Translations under genes and position numbers: made by a program
Assembly: GCF_000385135.1 (NCBI RefSeq)
Contig: NZ_ARQM01000005.1
Coordinates: forward strand, 1-64,000
Origin: Promicromonospora sukumoe 327MFSha3.1
GTDB taxonomy: Bacteria > Actinomycetota > Actinomycetes > Actinomycetales > Cellulomonadaceae
Direction: 5' to 3'
Length of the DNA: 64,000 nucleotides
Part shown: one piece after another, positions 1-64,000 of the stretch
How positions within the stretch are numbered: position 1 is the stretch's first letter
Layout of the letters: every line of letters starts with the position of its first letter
Notes under the pieces: generated by a model
Database searches by the model: none
What the model was told of the DNA's origin: nothing
Seen by the model: only the letters and a program-made list of their open reading frames with translations

Positions 1-1119
1 TCAGCCGAGGCGCTCACCCGTGGTCGCGGAGAACACGTGCGAGTGGCCGGCCTGGATGGCGACGGAGATGACGTCACCCTTGTCCGGCACACCGCGCGGG
101 TCGATGCGCACGATGACCTGGTTGGTGTCGCCGGCGGAGAGGTCGACGTCGGCGGCGTCGCCCTTGAGCGAGCCGTAGACGAAGGCGTCGGAGCCGAGCT
201 CCTCGACCAGGTTGACCTCGACCTCGAACGAGCCGGAGGTGCCGGACGGGACGACGTCGAGGGCCTCGGGGCGGAAGCCCAGGGTGACCTTGCCGCCGTC
301 GGCCTCGCTGATGGTGGAGGCGATCGAGCGCTCCAGGGGGACGCTGGCCGAACCGACCTTGACGTTGCCCTCCTTGACGTCGAACGTACCGATGTTCATG
401 GCCGGGGAGCCGATGAAGCCGGCGACGAAGACGTTGCTCGGGCGGTCGTACATCTCACGCGGGGTGCCGACCTGCTGCAGGATGCCACCGTTGAGGACCG
501 CGATGCGGTCGCCCATGGTGAGGGCCTCGGTCTGGTCGTGGGTCACGTAGACCGTGGTGACGCCCAGGCGGCGCTGCAGCGACGCGATCTGGGTACGGGT
601 CTGGACGCGGAGCTTGGCGTCGAGGTTCGACAGCGGCTCGTCCATGAGGAACACCTGCGGCTGACGCACGATGGCGCGGCCCATGGCGACACGCTGACGC
701 TGGCCACCCGAGAGGGCCTTCGGCTTGCGGTCGAGGTACTCGGTGAGGTCGAGGATCTTCGCGGCCTCCTCGACCCGCTGGCGGATCTCCGCCTTCGGGG
801 TGCCCGCGATCTTCAGGGCGAAGCCCATGTTGTCCGCCACCGACATGTGCGGGTACAGCGCGTAGTTCTGGAACACCATCGCGATGTCGCGGTCCTTGGG
901 CTGCACGTCGGTGACGTCCCGGTCACCGATGAAGATGTGCCCGCCGTTGACGTCCTCGAGACCCGCGAGCATGCGCAGGGCTGTCGACTTGCCGCTGCCC
1001 GAGGGCCCGACGAGGACGAGGAACTCGCCGTCCTCGACCTCCAGGGTGAAGCCGTTGACCGCCGGGGCCTCCGTGCCCGGGTAGAGACGGGTTGCGTGGT
1101 CAAAGGTGACCGTAGCCAT
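1..1119 (-). CDS. Sugar ABC transporter ATPase, MsiK/UgpC family
   Basis: Cytoplasmic ATPase that powers carbohydrate ABC importers. In 372 residues it shows Walker A GPSGSGKS at about 38-45, a Q-loop FQNYALYPHM near 85, signature LSGGQ near 137, Walker B FLMDEP near 158, and a C-terminal TOBE/regulatory part of about 130 residues typical of the MalK/MsmK/UgpC group. I chose ATG at 1119, which follows GGAGGG; a GTG at 1137 would add six residues. No permease or binding protein adjoins it inside the window, which fits the multitasking MsiK ATPases known from Streptomyces. The three sugar importers in this window lack ATPases, so serving them is inferred. An UgpC-type dedicated role with genes beyond the left edge is possible. 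Confidence 0.93.
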   Translation of the reverse strand: MATVTFDHATRLYPGTEAPAVNGFTLEVEDGEFLVLVGPSGSGKSTALRMLAGLEDVNGGHIFIGDRDVTDVQPKDRDIAMVFQNYALYPHMSVADNMGFALKIAGTPKAEIRQRVEEAAKILDLTEYLDRKPKALSGGQRQRVAMGRAIVRQPQVFLMDEPLSNLDAKLRVQTRTQIASLQRRLGVTTVYVTHDQTEALTMGDRIAVLNGGILQQVGTPREMYDRPSNVFVAGFIGSPAMNIGTFDVKEGNVKVGSASVPLERSIASTISEADGGKVTLGFRPEALDVVPSGTSGSFEVEVNLVEELGSDAFVYGSLKGDAADVDLSAGDTNQVIVRIDPRGVPDKGDVISVAIQAGHSHVFSATTGERLG

Positions 1120-1200
1120 GAGAAAACATCCCTCCACCGGCAGGTACGTGCCGGACGATCCGTTGTGGTCTCACCCGGAAGAGGGTGAGGGGTACTGACG

Positions 1201-1527
1201 TCAGGGCCGGGTGAGGTCCAGCAGGTCGTCGTATCTCGCGTTCCGCGTCAGATAGCCGGAGACGAAGGGGCAGATCGCTGTGACCTTGGCCTGGCGCCCC
1301 CTCAGCTCCTGGAGCACTGCCTCCACCGTCGCCTTGCCGATCCCGTTTCCCCGGCGCGAGTGGACGACCTCGGTGTGCAGGAGGAAGTAGCGATTCGGCG
1401 CGAGCTGTCGGTATCTCACCCAGGAAAGCACCTCACCCGCGCGCACGAGCTCGAACTGACTGTCCGCGATCGAGTCACGGAGCTCCCAGCGGTTCGGGTC
1501 CTGGCTGTCCTTGTCGGTGTCGCTCAT
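1201..1527 (-). CDS. Small GNAT-type N-acetyltransferase
   Basis: 108 residues, the size of the short YjdJ/NATD1-type GNAT proteins. An acetyl-CoA loop RRGNGIGKATVEAVL lies near residues 58-72, followed by a beta-strand and a conserved-looking CPFVSGYL segment. This minimal fold resembles the protein at 33670-34047, which carries RGQGAATQLI and CPIVRTFI in the same places, so the window holds two members. It lies 58 bp downstream of the peroxiredoxin gene on the same strand and is probably cotranscribed. The substrate is unknown. Confidence 0.8.
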   Translation of the reverse strand: MSDTDKDSQDPNRWELRDSIADSQFELVRAGEVLSWVRYRQLAPNRYFLLHTEVVHSRRGNGIGKATVEAVLQELRGRQAKVTAICPFVSGYLTRNARYDDLLDLTRP

Positions 1528-1585
1528 CGCGGTCTCCTGGCTCTCCGGTCTCCTGGCCGCGCGCGGACCGCGCAGCCGTGGCTCA

Positions 1586-2065
1586 TCACCCGGCGGCGTC
1601 GCTCAGGTGGCGGACCAGGCCCAGCACGTCCTCGGGCACGAGCCGGCCGATGGCCCCGCTCGAGTAGACGCTGACGACGACATTCCCGGACGGATCGAGC
1701 AGGAAGCCGGTCGACTGGAGATAGTCGGGCTCGTGATGGACGAAGGCTCCCGTCGCGGCCGCGATCGCATCGGCATCGGCGCTGTGCCCGACGGGGAACG
1801 TCAGACCGTGCCGCCTGATCTGTTCCGCGGTCGTCTCCTCGTCGTCGACGGAGAGCGCCACCACCTTGATCCCCGCCGCCGCGAGACGCTCTCCGGCCCG
1901 TTGGAAGGCACGCAGCTGCGCGTTGCAGTACGGGCACCAGGACCCGCGATAGAAGAGCACGACGCCGAAGCTGCCGGCGAGCGCGTCCGGCAGGGCGATG
2001 GTCTGTCCACCTGGCTGGGTCAGCTTCAGGCTGGGGAACGAGTCGCCGGGACCGAGAAACGGCAT
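1586..2065 (-). CDS. Peroxiredoxin-like AhpC/TSA family protein
   Basis: Thiol-dependent peroxidase of the thioredoxin fold, 159 residues, cytoplasmic. The active site is GSWCPYCNAQL, with Cys44 and Cys47 in a CxxC, preceded by the VVLFYRG strand; the arrangement matches redoxin/AhpC-TSA proteins of the Bcp-like group. ATG at 2065 follows AAGGAG. A promoter-like element GTAAGAC-N18-CTAAC lies about 45-75 bp upstream and is shared with other redox genes here. The GNAT gene downstream is likely in the same transcript. The reductant is probably thioredoxin, by family knowledge only. Confidence 0.85.
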   Translation of the reverse strand: MPFLGPGDSFPSLKLTQPGGQTIALPDALAGSFGVVLFYRGSWCPYCNAQLRAFQRAGERLAAAGIKVVALSVDDEETTAEQIRRHGLTFPVGHSADADAIAAATGAFVHHEPDYLQSTGFLLDPSGNVVVSVYSSGAIGRLVPEDVLGLVRHLSDAAG

Positions 2066-2109
2066 CGCTGTCTCCTTGTGATCTGGTTGGTCGAGCGTCT
2101 GTCAGGTGG

Positions 2110-2139
2110 GTTAGCGACATCGGAGCACCTGTGTCTTAC
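2110..2139 (-). promoter_or_regulatory. Candidate ECF-type promoter of the peroxiredoxin gene
   Basis: Read on the minus strand: GTAAGAC (2139-2133), 18 bp, then CTAAC (2114-2110), about 45 bp before the ATG at 2065. The same two boxes occur upstream of genes at 31209, 31421, 36848 and 37093. The promoter role is inferred. Confidence 0.5.
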
Positions 2140-2208
2140 GTCGTGGTGCGCGTCCGGACCTCGCCGCGGGGAACGACGCGACCGCGCAGGAGGGCCCGTC
2201 GCGTCCCC

Positions 2209-3489
2209 TCAGAAGCCTGCGAGTCCCTGCGGGCTGTTGTACGGGATGGGTGCGCTCGTCATCTCGTCCAGGGAACCGTCGGGACGCACCGCGTAGCCGA
2301 CGAGCTTCGAGGCGTTGCCGTAGATCTGGTACAGGTGAGTGCCCTCGGGGCTGAGCCAGTTGTCGCTCGGCCCGCTGCTCACCGTTCCGTTGAGCGCGCG
2401 GAAGGTCCCGTCACCAGGAACCTTGCGGCTCGCAGGGTCCTGGACCACCGACACGACGTTGCCCTCGATCTTGAACGTGCTGATGGTGCTGTAGCCGAAG
2501 TTGGTGGCGAAGACGAACGTGTCGTCCGGGGACACGGCCAACCAGCACAGTTCGGACGGAGCGCCGGCGCTCGTGTCGATGCGCACCAACGGGCCCGTGG
2601 TGATGTGGCCCGCGGCGTCGATCCGGGCCAGCACGACCCCGTCGCCGACGGCGGCACCGATGACGAGGTGGTCAGGGCGGTCGTGCAGGAATGCCGGGTA
2701 GAAGGGGGACCCGCACCCGGCGTCCTCGAACGACGGCCCGTCAAGGGTGCCGTCCTGGTGCACGGCGAAGACGGCCAGCCCATCCGGGTCGGGGGCGTTG
2801 GAGGCGATCAGCTTCGGTACTCCGTCCGGGCCGTCGACCCACAGGATGGGCGAGCCGTCCGGGTTCGCGGTGGGCAGCTGGTCGAAGGTCGTCCCGACGA
2901 CGAGGAACCTGCCGTCCGGCGAGAGCACCACCGTCGTCGGGATTCGCCCCTGCTTCTCGGCGGTGTCGACCGTGTGGCGTTCGGGTCGCGGCGTCAGGCT
3001 GCCGTCGTCCTCGACGGTCATCGCGCGCAGGTGGTCCGGTCCGAATGAGTGCAGCACGTACAGCGTGCGGCACCCGGGTGCGTACGCCAGGGACTTCGCG
3101 GTGCCACTCGGCCCGTCGACCAGGTTGCCCGTGCGCCGCACGTCGAGCAGCTGCAGCCTGCCGTCGGAGCCGATGCCGAAGCTCGAGACGGAGTTGTCCC
3201 CTCCGTTGGTCGCGAACAGGAGCCCTCGGTCGGGACTGATGATCACGCTCGCGGCGCCCTCGAAGGCGTTGGGGGCGCTCGCCTGGCCGCTGATCGGCTT
3301 GAACACACCCGATCCGGCGCCTCCGGTCAGGGTGCGCTCCAGCTCGTCGAGCGTCCCGTCGGTACGGCGCGCGTAGTGGATGACGGCGTTCCGGACCTCG
3401 TTCGTCTGCAGGTAAAGGTGTCCGGCGGTTGCCGGAGCATCAGGCACGGCGTACGCGGGCGTCATAGACGCCGATTCCTCGGGTGACAT
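2209..3489 (-). CDS. Lactonase-fold beta-propeller protein
   Basis: 426 residues of repeating beta-propeller blades, for example YLQTNEVRNAVIHYARR, GLLFATNGGDNSVSSFGIG, LYVLHSFGPDHLRAMTVE and TFVFATNFGYSTISTFKIE. This is the seven-bladed lactonase/YncE-like architecture found in 6-phosphogluconolactonase of the Pgl type and in many uncharacterised propellers. There is no signal peptide, so it is probably cytoplasmic. ATG at 3489 follows GAGAGGA. It lies in a minus-strand run with the genes at 3571 and 3957. True 6-phosphogluconolactonase activity is not assured, because no pentose-phosphate genes are nearby; another lactone or a structural role is possible. Confidence 0.75.
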   Translation of the reverse strand: MSPEESASMTPAYAVPDAPATAGHLYLQTNEVRNAVIHYARRTDGTLDELERTLTGGAGSGVFKPISGQASAPNAFEGAASVIISPDRGLLFATNGGDNSVSSFGIGSDGRLQLLDVRRTGNLVDGPSGTAKSLAYAPGCRTLYVLHSFGPDHLRAMTVEDDGSLTPRPERHTVDTAEKQGRIPTTVVLSPDGRFLVVGTTFDQLPTANPDGSPILWVDGPDGVPKLIASNAPDPDGLAVFAVHQDGTLDGPSFEDAGCGSPFYPAFLHDRPDHLVIGAAVGDGVVLARIDAAGHITTGPLVRIDTSAGAPSELCWLAVSPDDTFVFATNFGYSTISTFKIEGNVVSVVQDPASRKVPGDGTFRALNGTVSSGPSDNWLSPEGTHLYQIYGNASKLVGYAVRPDGSLDEMTSAPIPYNSPQGLAGF

Positions 3490-3570
3490 GGGTGGTCCTC
3501 TCTTCCTGGCGTGCGGGCTGGTTCTTGCCGCGGCGACGCGGCCGGCCGGCCGGCCCGGTGTGAATGGGTG

Positions 3571-3879
3571 TCACGGGCGAGACGTCCCGTGCTGCTGCCG
3601 CCGGACGGTGAACCCGAGTCCTTCGAGCACCCTGACCGCGCCGGCCCTGCCGCCCTCGAACTCCTCCGGGGCGAGCCGCCGTCCGGTGGCGAGCTCGTAG
3701 GCCGCGCCCAGCAGCGCCTTCGGTGGGTAGGTGCGACCTTCCCGCACCAGCTCGTAGGTCGTGGTCGGGGCGAATCCGTGGACCGCGAAGAACTGGTGGG
3801 GTCCGACTCGGTCGTACTCGGCGGCCGCACGGTCCACGTCGGCCCGTGTCACCGGGGTCCAGTCGATCGCATGTGTCAT
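3571..3879 (-). CDS. Small stand-alone protein resembling the ScoMcrA N-terminal head domain
   Basis: 102 residues, starting at ATG 3879 after AGAGGA. The segment DRVGPHQFFAVHGFAPTTTY, then REGRTYPPKALLGAAY and a closing RVLEGLGFTV, looks like the small N-terminal domain that precedes HNH or other effector domains in ScoMcrA-like type IV restriction proteins. Here it stands alone with no nuclease. It sits 77 bp downstream of an SDR gene and 81 bp upstream of the propeller gene, all on one strand. Function unknown; DNA or protein recognition is an inference from the family resemblance, made from memory without a search. Confidence 0.6.
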   Translation of the reverse strand: MTHAIDWTPVTRADVDRAAAEYDRVGPHQFFAVHGFAPTTTYELVREGRTYPPKALLGAAYELATGRRLAPEEFEGGRAGAVRVLEGLGFTVRRQQHGTSRP

Positions 3880-3956
3880 CGGACGTAGTCCTCTCCCTGG
3901 TGTGTGCCGCTTCGGTCGTCGGGCGGGGCCGAGATCTCCGGCCCCGCCCCGGGTTG

Positions 3957-4730
3957 TCAGCTGCGGCCGGCCATGACACCGCCGTCGACGTCGAGAATCG
4001 TTCCGGTGATCCAGCCGGCGTCGTCGGAGAGCAGGTAGGTGATCGCGGACGCGACGTCCTCGGCGGAGCCCACCCGCCCCAGCGGGTGGAAGCCGTTGAA
4101 GCCCTCGATGGTCTCCTCGATCTTGTCCGCGGGGACGAACGCCTGATAGATCGGCGTCGCGACGACGGCGGGCGCGACGGCGTTCACCCGGATCTGCCGG
4201 GGACCCAGCTCGAGGGCGAGGTTGTGCGTCAGCGCGTGCAGACCGGCCTTGCCCATCGAGTAGGCGGACGACGGGGTCGCGGCCACGGCCTGGTGAGCCC
4301 ACATGCTCCCGATGTTCACGATCGCCCCGCCGCGGTCGGCGGCCACCATGCCGCGGACCACTGTCTGCGTCAGGAAGTAGATGGCTCTGCTCAGCTCGAG
4401 GTATGCGTCGTAGTCGCTCCCGTCGTGGTCGAGGAACGGCTTCGGCACGAAGATGCCGGCGGCGTTGACCAGGAGGGAGGCGTCCGAGTGGTCGGTGGCC
4501 AGCTGGTGCTGCACCTTCGCGACCTGCTCACGGTCTGCGAGGTCCGCCACGATGCCCCACGCCCTGCCGTCGCCGGCGAGGGTCTGTACCGTCTCCTCGA
4601 CCTTTTCCTGGTTCCGGCCGATGATGACCGCCGTACCACCGCCTCGTACGACGTCGATGGCCGTCTGGCGGCCCATCCCGCTGCTGCCGCCGACGACGAC
4701 GAGCTTGCGACCGTCAAATCTGTGCGTCAT
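3957..4730 (-). CDS. SDR family NAD(P)-dependent oxidoreductase
   Basis: Classical short-chain dehydrogenase of 257 residues. Cofactor motif GGSSGMG at 14-20, NAAG near 89, catalytic Ser142, Tyr157 and Lys161 in SAYSMGK, and the usual C-terminal [13 protein letters not shown]. Complete and likely active; substrate unknown. It is the first gene of a minus-strand run (SDR, McrA-head-like protein, propeller) and is divergent from the LAL regulator at 4911, with a 180-bp intergenic region between them, so control by that regulator is plausible. Confidence 0.9.
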
Positions 4731-4910
4731 GGAACTCTCCCATCGATTCCTGGATCAACCCCTGACAGTGGAGCCACGTGCCTGCTCCTGATGGCACTCT
4801 TGCCGGGGTGGGAATCGTTCGACCCCGGGATCTGCCCAGTCCGGCCCCGGGGGGCGCCGGGCAGACGCCCCCGGGGGCGGAGGTAAGGCCGAGGCGCCGT
4901 CCGGTCACTG

Positions 4911-7763
4911 ATGCCTTGTGACGCTGCACGGCTGGTCCGCATGACCATGGCACCGGACGATCTCGAAGGTGGCGCAGGAGCCGATCGGACCTCCTCCCGC
5001 CTCATCGGGCGTGACGCGGAGTGCGCCCGTCTCGCCCAGCTCCTCACGGACGTGTCCGAGGGAGACGCCTCGGCCCTGTGCTTGTACGGCCGGCGGGGAA
5101 CAGGGAAGAGCGCCCTGCTGGAGGAGACCGTGCGGCACGCCGGAGACTTCCGTGTCCTGCGCGTACGAGGGGTCGAGACCGAACGAGACCTCCCGTACGC
5201 GGGCCTGCACCAGCTGTGCGCACCGCTGATGAGTGAGGCGCACGCGCTGGACCCTCGTCAGCTCGCCGCGCTCGACGCTGCGTTCGGGGAGAGCGCGGTA
5301 CAACCGGTCGACAGGTTCCTCGTGGGTCTCGCGGTGCTGAACCTGCTCGGCCAGATCTCCGTAGCACGGCCGGTGTGCTGCGTCGTCGACGACGCGCACC
5401 TCCTGGACGTCGCCTCCTTGCTGGTCCTGGCCTTTGTCGCTCGACGTCCGAAGGGCGGTGCACGACTGATCCTGTTCTCCGAGGACGAGCAGTACCGCCG
5501 GGCCGAGCTCGAAGACCTGCCCGAGATGCATCTGGGCCCGATCACGCCGGACGACGCACGTCTCGCACTGGCGACCGCGGCGCCGCACGGGACCGACCCC
5601 GAGATCATCGAACGGATCCTGCTCGAGGCACGGGGAAACGCGCGGGCGTTGACCGACGCCTTCGCGGGCACGACGGCTGCCGACCTGGCCGGAGGCTTCG
5701 CAGTTCCGCCCCCACGAGCGGACGGCGGGGGAGCAGACCCCCAGGCACTGCGTGACCTCCAGCGGCTGCCCGACGTCGCACGGCGCCTGTTGCTGGTCGC
5801 CGCGTCCGAGCCGACCGGCAACCCGACGTCCGTGTGGCGAGCGGCGGCCACGCTCGGGATCAGCGTCGGCGCAACGGTCGAGGCCGAGGACCTGCTCGTC
5901 TTCGGGCCACGCGTCCTCTTCAGGCACCCGCACCTACGGGCAACGGTCTATGCCGCGGCCGCACTACCCGAGCGCCGGGCAGTTCATCGGGCGCTCGCCG
6001 AGGCGACGACGAGCGCGTCGGAGGTGGATCGGCGGACCTGGCACCAGGCGCTCGCGACCTCGGGCCTGGACGACCGGGTCGCGGAGCAGCTCGAGCGCGA
6101 CGCCCCCGCTGCACGGGCCCGCGCGGGACTCGCGGCCCACGCCGCGTTCCTGGAGCGGTCCGCGATGCTCAGCACGGATCCGCGGGACAGGGCGCGACGC
6201 GCGTTGACCGCCGCGACCGCGAAACAGCTGGTCGGTGACACGGAGTCCGCTCTGCGCCTCCTGACGGTCGCCCAGATCGCCGCTCCCGACCCGTCACGTG
6301 CGGCCCAGATCACGCTGCAGCGCGCCCGGATCGCGTTCGCCGTGCGACGGGACAGCAGCGCCCCGGCACTGCTGCTGGACGCCGCGGAGCACCTGTCCCG
6401 GCACCGGCCGTACATGGCTCGCCCCGCGTATCTCGAAGCGCTCGTCGCGAGCGCGGCCACGGGGCGCCTGGCCACGACCCCCACGCCCAGCGAGGTGGCG
6501 CGCACGGTGCGCCTCAAGGTGGAAGAGGGATCGACCGAGCCGGTGGACCTGCTGCTCGAGGCACTGGCGAGCAGGCTGCTCGACGGATACAGGTCTGCTG
6601 TGCCGCTGCTGCGCGAGGCAGTCGGGGCAGTCTGCTCGCGGCAGGGTGACCCGGCCGTGGGGGACTGGCTGTGGCTCGCCGGCTTCATGGCCGCCGACCT
6701 CTGGGACGAGCGTGCGTGGGACGCCGTCTGCGCCGGCTGCGAGCAGTACGCGTCCGTAGCAGGCCACCGGGCCAGGGCCGGCTTCCAGAGGCCTGATCAC
6801 GTCCTCGCCCAGAGAGCGCTGGCTGACCTCTACCGTGGCCGCTTCGAGCGTGCGACGACGACACTGACCGGTGCCGGCGGTGCGAACAGAGACGGCGCGG
6901 TCGCGCCCGTCCTGACGCCGTCCGTGCTGATCGCCGCCTGGCGCGGGAGAGCAGACCTGCTCGGCGCCCGGGCGCCGACCGCTCGTCGGTACGCGCGCGA
7001 CCGGGGAGACGAACGAGGCCTGGCGGCGGTGGCCCTGGCGGAGGCGATCTTGTACAACGGTCTTGGACACTACGGACGAGCGGTCGTCGCGGTACGGGAC
7101 GCGGTCGATTCCGACCAGCTCGTGCTCGCGGGCTGGGCGCTCCCCGAGCTGGTCGAGGCAGCGACCCGCAGCAGGCAGCGTGAGGAGGCAGTCGCCGCGC
7201 TCGTCCGGCTCCGCGACAGGACCGGCACCGTGGGCACGGACTGGGGCTCGGGCGTCCACGCGATGTCGGCGGCACTTCTCGCAGACGACCTGGCCGCCGA
7301 GGAGCTCTACGAAGAAGCGGTCGACCGGCTCTCCCGCACCGGGATGCGAGTACACCTGGGGCGCGCGCAGCTCGTCTACGGCGAGTGGCTGCGCCGCCAG
7401 AACCGGCGGGTCGAGGCGCGCGAGCTGCTGCGCGGCGCGACCGACCTCTTCGAGACCATCGGCGCGGACGCGTTTGCCGGCCGTGCCCGCCGCGAGCTGC
7501 TCGCGACGAGCGAGAAGGCGCGACCACGGCGTCCCGGGACCGCCCGCACCCTCACGCCGCAGGAGTATCGGATCGCCCATCTGGCGCGCGACGGGCGCAC
7601 CAACCCGCAGATCGGGGCCGAGCTGTTCATCAGTCCCAGGACTGTCGAGTACCACCTCGGCAACGTCTTCACGAAGCTCGCCATCACGTCGCGTACCGAG
7701 CTGCACCTGGTGCTCGACCGTGCAGCTGCGTCGGTATCCGGCAGGCACGCGACGGGCACGTAA
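4911..7763 (+). CDS. LAL-type LuxR family regulator with AAA ATPase domain
   Basis: Large ATP-binding LuxR regulator (up to 950 residues). An N-terminal AAA module carries Walker A GRRGTGKS at 60-67 and a Walker-B-like VCCVVDDAHLLD; a long helical TPR-like middle follows; the C-terminal LuxR helix-turn-helix runs from LTPQEYRIAHLARDG to ISPRTVEYHLGNVFTKL. ATG 4911, 4941 or 4947 are all possible starts and none has a clear Shine-Dalgarno. It resembles the LAL protein at 8891-11683, sharing YGEWLRR and the same layout. It is flanked by a divergent SDR gene and a downstream SDR-like gene, both candidate targets. The effector is unknown. Confidence 0.9.
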   Translation: MPCDAARLVRMTMAPDDLEGGAGADRTSSRLIGRDAECARLAQLLTDVSEGDASALCLYGRRGTGKSALLEETVRHAGDFRVLRVRGVETERDLPYAGLHQLCAPLMSEAHALDPRQLAALDAAFGESAVQPVDRFLVGLAVLNLLGQISVARPVCCVVDDAHLLDVASLLVLAFVARRPKGGARLILFSEDEQYRRAELEDLPEMHLGPITPDDARLALATAAPHGTDPEIIERILLEARGNARALTDAFAGTTAADLAGGFAVPPPRADGGGADPQALRDLQRLPDVARRLLLVAASEPTGNPTSVWRAAATLGISVGATVEAEDLLVFGPRVLFRHPHLRATVYAAAALPERRAVHRALAEATTSASEVDRRTWHQALATSGLDDRVAEQLERDAPAARARAGLAAHAAFLERSAMLSTDPRDRARRALTAATAKQLVGDTESALRLLTVAQIAAPDPSRAAQITLQRARIAFAVRRDSSAPALLLDAAEHLSRHRPYMARPAYLEALVASAATGRLATTPTPSEVARTVRLKVEEGSTEPVDLLLEALASRLLDGYRSAVPLLREAVGAVCSRQGDPAVGDWLWLAGFMAADLWDERAWDAVCAGCEQYASVAGHRARAGFQRPDHVLAQRALADLYRGRFERATTTLTGAGGANRDGAVAPVLTPSVLIAAWRGRADLLGARAPTARRYARDRGDERGLAAVALAEAILYNGLGHYGRAVVAVRDAVDSDQLVLAGWALPELVEAATRSRQREEAVAALVRLRDRTGTVGTDWGSGVHAMSAALLADDLAAEELYEEAVDRLSRTGMRVHLGRAQLVYGEWLRRQNRRVEARELLRGATDLFETIGADAFAGRARRELLATSEKARPRRPGTARTLTPQEYRIAHLARDGRTNPQIGAELFISPRTVEYHLGNVFTKLAITSRTELHLVLDRAAASVSGRHATGT

Positions 7764-7826
7764 GAACTCCGCGAGCACCGCACACCAATCACCGGTTCAG
7801 ATCTACACGATGGAGGAGCAGGAACC

Positions 7827-8537
7827 GTGAGCACCCTGACCGGCAAGAAGATTCTCGTGATCGGCCGCGGGTCGGGTATCGCCCGTGCCGTGGTGACGGC
7901 AGCGCAGAGCGAGGGCGCGCACGTCGTCGTCGCGGGCCGCGACCCGCACACGCTGCGCGAGGTGTACGGCGCAGAGCTCGCCGTCGAGCCGGTGGATGTG
8001 ACCGACGAGGCGTCGATCGCGGCGCTGGCCGAGCGGCTCGTGACGGTGGACCACGTCGTCACGACCGCATCCGCACGGGCGCGGGGCGCGGTGTCCGAGC
8101 TCGCGCCCGAAACGGTCGCGCTGTCCTTCGCCACGAAGGCGATAGGCCCCATCCTGCTCGCCAAGCACCTCGCGCCCCGGATGCCGGAGGACGGTTCGTT
8201 CGTGCTCTTCTCCGGCGCGACGGCGGTCCGGCCCACCGCCGGGATGCTGGCGGTGGCCGGCACCAACGGCGCCGTCGACTCGATCACGAAGGGGCTGGCG
8301 GTAGAGCTCGCGCCCATCCGGGTGAACGCGATCGCACCCGGAACGGTCGACACCGGTGCCTACGACGGGCTCGGGCCCGAGACCAAAGCCGCACTGTTCG
8401 CCGCTCGGAGCGCGACGAGCCCGGCGCGGCGGGTGGGCACGGCCGACGACATCGCACAGGCGGTGCTCTTCGTGCTCACGGCCACCTTCCTCACCGGCGT
8501 GTCCATCGCCGTGGACGGCGGGGAGACGCTGGTCTGA
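7827..8537 (+). CDS. SDR-fold protein lacking the usual catalytic Tyr and Lys
   Basis: 236 residues with a Rossmann start GRGSGIARAV (residues 13-22) and the closing LTGVSIAVDGG of short-chain dehydrogenases. Ser129 (VLFSGAT) is present, but where YxxxK should follow, the sequence reads LAVAGTNGAVDS, with Val and Asn at the Tyr and Lys positions. It therefore either uses different chemistry, is an atypical reductase subfamily, or binds NAD(P)H as a sensor. ATG 7827 follows GGAG. It lies 63 bp after the LAL gene on the same strand and just ahead of a zinc-binding anti-sigma-like gene. Confidence 0.82.
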   Translation: MSTLTGKKILVIGRGSGIARAVVTAAQSEGAHVVVAGRDPHTLREVYGAELAVEPVDVTDEASIAALAERLVTVDHVVTTASARARGAVSELAPETVALSFATKAIGPILLAKHLAPRMPEDGSFVLFSGATAVRPTAGMLAVAGTNGAVDSITKGLAVELAPIRVNAIAPGTVDTGAYDGLGPETKAALFAARSATSPARRVGTADDIAQAVLFVLTATFLTGVSIAVDGGETLV

Positions 8538-8636
8538 GACCGGTGTGACGAGCCATCGGGCCGCGGTGGGATGCTGGGCCCGGGGCACCGTCCCGCGACT
8601 CGCGGGAGCGACCTACCGGGCCACAGGGGGAGATGC

Positions 8637-8894
8637 GTGGAAGGCGATGCGGGTGTACCGGGGGGTCATTGGCGGGACCTGGAGAGGTACCTACGCCCCG
8701 ACCCTGACGACCCGGGGTGTGACAAGGTCCGGGACCGGTTGGACGTCTACGCGGAGATGTCCGTGCAGGACCAGCGCCCCGCCCTGCGTCATCCCGAGAT
8801 CGCCCGACACCTGGGCGCATGCGTCGCATGCGGCCAGGACCTCGCAGGTATCGTCGCTCTTCTGGCCGATGAACCTGGAGCCACCGGGAGCTAG
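8637..8894 (+). CDS. Small zf-HC2/ZAS-like zinc-binding protein, possible anti-sigma factor
   Basis: 85 residues, starting at GTG 8637 directly after AGGGGGAG; an upstream in-frame ATG at 8571 lacks a ribosome site. Cys28, then 29 residues, His58, and an Hx3Cx2C motif HLGACVAC (Cys62, Cys65) match zinc-containing anti-sigma domains. A paralogue lies at 36600-36848 with identical Cx29Hx3Cx2C spacing and the shared phrase LDVYAE. There is no membrane segment, so it is soluble, as RsrA is. The nearest sigma gene is 3.4 kb away, so the pairing is inferred. Its end overlaps the tail of the convergent LAL gene by 4 bp. Confidence 0.72.
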   Translation: MEGDAGVPGGHWRDLERYLRPDPDDPGCDKVRDRLDVYAEMSVQDQRPALRHPEIARHLGACVACGQDLAGIVALLADEPGATGS

Positions 8895-11683
8895 GAGCCG
8901 ATCAGGAGGTCCTCGGTGTCCAGCACCACGCGGTCGAGCTGGCTGCGCGACGTGATGCCGAGCTTCGGGAAGACCTTCCGCAGGTGGTACTGGACGGTGT
9001 GCGCGCTGATGAACAGCCGCGTGGCGATCTCCCGGTTCGAGAGGCCGTCGCGCGCGAGCATCGCGATCTGCGCCTCCTGAGCGGTCAGCTGCTGGGAGAG
9101 GCCGGGCTGGTCACGGTGCGGAGCAGGACCACCCGCCGCCCGCAGCTCGCGTCTCGCCCGCTCGGCGAACGCCGCAACGCCCATGTCGTCAAACATGGAG
9201 CTCGCCTGGCGCAGGTGTTCGCGGGCCTCACTCCGGCGACGTTCGCGCCGCAGCCACTCTCCGTACAACAGGTGAGCCCGGGCCAGGTCGACGCGGAGGC
9301 GGGTCCTGCCGAGGCGGGTCAGGGACTCGCGGTACAGACGGTCCGCCGCCTCACCAGTGCTCACGAGAGCTCGTGTCCGTGCCAGCGCGCCACGCGCCCA
9401 GTCGGTTCCCGTCGCATGCGCCATCTCGGCGATCTTCTGGCAGGCGTCGTCGGCGATCACGGTCTCGCCGCACCGCAGGGCTGACTCGACCAGTTCCACC
9501 AGCACCCAGTTGAGCGCCGCGAGGTCCTTGTCGTACGCCGTGGCGCGGAGACCCGCCGCCATCGCTTCCTCGAACCGCCCCAGCCCGTTGTTCAGCAGTG
9601 CACTCGCGCCCTCCGCGAAAGCGACCCCGATCCCCTCACCACGACGACTGGCGTCCTCGACGGTGGCCTGGATCAAGGGCTCCGCCCCCTGGCGGGAGCC
9701 ACGGAGCGCGGCCAGCCACATCGCTCCGTAGGGCGTGAGGCCGCTACCGGTCGCCTCCGTCACGATCCGCTGTTCCTCGATCAGGGAAGCCGCGCCCGGC
9801 AGGTCACCCGCAAACAGCAGCATGTGGGCGCGGGCCGTCAGAGCCAAGGGGAGCTTGCTCAGTGCGCCCGTCGTCCGCACGAGCTCGACGTATCGAGAAG
9901 ACAGCGAGTCCCACGCCGCGTCATCCCAGAGGCGGATCGCCGTGATGCACGCGAGGTACATCAGCTGCATCTCCTCCTCGCTCGAGATGTCGCTGCCAAA
10001 CGTGGCGAGCGCCGACCGCAGAGCGGGCACCCCGGCCGCGTAGGACTCGCACAGGCCGCGAGCAGTGCCGTTGATGAGAAGGTCGAAACTGCCCGAACCG
10101 TGTCGACTCGTCGGTGCGGAACCGACAGCACGGGCCACCTCGGTCACGGTGCCGCCAGGACCTGCCAGGCGGTTCGCGAAGATCGCCGCTACCAGCGCAT
10201 CGGCATAGGTCGTGCGTGCTCGGTCCAGGTCCACGCGCTCGAACCGTCGCGCGGCGTCCAGGAGCAGTCGCGGGGCGTCGCCGCCGCGAGAGGTCACGAA
10301 AGACAGTTCTGCCCTCATCGTGTCGACGGTGGCCCGTTGGACATCATCAAGGCGACCCTGTCCTGTCAGGTCGATCAGCTCTCGAGCCTCGTCGAACGAG
10401 CCGGCGTCGAGCGCCACCTGAGCTGCAGCCAACCCGCGCCTCGCTCGTTCTCCCGGATCGACCGTCAGTACCACGGCCTGCCTCAGGAACGCGGCCGCGG
10501 CCCCCAACCCGCCTCGGGCCTGGGCTCGGGTCGCTGACCGTTCGAGCTCGGCGGCCAGGGCGGCATCCGGTCCGGCGGACCCGTGCGCCCGGTGCCATGC
10601 CCGTCGGTCCGGGTCGGTCCGTTCATCGGTGACATCGGCCAGGGCGCGGTGCGCGTCTCGACGATCCTGCGGACCGGCCGACCAGTACGCAGCGGAGCGG
10701 GCGAGCGGATGGCGGAACAGAACTCGGGCGCCGAACGCGGCCAGTCCGGCTTCCGTCGCCGGGGCGCTCGCATCCGGACCGATGCCCAGCCTCTGGGCGG
10801 CTCGCCAGACGAGGCCGGAGTCGCCGGTCGGATCGGCCGCCGCGAGCAGGAGCAGCGTCTGCGACTCGCGCGGGACCGCCTTGACCCGACGCCGGAAGGA
10901 TTCCTCGATGCTGCCGTCCAGCGCGGCCCCGACGATCCCGAAACCACCGGCAAGCTCCGCCAGGCTCAGGCCCTGGGGCAGCTCGAGCAGCGCGAGCGGA
11001 TTGCCTCTGGTCTCGGTCACGATCTGGTCGAGTACGGCTTCGTCGATCGGCCCGGGAAGTACGAGGCCGAGCAGTCTCCGCGCGGCTGCGTCGGTCAGTC
11101 CTTCGAGCCGAAGGCTGGGTAGGTGCTCCAGACCGCCGTCGGTCACGCGTGTGGCGAACACCAGTGCTATCGACTCCGCGGCCAGCCTGCGGGCGACAAA
11201 CGCCATGACCTGGGCAGTTTCCCGGTCGAGCCACTGCAGGTCGTCGACCAGGCAGACGAGCGGTCGTACCTCGGCCGCGATGGAAAGAAGACCGAGCACC
11301 GCGAGGCCGACAAGAAAGCGATCGGGCGGTGGACCCGCGCTCATCCCGAACACCGTACGTAGCGCCTCGCTCTGTGGCTCAGGGAGCCGGTCCAGGTGGC
11401 CGAGCACGGGGCTGCACAGCTGATGAAGGCCTGCGAAGGCGAGATCGACCTCTGACTGGACCCCGGCGCCGCGCACGACCAGGCACCCTGGGGCGTGTTC
11501 GGCGAGGTAGTCCAGCAGCGCGGACTTGCCGACGCCTGCCTCACCGTGGATGACCAGCACCCGGCTCTCGCCGGGCTGCTTGATGGCGTTCACCAGCTCG
11601 TCGAGTTCCTGGCACTCGGTTCGACGCCCGGTCAGGGGTGTGGTGTGCCACCGGCCTTCCGAGGGCTTTCGCCAGCGGTCCAT
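8891..11683 (-). CDS. LAL-type LuxR family regulator with AAA ATPase domain
   Basis: 930 residues from ATG 11683, which follows AGAAGGG; a GTG at 11704 is an alternative. Walker A GEAGVGKS lies at 47-54, Walker-B-like LVCLVDDLQWLD further on, then a long helical repeat region, and a LuxR helix-turn-helix at the C-terminus from LTAQEAQIAMLARDG to ISAHTVQYHLRKVFPKL. Related to the LAL at 4911. Two palindromes of the AAACTAGTTTG family lie 58 and 146 bp upstream of the start; the same paired sites precede the LacI gene at 28428-29474 and its operon, so this regulator is probably under that LacI repressor. Confidence 0.92.
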   Translation of the reverse strand: MDRWRKPSEGRWHTTPLTGRRTECQELDELVNAIKQPGESRVLVIHGEAGVGKSALLDYLAEHAPGCLVVRGAGVQSEVDLAFAGLHQLCSPVLGHLDRLPEPQSEALRTVFGMSAGPPPDRFLVGLAVLGLLSIAAEVRPLVCLVDDLQWLDRETAQVMAFVARRLAAESIALVFATRVTDGGLEHLPSLRLEGLTDAAARRLLGLVLPGPIDEAVLDQIVTETRGNPLALLELPQGLSLAELAGGFGIVGAALDGSIEESFRRRVKAVPRESQTLLLLAAADPTGDSGLVWRAAQRLGIGPDASAPATEAGLAAFGARVLFRHPLARSAAYWSAGPQDRRDAHRALADVTDERTDPDRRAWHRAHGSAGPDAALAAELERSATRAQARGGLGAAAAFLRQAVVLTVDPGERARRGLAAAQVALDAGSFDEARELIDLTGQGRLDDVQRATVDTMRAELSFVTSRGGDAPRLLLDAARRFERVDLDRARTTYADALVAAIFANRLAGPGGTVTEVARAVGSAPTSRHGSGSFDLLINGTARGLCESYAAGVPALRSALATFGSDISSEEEMQLMYLACITAIRLWDDAAWDSLSSRYVELVRTTGALSKLPLALTARAHMLLFAGDLPGAASLIEEQRIVTEATGSGLTPYGAMWLAALRGSRQGAEPLIQATVEDASRRGEGIGVAFAEGASALLNNGLGRFEEAMAAGLRATAYDKDLAALNWVLVELVESALRCGETVIADDACQKIAEMAHATGTDWARGALARTRALVSTGEAADRLYRESLTRLGRTRLRVDLARAHLLYGEWLRRERRRSEAREHLRQASSMFDDMGVAAFAERARRELRAAGGPAPHRDQPGLSQQLTAQEAQIAMLARDGLSNREIATRLFISAHTVQYHLRKVFPKLGITSRSQLDRVVLDTEDLLIGS

Positions 11684-11740
11684 AACAGCCCTTCTGCCTC
11701 GCACTAGGGGCGCTGCCAGCCGACGACTCGGCCTGCCTGC

Positions 11741-11754
11741 ACAAACCAGTTTGC
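11741..11754. promoter_or_regulatory. LacI-type operator, proximal to the LAL gene
   Basis: ACAAACCAGTTTGC, an imperfect palindrome of the AAACTAGTTTG family, 58 bp upstream of the LAL start at 11683. Five related sites occur in this window, always in pairs. Confidence 0.6.
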
Positions 11755-11828
11755 GATGCTGCTGGGCAGGAGAGAGATCGATTGAGGGACTGCTGCGATG
11801 TCGGCAGGTCCGTGAATGGCCGATCCGT

Positions 11829-11842
11829 GCAAACTACTTTGC
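11829..11842. promoter_or_regulatory. LacI-type operator, distal to the LAL gene
   Basis: GCAAACTACTTTGC, one mismatch from a perfect palindrome, 88 bp beyond the proximal site. The paired spacing suggests looping or cooperative binding. Confidence 0.6.
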
Positions 11843-12170
11843 GTCGTTCGAAGGTAACACACGACGCCGTGCTCCGGATGCGCCACGACAGACTTCTCGC
11901 CGTCCCGGGCACTACCCGTCCCGACTACCCGGCAGGGGATCCGGCGGCCACGCTCCGGTCGCAGACTGGCTGTGGGTTCCGGACTGAATCTCGAGCGGGA
12001 GGTTCCGCTCCGGTGCATTGCGATCTCCGTGTCCGATCTGTCGTGGCTCGATGGGGTCGGTCTTCTCGCCGCCAGCCGTGCAACGGTCCGGTCGGAGCCC
12101 ACCAGGTCCTGACGGCTCCCGGCCCCGGGGCTGCGGTTCCACCGGGCTCGGCCTGAAATCTAGCGCACAA

Positions 12171-12240
12171 CAGGACGGTAAGGTCCAGAATAGCCACCGA
12201 TCAGCGGCTCAAGTCCCAATATCTGGACATGCAGGTCCAG
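12171..12240. promoter_or_regulatory. Two GGAC-N6-GTCC dyads, 52 bp apart, upstream of sigma gene
   Basis: CAGGAC-N6-GTCCAG at 12171-12188 and CTGGAC-N6-GTCCAG at 12223-12240; the second ends 82 bp before the GTG start. The other sigma gene (37661) has the same two dyads with the same 52-bp offset. An operator for a dimeric regulator is the simplest reading; part of a promoter is an alternative. Confidence 0.55.
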
Positions 12241-12322
12241 TTGTGCTGCCGTGCAGCACGCCGGCCCGAATGACTGTGACGATGCCGGCTCGCCTGTGGC
12301 CGACCAAGAGAGGGGAGCGAGT

Positions 12323-13000
12323 GTGAAGGTCGACCTCCAGATCGAAGGCGAGAACCGCAGGTGGGTCCAGAGCCTCGGCGCGACAGGGCGCGACCGGGAG
12401 ATCGCATGTCAGGACCTCTACCCCCTCTTGCTGCGGGTGGCACGGCGGGAGGTCGTGCGCCGCGCGCCAGGACTGCGGATGTTCGGTCCGGAGCTTGAGG
12501 ACATCGCGCACCAGTCGGCGGGCGACGCGCTCATGGCGATCAGTGATCGTCTCGACCGGTTCCGGGGAGAGTCCAAGTTCACCACCTGGGCGAGCAAGTT
12601 CGTCATCTTCGATGTCGCCACGAAGATGAACCGGCACGCGTGGCGTCGCCACGACGTGCTGTACGACCAGGACGACTGGTCGCGCCTGGTGTCGAGGTTC
12701 GAGGTGCCACCGGATGAGCAGGTGCAGGCACGTGAGTTCGTCGAAGCGGTCTCGAGCGCTGTCCGCAGATGCCTCTCGGAGCGGCAACGCATCGTATTCA
12801 TGGCGACGGTGGTGCGCGGGATGCCGGTGGACGCCCTCGCGGAAGAGCTCGGCTCGACGAGCAATGCGCTCTACAAGGTCTTGTTCGATGCGCGCAAGAA
12901 GCTTCGGGCTGCTCTGGTGGCGGCAGGCCACCTGCCGGAAGCGCGCTCGGACCAGCCCGAGACCTCACAACGTCGCTCGACAGGGAGATCAGCACGATGA
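12323..13000 (+). CDS. ECF-type sigma-70 family sigma factor
   Basis: 225 residues from GTG 12323, preceded by AGGGGAG. Region 2 is DIAHQSAGDALMAI followed by FRGESKFTTWASKFVIFDVA, the expected helix set for -10 recognition; region 4 runs from LSERQRIVFMATVV to LGSTSNALYKVLFDARKKL, a helix-turn-helix for -35 recognition. It is a close paralogue of the protein at 37661-38299 over almost its whole length, beginning with NRRW. No anti-sigma gene is adjacent, but two soluble ZAS-like proteins lie elsewhere in the window. Target promoters may be the GTAAGAC/CTAAC elements; that link is inferred. Confidence 0.88.
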   Translation: MKVDLQIEGENRRWVQSLGATGRDREIACQDLYPLLLRVARREVVRRAPGLRMFGPELEDIAHQSAGDALMAISDRLDRFRGESKFTTWASKFVIFDVATKMNRHAWRRHDVLYDQDDWSRLVSRFEVPPDEQVQAREFVEAVSSAVRRCLSERQRIVFMATVVRGMPVDALAEELGSTSNALYKVLFDARKKLRAALVAAGHLPEARSDQPETSQRRSTGRSAR

Positions 13001-13038
13001 CGGTGTGAACGACCGCTCGCACACTTTGGTCGTGCCAC

Positions 13039-13085
13039 GACAGCGCGGCGCGCGATGGACCTCGGACCTCGCACGCCGCGCTGTC
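13039..13085. terminator. Bidirectional hairpin terminator candidate
   Basis: Perfect 12-bp inverted repeat GACAGCGCGGCG / CGCCGCGCTGTC with a 23-bp loop, lying between the convergent sigma and RclA-like genes. There is no T-tract, as is common in high-GC actinobacteria. Confidence 0.55.
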
Positions 13086-13098
13086 CTGCTCGACGGTG

Positions 13099-14490
13099 CT
13101 ACGCGCGGACCACCTTGTCGAAGACCTCGTTGAGGGCCTCGGTGGAGCTGGGATGGGTGTAGATCGTGTTGCGCAGCTCGGTGGCCGTGATGTGGTGGCG
13201 CATGGCAAGTGCGACGGTGTTGATGATCTCCTGGGCATCGATGCTGAGCAGTGCCGCGCCGAGGATGAGGTCGGTGTCGGCGTCGACGATGAACTTCATC
13301 AGGCCGCGGGTCTCCTCGACGGTGTAGGCGCGGGGCATGGCGATGATGTCGGCGACGTTCTCACGGGCGACCTTGATGTTCAGGCCGGCCCCGCGCGCCT
13401 GGGTCTCGGTCAGGCCGACCGTCGCGAGCGGGGGCGTGATGAACAGTGTGCGGGGTACTGCGACACGGTCGGTGGTGGTGCGCTCACCGCCACCGAGCAG
13501 GTGGTCGAGCACGATCCGCGCGTCGTCCAGGGAGATATAGGTGAACTGGGGGCCGCCGTTGACGTCACCGAGCGCGTAGATGTGGGGCTGGCTCGTGCGC
13601 AGGTGTTCGTCGACGATGACCGACCCGTCCGAGCTCGTCTTGACGCCGGCGGCCTCCAGCCGCAGCTCGGAGGTGACGGCGCGGCGTCCGGTGGCAGGCA
13701 GCAGTGCGCTGGCCTCGACCGTGTGGGTCTGTCCGTCCTTCTCGTAGACGACGGTCGAGACCGCGCCGTCGTCGCGGACGGCGGTGACCCGTGCGCCGGT
13801 GATGATGTGGATACCGTCACCGGTGAGGATGCCCGCAGCCGCCTCGGCGACGTCCTCGTCCTCGCGGGGCAGCAGCCGGTCGTTGGCCTCCAGCACGGTG
13901 ACCTGGGTGCCGAAGCGGCGGTAGATGGAGGCGAACTCCAGGCCGAGGTAGCCGCCGCCGACGACCACGAGACGCTCGGGGAGGTTCGAGGTCTGGGTCA
14001 GCTCGGTGCTGTTGACGAGGTGGCTGCTGTCGGTGAGGCCGGGGATCTCGGGTACGACCGGTTCGGACCCCGTGTTGATCAGGATCGTGGGCGCGGTCAC
14101 GGTGATGCGGTCCTGCCCCCGTCCCACCGTGATGGTGTGCTCGTCCTGGAAGGTCGCTTCTCCGGTGATGACCGTTGCGGTGTCCTTGCCGTTCAGCCCG
14201 TCAAAGTTCCCGGCGCGGAAGGCGGAGGTCAGAGCACGCACCCCTGCGACGGAGTCGGCGAAGTATTCCTGGGCATCGTCCTTGAGGTGCCGTGCGGTGG
14301 CGTAGTGAACGAGCATCTTGGTGGGCACACAGCCGACGTTGGGGCACGTGCCGCCATACATGTCGGCCGACTGCTCGACGAGGACGACTCGCTTGCCCGC
14401 GTCGGCCAGCGCGTGCGCGGCGGTCTTGCCGCCCTTGCCGAAACCGACGACGAGGATGTCGGCGTCGAGGGTGGTGGTCAGGTCTTCCAT
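13099..14490 (-). CDS. RclA-like flavoprotein disulfide reductase
   Basis: 463 residues of the pyridine nucleotide-disulfide oxidoreductase class. FAD motif VVGFGKGGKTAA near 14, redox pair GGTCPNVGCVPTK (Cys49, Cys54), NAD(P) motif VVVGGGYLGLEFA, ALGDVNG for FAD, and a dimerisation domain ending THPSSTEALNEVF. The C-terminus has no second Cys pair as in MerA and lacks the usual lipoamide-dehydrogenase HAHPT. RclA-type enzymes defend against reactive chlorine or hypothiocyanous acid, which would suit the many Msr, thioredoxin and peroxiredoxin genes here. A generic mycothione- or lipoamide-type reductase cannot be excluded. Confidence 0.8.
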   Translation of the reverse strand: MEDLTTTLDADILVVGFGKGGKTAAHALADAGKRVVLVEQSADMYGGTCPNVGCVPTKMLVHYATARHLKDDAQEYFADSVAGVRALTSAFRAGNFDGLNGKDTATVITGEATFQDEHTITVGRGQDRITVTAPTILINTGSEPVVPEIPGLTDSSHLVNSTELTQTSNLPERLVVVGGGYLGLEFASIYRRFGTQVTVLEANDRLLPREDEDVAEAAAGILTGDGIHIITGARVTAVRDDGAVSTVVYEKDGQTHTVEASALLPATGRRAVTSELRLEAAGVKTSSDGSVIVDEHLRTSQPHIYALGDVNGGPQFTYISLDDARIVLDHLLGGGERTTTDRVAVPRTLFITPPLATVGLTETQARGAGLNIKVARENVADIIAMPRAYTVEETRGLMKFIVDADTDLILGAALLSIDAQEIINTVALAMRHHITATELRNTIYTHPSSTEALNEVFDKVVRA

Positions 14491-14518
14491 GGCTTGTTCT
14501 CCTGGGTCTCTCTGTTGT

Positions 14519-14548
14519 CGGGCGGCCGGCGCGCAGCCTGGCCGCCCG
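14519..14548. terminator. Hairpin between hydrolase and RclA-like genes
   Basis: 9-bp arms CGGGCGGCC / GGCCGCCCG around a 12-bp loop, about 85 bp past the stop codon of the minus-strand hydrolase gene. A transcription stop is plausible; there is no T-tract. Confidence 0.4.
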
Positions 14549-14632
14549 GGGACTGCTTGGTGTCACGCCCGGCGCTGGTCGCTACCGACGGCCACAGCCG
14601 CGTCATGGCCAGCGTGGTGCGAGGTCCATCGG

Positions 14633-15499
14633 TCAGCCCACGTGGTCCCGCAGGAACTCGCGGATGATGTCGGTGGTCTTGTCCAGGGCGCTCTCGAGCA
14701 GGAAGTGGCCGCCCTCGAGGAGGTGGATCTCGGCACCGGGAAGATCCGTCCGGAAGGCGGTGGCCCCGTCCGGGCCGAAGATCTCGTCGCCCTGCCCCCA
14801 GACGGCCAGCAGGGGCACCTGCGACTGGCGGAAGTAGGCCTGGACCGCCGGGTAGAGCGGCGGGTTGGTCCGGTAGTCGAGGAAGAGCGCAAGCTGGACC
14901 AGGTCGTTGCCGGGTCGGGAGATCAGCGCGTAGTCGTGTGCCCACGTGCCGGGGTCGACGAGGGTCTCGTCGGGGACCCCGGTGAGGTACTGCCACTGTG
15001 TCGCCTCAAGGGTGAGCGCGAAGCGCATGCCCTGTTCGGTGCTCTCGTTCTGCTCGGCGTGATAGGCCCAGACGGTCTTCCAGAAGCCGTCGACGAAACC
15101 GGCGTCGTAGGCGTTGCCGTTCTGGCTGATGATCGCGGTGATCCTGGTGGGGTGGCGCAGGGCGAGACGCCACCCGATCGGTGCGCCGTAGTCCTGGACG
15201 TACATGGCGTAGCTGCCGATCCCGATCGCGTCGAGCAGGCCCTCGGTCAGGTCGGTGAGCGCATCGAACGTGTAGTCGAACTCGTTCGCGCCGGGAGTGT
15301 CGGAGAGCCCGAACCCGAGGTGGTCCGGAGCGATGACGTGATAGCGGTCCGCCAGGAGCGGGATGAGGTTGCGGAACATGTGCGAGCTGGTGGGGAAGCC
15401 GTGCAGCAGCACGAGTGTCGGGGCCTGCGGAGATCCGGCCTCGCGGTAGAAGAGCCGCTGTCCGTCGACGGTCCGGTAGCGGTGGTGGATGGCAACCAT
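14633..15499 (-). CDS. Alpha/beta hydrolase of the haloalkane dehalogenase-like group
   Basis: 288 residues from ATG 15499 after GAAAGG; the upstream extension of the frame is not coding-like. The oxyanion region is LLHGFPTSSHMF, and the nucleophile elbow reads VQDYGAPIG, so the nucleophile is Asp103, not Ser, as in haloalkane dehalogenases. The catalytic His is in EGGHFLLE. An acid nucleophile supports dehalogenase or epoxide-hydrolase-like chemistry and argues against an ordinary esterase. It lies 35 bp downstream of the betaine-type binding protein gene and may share its transcript. Substrate unknown. Confidence 0.8.
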   Translation of the reverse strand: MVAIHHRYRTVDGQRLFYREAGSPQAPTLVLLHGFPTSSHMFRNLIPLLADRYHVIAPDHLGFGLSDTPGANEFDYTFDALTDLTEGLLDAIGIGSYAMYVQDYGAPIGWRLALRHPTRITAIISQNGNAYDAGFVDGFWKTVWAYHAEQNESTEQGMRFALTLEATQWQYLTGVPDETLVDPGTWAHDYALISRPGNDLVQLALFLDYRTNPPLYPAVQAYFRQSQVPLLAVWGQGDEIFGPDGATAFRTDLPGAEIHLLEGGHFLLESALDKTTDIIREFLRDHVG

Positions 15500-15534
15500 G
15501 GAACTGCCTTTCTCTTGGTGTGATGCGGTGCTGG

Positions 15535-16461
15535 TCAACGTTCGAGCAGGCCCTTCCGGACGAGCCACTCCCGTGCGACCTGCTCGGGAGAGGGCTTGTC
15601 CGGTCCGGCGGCGATGGCGTTGAGGGATGTCAGCTCGGCGGTGGTCAGCTGGGCGGAGACGGGGTCGAGCACCTCGCCGAGCTCTCCGGCACGAAGCCGG
15701 TCGTTGAGCAGGGGGACGATGTTCTGTGCCGCGATGAGACGCTCGGGATCGTCCAGGACGACCAGGTCGTCACGCTGAAGGGCTGGGTTGGTGGTGAAGA
15801 TGTCCGCGACCTGGATTCGATCCGTGAGCAGGGCGTCCAGCGTCGCGGGTCCGCCGAAGTCGTCGATAGCGAGGAACTTCCACCCCTGGACGCCGTAGAC
15901 GCGGGCGAGACCGGGCCGGCCGTAGTGTCGGGTCTCGTACTCCGTGTTCGACCCGATCGTGATGGTGTCGGCGATGGGCGCCAGATCGGCGATGGAGACG
16001 AGGTCGTGCGCCTCGGCGAACTCCGCACTGACGACCAGCGCGTCGGCGTCCTCGGCGGGTGCAGGAGCGAGCGTCGCCAGATCGAGCGCGGCCACAGCCT
16101 CCGGCAGTGCGGCGTTCACGTCCTCCGGCGTCGAAGCGGTGGTGTCCGGATCTGCTGCCCGCAGCAGGTTGCCCGAGTAGTCGGCGATGAGGTCGATCGA
16201 TCCGTCCTGCAGGGCTGGGATGAAGATCTCGCGCGCGCCGATCCCGAGCTGATACCTCACCTCGTAGTCCTGGTCGGCCAGGACGAGCCCGTAGACGTAC
16301 GCGAGGATGTCGCTCTCGGCGAATCCTTGGGAGCCGATGGTGATGGTGGCGTCAGGGTCCGCGTCGGCCACGAGGGGATCCGTGGCGTAGCACCCGCTCG
16401 CCAGCAGACCGACGGCGATAGCGGTCAGGCTCGCCGCGGTGAACCGCATGGATGGTCTCAT
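15535..16461 (-). CDS. Betaine/choline-type ABC transporter substrate-binding lipoprotein
   Basis: 308 residues with a lipoprotein signal ending LLASGCYA (lipobox Cys near 24). The mature part has the OpuAC/OsmF layout: ITIGSQGFAESDILAYVYG at the start, LIADYSGNLL, and IQVADIFTTNPALQ towards the end. These proteins bind glycine betaine, choline or proline betaine outside the membrane. ATG 16461 overlaps the stop of the permease gene in an ATGA. It is the last transporter gene of the minus-strand operon from 18.9 kb. Confidence 0.88.
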   Translation of the reverse strand: MRPSMRFTAASLTAIAVGLLASGCYATDPLVADADPDATITIGSQGFAESDILAYVYGLVLADQDYEVRYQLGIGAREIFIPALQDGSIDLIADYSGNLLRAADPDTTASTPEDVNAALPEAVAALDLATLAPAPAEDADALVVSAEFAEAHDLVSIADLAPIADTITIGSNTEYETRHYGRPGLARVYGVQGWKFLAIDDFGGPATLDALLTDRIQVADIFTTNPALQRDDLVVLDDPERLIAAQNIVPLLNDRLRAGELGEVLDPVSAQLTTAELTSLNAIAAGPDKPSPEQVAREWLVRKGLLER

Positions 16462-17195
16462 CGGAGTCGTGGTCCTTTCGGAGTGGCTGCCGTGCTGGTG
16501 TGACCGCGTGGGGGAAGGAAGCGTCGAGGCTCTGTTCGGCCCGCACCATGCGGTGTCGTGAGTATCTGGACAGAGGCGAGCGCGGCGTCGCAGAGGAGAG
16601 CGAGACCGGCTACGAGCAGCGCCCCGACGACTGCGGTGGCGTACTCGTGGCGAGCCAGACCTTCGATCAGGTAACGACCGAGTGCTCCCTGCGCGACGTA
16701 GCCGGCGATCGTCGCCGTGGCGACGGCCTGCAGGGTGGCCGAGCGGATGCCGCCCAGAACGAGTGGCATGGCCAGCGGCAGCTCGACCCGCCGTACGATC
16801 TGGAGCTCGCTGAACCCGCTTCCGCGGGCGCCGTCCACCGCGGTGCGTCCTGCGGCCTCGACCCCCGTGTAGGTTCCGGCGAGGATCGGTGGGATTGCCA
16901 GGAGCACCAGCACGGCGATGACGGGCGCGAGGTGCAGTCCGAACAGGAGAACGGCGAACAAGAGCAGTCCGAAGGTGGGCAGCGCACGTGCGGCTCCGGT
17001 GACTGTCGCGACGAGGTCGCGTCCACGACCGGTGTGGCCGGCGACGAGCCCGAGCGGCACCGCGACGATGGTTGCGCCGACGACGCCGGCCGCCGCGTAG
17101 AGAACGTGCTGCGTGAGGCGGGTCGCGATCCCATCAGGTCCGGGCCAGTTCTGGGGGTCGAAGATGAATTGGACCGCGTCGGTGATGTAGTTCAT
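16458..17195 (-). CDS. Betaine/choline-type ABC transporter permease (second)
   Basis: 245-residue integral membrane protein of the OpuBB/ProW type. At least five hydrophobic segments are visible, with an EAA-like cytoplasmic loop GARGSGFSELQIVRRVELPLA that contacts the ATPase. The C-terminal 30 residues are polar and proline/arginine rich. Its start overlaps the preceding permease stop, and its own stop overlaps the binding-protein start, so all three are translationally coupled. Confidence 0.88.
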   Translation of the reverse strand: MNYITDAVQFIFDPQNWPGPDGIATRLTQHVLYAAAGVVGATIVAVPLGLVAGHTGRGRDLVATVTGAARALPTFGLLLFAVLLFGLHLAPVIAVLVLLAIPPILAGTYTGVEAAGRTAVDGARGSGFSELQIVRRVELPLAMPLVLGGIRSATLQAVATATIAGYVAQGALGRYLIEGLARHEYATAVVGALLVAGLALLCDAALASVQILTTPHGAGRTEPRRFLPPRGHTSTAATPKGPRLR

Positions 17196-17845
17196 GTGGG
17201 GCTCGTTCCGCCCAGGTTGCGTATCCAGGGCAGAGCCGCACGACCGACCAGCACCAGGACGACGTCGAAGGAGAGCGCCAGGAGCAGGACTGCGACGATC
17301 CCCACCACGATCTCTGTCGGGTGGTTGCGCTGGAACCCGTTGGTGAAGAGGTAGCCCAGGCCGCCCTTGCCGATGAGTGCTCCGACACTCACCAGACTGA
17401 CCGTGCTGGCCGAGACCACGCGCAGGTTCGCGAGCAGGACCGGTCCCGCGAGCGGCAGCTGGACCTTCCAGAAGAGACCGGTGGGGGAGTAGCCCAGCGC
17501 CGTGGCTGATCTCGTGACGCCTGGCGAGAGGTGGTCGAATCCGTCCACGGCGCCGCGCAGCATGGTCGCGATCGCGTAGAGCGACATGGCAGCGATGACG
17601 TTGCGCTCATCGAGGACGCGCGTGTTCAGCACCAGCGGAAGAAGGACGAAGAGCGCCAGGGACGGGACCGTGAAGATGAGGCTGAACGACGTGAGCACGA
17701 TGAGCCGTGCTGCTCGGACACGATGGGCCAGCCACCCGAGAGATATCGATGCGAGCAGTCCGACGACGATCGGCACCGCGCTGAGGCGGGCGTGCTGCAG
17801 CGCAAGCTCCGTCACGAGGGTGAAGTTGTCCAGCAACCACGACAT
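17192..17845 (-). CDS. Betaine/choline-type ABC transporter permease (first)
   Basis: 217 residues, five to six hydrophobic helices, with the EAA-like loop ATALGYSPTGLFWKVQLPLA. It is the partner of the permease at 16458, and the two have the usual size for OpuB-type half-permeases. ATG 17845 overlaps the final base of the ATPase stop codon, and its TGA overlaps the next ATG. Confidence 0.88.
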   Translation of the reverse strand: MSWLLDNFTLVTELALQHARLSAVPIVVGLLASISLGWLAHRVRAARLIVLTSFSLIFTVPSLALFVLLPLVLNTRVLDERNVIAAMSLYAIATMLRGAVDGFDHLSPGVTRSATALGYSPTGLFWKVQLPLAGPVLLANLRVVSASTVSLVSVGALIGKGGLGYLFTNGFQRNHPTEIVVGIVAVLLLALSFDVVLVLVGRAALPWIRNLGGTSPT

Positions 17846-18747
17846 CAGCCCACCACCTGAGCGCCGCGTGACCTGGGCGTCGGGTCGGCGACCGGTAGGC
17901 GACCCTCGGGTGCCGCGATGACGCCGACGGGGTAGCCACCGGCGTCGACGACCACCCGATCGGCTCCGTCCACGGACCGCTGGGCGCTGATGGTGAGGCG
18001 CCGTTTGCCGCGGGCGCTGCCGATGAACGCCGCGACGAAGCTGTCTGCCGGGTCGGCAAGGATGTCTGCCGGAGTTCCGTGCTGTGCCACCTGCGCTCCC
18101 GGCCGCAGCACGACCACCTCGTCGCCGAGCAGGAACGCCTCGTCGATGTCATGGGTGACGAGCACGATCGTCTTGCGGAGCTCGTGCTGGAGACGCAGGG
18201 TCTCCTGCTGCAGGTCCGCCCGGACGATCGGGTCGACGGCTCCGAAGGGCTCGTCCATGAGCAGGATGTTGGGGTTCCCTGCCAACGCTCGGGCGACGGC
18301 GACACGCTGTCGTTGGCCGCCCGACAGCTGCGCCGGATACCGGTGGGCGAGCGCCGGGTCGAGCCCGACCACCGCCATGAGCTCACTCGCCCGCAGCCGT
18401 GCGGCGGCTCTGGTCGCACCGTTCAGGAGCGGTACCACCGAGATGTTGTCGATCACGCGACGGTGCGGCAGGAGCCCGGAGTCCTGCGGCACGTACCCGA
18501 TGCCGCGCCGTAGCCCGACAGGTCGTCGGCCGGCGATGTCCTCGCCGTCGATCTCGACCCGCCCGACGGTGGGGTCGACCATGCGGTTGATCATCCGCAG
18601 GAGCGTGGTCTTGCCGCAGCCGCTTGAGCCCACGAGCGCCGTGATCCTGCGTGGGGCGAGCCGCAGGCTGAAGTTGTCGACAGCAGGTGCGCCTCCGTCG
18701 TAGGTCTTGGTCACCCCGACGAACTCGATCACAGGAGCCACCGCCAC
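17845..18747 (-). CDS. Betaine/choline-type ABC transporter ATPase
   Basis: 300-residue OpuBA/ProV-like ATPase. Walker A GSSGCGKTT at about 39-47, Q-loop YVPQDSGLLPHR, signature LSGGQRQR, Walker B ILLMDEPFGAVD and the H-loop VLVTHD. The C-terminal 70 residues are short and show no clear CBS pair, so osmotic gating through CBS domains is not evident. The start is GTG 18747, inside a small upstream gene (18729-18902) that has the better ribosome site; coupling from that gene is likely. Confidence 0.88.
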   Translation of the reverse strand: MAVAPVIEFVGVTKTYDGGAPAVDNFSLRLAPRRITALVGSSGCGKTTLLRMINRMVDPTVGRVEIDGEDIAGRRPVGLRRGIGYVPQDSGLLPHRRVIDNISVVPLLNGATRAAARLRASELMAVVGLDPALAHRYPAQLSGGQRQRVAVARALAGNPNILLMDEPFGAVDPIVRADLQQETLRLQHELRKTIVLVTHDIDEAFLLGDEVVVLRPGAQVAQHGTPADILADPADSFVAAFIGSARGKRRLTISAQRSVDGADRVVVDAGGYPVGVIAAPEGRLPVADPTPRSRGAQVVG

Positions 18748-18902
18748 GTCTGGGCGATCTTGTCGTCGGGCGGCACGACGAAGGTGACGACCCGCCTCAG
18801 GATCCGGTGGAGGACCGACCTCGGGTGCCCGCTGGCCCTGTCTGTGCCCCGGAACGCGGGCAGCGTTCCTTCCGGAGACTTCCCGGTGGGTGCCGTGCTC
18901 AT
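18729..18902 (-). CDS. Small protein leading the betaine-type transporter operon
   Basis: 57 residues from ATG 18902 preceded by AGGAG at a 6-nt distance, one of the best ribosome sites in this operon. The N-terminal half is polar; the C-terminal half has an amphipathic stretch RVVTFVVPPDDKIAQTWRWL. Its last 19 bp overlap the ATPase start, which itself has no ribosome site, so it may act as a translational leader or be a small accessory subunit. I do not recognise a family. Confidence 0.55.
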   Translation of the reverse strand: MSTAPTGKSPEGTLPAFRGTDRASGHPRSVLHRILRRVVTFVVPPDDKIAQTWRWLL

Positions 18903-18933
18903 CGTGATCTCCTGCCGTACTCGTGAGTGATCG

Positions 18934-19329
18934 TCACTGGCCTGTCAGGCGTGCGTATTCCGAAGCCGTCAACAAGGCCTGGAGCGGTGAGGTCGGAGCC
19001 GCTTGCTCGATCGCGATCTCGACCAGCCAGGCCGACCCGTACGGGTCGGTGTTGACGATCTCTGGCTGCTCTGCGACGGACTCGTTGACGGCGGACACCG
19101 TCCCTGTGACCGGTGCGACGAGGTCGCTCACGCTCTTGGTGGACTCGATCTCGCCCATCGCCACGCCGGCGGTCGTCGCGGTGCCTACCGGTGGTAGCTC
19201 GACGGCGACGACGTCACCGAGCGACTCCTGGGCGAAATCGGTCACGCCCATCCGGACGGTGCCGGGCTCTACCTGCGCGACCCAGTGGTGGTCCTGGACG
19301 TAGCGCAGTCCCGATGGAACCTCTGCCAT
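18934..19329 (-). CDS. gcvH: Glycine cleavage system H protein
   Basis: 131-residue lipoyl carrier protein. The lipoyl-lysine motif GEIESTKSVSDL places Lys65 in the standard ESxKS context, and the fold-typical GDVVAVELPPVG and PVTGTVSAVN are present. It shuttles the aminomethyl group among the P, T and L proteins, none of which is in the window. It lies 31 bp upstream of the small leader gene of the betaine-type importer and is probably in that transcript, an uncommon setting for an H protein. Confidence 0.9.
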   Translation of the reverse strand: MAEVPSGLRYVQDHHWVAQVEPGTVRMGVTDFAQESLGDVVAVELPPVGTATTAGVAMGEIESTKSVSDLVAPVTGTVSAVNESVAEQPEIVNTDPYGSAWLVEIAIEQAAPTSPLQALLTASEYARLTGQ

Positions 19330-19359
19330 GATTCGCTGCCTCTCGTGCTCGGGTGGTGT

Positions 19360-20235
19360 TCAGTCCGCGGGGCGGGTCCTGGCCTTGAGCTCGTCCGGGT
19401 CCAGTGCGCGGTCGATCCCGTGGGCGACCACGAGCTGCCCCGGAGCCAGTTCCTGGCGGACGTCGTCGAGGTAGATCTCGAGCAGGTCGGGCTCGAACGA
19501 GAGCAGCGTGTCGACACGTTCGACCTCGGTGAACGCGTTCTCGTAGGACCAGGCCGCATGGTCGACGCCGTCGACGGAGTAGTAGCTGGCCAGTCCCTTG
19601 TAGGGGCAGAACGTCTGCCCCTCGAGGGGGCTGAGTGCGTCCAGCGCTACGTCGTCGCGGTCCACGTACCAGCGTGGCGCGAAGCCGGACTCGTAGAGGA
19701 CGGTCGGGGTGTGGGTGTCGGCGATGACCTTCTCACCGTGCCTGACGACGAGGTGCCGGGTGGTGGACCGGACATCGATGCGGTGGTAGGCGTCCGCCGC
19801 ATGGCCCAGGATGCGTTCGTCCTCCTCGTAGAAGGCGTCCATCTTCCGCCAGGCGAACGCGACCCGGTCGGCGAGGAGACCCGCGTGATCCGGCAGTCCG
19901 GTGTGTTGCCAAGCTGCACGCTCGGCGCTCTCCCCGGAGGCGGTGACCGTGAACCAGGCCGTCTCGCCGAGCTCGCGGTGCTGTGTCGTCCGGCCGGTGG
20001 GCTCCAGCGCGTCCGCCCTGACGTCGGTCCGTGGAAAGAACGCCACGGGGTAGTGGCCCGGCTCGTGCAGCAGGACCACGTCCTCACTGTCGGCGATCCA
20101 CTGCCCGCGGAACTGGACCCGCATGCGTCGGCGGAGCGGTTCGGCGAACAGCAACCGCTCCGGTAGCGGCGTAGCGGTGAGGAACGTGCCGACTCCCCGT
20201 GAGGCGAGCGGGCCCTGCTGCCAGCTGAGTCCCAT
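19360..20235 (-). CDS. DUF427 domain protein, two tandem repeats
   Basis: 291 residues from ATG 20235 after AGGGAG. It shows two copies of the DUF427 beta-barrel pattern: RVQFRGQWIADSEDVVLLHEPGHYPVAFFP in the first, and VVRHGEKVIADTHTPTVLYESG in the second, followed by QTFCPYKGLASYYSV. DUF427 proteins are common in actinobacteria and cyanobacteria; their biochemical role is not established. It sits 30 bp upstream of gcvH on the same strand. Confidence 0.85.
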   Translation of the reverse strand: MGLSWQQGPLASRGVGTFLTATPLPERLLFAEPLRRRMRVQFRGQWIADSEDVVLLHEPGHYPVAFFPRTDVRADALEPTGRTTQHRELGETAWFTVTASGESAERAAWQHTGLPDHAGLLADRVAFAWRKMDAFYEEDERILGHAADAYHRIDVRSTTRHLVVRHGEKVIADTHTPTVLYESGFAPRWYVDRDDVALDALSPLEGQTFCPYKGLASYYSVDGVDHAAWSYENAFTEVERVDTLLSFEPDLLEIYLDDVRQELAPGQLVVAHGIDRALDPDELKARTRPAD

Positions 20236-20326
20236 GAGGGGCTCCCTTCGTTGCCCGGTCATCCGGGGGATGGGCGATGTGTGGTTTCCTCGGCGACGAG
20301 TACCCGCTCGTCGGCATGCGAGGCTC

Positions 20327-20794
20327 TCAGGGCGCGGGCGCACCGGGGGTGGTGGTCGTCGCGCGCCTGTGCGCATGGCCGCGTTCCTGTACCCGCCAGG
20401 TGTTCCCGTCGGGGTCGGTCACCACGAACGAGCTGGCATAGTCGGAGCGGTCCGGATCGGGGCCGGGGTGGTATCGACCGGCCCAGTGCTGTGGGTCGGC
20501 CTTGTGGGCCAGCGGGCCCGGATCAGCCCCGCGACGTGCGAGCTCGCGGTGGGCCGCCTCGATGTCCGTCACGACCAGGTAGTTCTCGGCAGCCGATCCG
20601 GGTCTGGCGTCGGTGATCCCCACGCCCAGCTGGACCGACGTTGCGGACCCGGCCGGGGTCAGCTGGGCCACACGGAAGGTGTCGGTCGGTGCCCAGTCCA
20701 CGTCGAGACGAAAGCCGAGTCGGTCGCGGTAGAACGCGATCGCTGCCTCGACGTCCCTGACGGGAAGGGTGATGACCTCGAGCCGGTAGTCCAT
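20327..20794 (-). CDS. VOC/glyoxalase-fold protein
   Basis: 155 residues with the paired beta-alpha-beta-beta-beta units of the vicinal oxygen chelate superfamily: ITLPVRDVEAAIAFYRDRLGF at the start, and later LVVTDIEAAHRELARRGAD and SFVVTDPDGNTWRVQERG. The C-terminal 20 residues are disordered-looking. Possible roles range from glyoxalase-like chemistry to antibiotic binding; nothing here decides. It is 23 bp downstream of the MOSC fusion gene and likely cotranscribed. Confidence 0.82.
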   Translation of the reverse strand: MDYRLEVITLPVRDVEAAIAFYRDRLGFRLDVDWAPTDTFRVAQLTPAGSATSVQLGVGITDARPGSAAENYLVVTDIEAAHRELARRGADPGPLAHKADPQHWAGRYHPGPDPDRSDYASSFVVTDPDGNTWRVQERGHAHRRATTTTPGAPAP

Positions 20795-20816
20795 GCGGTT
20801 CTCCTGGTCCAGGTCG

Positions 20817-22619
20817 TCAGGCGTCGACGACCATGTCTTCTGTCGGTCGGGCGCAGCACAGCAGGGTCTGTCCGGCAGGCGGCGGTTCGAGCGGGATCGG
20901 TTGGTAGCTGGCGGCGCCAGAGATCACGGGGGTCGCGCAGGTGTGGCAGACCCCCGTCCGGCACGACCACCGTGTCGGGACTGCGCACGCCTCGGCGAGC
21001 TCGAGCAACGACCGGTCCCGCTCGCGCCAGCGCACGCTCAGGCCGCTCCGGGCGAAGGTGACCAGCGGCCCTGTGCCTAGTTCGGTCGGCTGGTGAGGTG
21101 ATACGACCCCGCCGTCGAGCACGCCCGGCGCGACGGGCGGCAGTGCCTCGAAGAGCTCGGAGCGGATCCGACCGGACGCCAGTCCGAGACGGCGGAGGGC
21201 GCCGCCGATCTCGGCCACGAATCCCGGCGGCCCGCAGAGGTATGCCCAGGCAGAGGACGGCAGGCCGAGACGGGCTAGGTCGTCGGCATCGGGACGGCCT
21301 CCGCGCACGGTCGCGGCGTCGTGGCCTGTCCCTCCCTGTTCGGACCGGGTGTAGAAGGTCATCGACCGGCTGCCCGGCAGCTGCTCGAGGAGCTGCTCGG
21401 CTTCCGCGGCGAAGACGTGGTCCGCTCGGCTGCGTGCGACGTGCAGCCACCAGATGGGCCGCTGACGTCCGCTCCGCACTGCCTCGCGAAGCATGGCGAT
21501 CATCGGTGTGACCCCGACGCCGGCCGAGGCAAGCAGTGCAGGCGATCCGTCCGGCCGCAGGGCGAAGGTGCCACGTGGAGCCGCGACATCGACCGTCGTG
21601 CCCACTCGCACGTGGTCGTGGAGGAAACGTCCTGCGCGACCATGAGCATCGCGTCGCACCGTGATGCGGTAGCGCCCCGTGCCCTCCAGCGCCGAGATCG
21701 AATAGCTGCGGACGAGCAGTGCTTCATCGTCCCCCTCGTGCAGGCGGAGCGTCAGGTACTGGCCGGGCAGGGCGCGTGCCACGGGTGTCTGCGGGTCCTC
21801 CAAGTGGTACGAGGTCACGGTGCTGGTCTCCTGGACCACCCGCCTGACGGTCATCGGCCGGAAGCCCGCCCACGCGGGTCCGGCGCCGGCCGGTGAGGGG
21901 CCGGCGACGGTCGCCGAGGACAGGTCGCCGTCGAGCAGGTCGCGGAACGACTGCTGCCAACCCGGGCTGAGGGCGCTGATCTCGACCGCTCGACGCAACG
22001 TCTCCGCACGCCTGCCGGGCAGGTAGAGCAGAGCGTCGACATCGGCGACCGACAGCTGGTTCCGGCCGGTACGGGTCTTGATGATGTGGTCGCCGGCGCT
22101 GACCTCGCCCTCGGTGATGACCCGCAGGTAGAAGCCGGGGCGACGATGGCTCACCAGAAGTGCGGGTAGCTCGGGGACACCGAGCCGCATCCCCACGCGG
22201 AAGCACGTCACCCGGGGCTGTGTCACCTCGAACTCCGCTGTTCCGATCCGGTACCGGTCGCCGATGCACACGTCGTCGTCAGCCAGCCCGGAGACGGTGA
22301 AGTTCTCACCGAAGCTGCCCGGGGTCAGGTCGTCACGCCCGAAGACCCGAGACCAGTGAGCGTAGGAGCCCCGCTGATAGACGAGGACCGCCCGCTGTTC
22401 ACCTCCGTGGCCTTCGGGGTCGCCCTGTCCGTCGCCGTCGACGTTGAGTCGGCGGACGGTGCGCGGGCCTGCGACCGGCGACTTGTGGATCCCGGTGTAG
22501 ACGGTGGTCCCGTTCCAGCGGACCGGTCGTGGCAGGCCGACGTTGACGGAGAGCAGCACCGGGGGACCGTCCTCCTCCACCGGAGGGGCGGACTGCGACG
22601 GCTCGGCGGTCTCGATCAT
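20817..22619 (-). CDS. MOSC domain fused to flavin reductase and 2Fe-2S ferredoxin
   Basis: 600-residue fusion. The N-terminal MOSC/YiiM-like part contains GSFGENFTVSGL and PRVTCFRVGMRLG; a ferredoxin-reductase part follows with the FAD motif RSYSIS and an NAD-binding ASAGVGVTPMIAML; the C-terminal 2Fe-2S domain has CRTGVCHTC (Cx4Cx2C) and a final Cys in LLCCARP. MOSC proteins use a Cys for sulfur or Moco transfer; YiiM reduces N-hydroxylated bases. The fusion supplies its own electron chain from NAD(P)H. ATG 22619 overlaps the stop of a 17-codon leader. Confidence 0.88.
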   Translation of the reverse strand: MIETAEPSQSAPPVEEDGPPVLLSVNVGLPRPVRWNGTTVYTGIHKSPVAGPRTVRRLNVDGDGQGDPEGHGGEQRAVLVYQRGSYAHWSRVFGRDDLTPGSFGENFTVSGLADDDVCIGDRYRIGTAEFEVTQPRVTCFRVGMRLGVPELPALLVSHRRPGFYLRVITEGEVSAGDHIIKTRTGRNQLSVADVDALLYLPGRRAETLRRAVEISALSPGWQQSFRDLLDGDLSSATVAGPSPAGAGPAWAGFRPMTVRRVVQETSTVTSYHLEDPQTPVARALPGQYLTLRLHEGDDEALLVRSYSISALEGTGRYRITVRRDAHGRAGRFLHDHVRVGTTVDVAAPRGTFALRPDGSPALLASAGVGVTPMIAMLREAVRSGRQRPIWWLHVARSRADHVFAAEAEQLLEQLPGSRSMTFYTRSEQGGTGHDAATVRGGRPDADDLARLGLPSSAWAYLCGPPGFVAEIGGALRRLGLASGRIRSELFEALPPVAPGVLDGGVVSPHQPTELGTGPLVTFARSGLSVRWRERDRSLLELAEACAVPTRWSCRTGVCHTCATPVISGAASYQPIPLEPPPAGQTLLCCARPTEDMVVDA

Positions 22620-22669
22620 GGCTGGGCACCGTGGGTGCTGCTTCCGTGCGGTCGACGGCGGGTAGTCAT
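22616..22669 (-). CDS. 17-residue leader ORF coupled to the MOSC fusion gene
   Basis: ATG 22669 follows AAGGGAG, and the frame of 17 codons (MTTRRRPHGSSTHGAQP) stops in an ATGA overlap with the MOSC gene start, which has no ribosome site of its own. Translation coupling is the likely purpose; a sensing role is speculative. Confidence 0.4.
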   Translation of the reverse strand: MTTRRRPHGSSTHGAQP

Positions 22670-22839
22670 GGCTCTCCCTTCAGAACCTCCGGTCAGTCTG
22701 CGACGGCAGTGATGGCGGCCGGATCCCCCGTCGGGTAGTCCGTGCGGGTAGTGCCACGGAGGGCTCGGGCGCAGGGCGGAGAGCGCGTTCGGGGACCCTT
22801 GACCCGGGTCGAACGGCGTGTGCTACCGTCGAAACCGAC

Positions 22840-22853
22840 GCAAAGTAGTTTGC
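22840..22853. promoter_or_regulatory. LacI-type operator, distal site of the operon
   Basis: GCAAAGTAGTTTGC, one mismatch from the AAACTAGTTTG palindrome, 119 bp upstream of ATG 22973. Confidence 0.65.
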
Positions 22854-22929
22854 GCGCGGATCCCGCGGATGTGATCCCTAGGCTGAGAGGGTTCCTTTCC
22901 AGCCTGGAAGGTGCGGAAGCCGTAGTCGC

Positions 22930-22943
22930 ACAAACTGGTTTGC
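22930..22943. promoter_or_regulatory. LacI-type operator, proximal site of the operon
   Basis: ACAAACTGGTTTGC, 29 bp upstream of ATG 22973 and 90 bp from the distal copy. The position is typical for a repressor blocking the promoter or early elongation. Confidence 0.65.
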
Positions 22944-22972
22944 GGGATCGCCTATCTCTAGGAGCTCAGCAG

Positions 22973-24280
22973 ATGCATGACGTCCTTGACCCCCGCGACC
23001 TGGTGCCGGACGAGGCGGAGCAACGGGCGCACAGCGGGTACGACGTCGAGGCGCTGGTCGAGCGCGCGCGCACGGCGGCGGCCGCCAACGACCTGACAGG
23101 TCTTGCCGAGATCGCGGCGGCACTGGAGCGCTCGAGGCTCGACCCCGGATGGGCCTACACCGAGCCGGACGACGAGGACGAGCTCCGTCGGACTGCCAGG
23201 TCGGTCACCGAACTTCCTGTCGATGCGGGGCGGCTTCGCGCCCGGCTGAAGGGAGCATGGCTCGGCCGCACTGTCGGCAACACCATGGGCAAGCCCGTTG
23301 AAGGGATGAACCGCCGCGAGGTACGGCTCTACCTGGAGGCGGGCGGCGCGTGGCCGCAGACCGGTTACGTGCCGCTCGTCGATCCGGTCCCCGCCGGGAT
23401 CCGCTGGATCCATCCTGACGGCCCGGTCTCGGCGCTCGGCACCTTCGCGGACGTCCCGCGCGACGACGACATCGACTGGACGATCCTCGGCCTCTTCATG
23501 CTGGAGCGCTACGGGCGGGACCTGGCGACCGAGGACGTCGCGCGCGAGTGGCTCGACCGGCTGCCTTTCACGCAGACGTTCACCGCAGAACGCGCGGCAT
23601 ACCGCAACCTTCTCCTCGGCAAGCCGATCCCCGAGACCGCGACCTTCGGCAACCCGTACCGCGAGTGGATCGGGGCGCTGATCCGAGCTGACATCTTCGG
23701 CTACGTCCACGCCGGTGACCCGGCGTCAGCTGCGGTCGCCGCCCTCGTCGACGCGAGGCTCAGCCACACGAGGAACGGCATCTACGGCGAGATGTGGGCG
23801 GCAGCGCTCGTCGCCGCGGCCCTCGCGACGAACGACGCGCGTGTCGCCATCTCCCGATCGCTGGGCGTGGTACCGACAGGATCGCGTCTCTACGAGGCCA
23901 TCCGAGGGATCCTCGACCTGCACGCCACGGGCATCGATCACGACGGGGCGCTGGACTGGATCGACGCCCGTCTCGGCCATTACAACTGGGTCGCCACGGT
24001 CAACAACGCGGCGATCATCGCAGCCGGCCTGTTGTGGGGGACCGGCTTCACGGACGCGGTGGCGAAGACGATCGCGGCAGGCGCCGACACCGACTCGACG
24101 GCGGCGACCACGGGCAGCGTCTACGGCGCGCTGCACGGCGCCGGGGCCGTCCCGTCCGAGCTCGTCGGCACGACCCACGTGCACGTGCGGAGCGCCGTAC
24201 GCGGCTTCGACCGCATCACCATCGACGAGCTGACCGACCGCACCCTCGCCCTCGTCGAGTCGTTCCGGAGCGACCGATGA
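22973..24280 (+). CDS. ADP-ribosylglycohydrolase family protein
   Basis: 435 residues from ATG 22973, eight bases after TAGGAG. A polar N-terminal extension of about 80 residues precedes the catalytic domain, which shows GAWLGRTVGNTMGKPVEG near 94-111, the metal motif PRDDDIDWT at 162-170 and the second metal motif AGADTDSTAATTGSVYG near the C-terminus. These Asp residues bind two magnesium ions in the DraG/ARH group, which cleaves N- or O-glycosidic ADP-ribose or related ribosides. It is the first gene of a LacI-controlled uptake operon and overlaps the nucleoside hydrolase start (ATGA), so a role in catabolism of an imported riboside is more likely than reversal of protein ADP-ribosylation. 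Confidence 0.88.
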   Translation: MHDVLDPRDLVPDEAEQRAHSGYDVEALVERARTAAAANDLTGLAEIAAALERSRLDPGWAYTEPDDEDELRRTARSVTELPVDAGRLRARLKGAWLGRTVGNTMGKPVEGMNRREVRLYLEAGGAWPQTGYVPLVDPVPAGIRWIHPDGPVSALGTFADVPRDDDIDWTILGLFMLERYGRDLATEDVAREWLDRLPFTQTFTAERAAYRNLLLGKPIPETATFGNPYREWIGALIRADIFGYVHAGDPASAAVAALVDARLSHTRNGIYGEMWAAALVAAALATNDARVAISRSLGVVPTGSRLYEAIRGILDLHATGIDHDGALDWIDARLGHYNWVATVNNAAIIAAGLLWGTGFTDAVAKTIAAGADTDSTAATTGSVYGALHGAGAVPSELVGTTHVHVRSAVRGFDRITIDELTDRTLALVESFRSDR

Positions 24281-25236
24281 GCGCGGTTCCGATCATCATC
24301 GATACCGACCCCGGGCTCGGTGAACCGGGGAGTGTCATCGACGACGGCCTCGCCATCGCCCTCGCGCTGGCGTCGCCGGAGCTCGATGTGCTCGGCCTGA
24401 CGGTGGTCAACGGAAACGTGGGCGTCGGCACCGGCTACACCCTGGCGCGCGACCTGCTCGAGCGGCTCGGGCGTCCCGACGTTCCGGTGCACCTGGGGGC
24501 GGCTGCTCCGCTCCGACAGGACATGGCGCATGTCTGGCGGGTCTTCGGCTCCGCGGCGCCGACCGGAACGGCCGGGGCGCCCGTCGGGATCGCTGCCGAC
24601 GCCGCGCAGTGGCTCGTCGAGCAGGTGTCGGCACGGCCGGGGGAGATCACCCTGGCGGCGATCGGTCCGCTCACCAACGTCGCCGAGGCGGTCCGGCTGG
24701 ATCCAGGGTTTGCTTCCAAGGTGAACGAGATAGTCGTCATGGCGGGCAACGCCACGGGGCCCGGGGATACCGGCGGCCGTGGAGCTGTCCCCGACTTCAA
24801 CGTCCTCGTCGACCCCGAGGCCGCCGACGTGGTGCTGCGTTCGGGAGCGAAGGTTCGCACGATCGGCGTCGACCAGACCAGCCGGGTGCGGCTGACCAGG
24901 CGGGACGCTGCGTCGCTGCGTGCGCGGGACTCCGGCAACGGGGTCGGTGCATGGCTCGGCGACCGCGTCGATGCGTGGATCGGGCAGGAGTCGCGTGCGG
25001 GATCCAGTGACAGCGAGCCGTTCTGCATGCTTCACGACCCCCTGGTGCTGGTGACGATCCTCCGCCCGGAACTCGGCCGGTTCGCCGAGGTAGAGGTCGT
25101 GGTCGACCTGGAGCAGGGCCGTCTGGTTCTGGCCGCAGGTGCCGGTGCGGACACCGTCGCGAGCATCGCGACAGCGGTCGACACCGACGTGCCGGCGGTG
25201 CACGCCTTGATCCTCGACCGGCTGGCCGCGCTGTAG
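24277..25236 (+). CDS. Nucleoside hydrolase (IUNH family)
   Basis: 319 residues. The N-terminal calcium-binding signature is IIIDTDPG, then an eight-residue insertion LGEPGSVI, then DDGLAIALAL; canonical members have DTDPGxDD without the gap. VVNGNV, AIGPLTNVAEA, VVMAGN and the EPFCMLHDPLVL motif with the catalytic His-Asp pair are all present. The enzyme splits the N-glycosidic bond of ribonucleosides. It is coupled to the ADP-ribosylglycohydrolase gene by ATGA. The insertion suggests a subfamily with altered specificity. Confidence 0.88.
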   Translation: MSAVPIIIDTDPGLGEPGSVIDDGLAIALALASPELDVLGLTVVNGNVGVGTGYTLARDLLERLGRPDVPVHLGAAAPLRQDMAHVWRVFGSAAPTGTAGAPVGIAADAAQWLVEQVSARPGEITLAAIGPLTNVAEAVRLDPGFASKVNEIVVMAGNATGPGDTGGRGAVPDFNVLVDPEAADVVLRSGAKVRTIGVDQTSRVRLTRRDAASLRARDSGNGVGAWLGDRVDAWIGQESRAGSSDSEPFCMLHDPLVLVTILRPELGRFAEVEVVVDLEQGRLVLAAGAGADTVASIATAVDTDVPAVHALILDRLAAL

Positions 25237-25261
25237 TCCCAACCAGAGACGGAGGGCAACG

Positions 25262-25372
25262 ATGTCCCACAGAGACACACTCACAGGGTCGAACACCGTT
25301 CCAGCCCTGCAGCACGCCGAGCACGCCGTCACACGGCTGCCACCGCACCACCGAGCCATGGAGTCATCGTGA
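25262..25372 (+). CDS. 36-residue leader ORF upstream of the binding protein gene
   Basis: ATG 25262 follows GGAGGG at 5 nt. The frame of 36 codons, His-rich, ends in TGA overlapping the GTG start of the lipoprotein gene at 25369. It may be a leader that couples or attenuates expression of the importer; it resembles nothing I know. Confidence 0.35.
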   Translation: MSHRDTLTGSNTVPALQHAEHAVTRLPPHHRAMESS

Positions 25373-26607
25373 GAAGGAACCTGAGCGGGACTGCTGTCAT
25401 GACCGCCGCCGCATCCGTCGCGGTGCTGCTCTCCGGGTGTGGCGGGTCGTCGGACGGGAAGGTCCAGATCGAGATCTTCCAGAGCAAGACCGAGGCCATC
25501 GCCACCGTCGACGAGCTGATCGCCGAGTTCGAGAGGACGCACCCGGACATCCGCGTCGAGCAGACCTCGGTGCAGGACTCTGTCACGGTTCTCAAGTCGC
25601 GCCTGGCCAAGGGGGACGTGCCTGACCTGATCTCGCTGAACGTCAGCGCGTACTACGACATGGCGCAGAGCGACCTGCTCGCCGACCTCTCGGACACCGA
25701 GGCATACCGGGCCGTCGACGACACCAAGGCCCTCGACTACCTCAAGGAGGCAGGTCAGACGGACCAGGCGCTCGCTGTGCCCTGGGCGACCAACGCGCAG
25801 CTGGTCCTCTACAACAGGGACCTGTTCGCTCAGTACGGGGTGACCCCGCCGGCCACGTGGGACGAGTTTCTCGACGTCGCCGAGACCGTCAAGGCCGCCG
25901 GAGGCGCGCCGTTCGTCTTCGGCTGGAAGGACACCTGGCCTCCCATGGCACTGGCGAACTCCGTCGTCGCGTCCGTGAAGCCGACCGACCTGCTGGCCCA
26001 GCTGCAGGAGGGCGAGACCACCTTCAGCGAACAGTCCGAGTGGGCCCTGGCCACGGAGAAGATGCTCGAGCTCAAGGACTACGCGCAGGCAGATGTCTGG
26101 GGTGCCGACTACGACACCGCCCTGGCTTCGTTCGCCGACGAGGACGCGGCGATGTACGTGGACGGAACGTGGGCCCTGCCCGGCATCGAGAAGGCCAACC
26201 CCGAGCTCGACGTGGGCGCTTTCGTGATGCCGAGCCCCGATCCGGACTTCGAGACCAAGGTCCCGGCAGGTCCGGACTCGTATCTGTCGGTCTACAAGGA
26301 CGGACCGCACACTCAGGAGGCGCAGGAGTTCCTGGACTACCTGCTGAGCGCACCCGCCCAGAAGCTGTTCGCCGACCAGCAGGCCCTGTTCTCCGTGCGG
26401 GACGACGTGCGGTCCGCGGACCCGCTCATGGCCGGCCTGAAGACCGACTGGATCGATGCCGGGAGGACGGCCACGTACTCGGACGGATTCTTCACCGGCG
26501 GTACGAACTACCAGGCCATCACCTGGGAGTACCTGAGCTCCGGAGACCGGTCCGCGTATCTCGCAGCGCTGGACGACGACTTCGCGGCGTACGGCCTCAA
26601 GAAGTAG
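25369..26607 (+). CDS. Sugar/nucleoside-type ABC transporter binding lipoprotein
   Basis: 412 residues; signal with lipobox VLLSGCGGS (Cys near 24). Family-1 extracellular solute-binding protein: IEIFQSKTEAIATVDELIAEFERTHPDIRV at the mature start, PWATNAQLVLYNRDLF in the centre, and AAMYVDGTWALPGIE. GTG 25369 has GGAG five bases upstream. Two permeases follow and no ATPase. With the two glycosidases upstream, the ligand may be a riboside or an oligosaccharide; this is inferred from context. Confidence 0.88.
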   Translation: MRRNLSGTAVMTAAASVAVLLSGCGGSSDGKVQIEIFQSKTEAIATVDELIAEFERTHPDIRVEQTSVQDSVTVLKSRLAKGDVPDLISLNVSAYYDMAQSDLLADLSDTEAYRAVDDTKALDYLKEAGQTDQALAVPWATNAQLVLYNRDLFAQYGVTPPATWDEFLDVAETVKAAGGAPFVFGWKDTWPPMALANSVVASVKPTDLLAQLQEGETTFSEQSEWALATEKMLELKDYAQADVWGADYDTALASFADEDAAMYVDGTWALPGIEKANPELDVGAFVMPSPDPDFETKVPAGPDSYLSVYKDGPHTQEAQEFLDYLLSAPAQKLFADQQALFSVRDDVRSADPLMAGLKTDWIDAGRTATYSDGFFTGGTNYQAITWEYLSSGDRSAYLAALDDDFAAYGLKK

Positions 26608-26631
26608 TCCACTGAAAGGCTCGGCGTCCCG

Positions 26632-27531
26632 ATGTCGTCCGGCCGCTCTCGGAAAGGCAGACGGCGAATGCGAAACGGCTCGAGAGCATTTCTGATCATG
26701 GCGCTGCCGGCTGCGGCACTGTTCTTCGTCTTCCATACCGTGCCGGCGCTCCAGGGTCTGTTCTACAGCTTCACGGACAGTCGCGGGTACGGCAGCTGGG
26801 ACTTCGTCGGTCTCGACAACTACGTCCGTCTGTTCCAGGACGGAGACGTCCTGGACAGCTACGTGTTCACCCTCGGCTTCGCCGTGGTCTCCACGTTCGC
26901 CGCGAACATCATCAGCATCCTGCTCGCGCTGGCCCTGAGCGCGAACATCAGGTTCCGCTCGTTCATGCGCAGCGTGTACTTCCTTCCCGCGATCCTCTCG
27001 GTGATCGTGGTGAGCTATATCTTCAACACGATCTTCTCGACCGGCGTTCCGCAGATCGGCAAGGCGCTCGGTATCGACTGGCTGTCGACGAACATCCTCG
27101 GCTCGCCCGACACCGCCTGGATCGGGGTGGTGATCGTCACCGTGTGGCGGTACTGCTCGACCATCACCGTCATCTACATCGCCGGGCTACAGACGGTGCC
27201 GGAGGACGTCGTCGAAGCCGCGCACCTCGACGGTGCCTCCGCCTGGCGCCGCTTCTGGTCCATCACGGTCCCGCTCATCGCGCCGTTCTTCACCATCAAC
27301 ATCCTGCTGAGCTTCAAGGACTTCGTGCAGGTCTTCGACCAGATCGTCGCCCTGACCGAGGGCGGTCCGGGCAACGCGACCCAGTCGATCTCCTTCCTGA
27401 TCTACCGGGCAGGATTCGCCGGCGGCGAGTTCGGGTACCAATCGGCCAACGCCGTCGTCTACTTCGTCATCATCGCTGTCCTGTCTGCCTTCCAGATCCG
27501 ATTCCATCGCCGGAGGGAGACCGCGGCATGA
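26632..27531 (+). CDS. ABC sugar permease, MalF/UgpA-like
   Basis: 299 residues (287 if ATG 26668 is used, which follows GGAAAGG). Six transmembrane segments and the EAA loop EAAHLDGASAWRRFWSITVPL for ATPase docking. GLDNYVRLF near the first periplasmic loop is typical of the MalF group. The stop codon overlaps the next ATG. Confidence 0.9.
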   Translation: MSSGRSRKGRRRMRNGSRAFLIMALPAAALFFVFHTVPALQGLFYSFTDSRGYGSWDFVGLDNYVRLFQDGDVLDSYVFTLGFAVVSTFAANIISILLALALSANIRFRSFMRSVYFLPAILSVIVVSYIFNTIFSTGVPQIGKALGIDWLSTNILGSPDTAWIGVVIVTVWRYCSTITVIYIAGLQTVPEDVVEAAHLDGASAWRRFWSITVPLIAPFFTINILLSFKDFVQVFDQIVALTEGGPGNATQSISFLIYRAGFAGGEFGYQSANAVVYFVIIAVLSAFQIRFHRRRETAA

Positions 27532-28361
27532 ACGACTCACGCGCGCAGAGCATCTCGAGATGGCTGCTGACCGCCCTGCTGGCGATCGGGTCCCTGACGA
27601 TCGCCATCCCGCTCTACTTCACCGTCGTCACGGCACTCAAGTCGCCGAGCGAGCTGCGCGGCAACCTGTGGGCGCCCCCGCAGGACCCGGCGTGGAGCAA
27701 CTTCTCGGACGCGATCGAGACGACCGGCTTCTTCCAGGCCCTGGGCAACAGCCTGCTCGTGACCGTGCTGTCGATCGTCCTCGTCGTCGTCACGAACTCC
27801 CTCGTCGGTTATGCGATCGCACGGAACCTGCACAAGAGGCTCTACCGCGGGCTGTTCGTGTACTTCCTCACCGCGCTGTTCATCCCGTTCCCGATCGTGA
27901 TGCTGCCGCTGGTCAAGGAGATGGCATTCCTGGGGCTCGGCAACCTCACCGGTCTGGTCATCGTCTATGTCGTGTACAACCTGTCGTTCAACGTGCTGCT
28001 GTACGTCGGCTACATGAGCACGGTCCCGGTCTCGCTCGAGGAAGCGGCGATGCTCGACGGCGCGGGTCCCTTCGCGACCTTCCGGCACGTGATCTTCCCG
28101 TTGCTGACCCCGGTCAACGCCACGGTGGCGATCCTCACCGGCCTCTGGGTGTGGAACGACTTCATGCTCCCGCTCGTGCTGCTCAGCGACCAGGCGCAGT
28201 TCACACTGCCCCTCGTGCAGAACGTGTTCCAGGGGCGGTTCACGACTCAGTACAACCTGGCGTTCTCGTCATACATCCTCGCGCTGACCCCGATGGTGCT
28301 CATCTACCTCGTCTTCCAGCGGTGGATCATCGGTGGGGTCATGCATGGAGCGATCAAGTAG
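27528..28361 (+). CDS. ABC sugar permease, MalG/UgpE-like
   Basis: 277 residues with six membrane segments; EAA loop EEAAMLDGAGPFATFRHVIF and the C-terminal QRWIIGGVMHGAIK found in MalG-type subunits. ATG overlaps the stop of the partner permease, with CGGAGGGAG before it. It is the last gene of the LacI-controlled operon; no ATPase is encoded. Confidence 0.9.
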   Translation: MNDSRAQSISRWLLTALLAIGSLTIAIPLYFTVVTALKSPSELRGNLWAPPQDPAWSNFSDAIETTGFFQALGNSLLVTVLSIVLVVVTNSLVGYAIARNLHKRLYRGLFVYFLTALFIPFPIVMLPLVKEMAFLGLGNLTGLVIVYVVYNLSFNVLLYVGYMSTVPVSLEEAAMLDGAGPFATFRHVIFPLLTPVNATVAILTGLWVWNDFMLPLVLLSDQAQFTLPLVQNVFQGRFTTQYNLAFSSYILALTPMVLIYLVFQRWIIGGVMHGAIK

Positions 28362-28427
28362 AAGGCTGAAGCGATCAGCGCACCTGGGCCACATCTACAC
28401 CAGCGGCCGGCAGAGCGCGTCGCGGTC

Positions 28428-29474
28428 CTACATGGACTCTCGGACGATGAGCTGATGCTGGACCAGCACATGCCTGGGTGGTGACGCAAGGTCGCCACGG
28501 TCCTCGATGCGGTGCACGAGCAGATCTCCGGCGGCCCGTCCGATCTCCTCGGCCGGAATGCGTACGGTGGTCAGCGCGGGGCTCACCAGGCTTGCGGCCT
28601 CGATGTCATCCACACCGACGACGGCGATGTCGTCCGGGATGGACAGGCCGGCCTGTCGGACGGCGTCGATCGCGCCGATGGCCATGAGGTCGTTCGCGCA
28701 GAACACGGCGGTGGGTCGCTTCTCGAGCGCCAGGAGCGTGCGCATCGCCCCGAACCCGCCCGAGCGGGTCCAGTCGCCTTCCACGACGTACTCGTCGGGC
28801 AGGGGCAGCCCGTGCCTGACGAGCGCCGCGTGGAAGCCGCGCTGACGCGGACCCCCGGGCGCGTGCTCCTGCGGGCCGCTGATCGTGGCGATCGCGGTGT
28901 GCCCCATGCTCACGAAGCGATCCACGACGTCGCCTGCGATGCGGGTGTCGTCCGCGGTGACCCAGTCGAGGTCGAGCTTCGACGCGGAGGCGCCGACCAC
29001 GACGACAGGGATGTTGGCCCGCAGGACCTCCGCGATGTCACCGTCTACATCACTGACTGCGACGACCATGCCGTCGACCCGGCGGTGGATGGCCGCCTGG
29101 ACGGAGGTCGTGGTCGTCGCTGGGCCGGCATCGCCGTCAAACAGCATCACGACATGGCCGCTCTGCTGCACCGATCGCTGCAGGCCTCGAGCAAGTGCGG
29201 GATAGAACGGGTTGGTGATGTCCTGCGCGAGCAGTGCGACGGTGCGGCCACCACTCTTGTTGAGCGCCTGTGCGAAGAAGTTGGGCTGAAAGCCCAGGTC
29301 GCCCATGACCTTCTCGACGTGCTTGCGCGTCGCGGCCGCTACCGGGCGTTTGCCCGACAGCACGTGCGAGACGGTGGTCTTGCTGACCTTGGCGGCCTGC
29401 GCGACGTCTTCGATGGTTACGGTGGCGCTTCGCCTGCGCGGCGAAGGTCGCTGCGGGCTGCGGCTGGACGCCAT
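28428..29474 (-). CDS. LacI family transcriptional regulator of the ADP-ribosylglycohydrolase operon
   Basis: 348 residues. The N-terminal LacI helix-turn-helix reads TIEDVAQAAKVSKTTVSHVLSG, with the hinge helix near ALNKSGGRT; then a periplasmic-binding-protein-like effector domain with NPFYPALARGLQ and FCANDLMAIGAI. Two palindromes of the AAACTAGTTTG family precede its own gene, so autoregulation is likely; the same paired sites precede the operon at 22973 and the LAL gene at 11683. It is convergent with the operon. The effector is probably a sugar released by the operon's hydrolases. Confidence 0.92.
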   Translation of the reverse strand: MASSRSPQRPSPRRRSATVTIEDVAQAAKVSKTTVSHVLSGKRPVAAATRKHVEKVMGDLGFQPNFFAQALNKSGGRTVALLAQDITNPFYPALARGLQRSVQQSGHVVMLFDGDAGPATTTTSVQAAIHRRVDGMVVAVSDVDGDIAEVLRANIPVVVVGASASKLDLDWVTADDTRIAGDVVDRFVSMGHTAIATISGPQEHAPGGPRQRGFHAALVRHGLPLPDEYVVEGDWTRSGGFGAMRTLLALEKRPTAVFCANDLMAIGAIDAVRQAGLSIPDDIAVVGVDDIEAASLVSPALTTVRIPAEEIGRAAGDLLVHRIEDRGDLASPPRHVLVQHQLIVRESM

Positions 29475-29500
29475 GTCGCCTCCGTCGGTGGGCCGCTTGA

Positions 29501-29514
29501 TTAAACTAGTTTGC
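29501..29514. promoter_or_regulatory. LacI-type operator, proximal to the LacI gene
   Basis: TTAAACTAGTTTGC contains the perfect core AAACTAGTTT, 26 bp upstream of the LacI start at 29474. Confidence 0.65.
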
Positions 29515-29568
29515 GGTACTCCTGCCGATGATACACGGTCACTTGTGGCAGGGCCGTGGGGGCACGGG

Positions 29569-29582
29569 CCAAACTAATTTGC
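29569..29582. promoter_or_regulatory. LacI-type operator, distal to the LacI gene
   Basis: CCAAACTAATTTGC, 68 bp beyond the proximal site, completing the third operator pair. Confidence 0.6.
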
Positions 29583-29675
29583 GACGATGGCTCGGAGCTT
29601 CTGCGCCGAGATTCAGGCAGGAATTCGGGATGCCCCTGGGAAGTTGGCGCTCACGCTGCTCCCCAGGGGCGAGAA

Positions 29676-29993
29676 CTAAGGGAGGCCGGCCCTACCCACG
29701 GTTCTCGTACCCGGGTACGGACTTGCCGGAAATGCCGAGAGGTTCCCATCGACGAGCTCGATCCGAGCTGAACCGGCTGCCACGGTCGCAATGGGAGCTC
29801 CGCAGCGCCCGCAAGGTACGTCCGTCCCGAGTCCTGAGCCCATGAGCCGCGAGAGCGCATGCACCGAGGTACAGCGTCCGCAGCTCACCAGTGAGAGGAC
29901 CGGTGCGGCCGTGAGCCAGCTCTGGAACCTCTCGGTGATGGTCCGGCCAGGCACCTGCCGGCCTGTGTGGTGATTGTCGTATTGCTTGGTCAA
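29676..29993 (-). CDS. Small zinc-ribbon-like protein
   Basis: 105 residues starting at TTG 29993, six bases after a perfect AAGGAG. Two CGRC knuckles 19 residues apart (SCGRCTSVHAL and VPCGRCGAPI) form a plausible four-Cys zinc site; the tail after residue 80 is unstructured-looking. No family recognised. It follows the oxidoreductase gene at 30292 on the same strand after a 298-bp gap. The TTG start and modest composition leave some doubt that it is expressed. Confidence 0.45.
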   Translation of the reverse strand: MTKQYDNHHTGRQVPGRTITERFQSWLTAAPVLSLVSCGRCTSVHALSRLMGSGLGTDVPCGRCGAPIATVAAGSARIELVDGNLSAFPASPYPGTRTVGRAGLP

Positions 29994-30291
29994 CTCGTGC
30001 TCCTTGTCAGGTCTGACGGCTCGAACCCGAGGTGCGTGTGCTGATACGTGAGTGCGGTGTGCGAATGGTGCGCAGCCTCATGTGTGGAGCCGAGCGGCTG
30101 AGATGCCGTCCTGAGTGTGCCGTCGCGGACGGGGTGGCCGTCCACGTTGCTCCATGCTCTGCCGGTGGTCTACCGACCTGATTGTTGGTGGTTGACGCCG
30201 GGGGCGATCTTTCTTTCCGCCGTGGTGGTGCCCGTGCACGATGCGTTCCCAGGCCTGGCACACGACGCGTCGTGCCTGGTGCCCGCCGCTG
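29994..30291. other. Intergenic region, nothing recognised
   Basis: Nearly 300 bp of lower-GC, GTG-rich sequence between two minus-strand genes. The open frames have no ribosome sites, and I see no strong hairpin or RNA gene. Confidence 0.4.
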
Positions 30292-31209
30292 CTACGGACG
30301 AACCTGGATGATCGTCTTCCCCTTGACCCGCGTTGTGGGATTCAGGGCGGCGACCGCGTCGTCGAGACTCGCCACGTTCGCGATGTTCGTCCGCAGCCGG
30401 CCGTCCCGGACACGCTGGACCAGCTCTCCCAGCTGTGCGCGGTCGGCCTCGACCACGAAGTCGACCGCGACGCCGTCGGCCGGGCGCGCCTCGGGTGGGC
30501 CCGCGATGCTCACGAGTGTTCCTCCGGCCCGGACCAGGGCGGCGGACCGCTTCTGGATGTCCCCGCCGATCATGTCGAAGACCAGATCCACCCCGCCGAT
30601 CTCCTCGAGCTCGCTGCCGCCGAGGTCCACGAACTCCTGCGCTCCGAAGTCGAGCGCAGCCTCCCGGTCCGCGGTGCGTCCGGTGCCGATCACGTAGGCG
30701 CCTGCCTCGCGGGCGAGCTGCGTCACCATCGACCCGACCCCACCGGCCGCGCCATGGACGAGGACGCTCTGGCCGACGTCGAAGCGGCCGTGGACGAACA
30801 GGCCCTGCCATGCCGTCAGCCCCGAGATCGGCAGGCTCGCCCCCACCGTGAAGTCGACGTCACCGGGGAGCGGCGCGAGATTGCGGGCCTCGACGGCCAC
30901 GTACTCGGCCAGCGTGCCGTCCCGGGTCCAGTCCGTCAGCCCGAACACCCGCTGGCCGACGGACAGGCCCCGCGTGCCGTACCCGAGCGCGCTCACCACT
31001 CCGGCGACCTCGTGCCCGGGGATGGACGGTGTCCGGTCACGTCCCAGCCGGTCAGTCCATGTCCCCGGCCAGGTCAGCTCACCCGGAGTGAACCCTGACG
31101 CGTGGACCTGCACGACGACGTCGTTGCCCGCCGCCTCCGGCTCGGGACGGTCCGCCAAGGTCATCCCGGCCGGTCCCGCGGCCTCGTCCGTCACCACGAT
31201 GGCTCTCAT
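30292..31209 (-). CDS. Zinc-independent quinone oxidoreductase-like MDR protein
   Basis: 305 residues of the medium-chain dehydrogenase/reductase superfamily. GroES-like start with VVVQVHASGFTPGEL and IPGHEVAGVV; NADPH motif VHGAAGGVGSM near 150; no zinc-ligand Cys cluster, so a QOR-type reductase. ATG 31209 follows GGGAGG. It is a close paralogue of 34115-35059, sharing LGRDRTPSIPGHEVAGV and GQRVFGLTDWTRDGTLAEYV. A GTAAGAC-N17-CTAAC promoter-like element precedes it, divergent from the thioredoxin-Msr operon. Likely role: reduction of quinones or reactive carbonyls under oxidant stress. Confidence 0.88.
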   Translation of the reverse strand: MRAIVVTDEAAGPAGMTLADRPEPEAAGNDVVVQVHASGFTPGELTWPGTWTDRLGRDRTPSIPGHEVAGVVSALGYGTRGLSVGQRVFGLTDWTRDGTLAEYVAVEARNLAPLPGDVDFTVGASLPISGLTAWQGLFVHGRFDVGQSVLVHGAAGGVGSMVTQLAREAGAYVIGTGRTADREAALDFGAQEFVDLGGSELEEIGGVDLVFDMIGGDIQKRSAALVRAGGTLVSIAGPPEARPADGVAVDFVVEADRAQLGELVQRVRDGRLRTNIANVASLDDAVAALNPTTRVKGKTIIQVRP

Positions 31210-31263
31210 CGGGTGCCTCCCTGTCTCGTTGGTGTCTCCTCAACCGTATTTCGGCTCACCAGT

Positions 31264-31292
31264 GTTAGCGGCACCAGAGCCCGGCGTCTTAC
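31264..31292 (-). promoter_or_regulatory. Candidate ECF-type promoter of the oxidoreductase gene
   Basis: Minus strand: GTAAGAC (31292-31286), 17 bp, CTAAC (31268-31264), about 55 bp before ATG 31209. It matches the elements at 2110-2139 and 37011-37039. Confidence 0.55.
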
Positions 31293-31332
31293 CGGCAGCC
31301 TGCGCGGAAGTTCAGCAGGAACGGGCGGTCCC

Positions 31333-31361
31333 GTAAGACGACGTGAGCCGGTGACACCCAC
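31333..31361 (+). promoter_or_regulatory. Candidate ECF-type promoter of the thioredoxin-Msr operon
   Basis: GTAAGAC (31333-31339), 17 bp, then CCCAC, a weaker match to CTAAC, about 60 bp before the thioredoxin ATG. It forms a divergent pair with the element at 31264-31292. Confidence 0.4.
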
Positions 31362-31420
31362 CAGTCAAGGGTCGCGACGGAGGACGCGGACGCGACCACC
31401 GTTCCGGAGAGAGGGAGACC

Positions 31421-31783
31421 ATGACGACCATCGAGCTCACCGACAGCAACTTCGCGAGCACGATCGAGGACAACGACATCGTCCTGGTGGACTTCTGGGC
31501 CACCTGGTGTGGCCCGTGCCGCCAGTTCGCGCCGATCTTCGAGGCGTCCGCGAAGAAGAACCCCGGGGTCGTCCACGGCAAGCTCGACACCGAGGCGGCC
31601 GAGCGCACGGCGGCGGCCGCCGGCATCACGGCCATCCCGACCCTGATGGCCTTCCGTGAGGGTGTGCTGGTCTTCAACCAGGCTGGTGCCCTGCCCGCCG
31701 CAGCTCTCGCGGAGGTCGTCGACACGGTCAAGAACCTCGACATGGACGACGTCCGCAAGGATCTCGCGGCCCAGGGCGGCTGA
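31421..31783 (+). CDS. Thioredoxin
   Basis: 120-residue thioredoxin with active site [11 protein letters not shown] (Cys30, Cys33), the cis-proline loop AIPTLMAF, and the [12 protein letters not shown] strand before it. Cytoplasmic disulfide reductase. It is the first gene of a plus-strand set with msrB (95 bp on) and msrA, which need thioredoxin as electron donor. ATG 31421 follows GAGAGGGAG. No thioredoxin reductase is encoded nearby, apart from a possible remnant at 45.4 kb. Confidence 0.92.
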
Positions 31784-31877
31784 CCTTCCACGTACTTCGA
31801 GGAGCGGGACCACAACCGGGCCCCACCACGTTGTCCTGAGTGACAGCAACACGCACCGGTGCCAGAAAGGAACTGAC

Positions 31878-32351
31878 ATGGCACACGACTACAGCACGTC
31901 GCCCGAGGCGCTGCGCCGACTGAGCGAGACGCAGTTCCGGGTCACGCAGGAGGGTGGGACGGAGCCGGCGTTCCGCAACAAGTACTGGGACAACCACGAG
32001 CCCGGTATCTACGTCGACGTGGTCTCCGGCCAGCCCCTGTTCTCCTCGACCGACAAGTACGACAGCGGCACGGGCTGGCCGAGCTTCACGAAGCCGATCG
32101 GCCGTGGCACCGTCCGTTCCGTGACGGACAGCTCGTACGGGATGGTGCGGACCGAGGTGCGCTCGACCGGCGCCGACAGCCACCTGGGGCACCTCTTCGG
32201 CGACGGTCCCGCGGATCGGGGAGGCGAGCGGTACTGCATGAACTCGGCGGCGCTGCGCTTCGTGCCGGTCGCCGAGCTGGAGGCGCAGGGTTACGGGGAG
32301 TATCTGGCACTGTTCACCCCCGACACGAACGGAGAAGTGGAGAACTCATGA
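31878..32351 (+). CDS. msrB: Peptide methionine-R-sulfoxide reductase
   Basis: 157 residues. Catalytic Cys120 in [11 protein letters not shown], with the preceding [10 protein letters not shown] and GTGWPSF that define MsrB. The CxxC zinc pairs of many MsrB proteins are absent ([10 protein letters not shown] stands in their place), so this is the zinc-free form. It repairs methionine-R-sulfoxide with electrons from the thioredoxin encoded upstream. Its stop overlaps the msrA start. Confidence 0.95.
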
Positions 32352-32908
32352 GCAGCGGAACCAACGACACCGGACAGGTCACCCGCACGCCGGGCACCGA
32401 GACGGCCGTCCTTGCCGGCGGATGCTTCTGGGGCATGGAGGATCTCGTCCGCCGGCAGCCCGGCGTCCTGGCCACCCGCGTCGGCTATACCGGTGGCCGG
32501 AACGAGCACGCGACCTACCGGAACCATCCCGGGCACGCCGAGGCCGTGGAGATCGTCTTCGACCCGAGCGCGACGACCTACCGCGACGTCCTGGCCTTCT
32601 TCTTCCAGATCCACGACCCGTCAACCCTTGACCGTCAGGGCAACGACGTCGGCAGCAGCTACCGCTCGGCGATCTTCCCGCTCACCACCGAGCAGGAGAG
32701 GGTCGCGCGCGACACGATCGCCGACGTCGACGCGTCCGGCCTCTGGCCCGGAAAGGCGGTGACCACGGTCGAGCCCGCGGGGCCGTTCTGGGAGGCCGAA
32801 CCCGAGCACCAGGGGTACCTGATCACCTACCCGAACGGCTACACCTGCCACTTCCCGCGTCCTGGCTGGGTGCTTCCCCGGCGCAGCACGACGGTGACCG
32901 AGGCCTGA
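32348..32908 (+). CDS. msrA: Peptide methionine-S-sulfoxide reductase
   Basis: 186 residues. The active-site motif GGCFWGMED has Cys26; [24 protein letters not shown] and the GSSYRSAIF segment are diagnostic of MsrA. No second conserved Cys pair is obvious beyond TCHFPRP near the C-terminus. Coupled to msrB by ATGA; together they cover both sulfoxide stereoisomers. Confidence 0.95.
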
Positions 32909-32932
32909 GGAACGGGGCCGACGCGGCGCTCC

Positions 32933-33496
32933 CTACCGGCGCGCCGCGTCGAGGTCGCCCTTGCGCACCCTGAAGACCTGGAGCCGCAGGTCGTAGTACT
33001 TCGTCGTCTCGCCGACCCACTCCATGCCGATCTCGCGGGCGGTGCTGATCCCGTGGTCGTTGGCGGGACGGACGACGGCGAACACCTCCTCCTCGCCATG
33101 GGAGAACGCATAGTGCGCGAGGGCGTGACCGGCCTCGGAGCCCAGGCCCCGGCCCCAGGCGGACGGCGCGAACTGGTAGCCGAGCTCGAGGTCTTCCCCC
33201 TCCGGGGGCAGGCCGAGGATCTGCCCCGAGCCGATCAGCTCGCCGCTCTCGAGGTCGTCGATCGCCCAGCGGCCCGTGGGCCGTCCCGTCCCGGTCTGTT
33301 CCGAGACCCAGCGGTCGATGACCTCGCGCATCCGCTCGGGGTCCTCGACCCGGCCCATCGCGGGAGCGAGCCAGCGCGCGACGTCGGCCTCCCCGTAGAT
33401 CGCCAGCGCGCCGACGGCGTCGTCCGCCTGCCAGCGCCGCAGGCGAATGTGCTCGGTGACGATCGTGGTGCCGTCGATGGTGACTCGATGGCTCAT
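32933..33496 (-). CDS. GNAT acetyltransferase, RimJ/RimL-like
   Basis: 187 residues from ATG 33496, which follows AGGAGG. RimJ-like opening VTEHIRLRRWQADDA, central LELGYQFAPSAWGRGLGSEAGHAL containing the acetyl-CoA loop, then VRPANDHGISTAREIGMEWVGE. Acetylates a protein N-terminus or small molecule; the substrate cannot be read. Convergent with msrA and divergent from the small GNAT at 33670. Confidence 0.85.
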   Translation of the reverse strand: MSHRVTIDGTTIVTEHIRLRRWQADDAVGALAIYGEADVARWLAPAMGRVEDPERMREVIDRWVSEQTGTGRPTGRWAIDDLESGELIGSGQILGLPPEGEDLELGYQFAPSAWGRGLGSEAGHALAHYAFSHGEEEVFAVVRPANDHGISTAREIGMEWVGETTKYYDLRLQVFRVRKGDLDAARR

Positions 33497-33669
33497 GGTT
33501 CCTCCTCGCGCCCGGGCCGGCTGGACACCGGGACTGACATTCCATCGCGCATCGCCCGGTCGCGCACGCCTCACGCACCGGCGTATGGATCGCGCGCGGC
33601 GTGCCACTAACGATGATGGGCGTATCGACGTCCCCACCAGGCAACCCCGTGAACCGAAAGGGCTCTCTC

Positions 33670-34047
33670 ATGACTGATCCGGACGACCAGCAGGTCCTGA
33701 TGGCGGAGGTCGCCGTCGATCACGACCAGCCCCTCGAGCTGACGATCGCCAGGGACGACAAGACCGGCCTCTACGACGCCACCGCCGGCGGCCGGCAGGT
33801 GGGCGGGCTGACCTTCGAGGACGACGGTGACCGGGTCGTGCTCGTCGCCGTGTCCGTTCTTCCGCAGTTCCGCGGGCAGGGCGCCGCTACGCAGCTGATC
33901 AGGCACGTCCTGGACGACCTCCGAGGGCAGGGCAGGACGGCCACGGTCCTGTGCCCGATCGTGCGGACCTTCATCGACAAGCACACCGAGTACCAGGACG
34001 TCGTCGACCGGGCGCACCCCGGCGTCGTGAAGGTGGCGCCGCGGTGA
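33670..34047 (+). CDS. Small GNAT-type N-acetyltransferase
   Basis: 125 residues from ATG 33670 after GAAAGGG; an earlier ATG at 33601 lacks a ribosome site. Minimal GNAT core: VSVLPQFRGQGAATQLIRHVLDDL with the acetyl-CoA loop, then CPIVRTFIDKH. Same short architecture as the protein at 1201-1527. Upstream is a weak GTATGGA-N17-CTAAC element that may be a variant of the redox promoter. It precedes the oxidoreductase at 34115 by 67 bp. Confidence 0.8.
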   Translation: MTDPDDQQVLMAEVAVDHDQPLELTIARDDKTGLYDATAGGRQVGGLTFEDDGDRVVLVAVSVLPQFRGQGAATQLIRHVLDDLRGQGRTATVLCPIVRTFIDKHTEYQDVVDRAHPGVVKVAPR

Positions 34048-34114
34048 CTACCTCCTCCAGGGCCGCGGTGGCTCTGACGAAGCAGTCCGAGAGACAGCAG
34101 TGAAGGAGAGACAC

Positions 34115-35059
34115 ATGAGAGCGATCGTGGTGACCGACCCCGCGGCGGGACGAGCGGGCATGAGGCTGGTCGAGCGACCCCGTCCGGATGCCGAGCGGCT
34201 CGCGAGCCTCGACGGTGCCAGCTACGGCGACGTGGTCGTCGAGGTCCACGCGTCGGGGTTCACCGGGAACGAGCTGGAGTGGCCCTCGACCTGGGTGGAC
34301 CGCCTCGGCCGCGACCGCACGCCCTCGATCCCGGGCCACGAGGTCGCCGGCGTGATCACGTCGCTGGGCTACGGGACGGCGGGACTCTCGGTCGGGCAGC
34401 GGGTGTTCGGCCTGACGGACTGGACCCGTGACGGCACTCTCGCGGAGTACGTCGTGGTCGAGGCCCGCAACCTTGCCGCGCTCCCGGGCGACGTCGACTT
34501 CGTGGCGGGGGCCGGCGTCGCGATGACCGGACTGACGGCGTGGCAGGGGCTGTTCGAGCACGGGCGCCTCGTCACGGGGCAGAGCGTCCTCGTGCACGGC
34601 GCGGCCGGCGCCGTCGGATCGATGGCGGCCCAGCTCGCACGCGAACGTGGTGCCCACGTCATCGGGACCGGGCGCGCCGCCCATCGTCAGGCGGCGTTCG
34701 ACCACGGCGTGCACGAGTTCGTGGACCTGGAGAACGAGGAGCTGACCGAGGTCGGCGACGTCGACCTCGTGCTCGACGTCTTCGGGGGCGAGATCGGCAA
34801 CCGTTCCGCGGGCCTGGTGCGCCCCGGCGGGACGCTGGTGAGCATCGCCGGCAGCCCCGAGGTGCGACCGGTCGAGGGCCGGACCGTGGACTTCGTCGTC
34901 GTGTCCGAACGGGCGCAGCTGAACGAGATCGCCCGGCGGGTCCACGAGGGTCGGCTGCGGCCGAACATCGGCCGGACCGTGGATCTTGAGGACGCTGTCG
35001 CCGCGTTCACCTCGACCGAGCCGTTCAGCGGGAAGATGGTCGTCCGGGTCCGCGGTTGA
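34115..35059 (+). CDS. Zinc-independent quinone oxidoreductase-like MDR protein
   Basis: 314 residues from ATG 34115, five bases after GAAGGAGAG. MDR fold with VVVEVHASGFTGNEL, PSIPGHEVAGVI and VHGAAGAVGSM for NADPH. Paralogue of 30292-31209; the two share most of the catalytic domain, but this one carries a short insertion after residue 20. The duplicated enzymes flank the Trx-Msr block in opposite directions, suggesting an ancestral duplication within one redox cluster. Confidence 0.88.
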   Translation: MRAIVVTDPAAGRAGMRLVERPRPDAERLASLDGASYGDVVVEVHASGFTGNELEWPSTWVDRLGRDRTPSIPGHEVAGVITSLGYGTAGLSVGQRVFGLTDWTRDGTLAEYVVVEARNLAALPGDVDFVAGAGVAMTGLTAWQGLFEHGRLVTGQSVLVHGAAGAVGSMAAQLARERGAHVIGTGRAAHRQAAFDHGVHEFVDLENEELTEVGDVDLVLDVFGGEIGNRSAGLVRPGGTLVSIAGSPEVRPVEGRTVDFVVVSERAQLNEIARRVHEGRLRPNIGRTVDLEDAVAAFTSTEPFSGKMVVRVRG

Positions 35060-35187
35060 GCCGCTTGCGTTCCGCCGGCCCGACGGCGGTGCGGACCACG
35101 GTCGACCGTGCTCCGCGCCGCCCGGTCAGCTGCGCGGCTCGATGGTGTCCGGCCCCGCGAGGCCGAGGGGGTCGAGGTGGTTCGACA

Positions 35188-35952
35188 TCAGAGCCCCCCG
35201 AATCGTTCGGTGAGGATGTCCGTGGTGGCGTGGCCGAGGTCCAGCAGCCAGGCGGCGACGGTCTCCGTGAAGCCGGTCGACCCGCACACGTAGATGCGGG
35301 GCCGTTCCGACGCCGGGATCGTGCTCGCGGCCAGTGAGTCCCGCGTGAGGCGTCCCACGGTGCCCGACCAGCCCGTCGGCGCCTGGCGGGTGTAGGCGTG
35401 CGTGACCTGGAAGGACGGTCCGGCCAGCTCCGTGAGCTCGGCGGCGAAGAAGGCGTCGGCGGGCGTGCGGACCGAGTAGAGCAGCTGGAAGGGCGTGGAG
35501 TCCCCGGCGAGGTCGTGCGCCACGGCCATCGCATACAGGGGGACGACGCCGGAGCCGCCGGCGATCAGCTGCACCGGCCGGTCGCTCTGACCCGGACGCC
35601 AGACGAAGTAGGACCCCAGCGGTCCGTGGACCTCCAGCGTGTCACCGGGCCGTGCCTCGTTGACCAGGAACGGTGAGACCTCGCCGTCGGGCAGCTCGTC
35701 GATCGCGAGGATGACGTGGCCCCACGGCGAGGAGGAGGCGATCGAGTAGGAGCGGCTGGCCTGGTACCCGTCGGGCGCGGTCAGGCGCACGTCGAGGTGG
35801 GAACCGGGCTCGCTGCCGGGCCAGGTCGGGACGGCCAGCGTCATCCGGACCGAGTGGGGTGTCTCAGCTCGGGTCTCGACGATCGTGGCGGTGTGCCAGG
35901 TGCTGCGCATGCGGTGCTGGACGGGCTGGGCCGTCGAAGGGGGCGTGTTCAC
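35188..35952 (-). CDS. FAD/NAD(P)H-dependent ferredoxin-reductase-like protein
   Basis: 254 residues from GTG 35952, which overlaps the stop of the molybdoenzyme gene (GTGA). FAD site SRSYSIASS, phosphate loop EVHGPLGSYFVW, NAD site GGSGVVPLYAM and the C-terminal YVCGSTGFTETVAAWL. It lacks a ferredoxin domain, so it hands electrons to a partner, most likely the YedY-like protein encoded just before it. Confidence 0.88.
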   Translation of the reverse strand: MNTPPSTAQPVQHRMRSTWHTATIVETRAETPHSVRMTLAVPTWPGSEPGSHLDVRLTAPDGYQASRSYSIASSSPWGHVILAIDELPDGEVSPFLVNEARPGDTLEVHGPLGSYFVWRPGQSDRPVQLIAGGSGVVPLYAMAVAHDLAGDSTPFQLLYSVRTPADAFFAAELTELAGPSFQVTHAYTRQAPTGWSGTVGRLTRDSLAASTIPASERPRIYVCGSTGFTETVAAWLLDLGHATTDILTERFGGL

Positions 35953-36542
35953 CGGTACCGCTGCTCCTTCCGCGGGTCGCCGTGGACGTGGTAGCCGTAC
36001 CGTTCCCAGAAGCCCGGGTCGTTGGTCGGCATCATGGTCAGGCCCCGGACCCACTTGGCGCTCTTCCAGAAGTACAGGTGCGGCACGAGCAGCCGGGCCG
36101 GCCCGCCGTGCTCCGGCTGCAGGGGCTGGCCCTCCGCCTCGGTCGCGATCCAGGCCTTGCCGCCCACCAGGTCCTCCAGGGGCAGGTTCGTGGTGTAGCC
36201 GCCGTAGGAGTGAGCCATGACGTAGCGGTGCTCGGAGCGGATGTTCTCGAGGATCTTGTCGAGGCTCACCCCGCGCCAGGCCATGTCGAGCTTGGACCAG
36301 TGGGTGACGCAGTGGATGTCCACTGTTACGTCCTCGACCCCGAGCGCGTGGAGCTCGTCCCAGCTCCAGCGGTGGTCGGTGCCGGTCTCGTCCTGGACGG
36401 TGAGCTCCCATTCCGCGGTCTCGACGTGCGGGGTGGGTCCGGCGCTGAGCACGGGCCACTTGTCGACCTTGGTCTGTCCTGGTGGCAGGCGGGTGTCTGC
36501 GTGGCCTCTTCGGCCGGAGAACCCACGGGTCGCGAACGACAT
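35949..36542 (-). CDS. YedY/sulfite-oxidase-like molybdopterin protein, cytoplasmic
   Basis: 197 residues with the oxidoreductase molybdopterin fold: WELTVQDETG, DIHCVTHWSKLDMAWRGVSL with the molybdenum-ligand Cys78, AHSYGGYTTNLPLEDL, and KSAKWVRGLTMM. The N-terminus (MSFATRGFSG...) has basic residues but no twin-arginine signal, so unlike MsrP/YedY it should stay in the cytoplasm. Second in an operon with the ZAS-like gene ahead and the flavin reductase behind, the latter a likely replacement for the membrane cytochrome YedZ. It may reduce sulfoxides, or oxidise sulfite; not decidable here. Confidence 0.85.
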   Translation of the reverse strand: MSFATRGFSGRRGHADTRLPPGQTKVDKWPVLSAGPTPHVETAEWELTVQDETGTDHRWSWDELHALGVEDVTVDIHCVTHWSKLDMAWRGVSLDKILENIRSEHRYVMAHSYGGYTTNLPLEDLVGGKAWIATEAEGQPLQPEHGGPARLLVPHLYFWKSAKWVRGLTMMPTNDPGFWERYGYHVHGDPRKEQRYR

Positions 36543-36599
36543 CTCTACTCCGATCTGTGCTGGTGGCCCACTGGGCCTGGTCTGGTCCGGCGGTGGTTC

Positions 36600-36848
36600 T
36601 CAGTCGGTTGTGTGCCCGATCGCGGCGATCAGCCCGGTGAGGTCGTCCTGGCAGTCGGCGCAGGACTCCAGGTGGGTCGCGACGCCCGGAAGGAGCGTCG
36701 CGGGCGCGCCAACGGCGATGGTGAGCTCTGCGTAGACGTCGAGGTCCAGCCGGCACCGCGTGCAGCCGGGATCCCCGGGATCGGCCCGGAGGAAGCCGTC
36801 AAGCCTCGTCCAGGGCCCGTCGCCGGATACCCCGGGGCCGTCTCCCAT
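36600..36848 (-). CDS. Small zf-HC2/ZAS-like zinc-binding protein, possible anti-sigma factor
   Basis: 82 residues. Cys29 (and Cys32), then His59, Cys63 and Cys66 in HLESCADC give the Cx29Hx3Cx2C zinc pattern of redox-type anti-sigma factors; DPGDPGC and LDVYAE match the paralogue at 8637-8894. Soluble, no membrane helix. First gene of an operon with the YedY-like protein and flavin reductase. The sigma paralogue at 37661 lies 0.8 kb away on the other strand, so a sigma/anti-sigma pair separated by divergent transcription is conceivable. Confidence 0.72.
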   Translation of the reverse strand: MGDGPGVSGDGPWTRLDGFLRADPGDPGCTRCRLDLDVYAELTIAVGAPATLLPGVATHLESCADCQDDLTGLIAAIGHTTD

Positions 36849-36936
36849 GCCTCTCCCATCCCGAACGTGGCGGACCGCTCCTCACGTGCTCGCCGGGCCC
36901 GCGCCGGCACCGCGCGCTGAACGGGCACTTCACGGG

Positions 36937-36966
36937 GTGAGTGGACGTCCGCTCGCGCTGTCTTAC
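36937..36966 (-). promoter_or_regulatory. Candidate ECF-type promoter of the ZAS/YedY operon
   Basis: Minus strand: GTAAGAC (36966-36960), 18 bp, CTCAC (36941-36937), one mismatch from CTAAC, about 90 bp before ATG 36848. It is divergent from the element at 37011. Confidence 0.45.
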
Positions 36967-37010
36967 GTCGTGCACCGAGATGCTCCGGGAGGCGCTCCTG
37001 TGCGGGCGTC

Positions 37011-37039
37011 GTAAGACGCCTCGCGCCGAGGCGACTAAC
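37011..37039 (+). promoter_or_regulatory. Candidate ECF-type promoter of the gene at 37093
   Basis: GTAAGAC (37011-37017), 17 bp, CTAAC (37035-37039), about 53 bp before ATG 37093. It is a perfect match to the element at 31264-31292. Confidence 0.55.
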
Positions 37040-37092
37040 GGCGAGAGACGGCCGAGTGGCACGGCACCGACGAAGCGTCGAAGGAGAACCCG

Positions 37093-37422
37093 ATGGCAGG
37101 CGTGCAGCAAGACGACACCGAGTACGGCGAGCCGATCACGGCCCAGGAGATGTCGGCGGCGCTCACCGCAGGAACGCTGATCTACGCCGACGGCGCGAAC
37201 CAGACTTTTGCTGCGGACGGTCAGCGAACGACCTATGTCGAACGCGGCTCATCGACACAGGGCACCTGGGAGATCCTCGGCGACGGCACGTTCTCGTCGT
37301 TCTGGCCGCCGGACTACCGCGCCACCTACCTCGTGCGCTGGATCATGCAGCGCGGGGTCCGGATCGGGATCAGCTTCACCGACACCCACAGCGGCAGCCG
37401 GTTCGACGGCCTGTACCGGTAG
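37093..37422 (+). CDS. Conserved-looking small protein of unknown function
   Basis: 109 residues from ATG 37093 behind AAGGAG. No signal or membrane segment. The sequence suggests a small beta-barrel: TLIYADGANQTFAADGQRTTY, then GTWEILGDGTFSSFWPPDYR and ISFTDTHSGSRFDGLYR, alternating strands with aromatic residues. I do not recognise the family. It has one of the best GTAAGAC/CTAAC promoter matches in the window, so it belongs to the proposed redox regulon. Confidence 0.75.
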   Translation: MAGVQQDDTEYGEPITAQEMSAALTAGTLIYADGANQTFAADGQRTTYVERGSSTQGTWEILGDGTFSSFWPPDYRATYLVRWIMQRGVRIGISFTDTHSGSRFDGLYR

Positions 37423-37499
37423 CGGTCGAGCGCCGACGTCGTCCCACCGCGTGAGCGACCCCGGAGTGAACCGGGCAGTTCGGGCGCTGCGGTTCAATA

Positions 37500-37569
37500 T
37501 TGGACTCAATAGTCCTGTGTACGTTGCAGTCGCAGCGATCATCGACCTTGTCTGGACCCTAGAGTCCGG
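37500..37569. promoter_or_regulatory. Two GGAC-N6-GTCC dyads, 52 bp apart, upstream of sigma gene
   Basis: TTGGAC-N6-GTCCTG at 37500-37517 and CTGGAC-N6-GTCCGG at 37552-37569, the second ending 91 bp before ATG 37661. Same offset as upstream of the other sigma gene. A further palindrome CGGACATGTCCG lies at 37607-37618. Confidence 0.55.
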
Positions 37570-37660
37570 TTTACGGTGTGGCGACGCCCTCGGTTCGAGG
37601 CGTGCACGGACATGTCCGCGCGGGTCTCTCCCCGCACGCGGGCCAGGAGGGTGGGACGCG

Positions 37661-38299
37661 ATGGACGATCTGCAGATCACTCAGGACAACCGCAGGTGGG
37701 TGCGAGATCTCGGCGCGACCGGACCGGTTCGTGAGGCCGCCTGTGCGGAGCTCTACTCGCTGCTGCACCGGGTCGCGCGGCGCGAGGTGACGCGCCGGGC
37801 CTCGTCGTTGCGCATGTACGGGCCCGAGGTGGACGACATCGCCCATCAGGCGGCGTCCGACGCCCTGATGGCGATCAGCCGGCGACTGGACACGTTTCGC
37901 GGCGAGTCGCGCTTCACGACGTGGGCCTTCAAGTTCGTCATCTTCGACGTCGCCACCAAGATGAACCGCCACTACTGGCGGCATCACGACGTGCCGTACG
38001 ACCACGAGGACTGGTCGCGGCTGGCGTCCAGGGTCGAGGCCACCCCTGGCCAGGAGGTCGAGGCCGCCGATCTCGTCGAAGCGGTGTCGGGCGCCGTCAA
38101 GCGCAGCCTCACGGACCGGCAGCGACTCGTCTTCCTGGCGACCGTGGTGAACGAGGTGCCCATGGACGCTCTGGCGGAGGAGCTCGGCTCGTCGAGGAAC
38201 GCGCTGTACAAGGTGCTGTTCGACGCCCGCAGGAAGCTGCGGGCGGAGCTCGTCGCCGCGGGCTACCTGCCCGCGCAGCCGTCATCGACCCGGGTCTGA
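37661..38299 (+). CDS. ECF-type sigma-70 family sigma factor
   Basis: 212 residues from ATG 37661 after AGGAGG. Region 2 DIAHQAASDALMAISRRLD and FRGESRFTTWAFKFVIFD; region 4 LTDRQRLVFLATVVNEVP with LGSSRNALYKVLFDARRKL. Paralogue of 12323-13000 over nearly full length, differing mostly in the linker. Likely recognises a related promoter; the GTAAGAC/CTAAC elements are candidates. The TetR-like pair follows downstream after 33 bp, so cotranscription is possible. Confidence 0.88.
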   Translation: MDDLQITQDNRRWVRDLGATGPVREAACAELYSLLHRVARREVTRRASSLRMYGPEVDDIAHQAASDALMAISRRLDTFRGESRFTTWAFKFVIFDVATKMNRHYWRHHDVPYDHEDWSRLASRVEATPGQEVEAADLVEAVSGAVKRSLTDRQRLVFLATVVNEVPMDALAEELGSSRNALYKVLFDARRKLRAELVAAGYLPAQPSSTRV

Positions 38300-38332
38300 G
38301 CCAGGCACACTCATGAGGAGACGAACGACGCG

Positions 38333-38812
38333 GTGAGCAGCGAGCGGACGGGTGGTCGGCCGGGCGCCACGGGTGGAGCGGGCGCTGACGTCGCGGAGCA
38401 GTTCCGAGCAGTTCTCGACGCGGAGGAACGCTGGCTGACGGCCGCCTCGCACCTCGGTCACCTCCTCGGTTGGCGATCGCGGGTGATCCGCGAGGTCATG
38501 GACCACCGTTCCCCGTACGCGGACGTGCTGCGCCGCGGCCACCGGACCAGCCGGCAGAACGAGTTCCTCCAGGGCTGGCAGGCCCTGATCACGGAGGCGC
38601 TGGAACGGATCGCCCCGGGTCGCGACGCCGACTCCGGGCTCGCGAGCCCGGAGAAGGTCGCCATCGCGATCCTGGCGGCCCTGCACGGCGGCGCGACGCT
38701 GAGCCGGCTGGCGGATGACGCCCGGTCGCTCGAGGCCGCACTCGACATCGCCCTGGCGCCGGTGTTCCCGCTCGGCCGACCGGGGGACCGCGGTGACCGA
38801 CAAGCCGGCTAG
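38333..38812 (+). CDS. TetR C-terminal-like domain without helix-turn-helix
   Basis: 159 residues from GTG 38333. The sequence from FRAVLDAEERWLTAASHL onward has the helical ligand-binding-domain character of TetR regulators, and its end (AIAILAALHGGATLSRLADDARSLEAALDIALAPVF) parallels the end of the full TetR protein encoded next (LAVGFLASLQGGYLLAQTARDVEPMAIAVDVALAHL). No DNA-binding domain is present in any frame upstream. It may be a duplicated C-domain that heterodimerises with the neighbour, or a decayed copy. Confidence 0.6.
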   Translation: MSSERTGGRPGATGGAGADVAEQFRAVLDAEERWLTAASHLGHLLGWRSRVIREVMDHRSPYADVLRRGHRTSRQNEFLQGWQALITEALERIAPGRDADSGLASPEKVAIAILAALHGGATLSRLADDARSLEAALDIALAPVFPLGRPGDRGDRQAG

Positions 38813-38833
38813 GCCCCTCAGTACGATGGCGCT

Positions 38834-39478
38834 GTGAACGCGAACTCGGACGAGAGCCCGGCGATCCGGCTGACGGCACGGGGGATGAGGACGAGGACCC
38901 GGATCGTCGCCGCGGCCGCGGACCTGATGCGCGTGCAGGGGATCGGTGGAACCACCCTGGACGACGTCATGGTCGCGAGCGGCGTGAGCAAGTCCCAGCT
39001 CTACCGGCACTTCGAGGACAAGGACGCGCTGGTCCGGGCCGTCGTGACGCACGTGGGGGAGTTCGTCGTCGCCCGCGAGACGAACATGCTCGGAAAGGTC
39101 TCCACGCTGGCCGGGTTGCGCCGCTGGCGAGACTCCCTGGTCAAGGCCAACGCGCTGCGGCACGGCATGTACGGGTGCGCGCTGGGCTCGCTGGCGAGCG
39201 AGGTCTCCGACCATGACGCCGTGGCCCGGCAGATGCTGGACGAGCTGTTCCAGACCTGGCAGCGCCTGATCGACGAAGCCCTCGCCCGGATCCAGCGCAC
39301 CGGGGTGCTGGACGAGTCCATCGACACCTCCCGCCTCGCGGTCGGTTTTCTCGCGTCCCTCCAGGGCGGCTACCTGCTCGCGCAGACCGCCCGTGACGTC
39401 GAACCCATGGCGATCGCCGTCGACGTCGCCCTCGCTCACCTGGAAAGCCTCACCGCGCCGGGCCGTGCCGCGTCCTGA
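38834..39478 (+). CDS. TetR/AcrR family transcriptional regulator
   Basis: 214 residues, GTG start at 38834, 21 bp after the HTH-less gene. Helix-turn-helix at residues 20-60: RIVAAAADLMRVQGIGGTTL, VMVASGVSKSQLYRHFEDKDALV; the C-terminal domain has the TetR-type helical ligand pocket. The nearest possible targets are the genes around it. No clear palindrome was found next to it. Confidence 0.88.
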   Translation: MNANSDESPAIRLTARGMRTRTRIVAAAADLMRVQGIGGTTLDDVMVASGVSKSQLYRHFEDKDALVRAVVTHVGEFVVARETNMLGKVSTLAGLRRWRDSLVKANALRHGMYGCALGSLASEVSDHDAVARQMLDELFQTWQRLIDEALARIQRTGVLDESIDTSRLAVGFLASLQGGYLLAQTARDVEPMAIAVDVALAHLESLTAPGRAAS

Positions 39479-39654
39479 CCGCGCCGCCGCGGGGTGATCC
39501 ACGCGGTCCGCCATCCGCCGCTTCGTCGGACGAAAGATCTGCCCACCGGGTGCGCACGAACGTGTGTGGCTGCGAGAGGACCAGCCGCGACCCCGACAGG
39601 CACGGCAAGGCCCGCCTCAGGCCCCAGTGCACAACCCCCTGGAGGTAGGGCGAC

Positions 39655-40104
39655 ATGAGTGACGGCTTCGACGACTACGGCACCGAGCAGGACGTGTTCG
39701 GCCTTCTCCCGCAGGACGAGAGCCTCGACGACGACGAGCTCGGCGGGGACGACGACGGAGCCGGGTACTCCCCGCTCGACAGGCCGCTCGCGTACGGCTG
39801 GGGGTTCACGCCCCGGGAGGTCGGGGAGCACGAGCCGCTCGCGGCGCGGCTCGCGCGCGAGGAACCAGAACCGACCGACCGCTTCCTGGGAGACGGCCTG
39901 GGGGACGCCACCGACACCGACGGTGAGCTCATCGACGACCAGGTCGGCTCCCAGCGGGCCGGTCGCCTGGTCTGGGCGGAGCAGGACGACGCCGACCCGT
40001 CCTCCGACCTGCGGGCAACCGACGTCGGTATCGACGGCGCAGGGGCCTCGGCGGAAGAGGCCGCGATCCACGTCGTCCTCGACGACGACGGCTGGCGGGT
40101 CTGA
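39655..40104 (+). CDS. DUF5709 family acidic protein
   Basis: 149 residues, very acidic, from ATG 39655 after GGAGG. The YSPLDRPLAYGWGFTPREVGEHEPLAARLAREEPE block is characteristic of actinobacterial DUF5709 proteins, followed by GDATDTDGELIDDQVG. No membrane segment. Function unknown; it stands alone with its own 176-bp upstream region. Confidence 0.85.
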   Translation: MSDGFDDYGTEQDVFGLLPQDESLDDDELGGDDDGAGYSPLDRPLAYGWGFTPREVGEHEPLAARLAREEPEPTDRFLGDGLGDATDTDGELIDDQVGSQRAGRLVWAEQDDADPSSDLRATDVGIDGAGASAEEAAIHVVLDDDGWRV

Positions 40105-40243
40105 CCTCGCTCCGGAGCGTCCGCTCCGAACCGCCGGTGTGCTCCGGGCATCAAGGCCTGCCCGGACGTGTTGAGATCAGCAGGAGCGGGCACCCGATGA
40201 CCGTGCACCGCTCCGGACGGCGAACAGCAGAGAGGACGACATC

Positions 40244-40990
40244 GTGCCTGACCTGGCATTCGGAATCGACATCGGTGGATCGGCGATCAAGGCAGGCCGG
40301 GTCGACCTCGGGTCGGGCGAGGTGCAGAACAAGCTCTCGCACGTCACGACCCCGGCGCCGTCCACCCCGGACGCCGTCATCGCGGCCGTCGGCGAGCTCC
40401 TCGACCTGCACGGGGTGACCAGGGCGATGCCCGTGGGGCTGTCCGTCCCGGCCCCCGTGGTGCACGGTGTCATCCCGTTCATGGCCAACCTGGACCCGGG
40501 GTGGACCGGCGTCGACGTGCCGACCCTGGTGGAGGCTCGCCTGGGACACCCCGTCGTGGCCGTGAACGACGCGGACGCCGCAGCCCTCGGGGAGGTGCGC
40601 TTCGGCGCAGCCAAGGGCGTGGCCGGCACGGTGATCGTCACGACGCTGGGAACGGGGATCGGTTCCGGCGTCGTCGTGGACGGCAGGCTGGTCCCCAACA
40701 TCGAGCTGGGGCACCTGGAGATCGACTCGTACGACGCCGAGACACGTGCGTCCGCGCGACAGAAGAACGCGGAGAACCTGTCCTGGGCGCAGTGGGCCGC
40801 ACGGCTGCAGCGCTACTACTCGCACGTCGAGAAGCTGTTCTCGCCGGACCTCTTCGTCGTCGGCGGAGCGATCTCGGAGCAGGCGGACCGATTTCTCCCG
40901 CTGCTGAACCTCCGGACGCCGATCGTTCCGGCTGTCCTCAGGAATCGTGCGGGGGTTGTGGGAGCTGCCTCCGCCGCGTCGCGCGCGTGA
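40244..40990 (+). CDS. ppgK: Polyphosphate glucokinase
   Basis: 248 residues, ROK family. Phosphate loop FGIDIGGSAIKAGRVDL at the start, sugar site NDADAAALGE, and TTLGTGIGSGVVVDG; the ELGHLEID segment is typical of the polyphosphate/ATP glucokinases of actinobacteria. Phosphorylates glucose using polyphosphate (and often ATP), feeding sugars released by the glycoside hydrolases here into glycolysis. GTG start at 40244. Confidence 0.9.
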   Translation: MPDLAFGIDIGGSAIKAGRVDLGSGEVQNKLSHVTTPAPSTPDAVIAAVGELLDLHGVTRAMPVGLSVPAPVVHGVIPFMANLDPGWTGVDVPTLVEARLGHPVVAVNDADAAALGEVRFGAAKGVAGTVIVTTLGTGIGSGVVVDGRLVPNIELGHLEIDSYDAETRASARQKNAENLSWAQWAARLQRYYSHVEKLFSPDLFVVGGAISEQADRFLPLLNLRTPIVPAVLRNRAGVVGAASAASRA

Positions 40991-41099
40991 GACCAGGACA
41001 GTGGCCGCGAGAGGTTGACGCCGTTCGAGCGGAAGTGGTGATGGACAGGGTTTTGCCCCGATGCAATACTCGGGCACCTCAACGGCGAGAGGACCCGCA

Positions 41100-42542
41100 A
41101 TGTCGCGCTTCCGTCGGATGGCTCTCGCGGTCACACTGCTGATCGCCGCCACCCCGTTCACGAGCAGTGCCGCCGTGCCACAGGAGGACCCCATACGCCC
41201 CGAAGCCGTGGTGAACACCTTCCGCAATCCCGTGAACCCGAGCGCCGACCCGTCGGTGATCTTCCACGAGGGCACCTACTACGCCGCGACCACCCGAGGC
41301 GACCGCATCAGCATCTGGCGCTCGCCGAGTATCGCGACGCTCCTGGCGGCTCCCGAGGAAGTCGTCTGGCGCGACTCCGACCCGACCCGCAACACCCAGA
41401 TGTGGGCGCCGGCGTTCCGGCATGTCGGTGATCGCTGGTACATCTACTACACGGCCTCGGACGGCGTGGACAGCAACCACCGGATGTACGTGCTGGAGTC
41501 GGCCGGGAACAGCCCCATGGGCCCGTACTCGTTCAAGGCCAAGATCGCCGACTTCGGCGAGTACGCGATCGACGGCGAGCCCATCACCCACGACGGCCAG
41601 GACTACTTCGTCTGGACGGGCCCGGGCCGCGGCCAAGGCGGACCCGCGCAGCTCTACATCGCGCGCATGACCAACCCCTGGACGACGACCGGCGGCAGGG
41701 TCGCGATCCCGGCGGACGGCGGCTGCTCCGAGGTCCGGGAGGGCCCGACACCTCTGTACCGCAACGGACGCACGTTCCTGACCTACTCCACCTGCGACAC
41801 AGGCAAGCCGGACTACCAGCTGTGGATGAAGAGCATCGCGAACGGTGCCGACCCGATGGTGGCCGGCAACTGGGTGCAGCACGCCGGGCCGGTCTTCTCC
41901 CGGAACGACGCGACCGGTGTCTGGGGGCCCGGGCACCACTCGTTCTTCCGGTCTCCCGACGGTTCCGAGGACTGGATCGCCTACCACGGCAAGAACACCA
42001 GCACGAACACCTACTCGTTCCGGACGACGCGGGTCCAGCGCTTCACCTGGAACGCCGACGGTACGCCGAACCTCGGCCGCCCCCTGGCCGCCGGGGCGAC
42101 CCAGACGCTACCGTCCGGTGACCCCGGTGCGGCCACCCGGGCGATCAACGACTTCGACACCGGCACCGGTCTGTGGCAGGTGCAGTACGCGGGCTCCTGG
42201 CAGTCCGGCTCGGGCTGTGGCGTGCAGTGCTTCTGGGGCAACGACCACTGGAGCGGCGCCACGAACGCCACCGCGACCATCAGGTTCAACGGCACCCAGG
42301 TCGCACTGCTGAGCGTGCGGGACCGCGGCAACGGCATAGCCGCCATCTCGATCGACGGCGGCCCCGAACAGCGTGTCGATCTCTACAGCGACATCCGCGT
42401 CGGAGAGCAGCTGAACTACCTCAGTCCGGTGCTCTCGCCCGGGGAGCACACGCTGCGTGTCCGGGTGACCGGTGAGCGCAACGCCGCGTCGACGGGCTCG
42501 GTCGTCAGCATGGACCGGATCGAGGTCTACGGCGTCGGCTGA
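41100..42542 (+). CDS. Secreted GH43-like glycosidase with C-terminal beta-sandwich module
   Basis: 480 residues from ATG 41100 after GAGAGGA. A signal peptide (MSRFRRMALAVTLLIAATPF, then SSAA) is followed by a five-bladed propeller: NPVNPSADPSVIFHEGTYYAAT contains the catalytic-base Asp, AIDGEPITHDGQDYFVWTGPG the likely acid Glu, and GPGHHSFFRSPDGSEDWIAYHG closes the domain. From about residue 345 a separate module of some 130 residues (FDTGTGLWQVQYAGSW to RIEVYG) looks like a carbohydrate-binding beta-sandwich. Probably an extracellular arabinanase or arabinofuranosidase. A strong terminator follows. Confidence 0.85.
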   Translation: MSRFRRMALAVTLLIAATPFTSSAAVPQEDPIRPEAVVNTFRNPVNPSADPSVIFHEGTYYAATTRGDRISIWRSPSIATLLAAPEEVVWRDSDPTRNTQMWAPAFRHVGDRWYIYYTASDGVDSNHRMYVLESAGNSPMGPYSFKAKIADFGEYAIDGEPITHDGQDYFVWTGPGRGQGGPAQLYIARMTNPWTTTGGRVAIPADGGCSEVREGPTPLYRNGRTFLTYSTCDTGKPDYQLWMKSIANGADPMVAGNWVQHAGPVFSRNDATGVWGPGHHSFFRSPDGSEDWIAYHGKNTSTNTYSFRTTRVQRFTWNADGTPNLGRPLAAGATQTLPSGDPGAATRAINDFDTGTGLWQVQYAGSWQSGSGCGVQCFWGNDHWSGATNATATIRFNGTQVALLSVRDRGNGIAAISIDGGPEQRVDLYSDIRVGEQLNYLSPVLSPGEHTLRVRVTGERNAASTGSVVSMDRIEVYGVG

Positions 42543-42582
42543 TTCCGGATACACACATCGGACGGCACAGCCGTCTACGGGA

Positions 42583-42608
42583 GCGGGCTCACCTGATGGT
42601 GAGCCCGC
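42583..42608 (+). terminator. Rho-independent terminator after the GH43 gene
   Basis: Perfect 11-bp stem GCGGGCTCACC / GGTGAGCCCGC with a TGAT loop, followed by TTTCTTGTT. It starts 41 bp after the stop codon. Confidence 0.9.
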
Positions 42609-42703
42609 TTTCTTGTTGCGTCGGGTGGGTGCCGCGCGAGGGGATCGGCCCGGGCGCGCAGCTGGATCAGCAAGGGCGCGTCCGAGATCAACCGAAATGA
42701 CAC

Positions 42704-42720
42704 TTGAGAATCGTTCTCAA
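42704..42720. promoter_or_regulatory. Zur-type box
   Basis: TTGAGAA-TCG-TTCTCAA, a 7-bp perfect dyad with a 3-bp centre that resembles Zur/Fur-family boxes of actinobacteria. It lies upstream of a CobW-type metallochaperone gene, a classic zinc-starvation target. Confidence 0.65.
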
Positions 42721-42856
42721 CTCTGATTCACTGTCCGCGCTGCTAGCGGCCACCGGACCGTCGGGCCTGGTGACCGTCATCGGTGCCGCACTCGCGATGG
42801 CGCTCGGTGGTGCCCTGCTGATCGCGTTCCGGCGCCGGGCACTCCGGAGGGGTTAG
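42704..42856 (+). pseudogene. Remnant of an LAxTG-type cell-wall-anchored protein
   Basis: A frame of 50 codons from a TTG within the Zur box encodes LLAATGPSGLVTVIGAALAM and then a hydrophobic stretch ending FRRRALRRG and a stop: motif, membrane span and basic tail of a sortase-sorted surface protein. There is no signal peptide and no ribosome site, so it is probably the last part of a lost gene. A tiny leaderless membrane protein is the alternative. Confidence 0.5.
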
Positions 42857-42899
42857 CGAGCACGGCCGGGTCGGCATGAAGGGAAGGGGACGAGGGCAG

Positions 42900-43913
42900 A
42901 TGAGGGGCACGCGCGTTCCGGTGGTGGTGCTGACCGGGCACCTGGGTGCGGGCAAGACGACAGTCCTGAACCACCTGCTCCAGCAGCCAGGCGCTCGTGT
43001 CGGGGTCGTGGTGAACGACTTCGGGGAGATCAACGTGGACGCCGGTCTCGTGACCGGTCAGGTCGACGAGCCGGTGTCCATCTCCGGGGGCTGCCTGTGC
43101 CATCTGTCCGACACCAGCGAGCTCGACGACGCGCTGGAGCGGCTGACCCGCCCCCGGCTGGCCCTCGACGTCGTCATCGTCGAGGCCAGCGGGGTGGCGG
43201 ACCCGGTCGCACTGGCCCAGATGATCCGCTTCAGCGGTGTGGAGCGGGTACGTCCTGGGGGAGTGGTCGACGTCGTCGACGCGGTCGAGCACTTCCGTAC
43301 CGTCGACACGGGTGGGATCGCGCCGGCCCGTCATCGTGCGAGCTCGCTGGTCGTGGTGAACAAGGTCGACCGGTTGCCACCGGAGGACCGCGAACGTGTC
43401 GTGGCGCGCGTGACGGCCAGGGTCCGGGAGGTCAGCACCCGGGTCCAGGTCGTGACGACCGTCCACGGCCGCCTGGATCCCGCGCTCGTCTACGACGCCG
43501 CTTCCGATCACGACCCGGTCGACGAGCTGCCGATCGCTGCGCTTCTCCGGCAGGAGCACGCGCACGACCATCCGCACGCCAACGCGGTGAGCGTGCGTGC
43601 GACGGGCCCTGTCAGCCCGTCCCGGCTGGTCGACCTGCTGGAGGATCCGCCTGCCGGCGCCTACCGGATCAAGGGCAGCGTCGCGGTGCTCACCGGCAGG
43701 ACGACGCGGGGCTACCTCGTCAACGTCGTGGGGCGGTCGGTCCATGTCGCCGCAGCGCCAGCGCCTGTTCATGGCGGGGAGCTGGTCGCGATCGGGCTGC
43801 CCCTGGAGACCGCCGCCGTGCGGAGCCGTCTCGAGCAGGCTCTCGAACCTGAACCACGTCCCGACGCCCTGGGCTTCGGCCGGTTGCAGCGGTACCGGCG
43901 ACTCAGCGCCTGA
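42900..43913 (+). CDS. CobW/COG0523 family GTPase, putative zinc metallochaperone
   Basis: 337 residues from ATG 42900 (GAGGG just before); ATG 42876 would add eight residues. Walker [10 protein letters not shown], Walker [13 protein letters not shown] for guanine recognition. The metal motif, normally GCxCC, reads GGCLCHLSD, so the last Cys is His. A His-rich loop [13 protein letters not shown] precedes the CobW C-terminal domain. With the Zur box upstream it probably delivers zinc to client enzymes when zinc is scarce. Confidence 0.9.
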
Positions 43914-44073
43914 CCGATCCGACGTAGACGTCGACACCGGAACCTCCCGCAGGAGGCGCCGGCCGCGTTCGTCCAGGCGGTGCTCCACGTGACCCGGCTG
44001 GCGGGGGACCTGAGCACCACCGGCCACGGGGCGTAGCTCGCGGGCTCCGGACGGTGACCGATCGCTCGTCCGG

Positions 44074-44850
44074 TCAGGTGAGGTGCAGGCCGCCGTCGAC
44101 CGCGAGGACCTGGCCCGTGAGCCAGGTGGTCGCGGGGTCGGCGAGCCGTACGACCCACGAGGCGACCTCGTCGGGCACGCCGCGCCGGCCGAGCGGGATG
44201 CGGGCGGCCTCGTCGCGCTTGACCTCCTTGACCGTCGCGTCGGACAGTCCGGCCGCGGCGAGGGCCTCGCTCTCGGTGGGGCCGGGTGCCACCGCGTTGA
44301 CGCGGACGCCGGCGGAGGCCAGCTCCAGCGCCCAGCTCCGCGTGAGCTGCTCGACGGCGCCCTTGGCCGCGGCGTAGTGGGCCGCCCCGGGCAGCGGCCG
44401 GTGGCCGTAGGTGCTGGAGATGTTGACGATCGAGCCCCTGGACCGGAGCAGGTGGGGCAGGGCGGCGTGGGCGAGCAGGCTCGGCGCGGTCACGTTGATG
44501 CTGAGCAGCTCGTTGATGCCGTCCGCGGTGGTCTCGGCGAGCGGCATCGACACGAAGACCCCGGCGTTGTTGACGAGCGCGTCCAGGCGGCCCCATCGGT
44601 CGATCGTGGCGTCGATGACGTCCTGGGGAGCCCCCGGTGCGCGCAGGTCCGCCGAGAGCGTGGAGATGCCGGGGTGCCCGGCGGCGGTTTCCTCGAGGGC
44701 ATGGGCGCGGCGTCCGGCGCCGAGCACATGTGCTCCGGCGCGGGAGAAGGCGCGGGCGGTCGCACGGCCGATGCCGGACCCGGCGCCGGTGACGATCACG
44801 ACCTTGCCGCTGAGGGTCTCGCTGGGGTGGGCCTTCAGCTCGTCTGTCAA
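44074..44850 (-). CDS. SDR family oxidoreductase
   Basis: 258 residues starting at TTG 44850, five bases behind AGGAG. TGAGSGIG cofactor motif near 21-28, NNAG near 94, Ser145, Tyr159 and Lys163 in HYAAAKGA, closing WLTGQVLAVDGG. Fully equipped classical SDR, substrate unknown. Divergent from an arsR gene; one of the two GTTCGATG dyads lies at 44890-44914 between the TTG and the regulator, so it is likely repressed by that ArsR protein. Confidence 0.9.
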   Translation of the reverse strand: MTDELKAHPSETLSGKVVIVTGAGSGIGRATARAFSRAGAHVLGAGRRAHALEETAAGHPGISTLSADLRAPGAPQDVIDATIDRWGRLDALVNNAGVFVSMPLAETTADGINELLSINVTAPSLLAHAALPHLLRSRGSIVNISSTYGHRPLPGAAHYAAAKGAVEQLTRSWALELASAGVRVNAVAPGPTESEALAAAGLSDATVKEVKRDEAARIPLGRRGVPDEVASWVVRLADPATTWLTGQVLAVDGGLHLT

Positions 44851-44889
44851 CGCTGCTCCTCGTTCTGGGTGACCCGATGTGGGGATGAT

Positions 44890-44914
44890 GTTCGATGATT
44901 GACGAACATCGAAC
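44890..44914. promoter_or_regulatory. ArsR-type operator near the SDR gene
   Basis: 8-bp arms GTTCGATG / CATCGAAC around 9 bp, 40 bp before the SDR start. It is a weaker copy of the element at 44978. Confidence 0.6.
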
Positions 44915-44977
44915 AAACTACCACGGGGTGTGGACGGGAGTGCCGCTGAGGCCGGTACCCGAGGAACGACCCGACCC

Positions 44978-45002
44978 GTTCGATGTTTGCCAAACATCGA
45001 AC
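44978..45002. promoter_or_regulatory. ArsR-type operator near the arsR gene
   Basis: Perfect 12-bp arms GTTCGATGTTTG / CAAACATCGAAC around one base, ending 16 bp before the arsR start. The ATG at 44983 lies in the operator and is not the start. Confidence 0.75.
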
Positions 45003-45018
45003 GACGTACCATGGCGGC

Positions 45019-45348
45019 ATGCGGAATGCCGAACACCCTGACGTCAGTGGCATCGCGCTGACCAAGGTGCTGTCCGCCCTGGCGGACCCGCTGCGCCTCG
45101 GCGTCGTCTGTCTTCTGGCCGACGGTGAGGAGCGTCAGTGGGGCGACCTGGACGTACCGGTGTCGAAGTCGACGCTGAGTCACCACATGAAGACGCTGCG
45201 CAATGCCGGGCTCACGCGGACCCGTGAGGAGGGGACCCGCTGTTATGTGCGCCTGCGCACCGGCGACCTCGAGAGCCGCTTTCCCGGACTGCTCGCCTCG
45301 ATCATGCAGGCGGCCCCGGCAGAGGCCGCGCCGGTGGGTCTCAGGTAG
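45019..45348 (+). CDS. ArsR family transcriptional regulator
   Basis: 109 residues from ATG 45019. Winged helix: VLSALADPLRLGVVCLLADGE, then SKSTLSHHMKTLRNAGLTRTREEGTRCYVRL. No Cys pair for metal sensing is visible in helix 3 (LADGEERQWGDLDV), so the signal may be non-metal. It presumably represses its own promoter and the divergent SDR gene through two GTTCGATG dyads. Confidence 0.9.
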   Translation: MRNAEHPDVSGIALTKVLSALADPLRLGVVCLLADGEERQWGDLDVPVSKSTLSHHMKTLRNAGLTRTREEGTRCYVRLRTGDLESRFPGLLASIMQAAPAEAAPVGLR

Positions 45349-45389
45349 ATCGGCAGTTCGCCCTGACCCGTCCTGATCGACCACCCGGG

Positions 45390-45500
45390 GCCACGTGGGA
45401 GGCCCGGCTGTGCCGACACGGCAGGGTCACGGTCGTCGGCGGTGGCAACTCTGGCGCAACAGCGGCCCGGACGGTTGCGGCCCGGGCGGCGTGGTCCGGG
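45390..45500 (+). pseudogene. Fragment resembling a thioredoxin-reductase-like FAD/NAD domain
   Basis: Read from 45390, the frame gives ATWEARLCRHGRVTVVGGGN followed by SGATAA, close to the second Rossmann segment of thioredoxin-reductase-like proteins (typically EARLC...VVVVGGGNSAGQAA). No start or ribosome site, and no continuation on either side. It sits between the 3' ends of arsR and tetR. Best read as a degraded gene piece. Confidence 0.35.
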
Positions 45501-45515
45501 CGGCGTGGTTCGTCG

Positions 45516-46139
45516 TCAGGCTGGTCGGGAACCGGCTGGGCCGAGCTTCGTCGCCGCGACGTCGCCCAGTGTCGTGAAGTAGGCGTCGAGCAGGGGGCGT
45601 AGTTCCGAGTCGGGGGTGCGTGCCCACTCCTGCCAGGCGAGGTCTGCGGCGGCGACCGCGGCGGCGGCGAGGGCCTGGGAGGCGCGCTCGTCGACGAGGC
45701 GCTCGCGCAGCACGTCGGCGACGGCCGACTGGTCGTCGCTCCGTTGGGAGGCGAGGTGCGCCCTGAGCGCCGGCACCTCGGTGATCATCCGGATGCGCGC
45801 CCGCAGTGCGTCCCCGCGCGTGTCGGCCATGTCGATCATCGACTCGGCTGCCGTGCGGATGGCGGCCCAGACGGTGGTGCCGGGCTCGGCCGCGTCGGCG
45901 GTCTCGGCGATGCGCTGGGCGAGGGCGCCGCGTGCGGCGGCGCCGCGTGCGGCGGAGACCACCGCATCCTCCTTCGACGCGAAGTAGCGGAAGAAGGTTG
46001 CCCGCGAGACGCCGATGCCACGTGCGATGTCGTTGGCCGTGACCTCGTCGAAGCCGTGCTCGGCGCAGAACGTGGCTGCGGCATCCGCGAACTCGGCGCG
46101 CAGGATCTCGCGGCTGCGATCACGTACCTCGTTGGCCAT
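45516..46139 (-). CDS. TetR/AcrR family regulator
   Basis: 207 residues from ATG 46139. N-terminal helix-turn-helix: FADAAATFCAEHGFDEVTAN, ARGIGVSRATFFRYFASKEDAV; the C-terminal part is helical. Divergent from an MFS exporter gene, with palindrome TGAGAC-ATC-GTCTCA at 46177-46191 between them, so it is the likely local repressor of the exporter, released by its substrate. Confidence 0.9.
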   Translation of the reverse strand: MANEVRDRSREILRAEFADAAATFCAEHGFDEVTANDIARGIGVSRATFFRYFASKEDAVVSAARGAAARGALAQRIAETADAAEPGTTVWAAIRTAAESMIDMADTRGDALRARIRMITEVPALRAHLASQRSDDQSAVADVLRERLVDERASQALAAAAVAAADLAWQEWARTPDSELRPLLDAYFTTLGDVAATKLGPAGSRPA

Positions 46140-46176
46140 GGGCGGAAGTCTATAAGATGATACGGTGTCTTCGACA

Positions 46177-46191
46177 TGAGACATCGTCTCA
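46177..46191. promoter_or_regulatory. TetR-type operator
   Basis: TGAGAC-ATC-GTCTCA, 6-bp perfect arms, between the tetR start (46139) and the MFS start (46232). Confidence 0.6.
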
Positions 46192-46231
46192 CAAACTCCG
46201 AACGCGATCAGCAGAGACGGATGAACGACCG

Positions 46232-47719
46232 ATGAGCCAGACCCCGACCCGGGAGATCCCCCTGGACGCCGCCGACAGCGACGGGACACACGGGGCGGAG
46301 GGTGCCGGCGCTCGTCAGCGCGGCTCGAGGTCGATCCTCGCCGTACTCGCCTTCGCGGGTCTCGGGGCGTCGTTCATGCAGACGATCCTCATCCCGATCC
46401 AGGGCGAGCTGCCGAAGCTGCTGAACACCACCAGCGACAACACCGCGTGGGCGATCACCGCGACCCTGGTCGCCGCCGCGGTCTGCACGCCCGTGGCCGG
46501 ACGGCTCGGCGACATGTTCGGCAAGCGCCGTATCGCCATGGCGCTCCTGCTGCTGCAGGCGCTCGGCGCGATCCTCGCCGCGCTCTCGAACGACGTGGTG
46601 ACCCTGATCGCCGCACGGGCGCTGCAGGGCATGGCGGCCGGCGTCATCCCGTTGGGCATCTCGATCCTGCGCGACGTGCTGCCGCCGCGGAAGCTCGGCT
46701 CGGGAATCGCCCTGGTCAGTGCCACGCTCGGCGTCGGCGGTGCGCTCGGTCTGCCGCTCAGCGCGGTCGTGGCCGAGAAACTGGACTGGCACGCCCTGTT
46801 CTGGGTCGCGGCCGCCATCGCCGTGCTCGCCTTCGTGGGCTGCGCGCTCTTCGTGCCGTCCAGCACGCTGCGCACGCCGGGGCGCGTCGACGTCGTCGGC
46901 ATCATCGGGCTGTCACTCGGGCTCGTCGGCGTGCTCGTCGCCGTCTCGCGCGGCGGCGAGTGGGGCTGGGGCGACGCGCGGACCCTGACTCTTCTGGTCG
47001 GCGGCCTGGTGGTGCTGTCGGTCTGGGGCGTGATCGAGCTGCGCGTGCAGGATCCGCTCGTGGACCTGCGGGTCAGCGCGCGCGGGCCGGTGCTGCTGAC
47101 CAACCTCGCCTCGGTCGCCATGGGCTTCGCGCTCTTCGCGTCGAGCGTCGTGCTCCCGCAGCTGCTCGTGCTGCCGCGGGCGACCGGCATCGGGCTGGGC
47201 CTGACGCTCACGGTCGCGGCGCTCGTCCTCGCGCCGTCGGGCCTGGCGATGATGGCCATGTCGCCCGTCGCCGGCAGGATCGAACGGCGCTGGGGCGCGA
47301 AGACGCTGCTCGTCATCGGCGCCGTGGTCCTCGCCCTCGCCTACGGGCTCGCCCTGGTCCTCCACGCCGAGGCGTGGCAGATCCTCGCCGTCAACGTCGT
47401 GCTCGGCATCGGCGTCGGCCTCGGCTACGCGGCGATGCCCGCACTCATCATGCAGGCGGTGCCGGCGCGCGAGACCGGCGCCGCGACCGGGCTCAACGCG
47501 CTCATGCGCTCGCTCGGCACGAGCATCGCCGCGGCCGTCGCCGGCGCGGTCCTGGCCCAGTCCGTCACGACCGCGGGCGGCGTGGCAGGGCCGAGCGAGG
47601 GCGGCTTCCTGCTGACGCTCACGCTCGGGCTCGGCGCGGCCGTCGTCTGCGTGATCGTCGCAGCTTTCATCCCCCGCCCCGGCCCGGACCAGGAGGGCGG
47701 CGCGACCCAGCTCGCGTGA
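46232..47719 (+). CDS. MFS drug transporter, 14-helix DHA2/EmrB type
   Basis: 495 residues from ATG 46232. Long series of hydrophobic helices with the MFS motif GRLGDMFGKRRI after helix 2, ALQGMAAGVIPLGISILRD (motif C-like region of helix 5), and repeated GLALGYA-type helices near the end. Proton-driven efflux of small hydrophobic compounds is the family role. Regulated with the divergent TetR. Confidence 0.9.
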   Translation: MSQTPTREIPLDAADSDGTHGAEGAGARQRGSRSILAVLAFAGLGASFMQTILIPIQGELPKLLNTTSDNTAWAITATLVAAAVCTPVAGRLGDMFGKRRIAMALLLLQALGAILAALSNDVVTLIAARALQGMAAGVIPLGISILRDVLPPRKLGSGIALVSATLGVGGALGLPLSAVVAEKLDWHALFWVAAAIAVLAFVGCALFVPSSTLRTPGRVDVVGIIGLSLGLVGVLVAVSRGGEWGWGDARTLTLLVGGLVVLSVWGVIELRVQDPLVDLRVSARGPVLLTNLASVAMGFALFASSVVLPQLLVLPRATGIGLGLTLTVAALVLAPSGLAMMAMSPVAGRIERRWGAKTLLVIGAVVLALAYGLALVLHAEAWQILAVNVVLGIGVGLGYAAMPALIMQAVPARETGAATGLNALMRSLGTSIAAAVAGAVLAQSVTTAGGVAGPSEGGFLLTLTLGLGAAVVCVIVAAFIPRPGPDQEGGATQLA

Positions 47720-47726
47720 CCGTGAC

Positions 47727-47990
47727 TCAGGCCCGTCGTCGTGCGATGGCTCCCCAGATGACGAGCACGAGGAGCGAGCCGATGAGGGCCCAGAACCACG
47801 TCGTGAGCGAGAAGAAGGACTCGTTGACCTGGACGTCGAAGAGCGCACCGCCGATCCAGCCGCCGAGGAGCGCGCCGAGGACGCCGACGACGAGCGAGAT
47901 GAACCAGCCTCCGGCTGCCTTGCCGGGGAGGATCGCTCGCGCGATGGCGCCCATGATGAGTCCGATCAGGATCCAGCCGATGATTCCCAT
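47727..47990 (-). CDS. GlsB/YeaQ/YmgE family membrane protein
   Basis: 87 residues, three hydrophobic helices: GIIGWILIGLIMGAIARAIL, GGWFISLVVGVLGALLGGWIG and TTWFWALIGSLLVLVIWGAI. The GxxxG-rich pattern is that of the transglycosylase-associated/YeaQ small stress proteins. Role not known; often linked to envelope stress. Confidence 0.88.
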   Translation of the reverse strand: MGIIGWILIGLIMGAIARAILPGKAAGGWFISLVVGVLGALLGGWIGGALFDVQVNESFFSLTTWFWALIGSLLVLVIWGAIARRRA

Positions 47991-48313
47991 AGCAGCTCCG
48001 TTCGAGAAGGCTTCCCCTGAGTCATGCGGTCGCTCTGGTGCAACCCTGGAACACGACCTGTGTCGGATCCACTTTCACCCGGTCGGCCGGTCTTCGCCAG
48101 GGGAAGTAGAGCCTTTCGACGAACGTGCCGTCGGCGCGTCGACCCACTGCGCACCGAGGGTGGTGTCAGGCCAGGGTCCGCAGCGCCCACGTGCGGAAGT
48201 CCGTGGTGGGCAGGCCGGCGCTCGGGCGGCTGCTCGACGTCGGACCTGCGGCACCTCGACTGACGGTGCGGCCGGCGGGGTGGACCCACCGACCGCACCG
48301 CCTCAGGTCGCCG
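47991..48313. other. Intergenic region with an esterase-side hairpin
   Basis: About 320 bp. At 48264-48300, CGGTGCGG / CCGCACCG encloses a second small stem and could terminate the esterase transcript 14 bp after its stop. Minus-strand frames across the rest have no start with a ribosome site; I do not call a gene. Confidence 0.45.
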
Positions 48314-50554
48314 TCAGGCGCCCGCCTCCTCCGTGAACAGTCGGGGGAGGAAGTCGATCAGCGACTTCTGCCAGACGTCCCAGCTGTGCGGGCCCGGGAC
48401 GATGGGGGCGAACTCGTGATTCACTCCGCGGTCCTCCATGGCGGCGATCAGCTGCAGCGTCGCGCCGTAGGTGAAGTCCTGGACATCGCCGGAGTAGACA
48501 CGCAGCAGCTTGGTGCCCTCGTTGATGGCCTCGACGTCCGCGTTGGCCGGCGGCGCGCCGAACGCCGACATGGCGCCGATGTAGCCGAACTCGCCCGGGT
48601 GCGCCCACAGCGTGCTGAGCGTGTGGCCCGAGCCCATGGAGAGACCTGCCAGGGCGCGCTGGTCAGGCCGGGAGCTGACGTTGAACTGGTCCTCGGCCGC
48701 CGGGACGATGCGGGTCGTGATCTCCGTGGGGAAGTCCACGCCGTTCCCGTTGGCCATGACCACCACCATCGGCACGATGTCACCCCGCAGGTAGTGGTTG
48801 TCCAGGATGCGCTGGACGTAGCCCACCTCGACCCAGTCGGTCCACGTCTGCCCGCCACCGTGCTGCAGGTAGAAGACCGGGTACTCCTCGGCGCGGTCGG
48901 CGTCGTAGTCCGGAGGCGTCCACACGTACGCCGAGCGCTCTGTGCCGCCACCCGCGGTGCTCGGGTAGGTCATGACACTCACGTCGCCGCGCGACTCGGC
49001 CGGCACCTCGGAGGTGTACCGGCCCCGGATCGTGTCGCCCTCGACGGTGAAGGTGCTCCACGTCGGCTCCGAGAGCACCTTCGTGGGGTTGCCGGCGTCC
49101 TTGCGGTCGACGCCGTCGACCACGAACTTGTAGTAGTAGGACCCGCCCTCGACAGCCAGCGAGAGCCGCCACGAACCGTCGTCCTGCTGGACCATGTGGG
49201 TGCGCGGCCAGCTTCCGGCCGGGCCGAAGTTGCCCCAGACGGTGATGTTGTTCGCGTCGGCGAGCTCGGGGCCGAGCTCGAAGGTGACCACGCCGTTCTC
49301 GTCGATCCACGGCGTCGGGGTCGTGCCCGCCGGCGGGAGTTCCTGCTCCACGAACGGCAGGTGGCCCTGGCTCGGGCCCTCGTCGTCGACCTCCTGGAAG
49401 ATGCGCCCGGCGAAGTCGTGCAGGTTCTTCTGCCAGGTGTCCCAGGTACCGCCCGTCTCGGGGTCCGACCCGTCGGGCTGGAAGCGCACGCCCGCCTTCG
49501 TCAGCCTGTCGGCCAGCGCCACGGTGTCGTCGTACGCGGGGTCGGTGACGTTGCCCGCGTACAGGCGGACGACGTCGGTCGAGTCGTTGATCTGCTTGGC
49601 CTTGCCCCGCGAGATCGGCTTGTCGTAGCCGGCCGAGAAGGAGCCCACGTTGGCGAAGTCCCGCGGCTTGTCCACCACGGCGCTCAGGGCCGCCTCCCCG
49701 CCGCGGCCGATCCCGGCGATCGCGCGGTCCGACCCCTGGTGGGAGACGTTGAACGCACGCTCGACGGCGGGCAGCAGCTCCTTCGGCACGCCGGCAGGGC
49801 CCGGGGCGCCGGCATCGCCCATGACGACCACCATCGGCTCGGCGTCGCCGTCGAGCGTGAGGTTGTCCATGATCTGGCCGAGCCGGCCCAGCTCCACCCA
49901 CTCGCGGTAGCTCTGCCCCTCGTCCTGCAGCAGGTACAGCACCGGGTACTGCTCCGCGCGGTCCGCGTCGTAGCCCGGGGGAGTCCACACGAGGGCTTCC
50001 TTCTTGTGCTTCGGTCCCTTGCCGTACTCGAGCGTCGCGAGCTCGCCGCCGTCGGCCACGTCGTCGAGCCACTCGGCGCCCGGTCCGGGGACGAACATGG
50101 TGCTGTACGTGGGCTTCGACGTCACCTCCTGGGGTACGGCCGGGTTGCGGAAGGCGACCGCGTCCTGGTCGACGGCGGGGCGCGCGGCGTACTGGTAGTA
50201 GTAGAGGCCCGGCTCGAGGGGGCCGAGCGTGGCGGTCAGGTCCGACCCGCTGGTGCCCATGTTGAGATCGGTCCACGCCTTGCCCGGGCCGAAGTTCCCC
50301 TGCACCGCGACGGGGCCGCTCCCGATCCCCGTCGCCTCGGTCACCGCGGAGCGGGGCACCGTGAAGCGGAAGACGTCCGGGACCGGGTTGCCCGGCACCT
50401 CGCTCACCCACGGGTCGGCGCTCACCGCGTCCGCGGCAGCGGGCGGCGCGACGAGCACCGCCCCCGTCACGGCCGCGGCCGCCGCCGCGGCTGCGAGCGC
50501 TCGTCGTCCTCGCCGGACCGGGTGGGCGGGCCTTGCCTGAGATTCCATCGCCAT
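48314..50554 (-). CDS. Secreted tandem esterase-D-like protein, first module degenerate
   Basis: 746 residues from ATG 50554 after GAGAGGA, with a signal peptide (RRALAAAAAAAAVTGAVLVA). Two repeats follow, each an E-set N-terminal domain (FRFTVP...VWGNFGP) and an alpha/beta hydrolase of the esterase-D/feruloyl-esterase type. The second hydrolase has GLSMGSG, with the nucleophile Ser, and PHSWDVW with the catalytic His. The first has GIGRGGE and GGTWDTW, so it lacks both Ser and His. Probably a xylan esterase with one catalytic and one structural or binding copy. Confidence 0.85.
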   Translation of the reverse strand: MAMESQARPAHPVRRGRRALAAAAAAAAVTGAVLVAPPAAADAVSADPWVSEVPGNPVPDVFRFTVPRSAVTEATGIGSGPVAVQGNFGPGKAWTDLNMGTSGSDLTATLGPLEPGLYYYQYAARPAVDQDAVAFRNPAVPQEVTSKPTYSTMFVPGPGAEWLDDVADGGELATLEYGKGPKHKKEALVWTPPGYDADRAEQYPVLYLLQDEGQSYREWVELGRLGQIMDNLTLDGDAEPMVVVMGDAGAPGPAGVPKELLPAVERAFNVSHQGSDRAIAGIGRGGEAALSAVVDKPRDFANVGSFSAGYDKPISRGKAKQINDSTDVVRLYAGNVTDPAYDDTVALADRLTKAGVRFQPDGSDPETGGTWDTWQKNLHDFAGRIFQEVDDEGPSQGHLPFVEQELPPAGTTPTPWIDENGVVTFELGPELADANNITVWGNFGPAGSWPRTHMVQQDDGSWRLSLAVEGGSYYYKFVVDGVDRKDAGNPTKVLSEPTWSTFTVEGDTIRGRYTSEVPAESRGDVSVMTYPSTAGGGTERSAYVWTPPDYDADRAEEYPVFYLQHGGGQTWTDWVEVGYVQRILDNHYLRGDIVPMVVVMANGNGVDFPTEITTRIVPAAEDQFNVSSRPDQRALAGLSMGSGHTLSTLWAHPGEFGYIGAMSAFGAPPANADVEAINEGTKLLRVYSGDVQDFTYGATLQLIAAMEDRGVNHEFAPIVPGPHSWDVWQKSLIDFLPRLFTEEAGA

Positions 50555-50671
50555 CGACTTTCCTCTCGTTCGGACTCGTTGACCTCGAACACGAGGGCCG
50601 GCACCTCGCTGTGTCGACTCACGAACCATTCGCGTGCTCCCTTGCACGAGTGCGATCCGGCCAGACCGGAC

Positions 50672-50683
50672 TTTAACGTTAAA
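50672..50683. promoter_or_regulatory. LacI-type palindrome upstream of the esterase
   Basis: TTTAACGTTAAA, perfect 12-bp palindrome, 117 bp upstream of the esterase start. No second copy was seen in the window. Confidence 0.55.
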
Positions 50684-50761
50684 TATGGGGTGCGACAAGA
50701 CCTGCTCGGTCGAGGCCCTTTTGTCGCAAAGGCCTTGTATGCGGCGAGAGTCGCGCGCTAA

Positions 50762-50773
50762 TGTATCGATAAA
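50762..50773. promoter_or_regulatory. ATCGATAAA-type operator upstream of GH62
   Basis: TGTATCGATAAA, one mismatch from TTTATCGATAAA at 58450-58461; a third copy lies at 59702-59713. 171 bp upstream of the GH62 start. Confidence 0.5.
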
Positions 50774-50944
50774 TCTGCCGCCACTCATGGGCTTGCGTGC
50801 AACAACGGTGTTAGCGCTCACATGTCCTGGCCCGCGCAGCAGGCTCCTCCGGAGCCACGGTGCTGACCCGCACCGTCGGCGGCGGCACGCAATGCCCAGG
50901 CGCGGCCGACGGCGGCCGCGCACCGACAGGCAAAGGAGCGAAGG

Positions 50945-52417
50945 ATGAGGAAGTCCATCGCACGTCACGCGCTCGGGCTGGCCGCGGCCCTGGTGCTGGT
51001 GCTGGTCCCGGCGGTCGCCGGGCCGGCCGAGGTCCCACCGGCGGCCGCGGCGAGCAGCAACCTGCTCACGAACGGGGACCTGGAGAACGGCACCACCGGC
51101 TGGTCGGCCTTCGGCGCCGGGTCGGTGACGTCCAGCACGAGCCCGGTCCACGGCGGAACCCGGTCGCTCCTGCGGACCGGCCGGACCGCGGCGTGGAACG
51201 GTCCGGCCCAGACCGTGACGTCCGCGCTCACCAACAACACCAGCTACACGGCGAGCGTGTGGGTACGCTCCCAGAGCGGGACGCCGACCGGCCGGGTCAC
51301 GCTCGCGGTGACCGCGGGCGGCACGACGAGCTACGTCAACCTCGCCCAGGGTGCGGTCAGCTCCTCGGGCTGGACGCAGCTGACCGGCTCGGCGACGGTG
51401 TCCTGGTCCGGGACGCTCTCGTCCGCCACCTTCTACGTGGAGACGGTCGCCGGTACCGACGGTCTCTACCTCGACGACGCCTCGCTCGTCAGCAACGCGA
51501 CGTCGACCTGCGACCTGCCGTCGACCTACCGCTGGACCTCTACCGGGGTCCTGGCGAACCCGAGGTCCGGCTGGGTCTCGCTCAAGGACTTCACCGTGGC
51601 TCCGTACAACGGTCAGCAGCTCGTCTACGCGACGACGCACGATCTCGGCACGTCCTGGGGCTCGATGAACTTCAGCCCCTTCTCCAGCTACTCGCAGATG
51701 GGGAGCGCCTCGCAGAACGCGATGTCCTCCAGCACGGTGGCCCCGTCGCTGTTCTACTTCGCCCCGCGTAGCATCTGGGTGCTCACCTACCAGTGGGGTC
51801 CGTCCCCGTTCATGTACCGGACCTCCAGCGACCCGACGAACCCGAACGGCTGGTCGGCGGCGAGCCCCCTGTTCACCGGATCGATCTCCGGCTCGGGCAC
51901 CGGCCCCATCGACCAGACGATCATCGGCGACGGCACGAACATGTACCTGTTCTTCGCCGGGGACAACGGGAAGATCTACCGGGCCAGCATGCCGATGGGT
52001 AACTTCCCGGGCAGCTTCGGCAGCTCCTACCAGACCATCATGAGCGACACCACGAACAACCTGTTCGAGGCTCCGCAGGTCTACAAGCTCAGGGACCAGA
52101 ACAAGTACCTGATGATCGTCGAGGCGATCGGCGCCAACGGACGGTACTTCCGCTCGTTCACGGCGACCAGCCTCTCCGGTTCGTGGACGCCGCAGGCCGC
52201 GACGGAGAGCAACCCGTTCGCCGGCAAGGCCAACAGCGGCGCCACCTGGACCAACGACATCAGCCACGGTGAGCTGCTCCGGACCACCGCGGACCAGACC
52301 ATGACGGTCGACCCCTGCAACCTGCAGTTCCTGTACCAGGGCCGTTCGCCCAGCTCGGACGGGGTGGACTACGGTCTGCTCCCGTACCGGCCGGGGCTGT
52401 TGACGCTCCAGCGATAG
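50945..52417 (+). CDS. Secreted GH62 alpha-L-arabinofuranosidase with N-terminal CBM
   Basis: 490 residues with signal peptide ([19 protein letters not shown]). A CBM4/9- or CBM22-like beta-sandwich runs from [18 protein letters not shown] to [10 protein letters not shown]; the GH62 propeller starts at [20 protein letters not shown] (Asp follows in DFTV) and includes [36 protein letters not shown] and FEAPQVYKL with the catalytic Glu. It removes arabinose side chains from xylan outside the cell. A strong terminator follows. Confidence 0.9.
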
Positions 52418-52445
52418 GCCTCGGGGCAACACAACAGGCCGGAGC

Positions 52446-52487
52446 GGAGCGCCCTCTCATCCGTGTGCGCGGGCGAGAGGGCGCTCC
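52446..52487. terminator. Bidirectional terminator between GH62 and GH51
   Basis: Perfect 13-bp inverted repeat GGAGCGCCCTCTC / GAGAGGGCGCTCC, loop 16, followed by TTTCGTC on the plus strand. It serves both convergent genes. Confidence 0.8.
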
Positions 52488-52502
52488 TTTCGTCTGGGCC
52501 CG

Positions 52503-54014
52503 TCAGACCCGTTCCAGCCGGAGCATCGACCAGGACACGGGCGGCAGGTCGACGTGCGCGCGGTCGTCGGAGACCTTCGCCGTGGTGTTCGCGCGCGGCA
52601 GCACCGAGGTGGCGTCGTCGGCCGTGGCCGACCACGTGTGGTCGGGGTTGGACAGCGTGAGCGCCTCGGCCACCCGGAGCCCCGGGAAGCCGCGCAGGTC
52701 GACGTCGAGCGCCACATCGTCGGTCAGTGACCGGTTCACCGCCAGCACGACGACGGCGCCCGTCTCGGGGTCGTGGGTGGCGACCGCGTCGAGCACCGGG
52801 ACGGGGCCGAACTTCGCCGTGTCCTGCACCGGGGCGTCCACCGCCAGGCGCAGCACCTCGCCGGCCGCGTGCCGCGCGGTGAGCGCGAAGGGGTGGAACG
52901 TCGTCTGCCGCCAGGACCGCCCGCCGGGCTCGGTCATGATCGGCGCGATGACGTTGACGAGCTGGGCCAGCGACGCGGCGTGGACGCGGTCGGTGTGCCG
53001 CAGCAGCGAGATGAGCAGGTTGCCGACCACGACGGCGTCGGCCACGTTGTAGCGGTCCTCCAGCAGCACCGGGGCCACGGGCCAGTCGTCGCCCGACGGC
53101 GGGCGCGACTCCGCGCGCTTCTGGTACCAGACGTTCCACTCGTCGAACGAGACGTGGATGTGCTTGGTGTGCTTGCCCGCGGCGCGCACGGCGTCGGCCG
53201 TCGCGGCGACGGAGTCGACGAAGTGGTCCATGTTCACCGCGGAGGCCAGGAAGGAGGCGAGGTCGCCGTCCTCCTCCCAGTAGTACGCGTGCGCCGAGAT
53301 GTGGTCCACGTGCTCGTACGCCTCGGTGAGCACCGTGTGCTCCCACTCGCCGAAGGTGGGCATCTGCGACCCCGACGACCCGCAGGCCACGAGCTCGAGG
53401 TCGGGGTCGACCATCCGCATCGCCCGCGCGGTCTCGGCCGCGAGGCGTCCGTACTCCTGCGCCGTCTTGTGGCCGATCTGCCACGGGCCGTCCATCTCGT
53501 TGCCCAGGCACCACATCTTGATCCGGTACGGGTCCTCGGCCCCGTTGGCCCGGCGCAGGTCGCTCCAGGTGGTGCCGCCCGGCACGTTGCAGTACTCCAG
53601 CAGGTCGAGGGCCTCCTGGACGCCACGGGTTCCGAGGTTGACGGCCATCATCGGCTCGACGCCGGTCCGGGCGCACCACCGCATGAACTCGTCGACGCCC
53701 ACGAGGTTGGGGTCGGTCGAGTGCCAGGCGAGGTCCAGGCGGCGGGGGCGCAGCTCGACCGGGCCGATCCCGTCCTCCCAGCGGTAGCCCGAGACGAAGT
53801 TGCCGCCGGGGTAGCGCACCGTCGTCACGCCCAGCTCCCGGGTGAGCTCGACGACGTCGCCCCGGAACCCGTCGGCGTCCGCCGTCGGGTGGCCGGGCTC
53901 GTGCAGTCCCGTGTAGACGCTGCGGCCCAGGTGCTCGACGAACGAGCCGAAGGTGCGGGGACGCACCGGTCCGACGACGAACGCCGGGTCGATGGTGACG
54001 GATGCGGACAGCAT
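52503..54014 (-). CDS. GH51 alpha-N-arabinofuranosidase
   Basis: 503 residues from ATG 54014 (GAGGAG before it). No signal peptide, so intracellular. RYPGGNFVSGYRWEDGIGP near residue 70, acid/base Glu in KMWCLGNEMDGPWQIGH, nucleophile Glu in HVSFDEWNVWYQ, and a C-terminal beta-domain. It hydrolyses arabino-oligosaccharides taken up by the importer encoded directly behind it (54128-57274), with which it shares the strand. Confidence 0.93.
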   Translation of the reverse strand: MLSASVTIDPAFVVGPVRPRTFGSFVEHLGRSVYTGLHEPGHPTADADGFRGDVVELTRELGVTTVRYPGGNFVSGYRWEDGIGPVELRPRRLDLAWHSTDPNLVGVDEFMRWCARTGVEPMMAVNLGTRGVQEALDLLEYCNVPGGTTWSDLRRANGAEDPYRIKMWCLGNEMDGPWQIGHKTAQEYGRLAAETARAMRMVDPDLELVACGSSGSQMPTFGEWEHTVLTEAYEHVDHISAHAYYWEEDGDLASFLASAVNMDHFVDSVAATADAVRAAGKHTKHIHVSFDEWNVWYQKRAESRPPSGDDWPVAPVLLEDRYNVADAVVVGNLLISLLRHTDRVHAASLAQLVNVIAPIMTEPGGRSWRQTTFHPFALTARHAAGEVLRLAVDAPVQDTAKFGPVPVLDAVATHDPETGAVVVLAVNRSLTDDVALDVDLRGFPGLRVAEALTLSNPDHTWSATADDATSVLPRANTTAKVSDDRAHVDLPPVSWSMLRLERV

Positions 54015-54127
54015 GGGTGGTACTCCTCGGTGGTCGGTGCGTGAGGGCATGCTTCGCCCAGGTGGGGCGGCTGCCGTGCCGACGGCCGCGGTGGCCGCCC
54101 CGCCTGGGCGATCAGACGTGCGGGGGC

Positions 54128-55456
54128 CTACTGCCCCAGCTGGTTCTGCAGGTCGGCCTGTGTCTGGTCCAGGGCCTCCTGGACCGGCGTGCCGTTCTCG
54201 TAGATCTCGTTCAGCGTGACCGTGCGGAACGTGTCGTCGACGGTGGGCCAGTTGGGGTCGCTGAACGACTCGAAGTGCCCGATGCCGTCCTTGACCTCGT
54301 TCAGCACGTCGAACAGGTTGGTCTGGAAGTACTTGTTGAACTTGTTGTCCGGGTTCTTGGTGACTTCCTCGTCCTCCCAGACGGCCATGTTCACCGGGTC
54401 GAAGCCCAGCACCTCCCAGACGGCGACGTTGGCCTCGGGGGACAGCTTGGCGAACGCGAGCCACTGCGCGGCGAGGTCCTTGTTCGGCGAGACGGCCGGG
54501 ACCGCGGCCCCGGTGCCGCCACCACCGATGGTCTGCACCTCGGCGCCCTCGACGACGGGCGCGGGCGCGATCGCGACCTTGCCCTCCAGGTCAGGCATGT
54601 AGTCCACGAACCGGGAGGTGTACCACGCCGGGTAGACGATCGCGGCGTAGTCGCCGTCGTTGATCGCGCCGTACGCCTCCTCGGAGTCGGGGCTGCCGCC
54701 GGGGATCGTGGAGACGGCGCCGGCGTCCTGCATGTCCTTCATCATCGAGAGGGCCTCGACGACCTCGGGGCTGTTGACCTGCACGGTGCCGTCGGCGTCG
54801 ATGTACTGCCCGCCGAGCTGCGCGGTGATCAGCGGCTCGAGGAACATGACGCTGGTGCTGGCGACGCCGAACGCCTTGCCGGTCTCCTCGTGGTACTTGA
54901 CCCCGGCCTCCTGGAAGTCGTCCCAGGTCTTGATGGTCGTGTAGTCGATGCCGGCGCCCTCGAGCGCCTCCGTGTTGTAGAACGTGGTGAACGCGCCGAC
55001 GTGTGTCGGGAACCCGTAGATCTTCCCGTCCTTGCTGTACAGGTCGAGGCGGGCCTGGACCACGTCGTCCTTGTACGGGGCCGCGGCCTCCGTCAGATCG
55101 AGCAGGGGTGGGTTGCCGCCCTTGACGAAGTTGGCGAACTTGTTGACCTCGATGTCGACGACGTCGGGCAGGCCCTCACCGGAGTTCACCGCGAGCTGCA
55201 GCTTGTTGTGCATGTCGTCGTAGGGGTAGACGGTGACCTCGAGCTGGATCTCCTGGTCGGGGTTGGCCTCGTTCCACCGCTCGGCCATCTCCTCGTAGTA
55301 CGTGGCGTGCACGTCGGCGAACGTCCACATGTTCAGCGTCGTGGAGCCGTCGGCGTTCTTCACGGGTGCCTCGGGCTGGCTCCCGCCGCACGCGGCGAGC
55401 GCGGTCACCGCGAGTGCGGCGGTCAGCATGGACACCGTCGTCCGTAGCCTGGTCAT
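54128..55456 (-). CDS. Sugar ABC transporter binding lipoprotein
   Basis: 442 residues, lipobox VTALAACGG (Cys near 23). Mature start LNMWTFADVHATYYEEMAER is the family-1 binding-protein pattern; FYNTEALEGAGIDYTTIKTW and AAIVYPAWYTSR follow. AraN-like proteins of this group bind arabino- or other oligosaccharides. Last of three transporter genes in the minus-strand operon; upstream of GH51. Confidence 0.9.
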   Translation of the reverse strand: MTRLRTTVSMLTAALAVTALAACGGSQPEAPVKNADGSTTLNMWTFADVHATYYEEMAERWNEANPDQEIQLEVTVYPYDDMHNKLQLAVNSGEGLPDVVDIEVNKFANFVKGGNPPLLDLTEAAAPYKDDVVQARLDLYSKDGKIYGFPTHVGAFTTFYNTEALEGAGIDYTTIKTWDDFQEAGVKYHEETGKAFGVASTSVMFLEPLITAQLGGQYIDADGTVQVNSPEVVEALSMMKDMQDAGAVSTIPGGSPDSEEAYGAINDGDYAAIVYPAWYTSRFVDYMPDLEGKVAIAPAPVVEGAEVQTIGGGGTGAAVPAVSPNKDLAAQWLAFAKLSPEANVAVWEVLGFDPVNMAVWEDEEVTKNPDNKFNKYFQTNLFDVLNEVKDGIGHFESFSDPNWPTVDDTFRTVTLNEIYENGTPVQEALDQTQADLQNQLGQ

Positions 55457-55484
55457 GTTTGTCTCCGTTCGATCTGAGGTGCGG

Positions 55485-56378
55485 TCAGCCCTTGACCGCG
55501 CCCGCGGTGATTCCTTCGATGAAGAAGCGCTGGAAGGCGAGAAAGAGGATGAGGACGGGGATCAGCGAGAAGAACGCCCCGATGATGAGCAGCTCGTAGT
55601 TGTTGCCGTAGGGCGTCAGGAGCGTGTTCAGGCCGATGGGCAGCGTGAACTTCTCCGGGCTGCGCAGCACCAGCAGCGGCCAGAGGAAGTTGTTCCAGCA
55701 GAGCATCCCGTTGAGGATCGCCATGGCGGCCATGGCCGGCTTGGTGATCGGCAGGACCAGCCGGAAGAAGATGCCGAACTCGCTCACGCCGTCCACGCGC
55801 CCGGCTTCGAGGATCTCCTTCGGTATGCCCAGGAAGTACTGGCGGAAGAAGAAGATCGTCACCGCCGAGGCCAGGAAGGGGAGGGCGATCACCAGGTACG
55901 TGTCCGCGAGCCCCATGTCGTTCACCTGGACGTACAGGGGGAGCATGAGCATCTCGAACGGGACGGTCATGACCAGGAGCACCATGATGAACCACAGCGT
56001 CTTGGTCCGGAACTCGTACATCGCGAACCCGTAGGCCACGAAGGCGCTCACCAGAAGGGTCCCGGCGACCTGCCCGACCGTCAGCAGGAGGGTGTTGGCG
56101 AACCAGCGGAAGTACGGCCCGGAGTCCGTGAACAGCAGCACGTAGTTGTCCAGGCTCAGCGTGCCGAGGTCGACGTCGAACGTCATGCCGCGCCGGATCA
56201 CCTCGTTCCCGTCCTGGAACGTGCCCACGAGGATGGCCAGCAGCGGCACGAGGGAGATCAGCGCCATGACGACGAGGAGGACCGACTGGATCCACGCCGC
56301 GGCAGAGGGTCCGCGGCGGCGTCGGGCGGCGGTGGCAGGAGCGGTCTTCACCCGGTCCTGTTCCTGGAGAACGGCCAT
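55485..56378 (-). CDS. ABC sugar permease, MalG/AraQ-like
   Basis: 297 residues, six helices, EAA loop LEAGRVDGVSEFGIFFRLVL, C-terminal QRFFIEGITAGAVKG. ATG 56378 overlaps the partner permease's stop. It lies between the partner permease and the binding protein. Confidence 0.92.
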   Translation of the reverse strand: MAVLQEQDRVKTAPATAARRRRGPSAAAWIQSVLLVVMALISLVPLLAILVGTFQDGNEVIRRGMTFDVDLGTLSLDNYVLLFTDSGPYFRWFANTLLLTVGQVAGTLLVSAFVAYGFAMYEFRTKTLWFIMVLLVMTVPFEMLMLPLYVQVNDMGLADTYLVIALPFLASAVTIFFFRQYFLGIPKEILEAGRVDGVSEFGIFFRLVLPITKPAMAAMAILNGMLCWNNFLWPLLVLRSPEKFTLPIGLNTLLTPYGNNYELLIIGAFFSLIPVLILFLAFQRFFIEGITAGAVKG

Positions 56379-57274
56379 CACGCGGCCTCCTTCCTGAAGG
56401 TGCCGCTGGCGACGAGGTACGAGATGTTGATCGCCATCACGATGACGAGCAGCACCACGCCGACGGCGGAGGCGAAGCCCAGGTCGTTCTCCTCGATGCC
56501 CTTGCGGTAGAGGTATCCGACGACCGTGAGGCCCTGGTTGTTGGGCGAGTTGTTGCCGGCGTAGAGCATGAAGCTCTCGAGGAACATCGCCAGGCCGCCG
56601 TAGACGCTGATCGTGACGACGTAGACGATGGTCGGCCGCAGGTTCGGGATGGTGATGTGGAGGAACTGGCGGAACCGGCTCGCCCCGTCGATGGAGGCCG
56701 CCTCGTAGTACTCCGTCGGGATCGCCTGCATGCCGGCCAGGAAATACATCATGTTCACGCCGGTCCACCGCCACAGGGCGATGGCCAGCAGGGCCACCAG
56801 CCCCGTGACGTCACCGCGCAGCCAGCGCACCGGGCCGAAGCCGAAGAACTCCGCGACCTGGTTCATGATCGCGGTGTCCGACTCCGCGAAGATGAGCCGG
56901 AACACGATGCCGGCGACCACCACGGAGGTCAGCGCGGGGACGAACATCGAGGCCTTGAAGAACCCCTTGATCCGGGCGCTGCCGATGTTCGAGTTGATCA
57001 GCGCCGCGAGCGCCAGCGGGATCGGGATGAGCAGCACGAGGGTGAGGACCATGTAGCGCAGGCTGTTGAACAGGGCCTGCCAGAAGATGCGGTCCTGCCA
57101 GAGCCGCTCGTAGTTGTCGAGCCCGATGAACGTCGCCTGGCCGTAGAGCACCTCCTGGGTGCTCATCACGAACGAGCGGCCCAGAGGGACGACCCAGAAC
57201 ACGGCGAGGGTCACGAGGAACGGGAGGATGAAGAAGTAGGGCGCAAGCCTCTTCGAGTACAGGAGCTGTTTCAC
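56378..57274 (-). CDS. ABC sugar permease, MalF/AraP-like
   Basis: 298 residues, six helices: opening YFFILPFLVTLAVFWVVPLG, GLDNYERLWQ, EAA loop YEAASIDGASRFRQFLHITI. First gene of the transporter operon; 78 bp separate it from the divergent LacI gene at 57353, whose product is its likely regulator. No ATPase in the operon. Confidence 0.92.
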   Translation of the reverse strand: MKQLLYSKRLAPYFFILPFLVTLAVFWVVPLGRSFVMSTQEVLYGQATFIGLDNYERLWQDRIFWQALFNSLRYMVLTLVLLIPIPLALAALINSNIGSARIKGFFKASMFVPALTSVVVAGIVFRLIFAESDTAIMNQVAEFFGFGPVRWLRGDVTGLVALLAIALWRWTGVNMMYFLAGMQAIPTEYYEAASIDGASRFRQFLHITIPNLRPTIVYVVTISVYGGLAMFLESFMLYAGNNSPNNQGLTVVGYLYRKGIEENDLGFASAVGVVLLVIVMAINISYLVASGTFRKEAA

Positions 57275-57352
57275 GGCGGTTCGGATCCTCCTTGATCAGA
57301 GCCACGGGGTGACGCCGGCGCGGTCTGACGAGGCCGTCGATCGCGGGGTGTC

Positions 57353-58399
57353 ATGATGGTCGGCGTGGTGAAGATGAGCGATGTGGCACACGAAGCAGGC
57401 GTCTCGACGATGACCGTCTCGAATGTCGTCAACGGGCGGCCGGGAGCTAGTGAGGACACCCGTGCTCGTGTGCTCGACGCGGTGGCTCGGCTCGGCTACC
57501 GGATGAACGCCACCGCGCGGCAGCTGCGCGTGGGCCGCAGCGGTGCCATCGGGCTGCTGGTACCGCACCTGGACGGGCCGTACTACGCGCACCTCGCGGC
57601 GCGGCTCGACACGCTGGCGCACGCCCGGGGGTACCACGTCATCATCGAGCGGACCGGCGCCAGCAGGGAGGGGGAGCTCGACGCCATCTCGCCCGAGCGG
57701 GTGCGGCCCTACGAGGGCGTGGTGTTCAGCCCGGTGCAGATCGACACCGCGGACGTGCGGGCGGCCGGGATCGAGGTCCCGGTGGTCCTGCTCGGCGAGC
57801 GGCGGCTGGCCGGCGCGTTCGACCACGTGATGATGGACAACGTCGGCGGCGCGGAGCTCGCGGTCTCGCACCTGCTGGAGCACGGCGCGCGACGCGTCGC
57901 CCTGATCGGCGGCCGCCCGGACAGCGGCGTCGACAGCATGGCGACGCTGCGTAGCCGCGGTTACCGCAGCGCGCACGCCAAGGCCGGCGTCCCGGTCGAC
58001 GAGGACCTCGTCGTGGACGCCGCCTCGTTCACCACGAGGGACGGCTACGAGGCCGTCATGCGGCTCCATCGTGCCGGCGTCCCGTTCGACGGCGCCTTCG
58101 CCCTGACCGACGCGGTCGCCATGGGCGCGCTGCGTGCGCTGGCCGACCTCGGCCTGCGGGTGCCGCAGGACGTCCAGGTGGTCGGCTTCGACAACGACGC
58201 CGAGGGGGAGTACCTCATCCCGCGGCTGACCACCATGGACCCCGACAACGACTCGATGGCCGAGCGCATCATGGAGCTGCTCCTGCGGCGCGTGGAGGCG
58301 GGGGAGACGGGCGAGGCGGCTTCCGGCGACGTGGTCGAGGCCGTCATGTCGGCCCGGATCGTCGTGCGCGAGTCGACCCGCGCGCACACGTCTGGTTAG
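57353..58399 (+). CDS. LacI family transcriptional regulator (arabino-oligosaccharide transporter)
   Basis: 348 residues (ATG 57353; ATG 57356 and GTG 57368 are alternatives). Helix-turn-helix MSDVAHEAGVSTMTVSNVVN with hinge helix YRMNATARQLRVGR; the effector domain has YYAHLAARLDTLA and ALTDAVAMGALRAL. Divergent from the importer at 54128-57274. The palindrome TTTATCGATAAA just past its stop codon may be its operator; relatives of it stand upstream of GH62 and of the second importer. Confidence 0.9.
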   Translation: MMVGVVKMSDVAHEAGVSTMTVSNVVNGRPGASEDTRARVLDAVARLGYRMNATARQLRVGRSGAIGLLVPHLDGPYYAHLAARLDTLAHARGYHVIIERTGASREGELDAISPERVRPYEGVVFSPVQIDTADVRAAGIEVPVVLLGERRLAGAFDHVMMDNVGGAELAVSHLLEHGARRVALIGGRPDSGVDSMATLRSRGYRSAHAKAGVPVDEDLVVDAASFTTRDGYEAVMRLHRAGVPFDGAFALTDAVAMGALRALADLGLRVPQDVQVVGFDNDAEGEYLIPRLTTMDPDNDSMAERIMELLLRRVEAGETGEAASGDVVEAVMSARIVVRESTRAHTSG

Positions 58400-58449
58400 T
58401 CGATCGGTCACTGGTTCTCTTCCTCGAGCAGCCGGCCACCCCGCTGATA

Positions 58450-58461
58450 TTTATCGATAAA
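58450..58461. promoter_or_regulatory. Perfect TTTATCGATAAA palindrome between convergent genes
   Basis: A 12-bp perfect operator-like palindrome in the 3'-to-3' gap of two LacI genes, where no promoter is expected. It is the best copy of three in the window. Confidence 0.5.
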
Positions 58462-58536
58462 GTAGGGGGGATGGCGTCAGGTGTCAACGGCGCCCTCGAG
58501 GTTTCGCCCGCCGTGCGCGTCCGGCGTCGGCCTGCC

Positions 58537-59580
58537 CTACCGGCGTCGGGCCGGTGGTGCGGTCGTGTCGCGGACGGTGAGGCTGGTGGCGAGCTGGACG
58601 TGACGTGACGCGGGCTGGACGCCGTCCGCCATGGCCAGCAGCGTCTCGACGGCCATCCGGCCCATGCCGGCCAGCGGCTGGTGCACCGAGGTGAGCGGCG
58701 GCGACGTCCAGCCCGCCTGCGGCGTGTCGTCGAAGCCCACGACGCTGAGCCGGCCGGGTACCGGGACGCCCAGCTCGCGGGCCGCGGCGAGCGTGCCCAC
58801 GGCGATCTCGTCGTCGCCCGTCACGATCGCGGTCGGTGGTTCGGGCAGCGCGAGCAGCGCGCGGCCGTGCACCAGGCCCGTGTCGATCGAGAACGAGTCG
58901 CTGCGTACCAGCTCCTGCTCCAGGTCGATGCCCGCGGAGTCCAGGGCTGCCCGGTAGCCGTGGAGACGTTCCCGGGCGGCGGCCGACGCGGCCGGCCCGC
59001 CGATCCACCCGATGCGGCGGTGCCCGAGATCCAGCAGGTGCTCGGTGGCGGTGCGCCCGCCCGCCCAGTTGGAGGATCCGACGCTGACGGTCCTGGGGTC
59101 GTCCACGTCGACGGGGTCGATCATCACGAACGGCATGCGGACCTCCTTCGCCGCCTGGAGCACGGCGTTGGGCGCCGCGAGCGTGATGCCGACGATGCCG
59201 GCCACCCCGGACTCCTTCTGCTCGGCCACCCAGGCGCGGGCGGCGGCCCGGGTGGCGCGCACCGCGCGGTCGGGCGCCGCGCGCACCAGGAGGTTGGCAC
59301 GGGCGCTCGTCGCCGCGGCGAGGATGCCGTCCAGGACGTTCGCGACGTAGGGCGAGGCCAGCGCGTCGAACACCGCGGCGATCGTGCGCGCGGGTGGGGG
59401 CTCCCACTGGGTGGTCGGCCGGTAGCCGAGGGCGGCGACGGCCTCCAGCACCCGCTCACGGGTGCTCCGCGCGATGTCGTGGCGCCCGTTGAGCGCCTTG
59501 GACGCGGTGCTCGTGGAGACGCCGGCGTGTCGCGCGACGTCGGCGAGCGTCGCTCGCTCCTTCGATGACCGACCAGCCAT
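58537..59580 (-). CDS. LacI family transcriptional regulator (xyloside importer)
   Basis: 347 residues from ATG 59580 after AAAGGA; a longer start at 59637 is unlikely. Helix-turn-helix TLADVARHAGVSTSTASKALNG, then a PBP-like domain with SNWAGGRTATEHLLDLGHRR and TGDDEIAVGTLAAARE. CGAAA-CTA-TTTCG precedes its own gene and a longer copy precedes the divergent importer, so it likely controls both. The effector is probably a xylo-oligosaccharide. Confidence 0.92.
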   Translation of the reverse strand: MAGRSSKERATLADVARHAGVSTSTASKALNGRHDIARSTRERVLEAVAALGYRPTTQWEPPPARTIAAVFDALASPYVANVLDGILAAATSARANLLVRAAPDRAVRATRAAARAWVAEQKESGVAGIVGITLAAPNAVLQAAKEVRMPFVMIDPVDVDDPRTVSVGSSNWAGGRTATEHLLDLGHRRIGWIGGPAASAAARERLHGYRAALDSAGIDLEQELVRSDSFSIDTGLVHGRALLALPEPPTAIVTGDDEIAVGTLAAARELGVPVPGRLSVVGFDDTPQAGWTSPPLTSVHQPLAGMGRMAVETLLAMADGVQPASRHVQLATSLTVRDTTAPPARRR

Positions 59581-59594
59581 GGGTTTCCTTTCGT

Positions 59595-59607
59595 CGAAAC
59601 TATTTCG
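59595..59607. promoter_or_regulatory. LacI-type operator, autoregulatory site
   Basis: CGAAA-CTA-TTTCG, 14 bp before the regulator's ATG. It shares the CTA centre with the site at 59714. Confidence 0.65.
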
Positions 59608-59701
59608 GAGGCTACTGATCGCCTGGGGCGACGTCAATCCTGATAATCCCGTCGCTCGAAGCCCGTTGACGCTCTGGGCAGGGCCCCGCTACAGTCCCTG
59701 C

Positions 59702-59713
59702 TTGATCGATAAA
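59702..59713. promoter_or_regulatory. ATCGATAAA-type operator upstream of importer
   Basis: TTGATCGATAAA, one mismatch from the palindrome at 58450; it abuts the next operator directly. Confidence 0.5.
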
Positions 59714-59734
59714 GTTGCGAAACTATTTCGCAAC
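59714..59734. promoter_or_regulatory. LacI-type operator upstream of importer
   Basis: 9-bp perfect arms GTTGCGAAA / TTTCGCAAC around CTA, 24 bp before the ATG of the binding-protein gene. Confidence 0.7.
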
Positions 59735-59758
59735 CTCTCAACGAGGAGGGACAGGGTG

Positions 59759-61078
59759 ATGAGGCTTCTTACCAAGGCGTGGACGGTCGGCGTCGCGCTC
59801 GTGACGGCCGGTGCGCTCACCGCGTGCTCGGGTGCGGGCGGGACCACGGCGAGCGCCGGCGGCGGCAGCGCCGACCAGCCGGTGAAGCTGACGGTGTGGA
59901 GCTGGGACGGCACGGTCGAGCTCGCGGTCCCGGGCTTCGAGAAGGCCAACCCCGGCATCGAGGTCGAGGTCGTGAACGCCGGCTCGTCGTCCGACGAGTA
60001 CCAGGCGCTCGACAACGCGATCCAGGCCGGGTCGGGTGTGCCGGACCTGGTGATGTTCGAGTACTTCGCGGTCCCGTACTTCGCCGTCCCCGGCAAGCTC
60101 GCCGACCTCGGCCCGCTGGGCGCGACCGAGCTGGCGGACGACTACGTCCCGTCGGCCTGGAACAACGTCGTCATGGGCGACGGCGTCTACGCCCTGCCCT
60201 CGGACTTCGGCCCGGCCGTCATGTTCTGGAACGAGGCGACCTTCGCCGAGGCGGGGATCGACGAGGCGCCGACGACCTGGGACGAGTACTACGAGGACGC
60301 CAAGAAGATCCGGGCCCTGGGCGACGACTACTACATCACGCAGGACACCAACGACCTCTTCTTCCTGCTCTCGCTGATCTGGCAGGCCGGCGGCCGCCCG
60401 TTCGAGGTCGACGGCACCACGGTGCACATCGACTTCTCCGCCCCGGAGACCCGGAAGGCGGTCGCGTTCTGGCAGAAGATGATCGACGAGGACCTGGTCA
60501 ACACGAAGATCAGCGCCTGGTCGGACGACTGGAACCGCGCCCTGAACGACGGCACGCTCGCCTCCCAGAACATGGGCGGCTGGCTCACCTCGACGCTCCC
60601 GGAGCGTGCGCCGGACGCCGCCGGCGACTTCCGGGTCGCCCTCATGCCCCAGTGGGACGAGGGCGAGAAGGTCGGCGCCGAGAACGGCGGCTCGTCCTTC
60701 GGGATCCCGGAGGCCGCGGCCAACAAGGAGGCGGCGTACAAGTTCCTCGAGTACTTCACGCACGGCGAGGGCCTGCAGCCGCGCGTCGACGCCGGTGCGT
60801 TCGTGCCGAACAGGTCGGTGCTGGACAGCCCGGAGTTCCAGGACGTCGAGAACCCCTACTTCGGTGACCAGAAGACCGGCCAGGTGCTCGCGGAGGCCTC
60901 GAACATCGCCGCCGTCGGCTGGCAGTACCCGCCGTTCTTCGAGTGGGCGCGCAGCACCTACGGCGACATCGCCACGCCCTTCTACACCTCGGGCAAGGGC
61001 TCGCTCGCCGAGGTCCTGCAGACGTGGGAGCAGCGCTCGGTCGAGTACGGCAACGAGCAGGGGTTCCAGGTCGACTGA
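59759..61078 (+). CDS. Sugar ABC transporter binding lipoprotein
   Basis: 439 residues from ATG 59759 (GAGGAGG before it; GTG 59756 is adjacent). Lipobox AGALTACSG (Cys near 22). Mature KLTVWSWDGTVELAVPGFEK, then DLVMFEYFAVPYFAVPGKLA, MFWNEATFAEAGID and SSFGIPEAAANKEAA. First gene of an importer with two permeases and a GH39 gene behind it; a xylo-oligosaccharide ligand is inferred from that company. Confidence 0.9.
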   Translation: MRLLTKAWTVGVALVTAGALTACSGAGGTTASAGGGSADQPVKLTVWSWDGTVELAVPGFEKANPGIEVEVVNAGSSSDEYQALDNAIQAGSGVPDLVMFEYFAVPYFAVPGKLADLGPLGATELADDYVPSAWNNVVMGDGVYALPSDFGPAVMFWNEATFAEAGIDEAPTTWDEYYEDAKKIRALGDDYYITQDTNDLFFLLSLIWQAGGRPFEVDGTTVHIDFSAPETRKAVAFWQKMIDEDLVNTKISAWSDDWNRALNDGTLASQNMGGWLTSTLPERAPDAAGDFRVALMPQWDEGEKVGAENGGSSFGIPEAAANKEAAYKFLEYFTHGEGLQPRVDAGAFVPNRSVLDSPEFQDVENPYFGDQKTGQVLAEASNIAAVGWQYPPFFEWARSTYGDIATPFYTSGKGSLAEVLQTWEQRSVEYGNEQGFQVD

Positions 61079-61161
61079 CCGCCTCCCGGCGGCGTTTCGC
61101 GGGACAGCCCGAGCGCGAGACGCCGCCGGCGACCTGACCGACAGACCAGAAAGGACCAGTC

Positions 61162-62112
61162 ATGAGCGCGACGGAGCGCATGACACGCCCCGCGGCGGCG
61201 AGCGTGCCCCTGCCCGGCGGGGCGCCGCAGCAGTACCGGCGACGACGCACGCGACAGATCGGCTGGGCGTTCGTGGCGCCCTTCGGCATCCTGTTCGCCC
61301 TGGTGTTCATCGTGCCGATCACCTACGCCGCCTACCTCAGCCTCTTCCAGGACCGGATGGTGGGCGGACCCTCGTTCGTGGGCCTGGCCAACTACACCAA
61401 GCTGTTCGGCGACGCGCAGTTCTGGGACGGCGTCTCCCGGGTCGTCTCGTTCACGCTCGTCCAGGTGCCGATCATGCTCGTGCTGGCCCTGGTGCTGGCG
61501 CTCGCGATGGACTCGATGCGGCTGCGCGGCATGCGGTTCATGCGGGTGGCCATCTTCCTGCCCTACGCGGTGCCGGCCATCGTATCCACCTTGATGTGGG
61601 GTTTCATGCTCGGCGTCCGCTACGGGCTCTTCGGGAGCATCAACGGCTGGCTCGGCACCGACCTCGACCCGTTCCGGCCGAGCACCACGCTGATCTCGAT
61701 CGGGATCATGGTCACCTGGGCCTTCACCGGGTACAACATGCTGATCTTCGACAGCGTGCTGAAGGCCGTCCCGCAGGAGCTGTACGAGGCGGCCGCGATC
61801 GACGGCGCGGGGGAGCTCCGGGTGATCCGGGCGATCAAGCTGCCCGCGCTGCGCGGCTCCCTCGTCATCACCGTCATCTTCTCGATCATCGGCACGTTCC
61901 AGATCTTCAACGAGCCGCAGATCCTCCCGTCGATGGTGGCCAACAGCGGGATCACCACCTACTACACGCCCAACCTGTACGCGTTCAACCTCGCGTTCAC
62001 GGGCTCGCAGCAGGGCTACGCGGCCGCACTCGCCCTCGTCATGGCCGCGTTCACCATCGCCATCGCGTACGCGGTCCAGATCCGGGGCATGCGCGATGCC
62101 CTCGACCAGTAG
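61162..62112 (+). CDS. ABC sugar permease, MalF-like
   Basis: 316 residues with an Arg-rich N-terminal tail (YRRRRTRQ), then six helices: GWAFVAPFGILFALVFIVPI and onward; GLANYTKLFG, EAA loop YEAAAIDGAGELRVIRAIKL. Starts 83 bp after the binding protein gene behind GAAAGGA. Confidence 0.92.
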   Translation: MSATERMTRPAAASVPLPGGAPQQYRRRRTRQIGWAFVAPFGILFALVFIVPITYAAYLSLFQDRMVGGPSFVGLANYTKLFGDAQFWDGVSRVVSFTLVQVPIMLVLALVLALAMDSMRLRGMRFMRVAIFLPYAVPAIVSTLMWGFMLGVRYGLFGSINGWLGTDLDPFRPSTTLISIGIMVTWAFTGYNMLIFDSVLKAVPQELYEAAAIDGAGELRVIRAIKLPALRGSLVITVIFSIIGTFQIFNEPQILPSMVANSGITTYYTPNLYAFNLAFTGSQQGYAAALALVMAAFTIAIAYAVQIRGMRDALDQ

Positions 62113-62128
62113 CAGCCGGAGACCTCTC

Positions 62129-63028
62129 ATGACGACCACCACCGCCGGTGTCGTGCGCCGCGGGCGCCTGCACACCCTCGCCAACCCCCGCAAGAGCGGC
62201 ACGCTGACCTTTCTGACGGGGCTGTTCACCCTCTACTGCCTGGTGCCGCTGATCTGGCTCACCATCAACTCCACCAAGTCCCAGGCAGACTTCGTCTCCA
62301 GCTTCGGCTTCTCCTTCGGCCAGCGGTTCGCGCTGTTCGACAACATCGTCGAGGTCTTCACCTACGACGGCGGCATCTTCACGCGCTGGCTGCTCAACAC
62401 GGTGCTGTACGTGGTCGTCGGGGCGGTCGTCTCGACGTTCCTCGCCGCGCTGGGCGGCTACGCGCTCGCCAAGCTGGAGTTCACCGGCAAGCGGGTCTTC
62501 CTGTTCGTGGTGCTCGGCGCCATCTCGGTCCCGGGCATCGCCCTGGCCATCCCGCAGTTCCTGCTGTTCGCGCAGCTGGGCCTGACGAACACGCCGTGGG
62601 CGGTGCTGATCCCGTCGTTCCTCAACCCGTTCGGGCTGTACCTCATGTGGGTGTTCGCCGCGGAGGCCGTCCCCACCGGGCTGCTGGAGGCGGCGAAGAT
62701 CGACGGCGCGGGGGAGTTCCGCACCTTCTGGCAGATCGCGCTGCCGATGCTCGTCCCGGCCACCGTGACCGTGCTGCTGTTCTCGTTCGTGTCGATCTGG
62801 AACAACTACTTCCTGCCGCTGATCATGCTCAAGGACCCCGACTGGTACCCGCTGACCGTCGGCATCAACCAGTGGAACAAGCTGGCCTCCACGGCCGGCA
62901 ACGGCGAGCTGCTCCAGAACCTCGTCGTCACGTCGTCGCTGCTGACGATCATCCCGCTGATCATCGCGTTCATCTCGCTGCAGCGGTTCTGGCAGTCCGG
63001 CCTGAGCCTCGGCGCCGTCAAGGGCTGA
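62129..63028 (+). CDS. ABC sugar permease, MalG-like
   Basis: 299 residues from ATG 62129 (GGAG before). Six helices with EAA loop LEAAKIDGAGEFRTFWQIAL and C-terminal QRFWQSGLSLGAVKG. Partner of the permease 17 bp upstream; no ATPase is encoded in the operon. Confidence 0.92.
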   Translation: MTTTTAGVVRRGRLHTLANPRKSGTLTFLTGLFTLYCLVPLIWLTINSTKSQADFVSSFGFSFGQRFALFDNIVEVFTYDGGIFTRWLLNTVLYVVVGAVVSTFLAALGGYALAKLEFTGKRVFLFVVLGAISVPGIALAIPQFLLFAQLGLTNTPWAVLIPSFLNPFGLYLMWVFAAEAVPTGLLEAAKIDGAGEFRTFWQIALPMLVPATVTVLLFSFVSIWNNYFLPLIMLKDPDWYPLTVGINQWNKLASTAGNGELLQNLVVTSSLLTIIPLIIAFISLQRFWQSGLSLGAVKG

Positions 63029-63097
63029 CGCCGTCCGCGGCGCGCCCGAACCCCACGTCGCCCGAACCCCATGTAGAGAAGAAGACAGAGGAGAACC

Positions 63098-64000
63098 TTG
63101 CACACCCACACGACCCCCGGTCTGACGATCGACGGCGAGGCGACCACCGCCGTCCCGCTGCGGCACATCTGGAACGAGTGCGTCGGCGCAGGCCGCGCCA
63201 ACGAGGCGCTGCGCGCCGACTGGCAGGCCCACTTCCGCGAGGCGGTCACCCGGCTGGGGGCGCGGTTCGTGCGCTTCCACGGGCTGTTCCACGACGACAT
63301 GTTCGTCTACCGGGCCAACGACGGCGGCGGCTTCGGGCCGCCCGTCCCGCTCGACACCCCGGTGCACACCTTCAGCTACGTCGACAAGGTGTTCGACTTC
63401 ATCCTGGAGACCGGCGCGCGCCCGTTCGTCGAGCTCGGCTTCATGCCGCGCGAGCTGGCCACCGAGACCGAGACGCTGTTCTGGTGGAAGGCGCACTGCA
63501 GCCCGCCCACCGACATGGCGCGATGGGTCGAGCTGGTCACCGCGACCGTGACGCACTGGATCGAGCGCTACGGTCTCGACGAGGTCCGGCAGTGGCGGTT
63601 CGAGGTGTGGAACGAGCCCAACCTCGTGCCCCACTTCTGGACCGGGACGCGCACCCAGTACTTCGAGCTCTACGAGGCCACGGCCCTGGCGATCAAGGCG
63701 ATCGACCAGGACCTCAAGGTCGGCGGACCGTCCACGAGCGTGTTCGTGCCCGACGACCGCTACCGGGGCGAGTGGGAGGACCGGTCCGTCGAGCACGCGA
63801 CCGCCGAGGCGGAGGATGTCGACGCCCTCGACTGGCGGCCCGTCTGGATCGAGGAGCTCATCGACTGGTGCGCCGCGCGCGACGTCCCCGTCGACTTCCT
63901 GTCCACCCACCTCTACCCGACGGACGTCGCGTTCGGGGCCAACGGGCAGATGCGCCACATCCGCCGCCACGTGGACGCGACCTACGACGACCTGGTCGCC
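63098..64000 (+). CDS. GH39 beta-xylosidase-like protein, cut by the window edge
   Basis: At least 301 residues, starting at TTG 63098, four bases after GAGGAG, and running off the right edge. Core features: PLRHIWNECVGAGRANEALR, RFVRFHGLFHDDM, acid/base Glu in RFEVWNEPNLVPHFWTGT, and FLSTHLYPTDVAFG. No signal peptide, so it probably hydrolyses imported xylo-oligosaccharides. It lies 69 bp behind the second permease in the same operon. Confidence 0.88.
   Translation, partial: MHTHTTPGLTIDGEATTAVPLRHIWNECVGAGRANEALRADWQAHFREAVTRLGARFVRFHGLFHDDMFVYRANDGGGFGPPVPLDTPVHTFSYVDKVFDFILETGARPFVELGFMPRELATETETLFWWKAHCSPPTDMARWVELVTATVTHWIERYGLDEVRQWRFEVWNEPNLVPHFWTGTRTQYFELYEATALAIKAIDQDLKVGGPSTSVFVPDDRYRGEWEDRSVEHATAEAEDVDALDWRPVWIEELIDWCAARDVPVDFLSTHLYPTDVAFGANGQMRHIRRHVDATYDDLVA

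Follow-up and report, generated by a model that had tools for sequence, protein, structure and literature searches.

The E. coli yegTUV operon is controlled by the GntR repressor GgaR/YegW and has been linked to ADP-glucose and glycogen (PMC10819704). In Bifidobacterium, LacI-family RbsR proteins have been predicted to control genes for nucleoside hydrolase, ribokinase and transporters in the RbsR2 and RbsR3 regulons (PMC4746261). A ribose-scavenging locus of Bacteroides thetaiotaomicron, BT2803-2809, combines ribokinase, nucleoside hydrolase and transporters (PMC10434189; PMC12596196). Many bacterial proteins are called ADP-ribosylglycohydrolase by family alone. The exact gene set considered here, that is LacI, DraG-family hydrolase, nucleoside hydrolase (NH) and CUT1 importer, was not found described in the open literature, so the original prediction that no pathway of exactly this make-up had been described holds to that extent, while partial precedents do exist.

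The window, which is the whole stretch of DNA analysed here, comprises 64,000 nt of Promicromonospora sukumoe 327MFSha3.1 (GCF_000385135.1, contig NZ_ARQM01000005.1, positions 1-64,000, forward strand). One apparent transcription unit occupies 22973-28361, where the five predicted genes were all confirmed in place and intact on the + strand. They encode a DraG/ADP-ribosylglycohydrolase-family hydrolase of 435 aa (22973-24280; PF03747, E 1e-44), an NH-family enzyme with a 7-residue insert in its Ca-binding fingerprint (24277-25236; PF01156, E 1e-57), a lipoprotein substrate-binding protein (25369-26607) and two ABC permeases, the first of MalF/UgpA type (26632-27531; PF00528, UgpA-like) and the second of MalG type (27528-28361; PF00528). 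The genes are joined, as had been claimed: ATGA overlaps connect the DraG and NH genes as well as the two permease genes, the binding-protein gene is separated by 132 bp from the NH gene and by 24 bp from the first permease gene, and no terminator-like site was found on the + strand between the operon genes. A 36-codon ORF (25262-25372, +) between the NH and binding-protein genes, with a GTGA overlap at the start codon of the latter, may be a translational-coupling leader. The convergent lacI gene lies downstream, just outside the operon (28428-29474, - strand). Among other genes of the window are one for a 600-aa fusion of MOSC, YiiM 3-alpha, FAD/NAD oxidoreductase and 2Fe-2S ferredoxin domains (20817-22619, -) and, 3' of a polyphosphate glucokinase gene, one for a family 43 glycoside hydrolase whose N terminus resembles a signal peptide (41061-42542, +).

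The binding lipoprotein belongs to SBP_bac_1 (Pfam), and its nearest solved chains are sugar-binding proteins, e.g. 4zs9. Together with the two BPD_transp_1 permeases it constitutes an importer of the CUT1 class. No MalK/UgpC-type ATPase is encoded within the operon; a UgpC/MalK-type one, encoded at 1-1137 on the - strand (NF008653, 468 bits against a cut-off of 432), is a candidate for the shared energiser of this ATPase-less importer.

The repressor is a LacI-family protein (PF00356/PF13377) whose nearest solved structure is RbsR, the ribose operon repressor (9ny7, 214 bits). RbsR is also its best equivalog match, though at 237.5 bits it does not reach the cut-off of 531. The palindrome GCAAACTAGTTTGC occurs at six sites in the window with at most three mismatches, against 0.36 expected, and these sites stand in pairs before the DraG operon, before lacI and before a LuxR/AAA regulator gene. 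The operator-like palindromes of the operon are GCAAAGTAGTTTGC (22840-22853), about 120 bp 5' of the DraG gene and with one mismatch to GCAAACTAGTTTGC, and ACAAACTGGTTTGC (22930-22943), about 30 bp 5' of that gene. The palindrome scan placed the two before lacI at 29501-29514, indicating putative autoregulation, and 29569-29582, and the remaining two at 11741-11754 and 11829-11842. A scan of 79 related loci (1.34 Mb) that allowed up to two mismatches recovered the site exactly seven times, once in each of seven LacI-DraG-NH loci and directly at lacI; none was found elsewhere in these 1.34 Mb. The recognition helix VSKTTVSH is identical in the window LacI and in the seven sister-locus repressors, two of which were compared over their length and share 57 and 62% identity with it. 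Conserved palindromes are present both at lacI and at the target promoter, as in LacI-family regulation. Because the operators recur at lacI in seven loci together with a shared recognition helix, the predicted control by LacI, originally a guess, is well supported, better than any other part of the finding. The promoter region of the LuxR/AAA (LAL-type) regulator gene (8891-11704, -) shows partial similarity to the one of the DraG operon, and this gene may be a second target of LacI. Elsewhere in the 6.25-Mb genome, paired palindromes were found only at C11:56228-56258, directly before a membrane-protein/ABC operon. This pair was rejected as a regulon member, because the operon is unrelated and the sites are arranged differently; the adjacent palindromes, which have the same core, probably serve another repressor.

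The DraG-like protein scores 153.4 bits against PF03747 (gathering cut-off 26.2), and its model (pLDDT 95.7) aligns with MJ1187 and with ARH3 (Z 33), confirming the fold. At 17-19% identity it has in common with DraG, ARH3 and MJ1187 this fold and the Glu/Asp ligands of the binuclear metal site. The claim of intact metal motifs is nearly correct: E110, D165, D166, D372 and D374 are retained, but the Thr of TDD is D164 here and the last Thr, that of DxDT, is S375. DDD replaces TDD throughout the subfamily, in which the last Thr is Ser or another residue. The window enzyme further differs from these three proteins by an N-terminal extension of about 85 aa, which is a trait of its subfamily and the start region of which is kept in relatives, and by invariant motifs of its own subfamily, NPYREWIGALIR and TAERAAYRN. 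Its family name, fold and most of the DraG/ARH metal ligands would be consistent with an enzyme that strips ADP-ribose from protein and only incidentally resides in a sugar operon. However, its scores fall far below the cut-offs for protein ADP-ribosyl hydrolases (26.2 bits against 337 for the DraG equivalog TIGR02662; 22.8 against 490 for NF041672), its gene is coupled to importer and NH genes by operon structure and by LacI with its operator in several genera, and at least three of the six PF03747 genes in its own genome are located inside sugar-ABC/LacI clusters. Protein de-ADP-ribosylation, already set aside in the original prediction, is unlikely on this evidence, and an incidental location of such an enzyme seems very improbable indeed. 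The other five PF03747 genes are on contig C10 (479959, 481419, 918039, 2099444 and 2100520), two pairs of them in other sugar-ABC/LacI clusters; at the 2.1-Mb C10 locus at least one copy has a degenerate metal motif. These observations suggest that the actinobacterial DraG subfamily is catabolic and part of sugar-uptake loci, and the name ADP-ribosylglycohydrolase would therefore be misleading for it.

The second enzyme scores 196.6 bits against PF01156 (cut-off 34.2), and its model (pLDDT 82.9) gives Z 37 to plant NRh1 and Z 30-37 to solved NHs, confirming the group I NH fold. With group I enzymes such as plant NRh, RihA and IU-NH it shares this fold and the C-terminal His-Asp, as H255-D256, comprising the His before the last Ca-binding Asp, is invariant. 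It is unlike them in three respects: the DxDxxxDD fingerprint is interrupted (DTDPGLGEPGSVIDD) by the 7-residue insert, which each of the nine aligned NH relatives from DraG loci shares; the E-x-N ribose motif has Asp in place of Glu, the partner of the ribose-binding Asn, both here and in the seven sister-locus relatives; and the beta3-alpha3 His is not conserved. The equivalog cut-offs of RihA, RihC and UriH were not reached either (119/433, 130.9/382 and 113/450 bits, respectively). With its interrupted fingerprint the enzyme is classed as a divergent subfamily rather than as a typical nucleosidase, and the DraG-like partner, with DDD for TDD, is likewise a divergent subfamily.

The order LacI-DraG-NH-binding protein-permease-permease recurs in seven loci from Microbacterium, Leifsonia, Naasia and one further actinobacterial MAG, six of which are closed by a secreted beta-helix protein. 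In Streptomyces the arrangement is LacI-binding protein-permease-permease-DraG-ribokinase-NH-GH13. Types that lack the NH gene include LacI-DraG-binding protein-permease-permease-ribokinase, as on an annotated Mycolicibacterium arabiense plasmid, ROK-binding protein-permease-permease-DraG, and LacI-permease-permease-DraG2-DraG-ribokinase, which is present on contig C10 of the own genome and resembles an annotated Deinococcus plasmid cluster. The tree did not resolve the branching of the window DraG protein among the types with and without NH. The gene set exceeds chance, since nine NH genes were counted in the 858 kb that lie up to about 6 kb from DraG relatives versus one in the 479 kb outside, and 20 ribokinase genes versus two; 20 of 51 full-flank relatives have none of the searched partners, and distant DraG relatives (Chloroflexi, Clostridia and others) are often without such partners. 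The seven sister loci have a transporter that is no orthologue of the window transporter, so the specificity of the latter may differ; its match is the orthologous Streptomyces transporter, at 45-63% identity. The operon thus appears to be a mosaic, with regulator and enzymes from one lineage and importer from another. No orthologous transporter that could serve as a substrate clue was found in 346 genomes of the class at E 1e-85. Taken together, locus conservation, NH enrichment and operators support the predicted LacI-controlled operon for uptake and hydrolysis of a riboside-like compound, and the locus is real and conserved and very probably LacI-regulated.

The absence of a kinase or phosphatase was correctly noted for the operon, which has no ribokinase gene, but as a feature of the pathway it is not supported, since ribokinase-like genes are present in six of the seven sister operons (absent in L078). 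Such a kinase gene also adjoins members of the DraG subfamily on Mycolicibacterium and Deinococcus plasmids, in Streptomyces and in the paralogous cluster of the own genome; this genome has two TIGR02152-like genes, both below cut-off, away from the operon. All ribokinase matches fall below the TIGR02152 cut-off, though TIGR02152 is their best family. No glycoside hydrolase is encoded within the window operon. The DraG operons of 12 related loci adjoin a GH36 melibiase gene and that of Streptomyces a GH13 gene, while each of the ten loci with paired DraG genes encodes a TIM-barrel-like/FGE protein. The beta-helix protein of the sister operons has a C-terminal domain in common with endo-alpha-D-arabinanase and an N-terminal stretch in common with lacto-N-biosidase. 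As these glycoside hydrolase neighbours vary by lineage, they do not name a single compound. The operon-closing beta-helix protein, encoded for instance at 16465-18306 of locus L053 and in five sister loci, belongs to no Pfam family and is a candidate for an unclassified glycan-active enzyme; a search for its orthologue in the own genome gave no match, a weak negative. Always together with DraG2-DraG clusters, L004 (9386-11353) and nine related loci encode a protein of 655 aa whose C-terminal domain is of the FGE-sulfatase type; the remainder of the protein has no Pfam match and reads like a TIM-barrel glycosidase.

An alternative in line with the original prediction is that the substrate is a nucleoside, whether ordinary or modified, or a riboside derived from NAD, from which the two hydrolases would free bases and ribose. 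Both enzyme families do act on ribosyl bonds, Bifidobacterium is predicted to have LacI regulons of the RbsR type that comprise ribokinase, RihC and nucleoside transporters (PMC4746261), and ADP-ribose is bound by the NH-fold protein XopQ (reviewed in PMC8910321). Nevertheless, the importer is of the CUT1 class and not of a known nucleoside importer class, the NH-family enzyme scores far under the RihA, RihC and UriH cut-offs, and glycoside hydrolases are recurrent neighbours of the DraG subfamily; a substrate derived specifically from NAD, ADP-ribose or nucleosides is not supported, and importer and neighbours point towards a carbohydrate glycoside. Genes for a PRPP synthetase-like protein, nicotinamide phosphoribosyltransferase and an NrtR-like protein follow directly 3' of DraG in Brachybacterium (L060, 11570-14597). 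They would fit salvage of nucleobases or NAD, but the link was rejected as they stand behind DraG in this one relative only. A nucleoside or NAD product as substrate is accordingly regarded as doubtful. Still less likely is a substrate free of ribose, such as a galactoside, a glucoside or another oligosaccharide, for which the DraG and NH relatives would have shifted to another furanose or cis-diol sugar. The GH36 and GH13 partners, oligosaccharide binders as the closest matches of the binding protein and the active-site divergence (DDD for TDD in the DraG-like enzyme, the insert in the NH) would agree with such a shift, whereas ribose is indicated independently by a ribokinase-like kinase, by the likeness of LacI to RbsR and by the two families of ribosyl hydrolases.

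Our preference, held tentatively as a good possibility short of a probable one, is that LacI represses an operon for the catabolism of a glycoside or oligosaccharide with ribofuranosyl residues. We infer such a compound rather than a nucleoside or NAD product because of the CUT1 importer and the GH36, GH13, TIM-barrel-like and beta-helix neighbours of the DraG subfamily; it is expected to contain ribose because this carbohydrate context coincides with a ribokinase-like kinase and a repressor nearest to RbsR. Release of ribose by the operon enzymes is likely. Ribose or the imported glycoside, as the probable inducer, would detach LacI from the palindromes in front of its own gene and of the operon, and the compound would enter by the CUT1 importer, energised by the shared UgpC/MalK-type ATPase. 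The DraG-family enzyme would then cut a ribofuranosyl bond, presumably an alpha bond as DraG and ARH3 do, and the NH-family enzyme the other, beta-ribosidic bond. A ribokinase would phosphorylate the ribose; most relatives carry its gene within the operon, the own genome at other places. Alpha bonds are the targets of DraG/ARH enzymes and beta bonds those of NH enzymes, and the pair could therefore clear both anomers. That members of the two superfamilies were recruited as an anomer-specific (alpha, beta) ribofuranosidase pair of carbohydrate-utilisation loci, acting on ribofuranose-containing glycans or glycosides, is a more speculative proposal, possible but on the doubtful side. To our knowledge, no described pathway covers such a route by a ribofuranosidase pair. 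If both enzymes were ribofuranosidases, they would provide a hydrolytic route for ribofuranosyl glycosides of a kind we know of nowhere else, and LacI with its known operator would offer a simple reporter for finding the natural substrate.

Compared with known systems, yegTUV resembles the window operon in combining a transporter and an ADP-ribosylglycohydrolase-family protein, in yegTUV together with a PfkB kinase, under a dedicated repressor, with enzyme functions that are putative in both. It differs in having a homologue of MFS nucleoside symporters instead of a CUT1 ABC importer, a GntR instead of a LacI repressor, and no nucleoside hydrolase. For the Bifidobacterium RbsR2 and RbsR3 regulons no DraG-family enzyme is named, and the predicted transporters are nucleoside transporters, not CUT1. 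BT2803-2809 of Bacteroides thetaiotaomicron presumably also includes an ADP-ribosylglycohydrolase-like enzyme; this locus relies on SusCD-type outer-membrane uptake and another regulator. The window operon is a variant of already known sugar/riboside-utilisation loci and is itself new.
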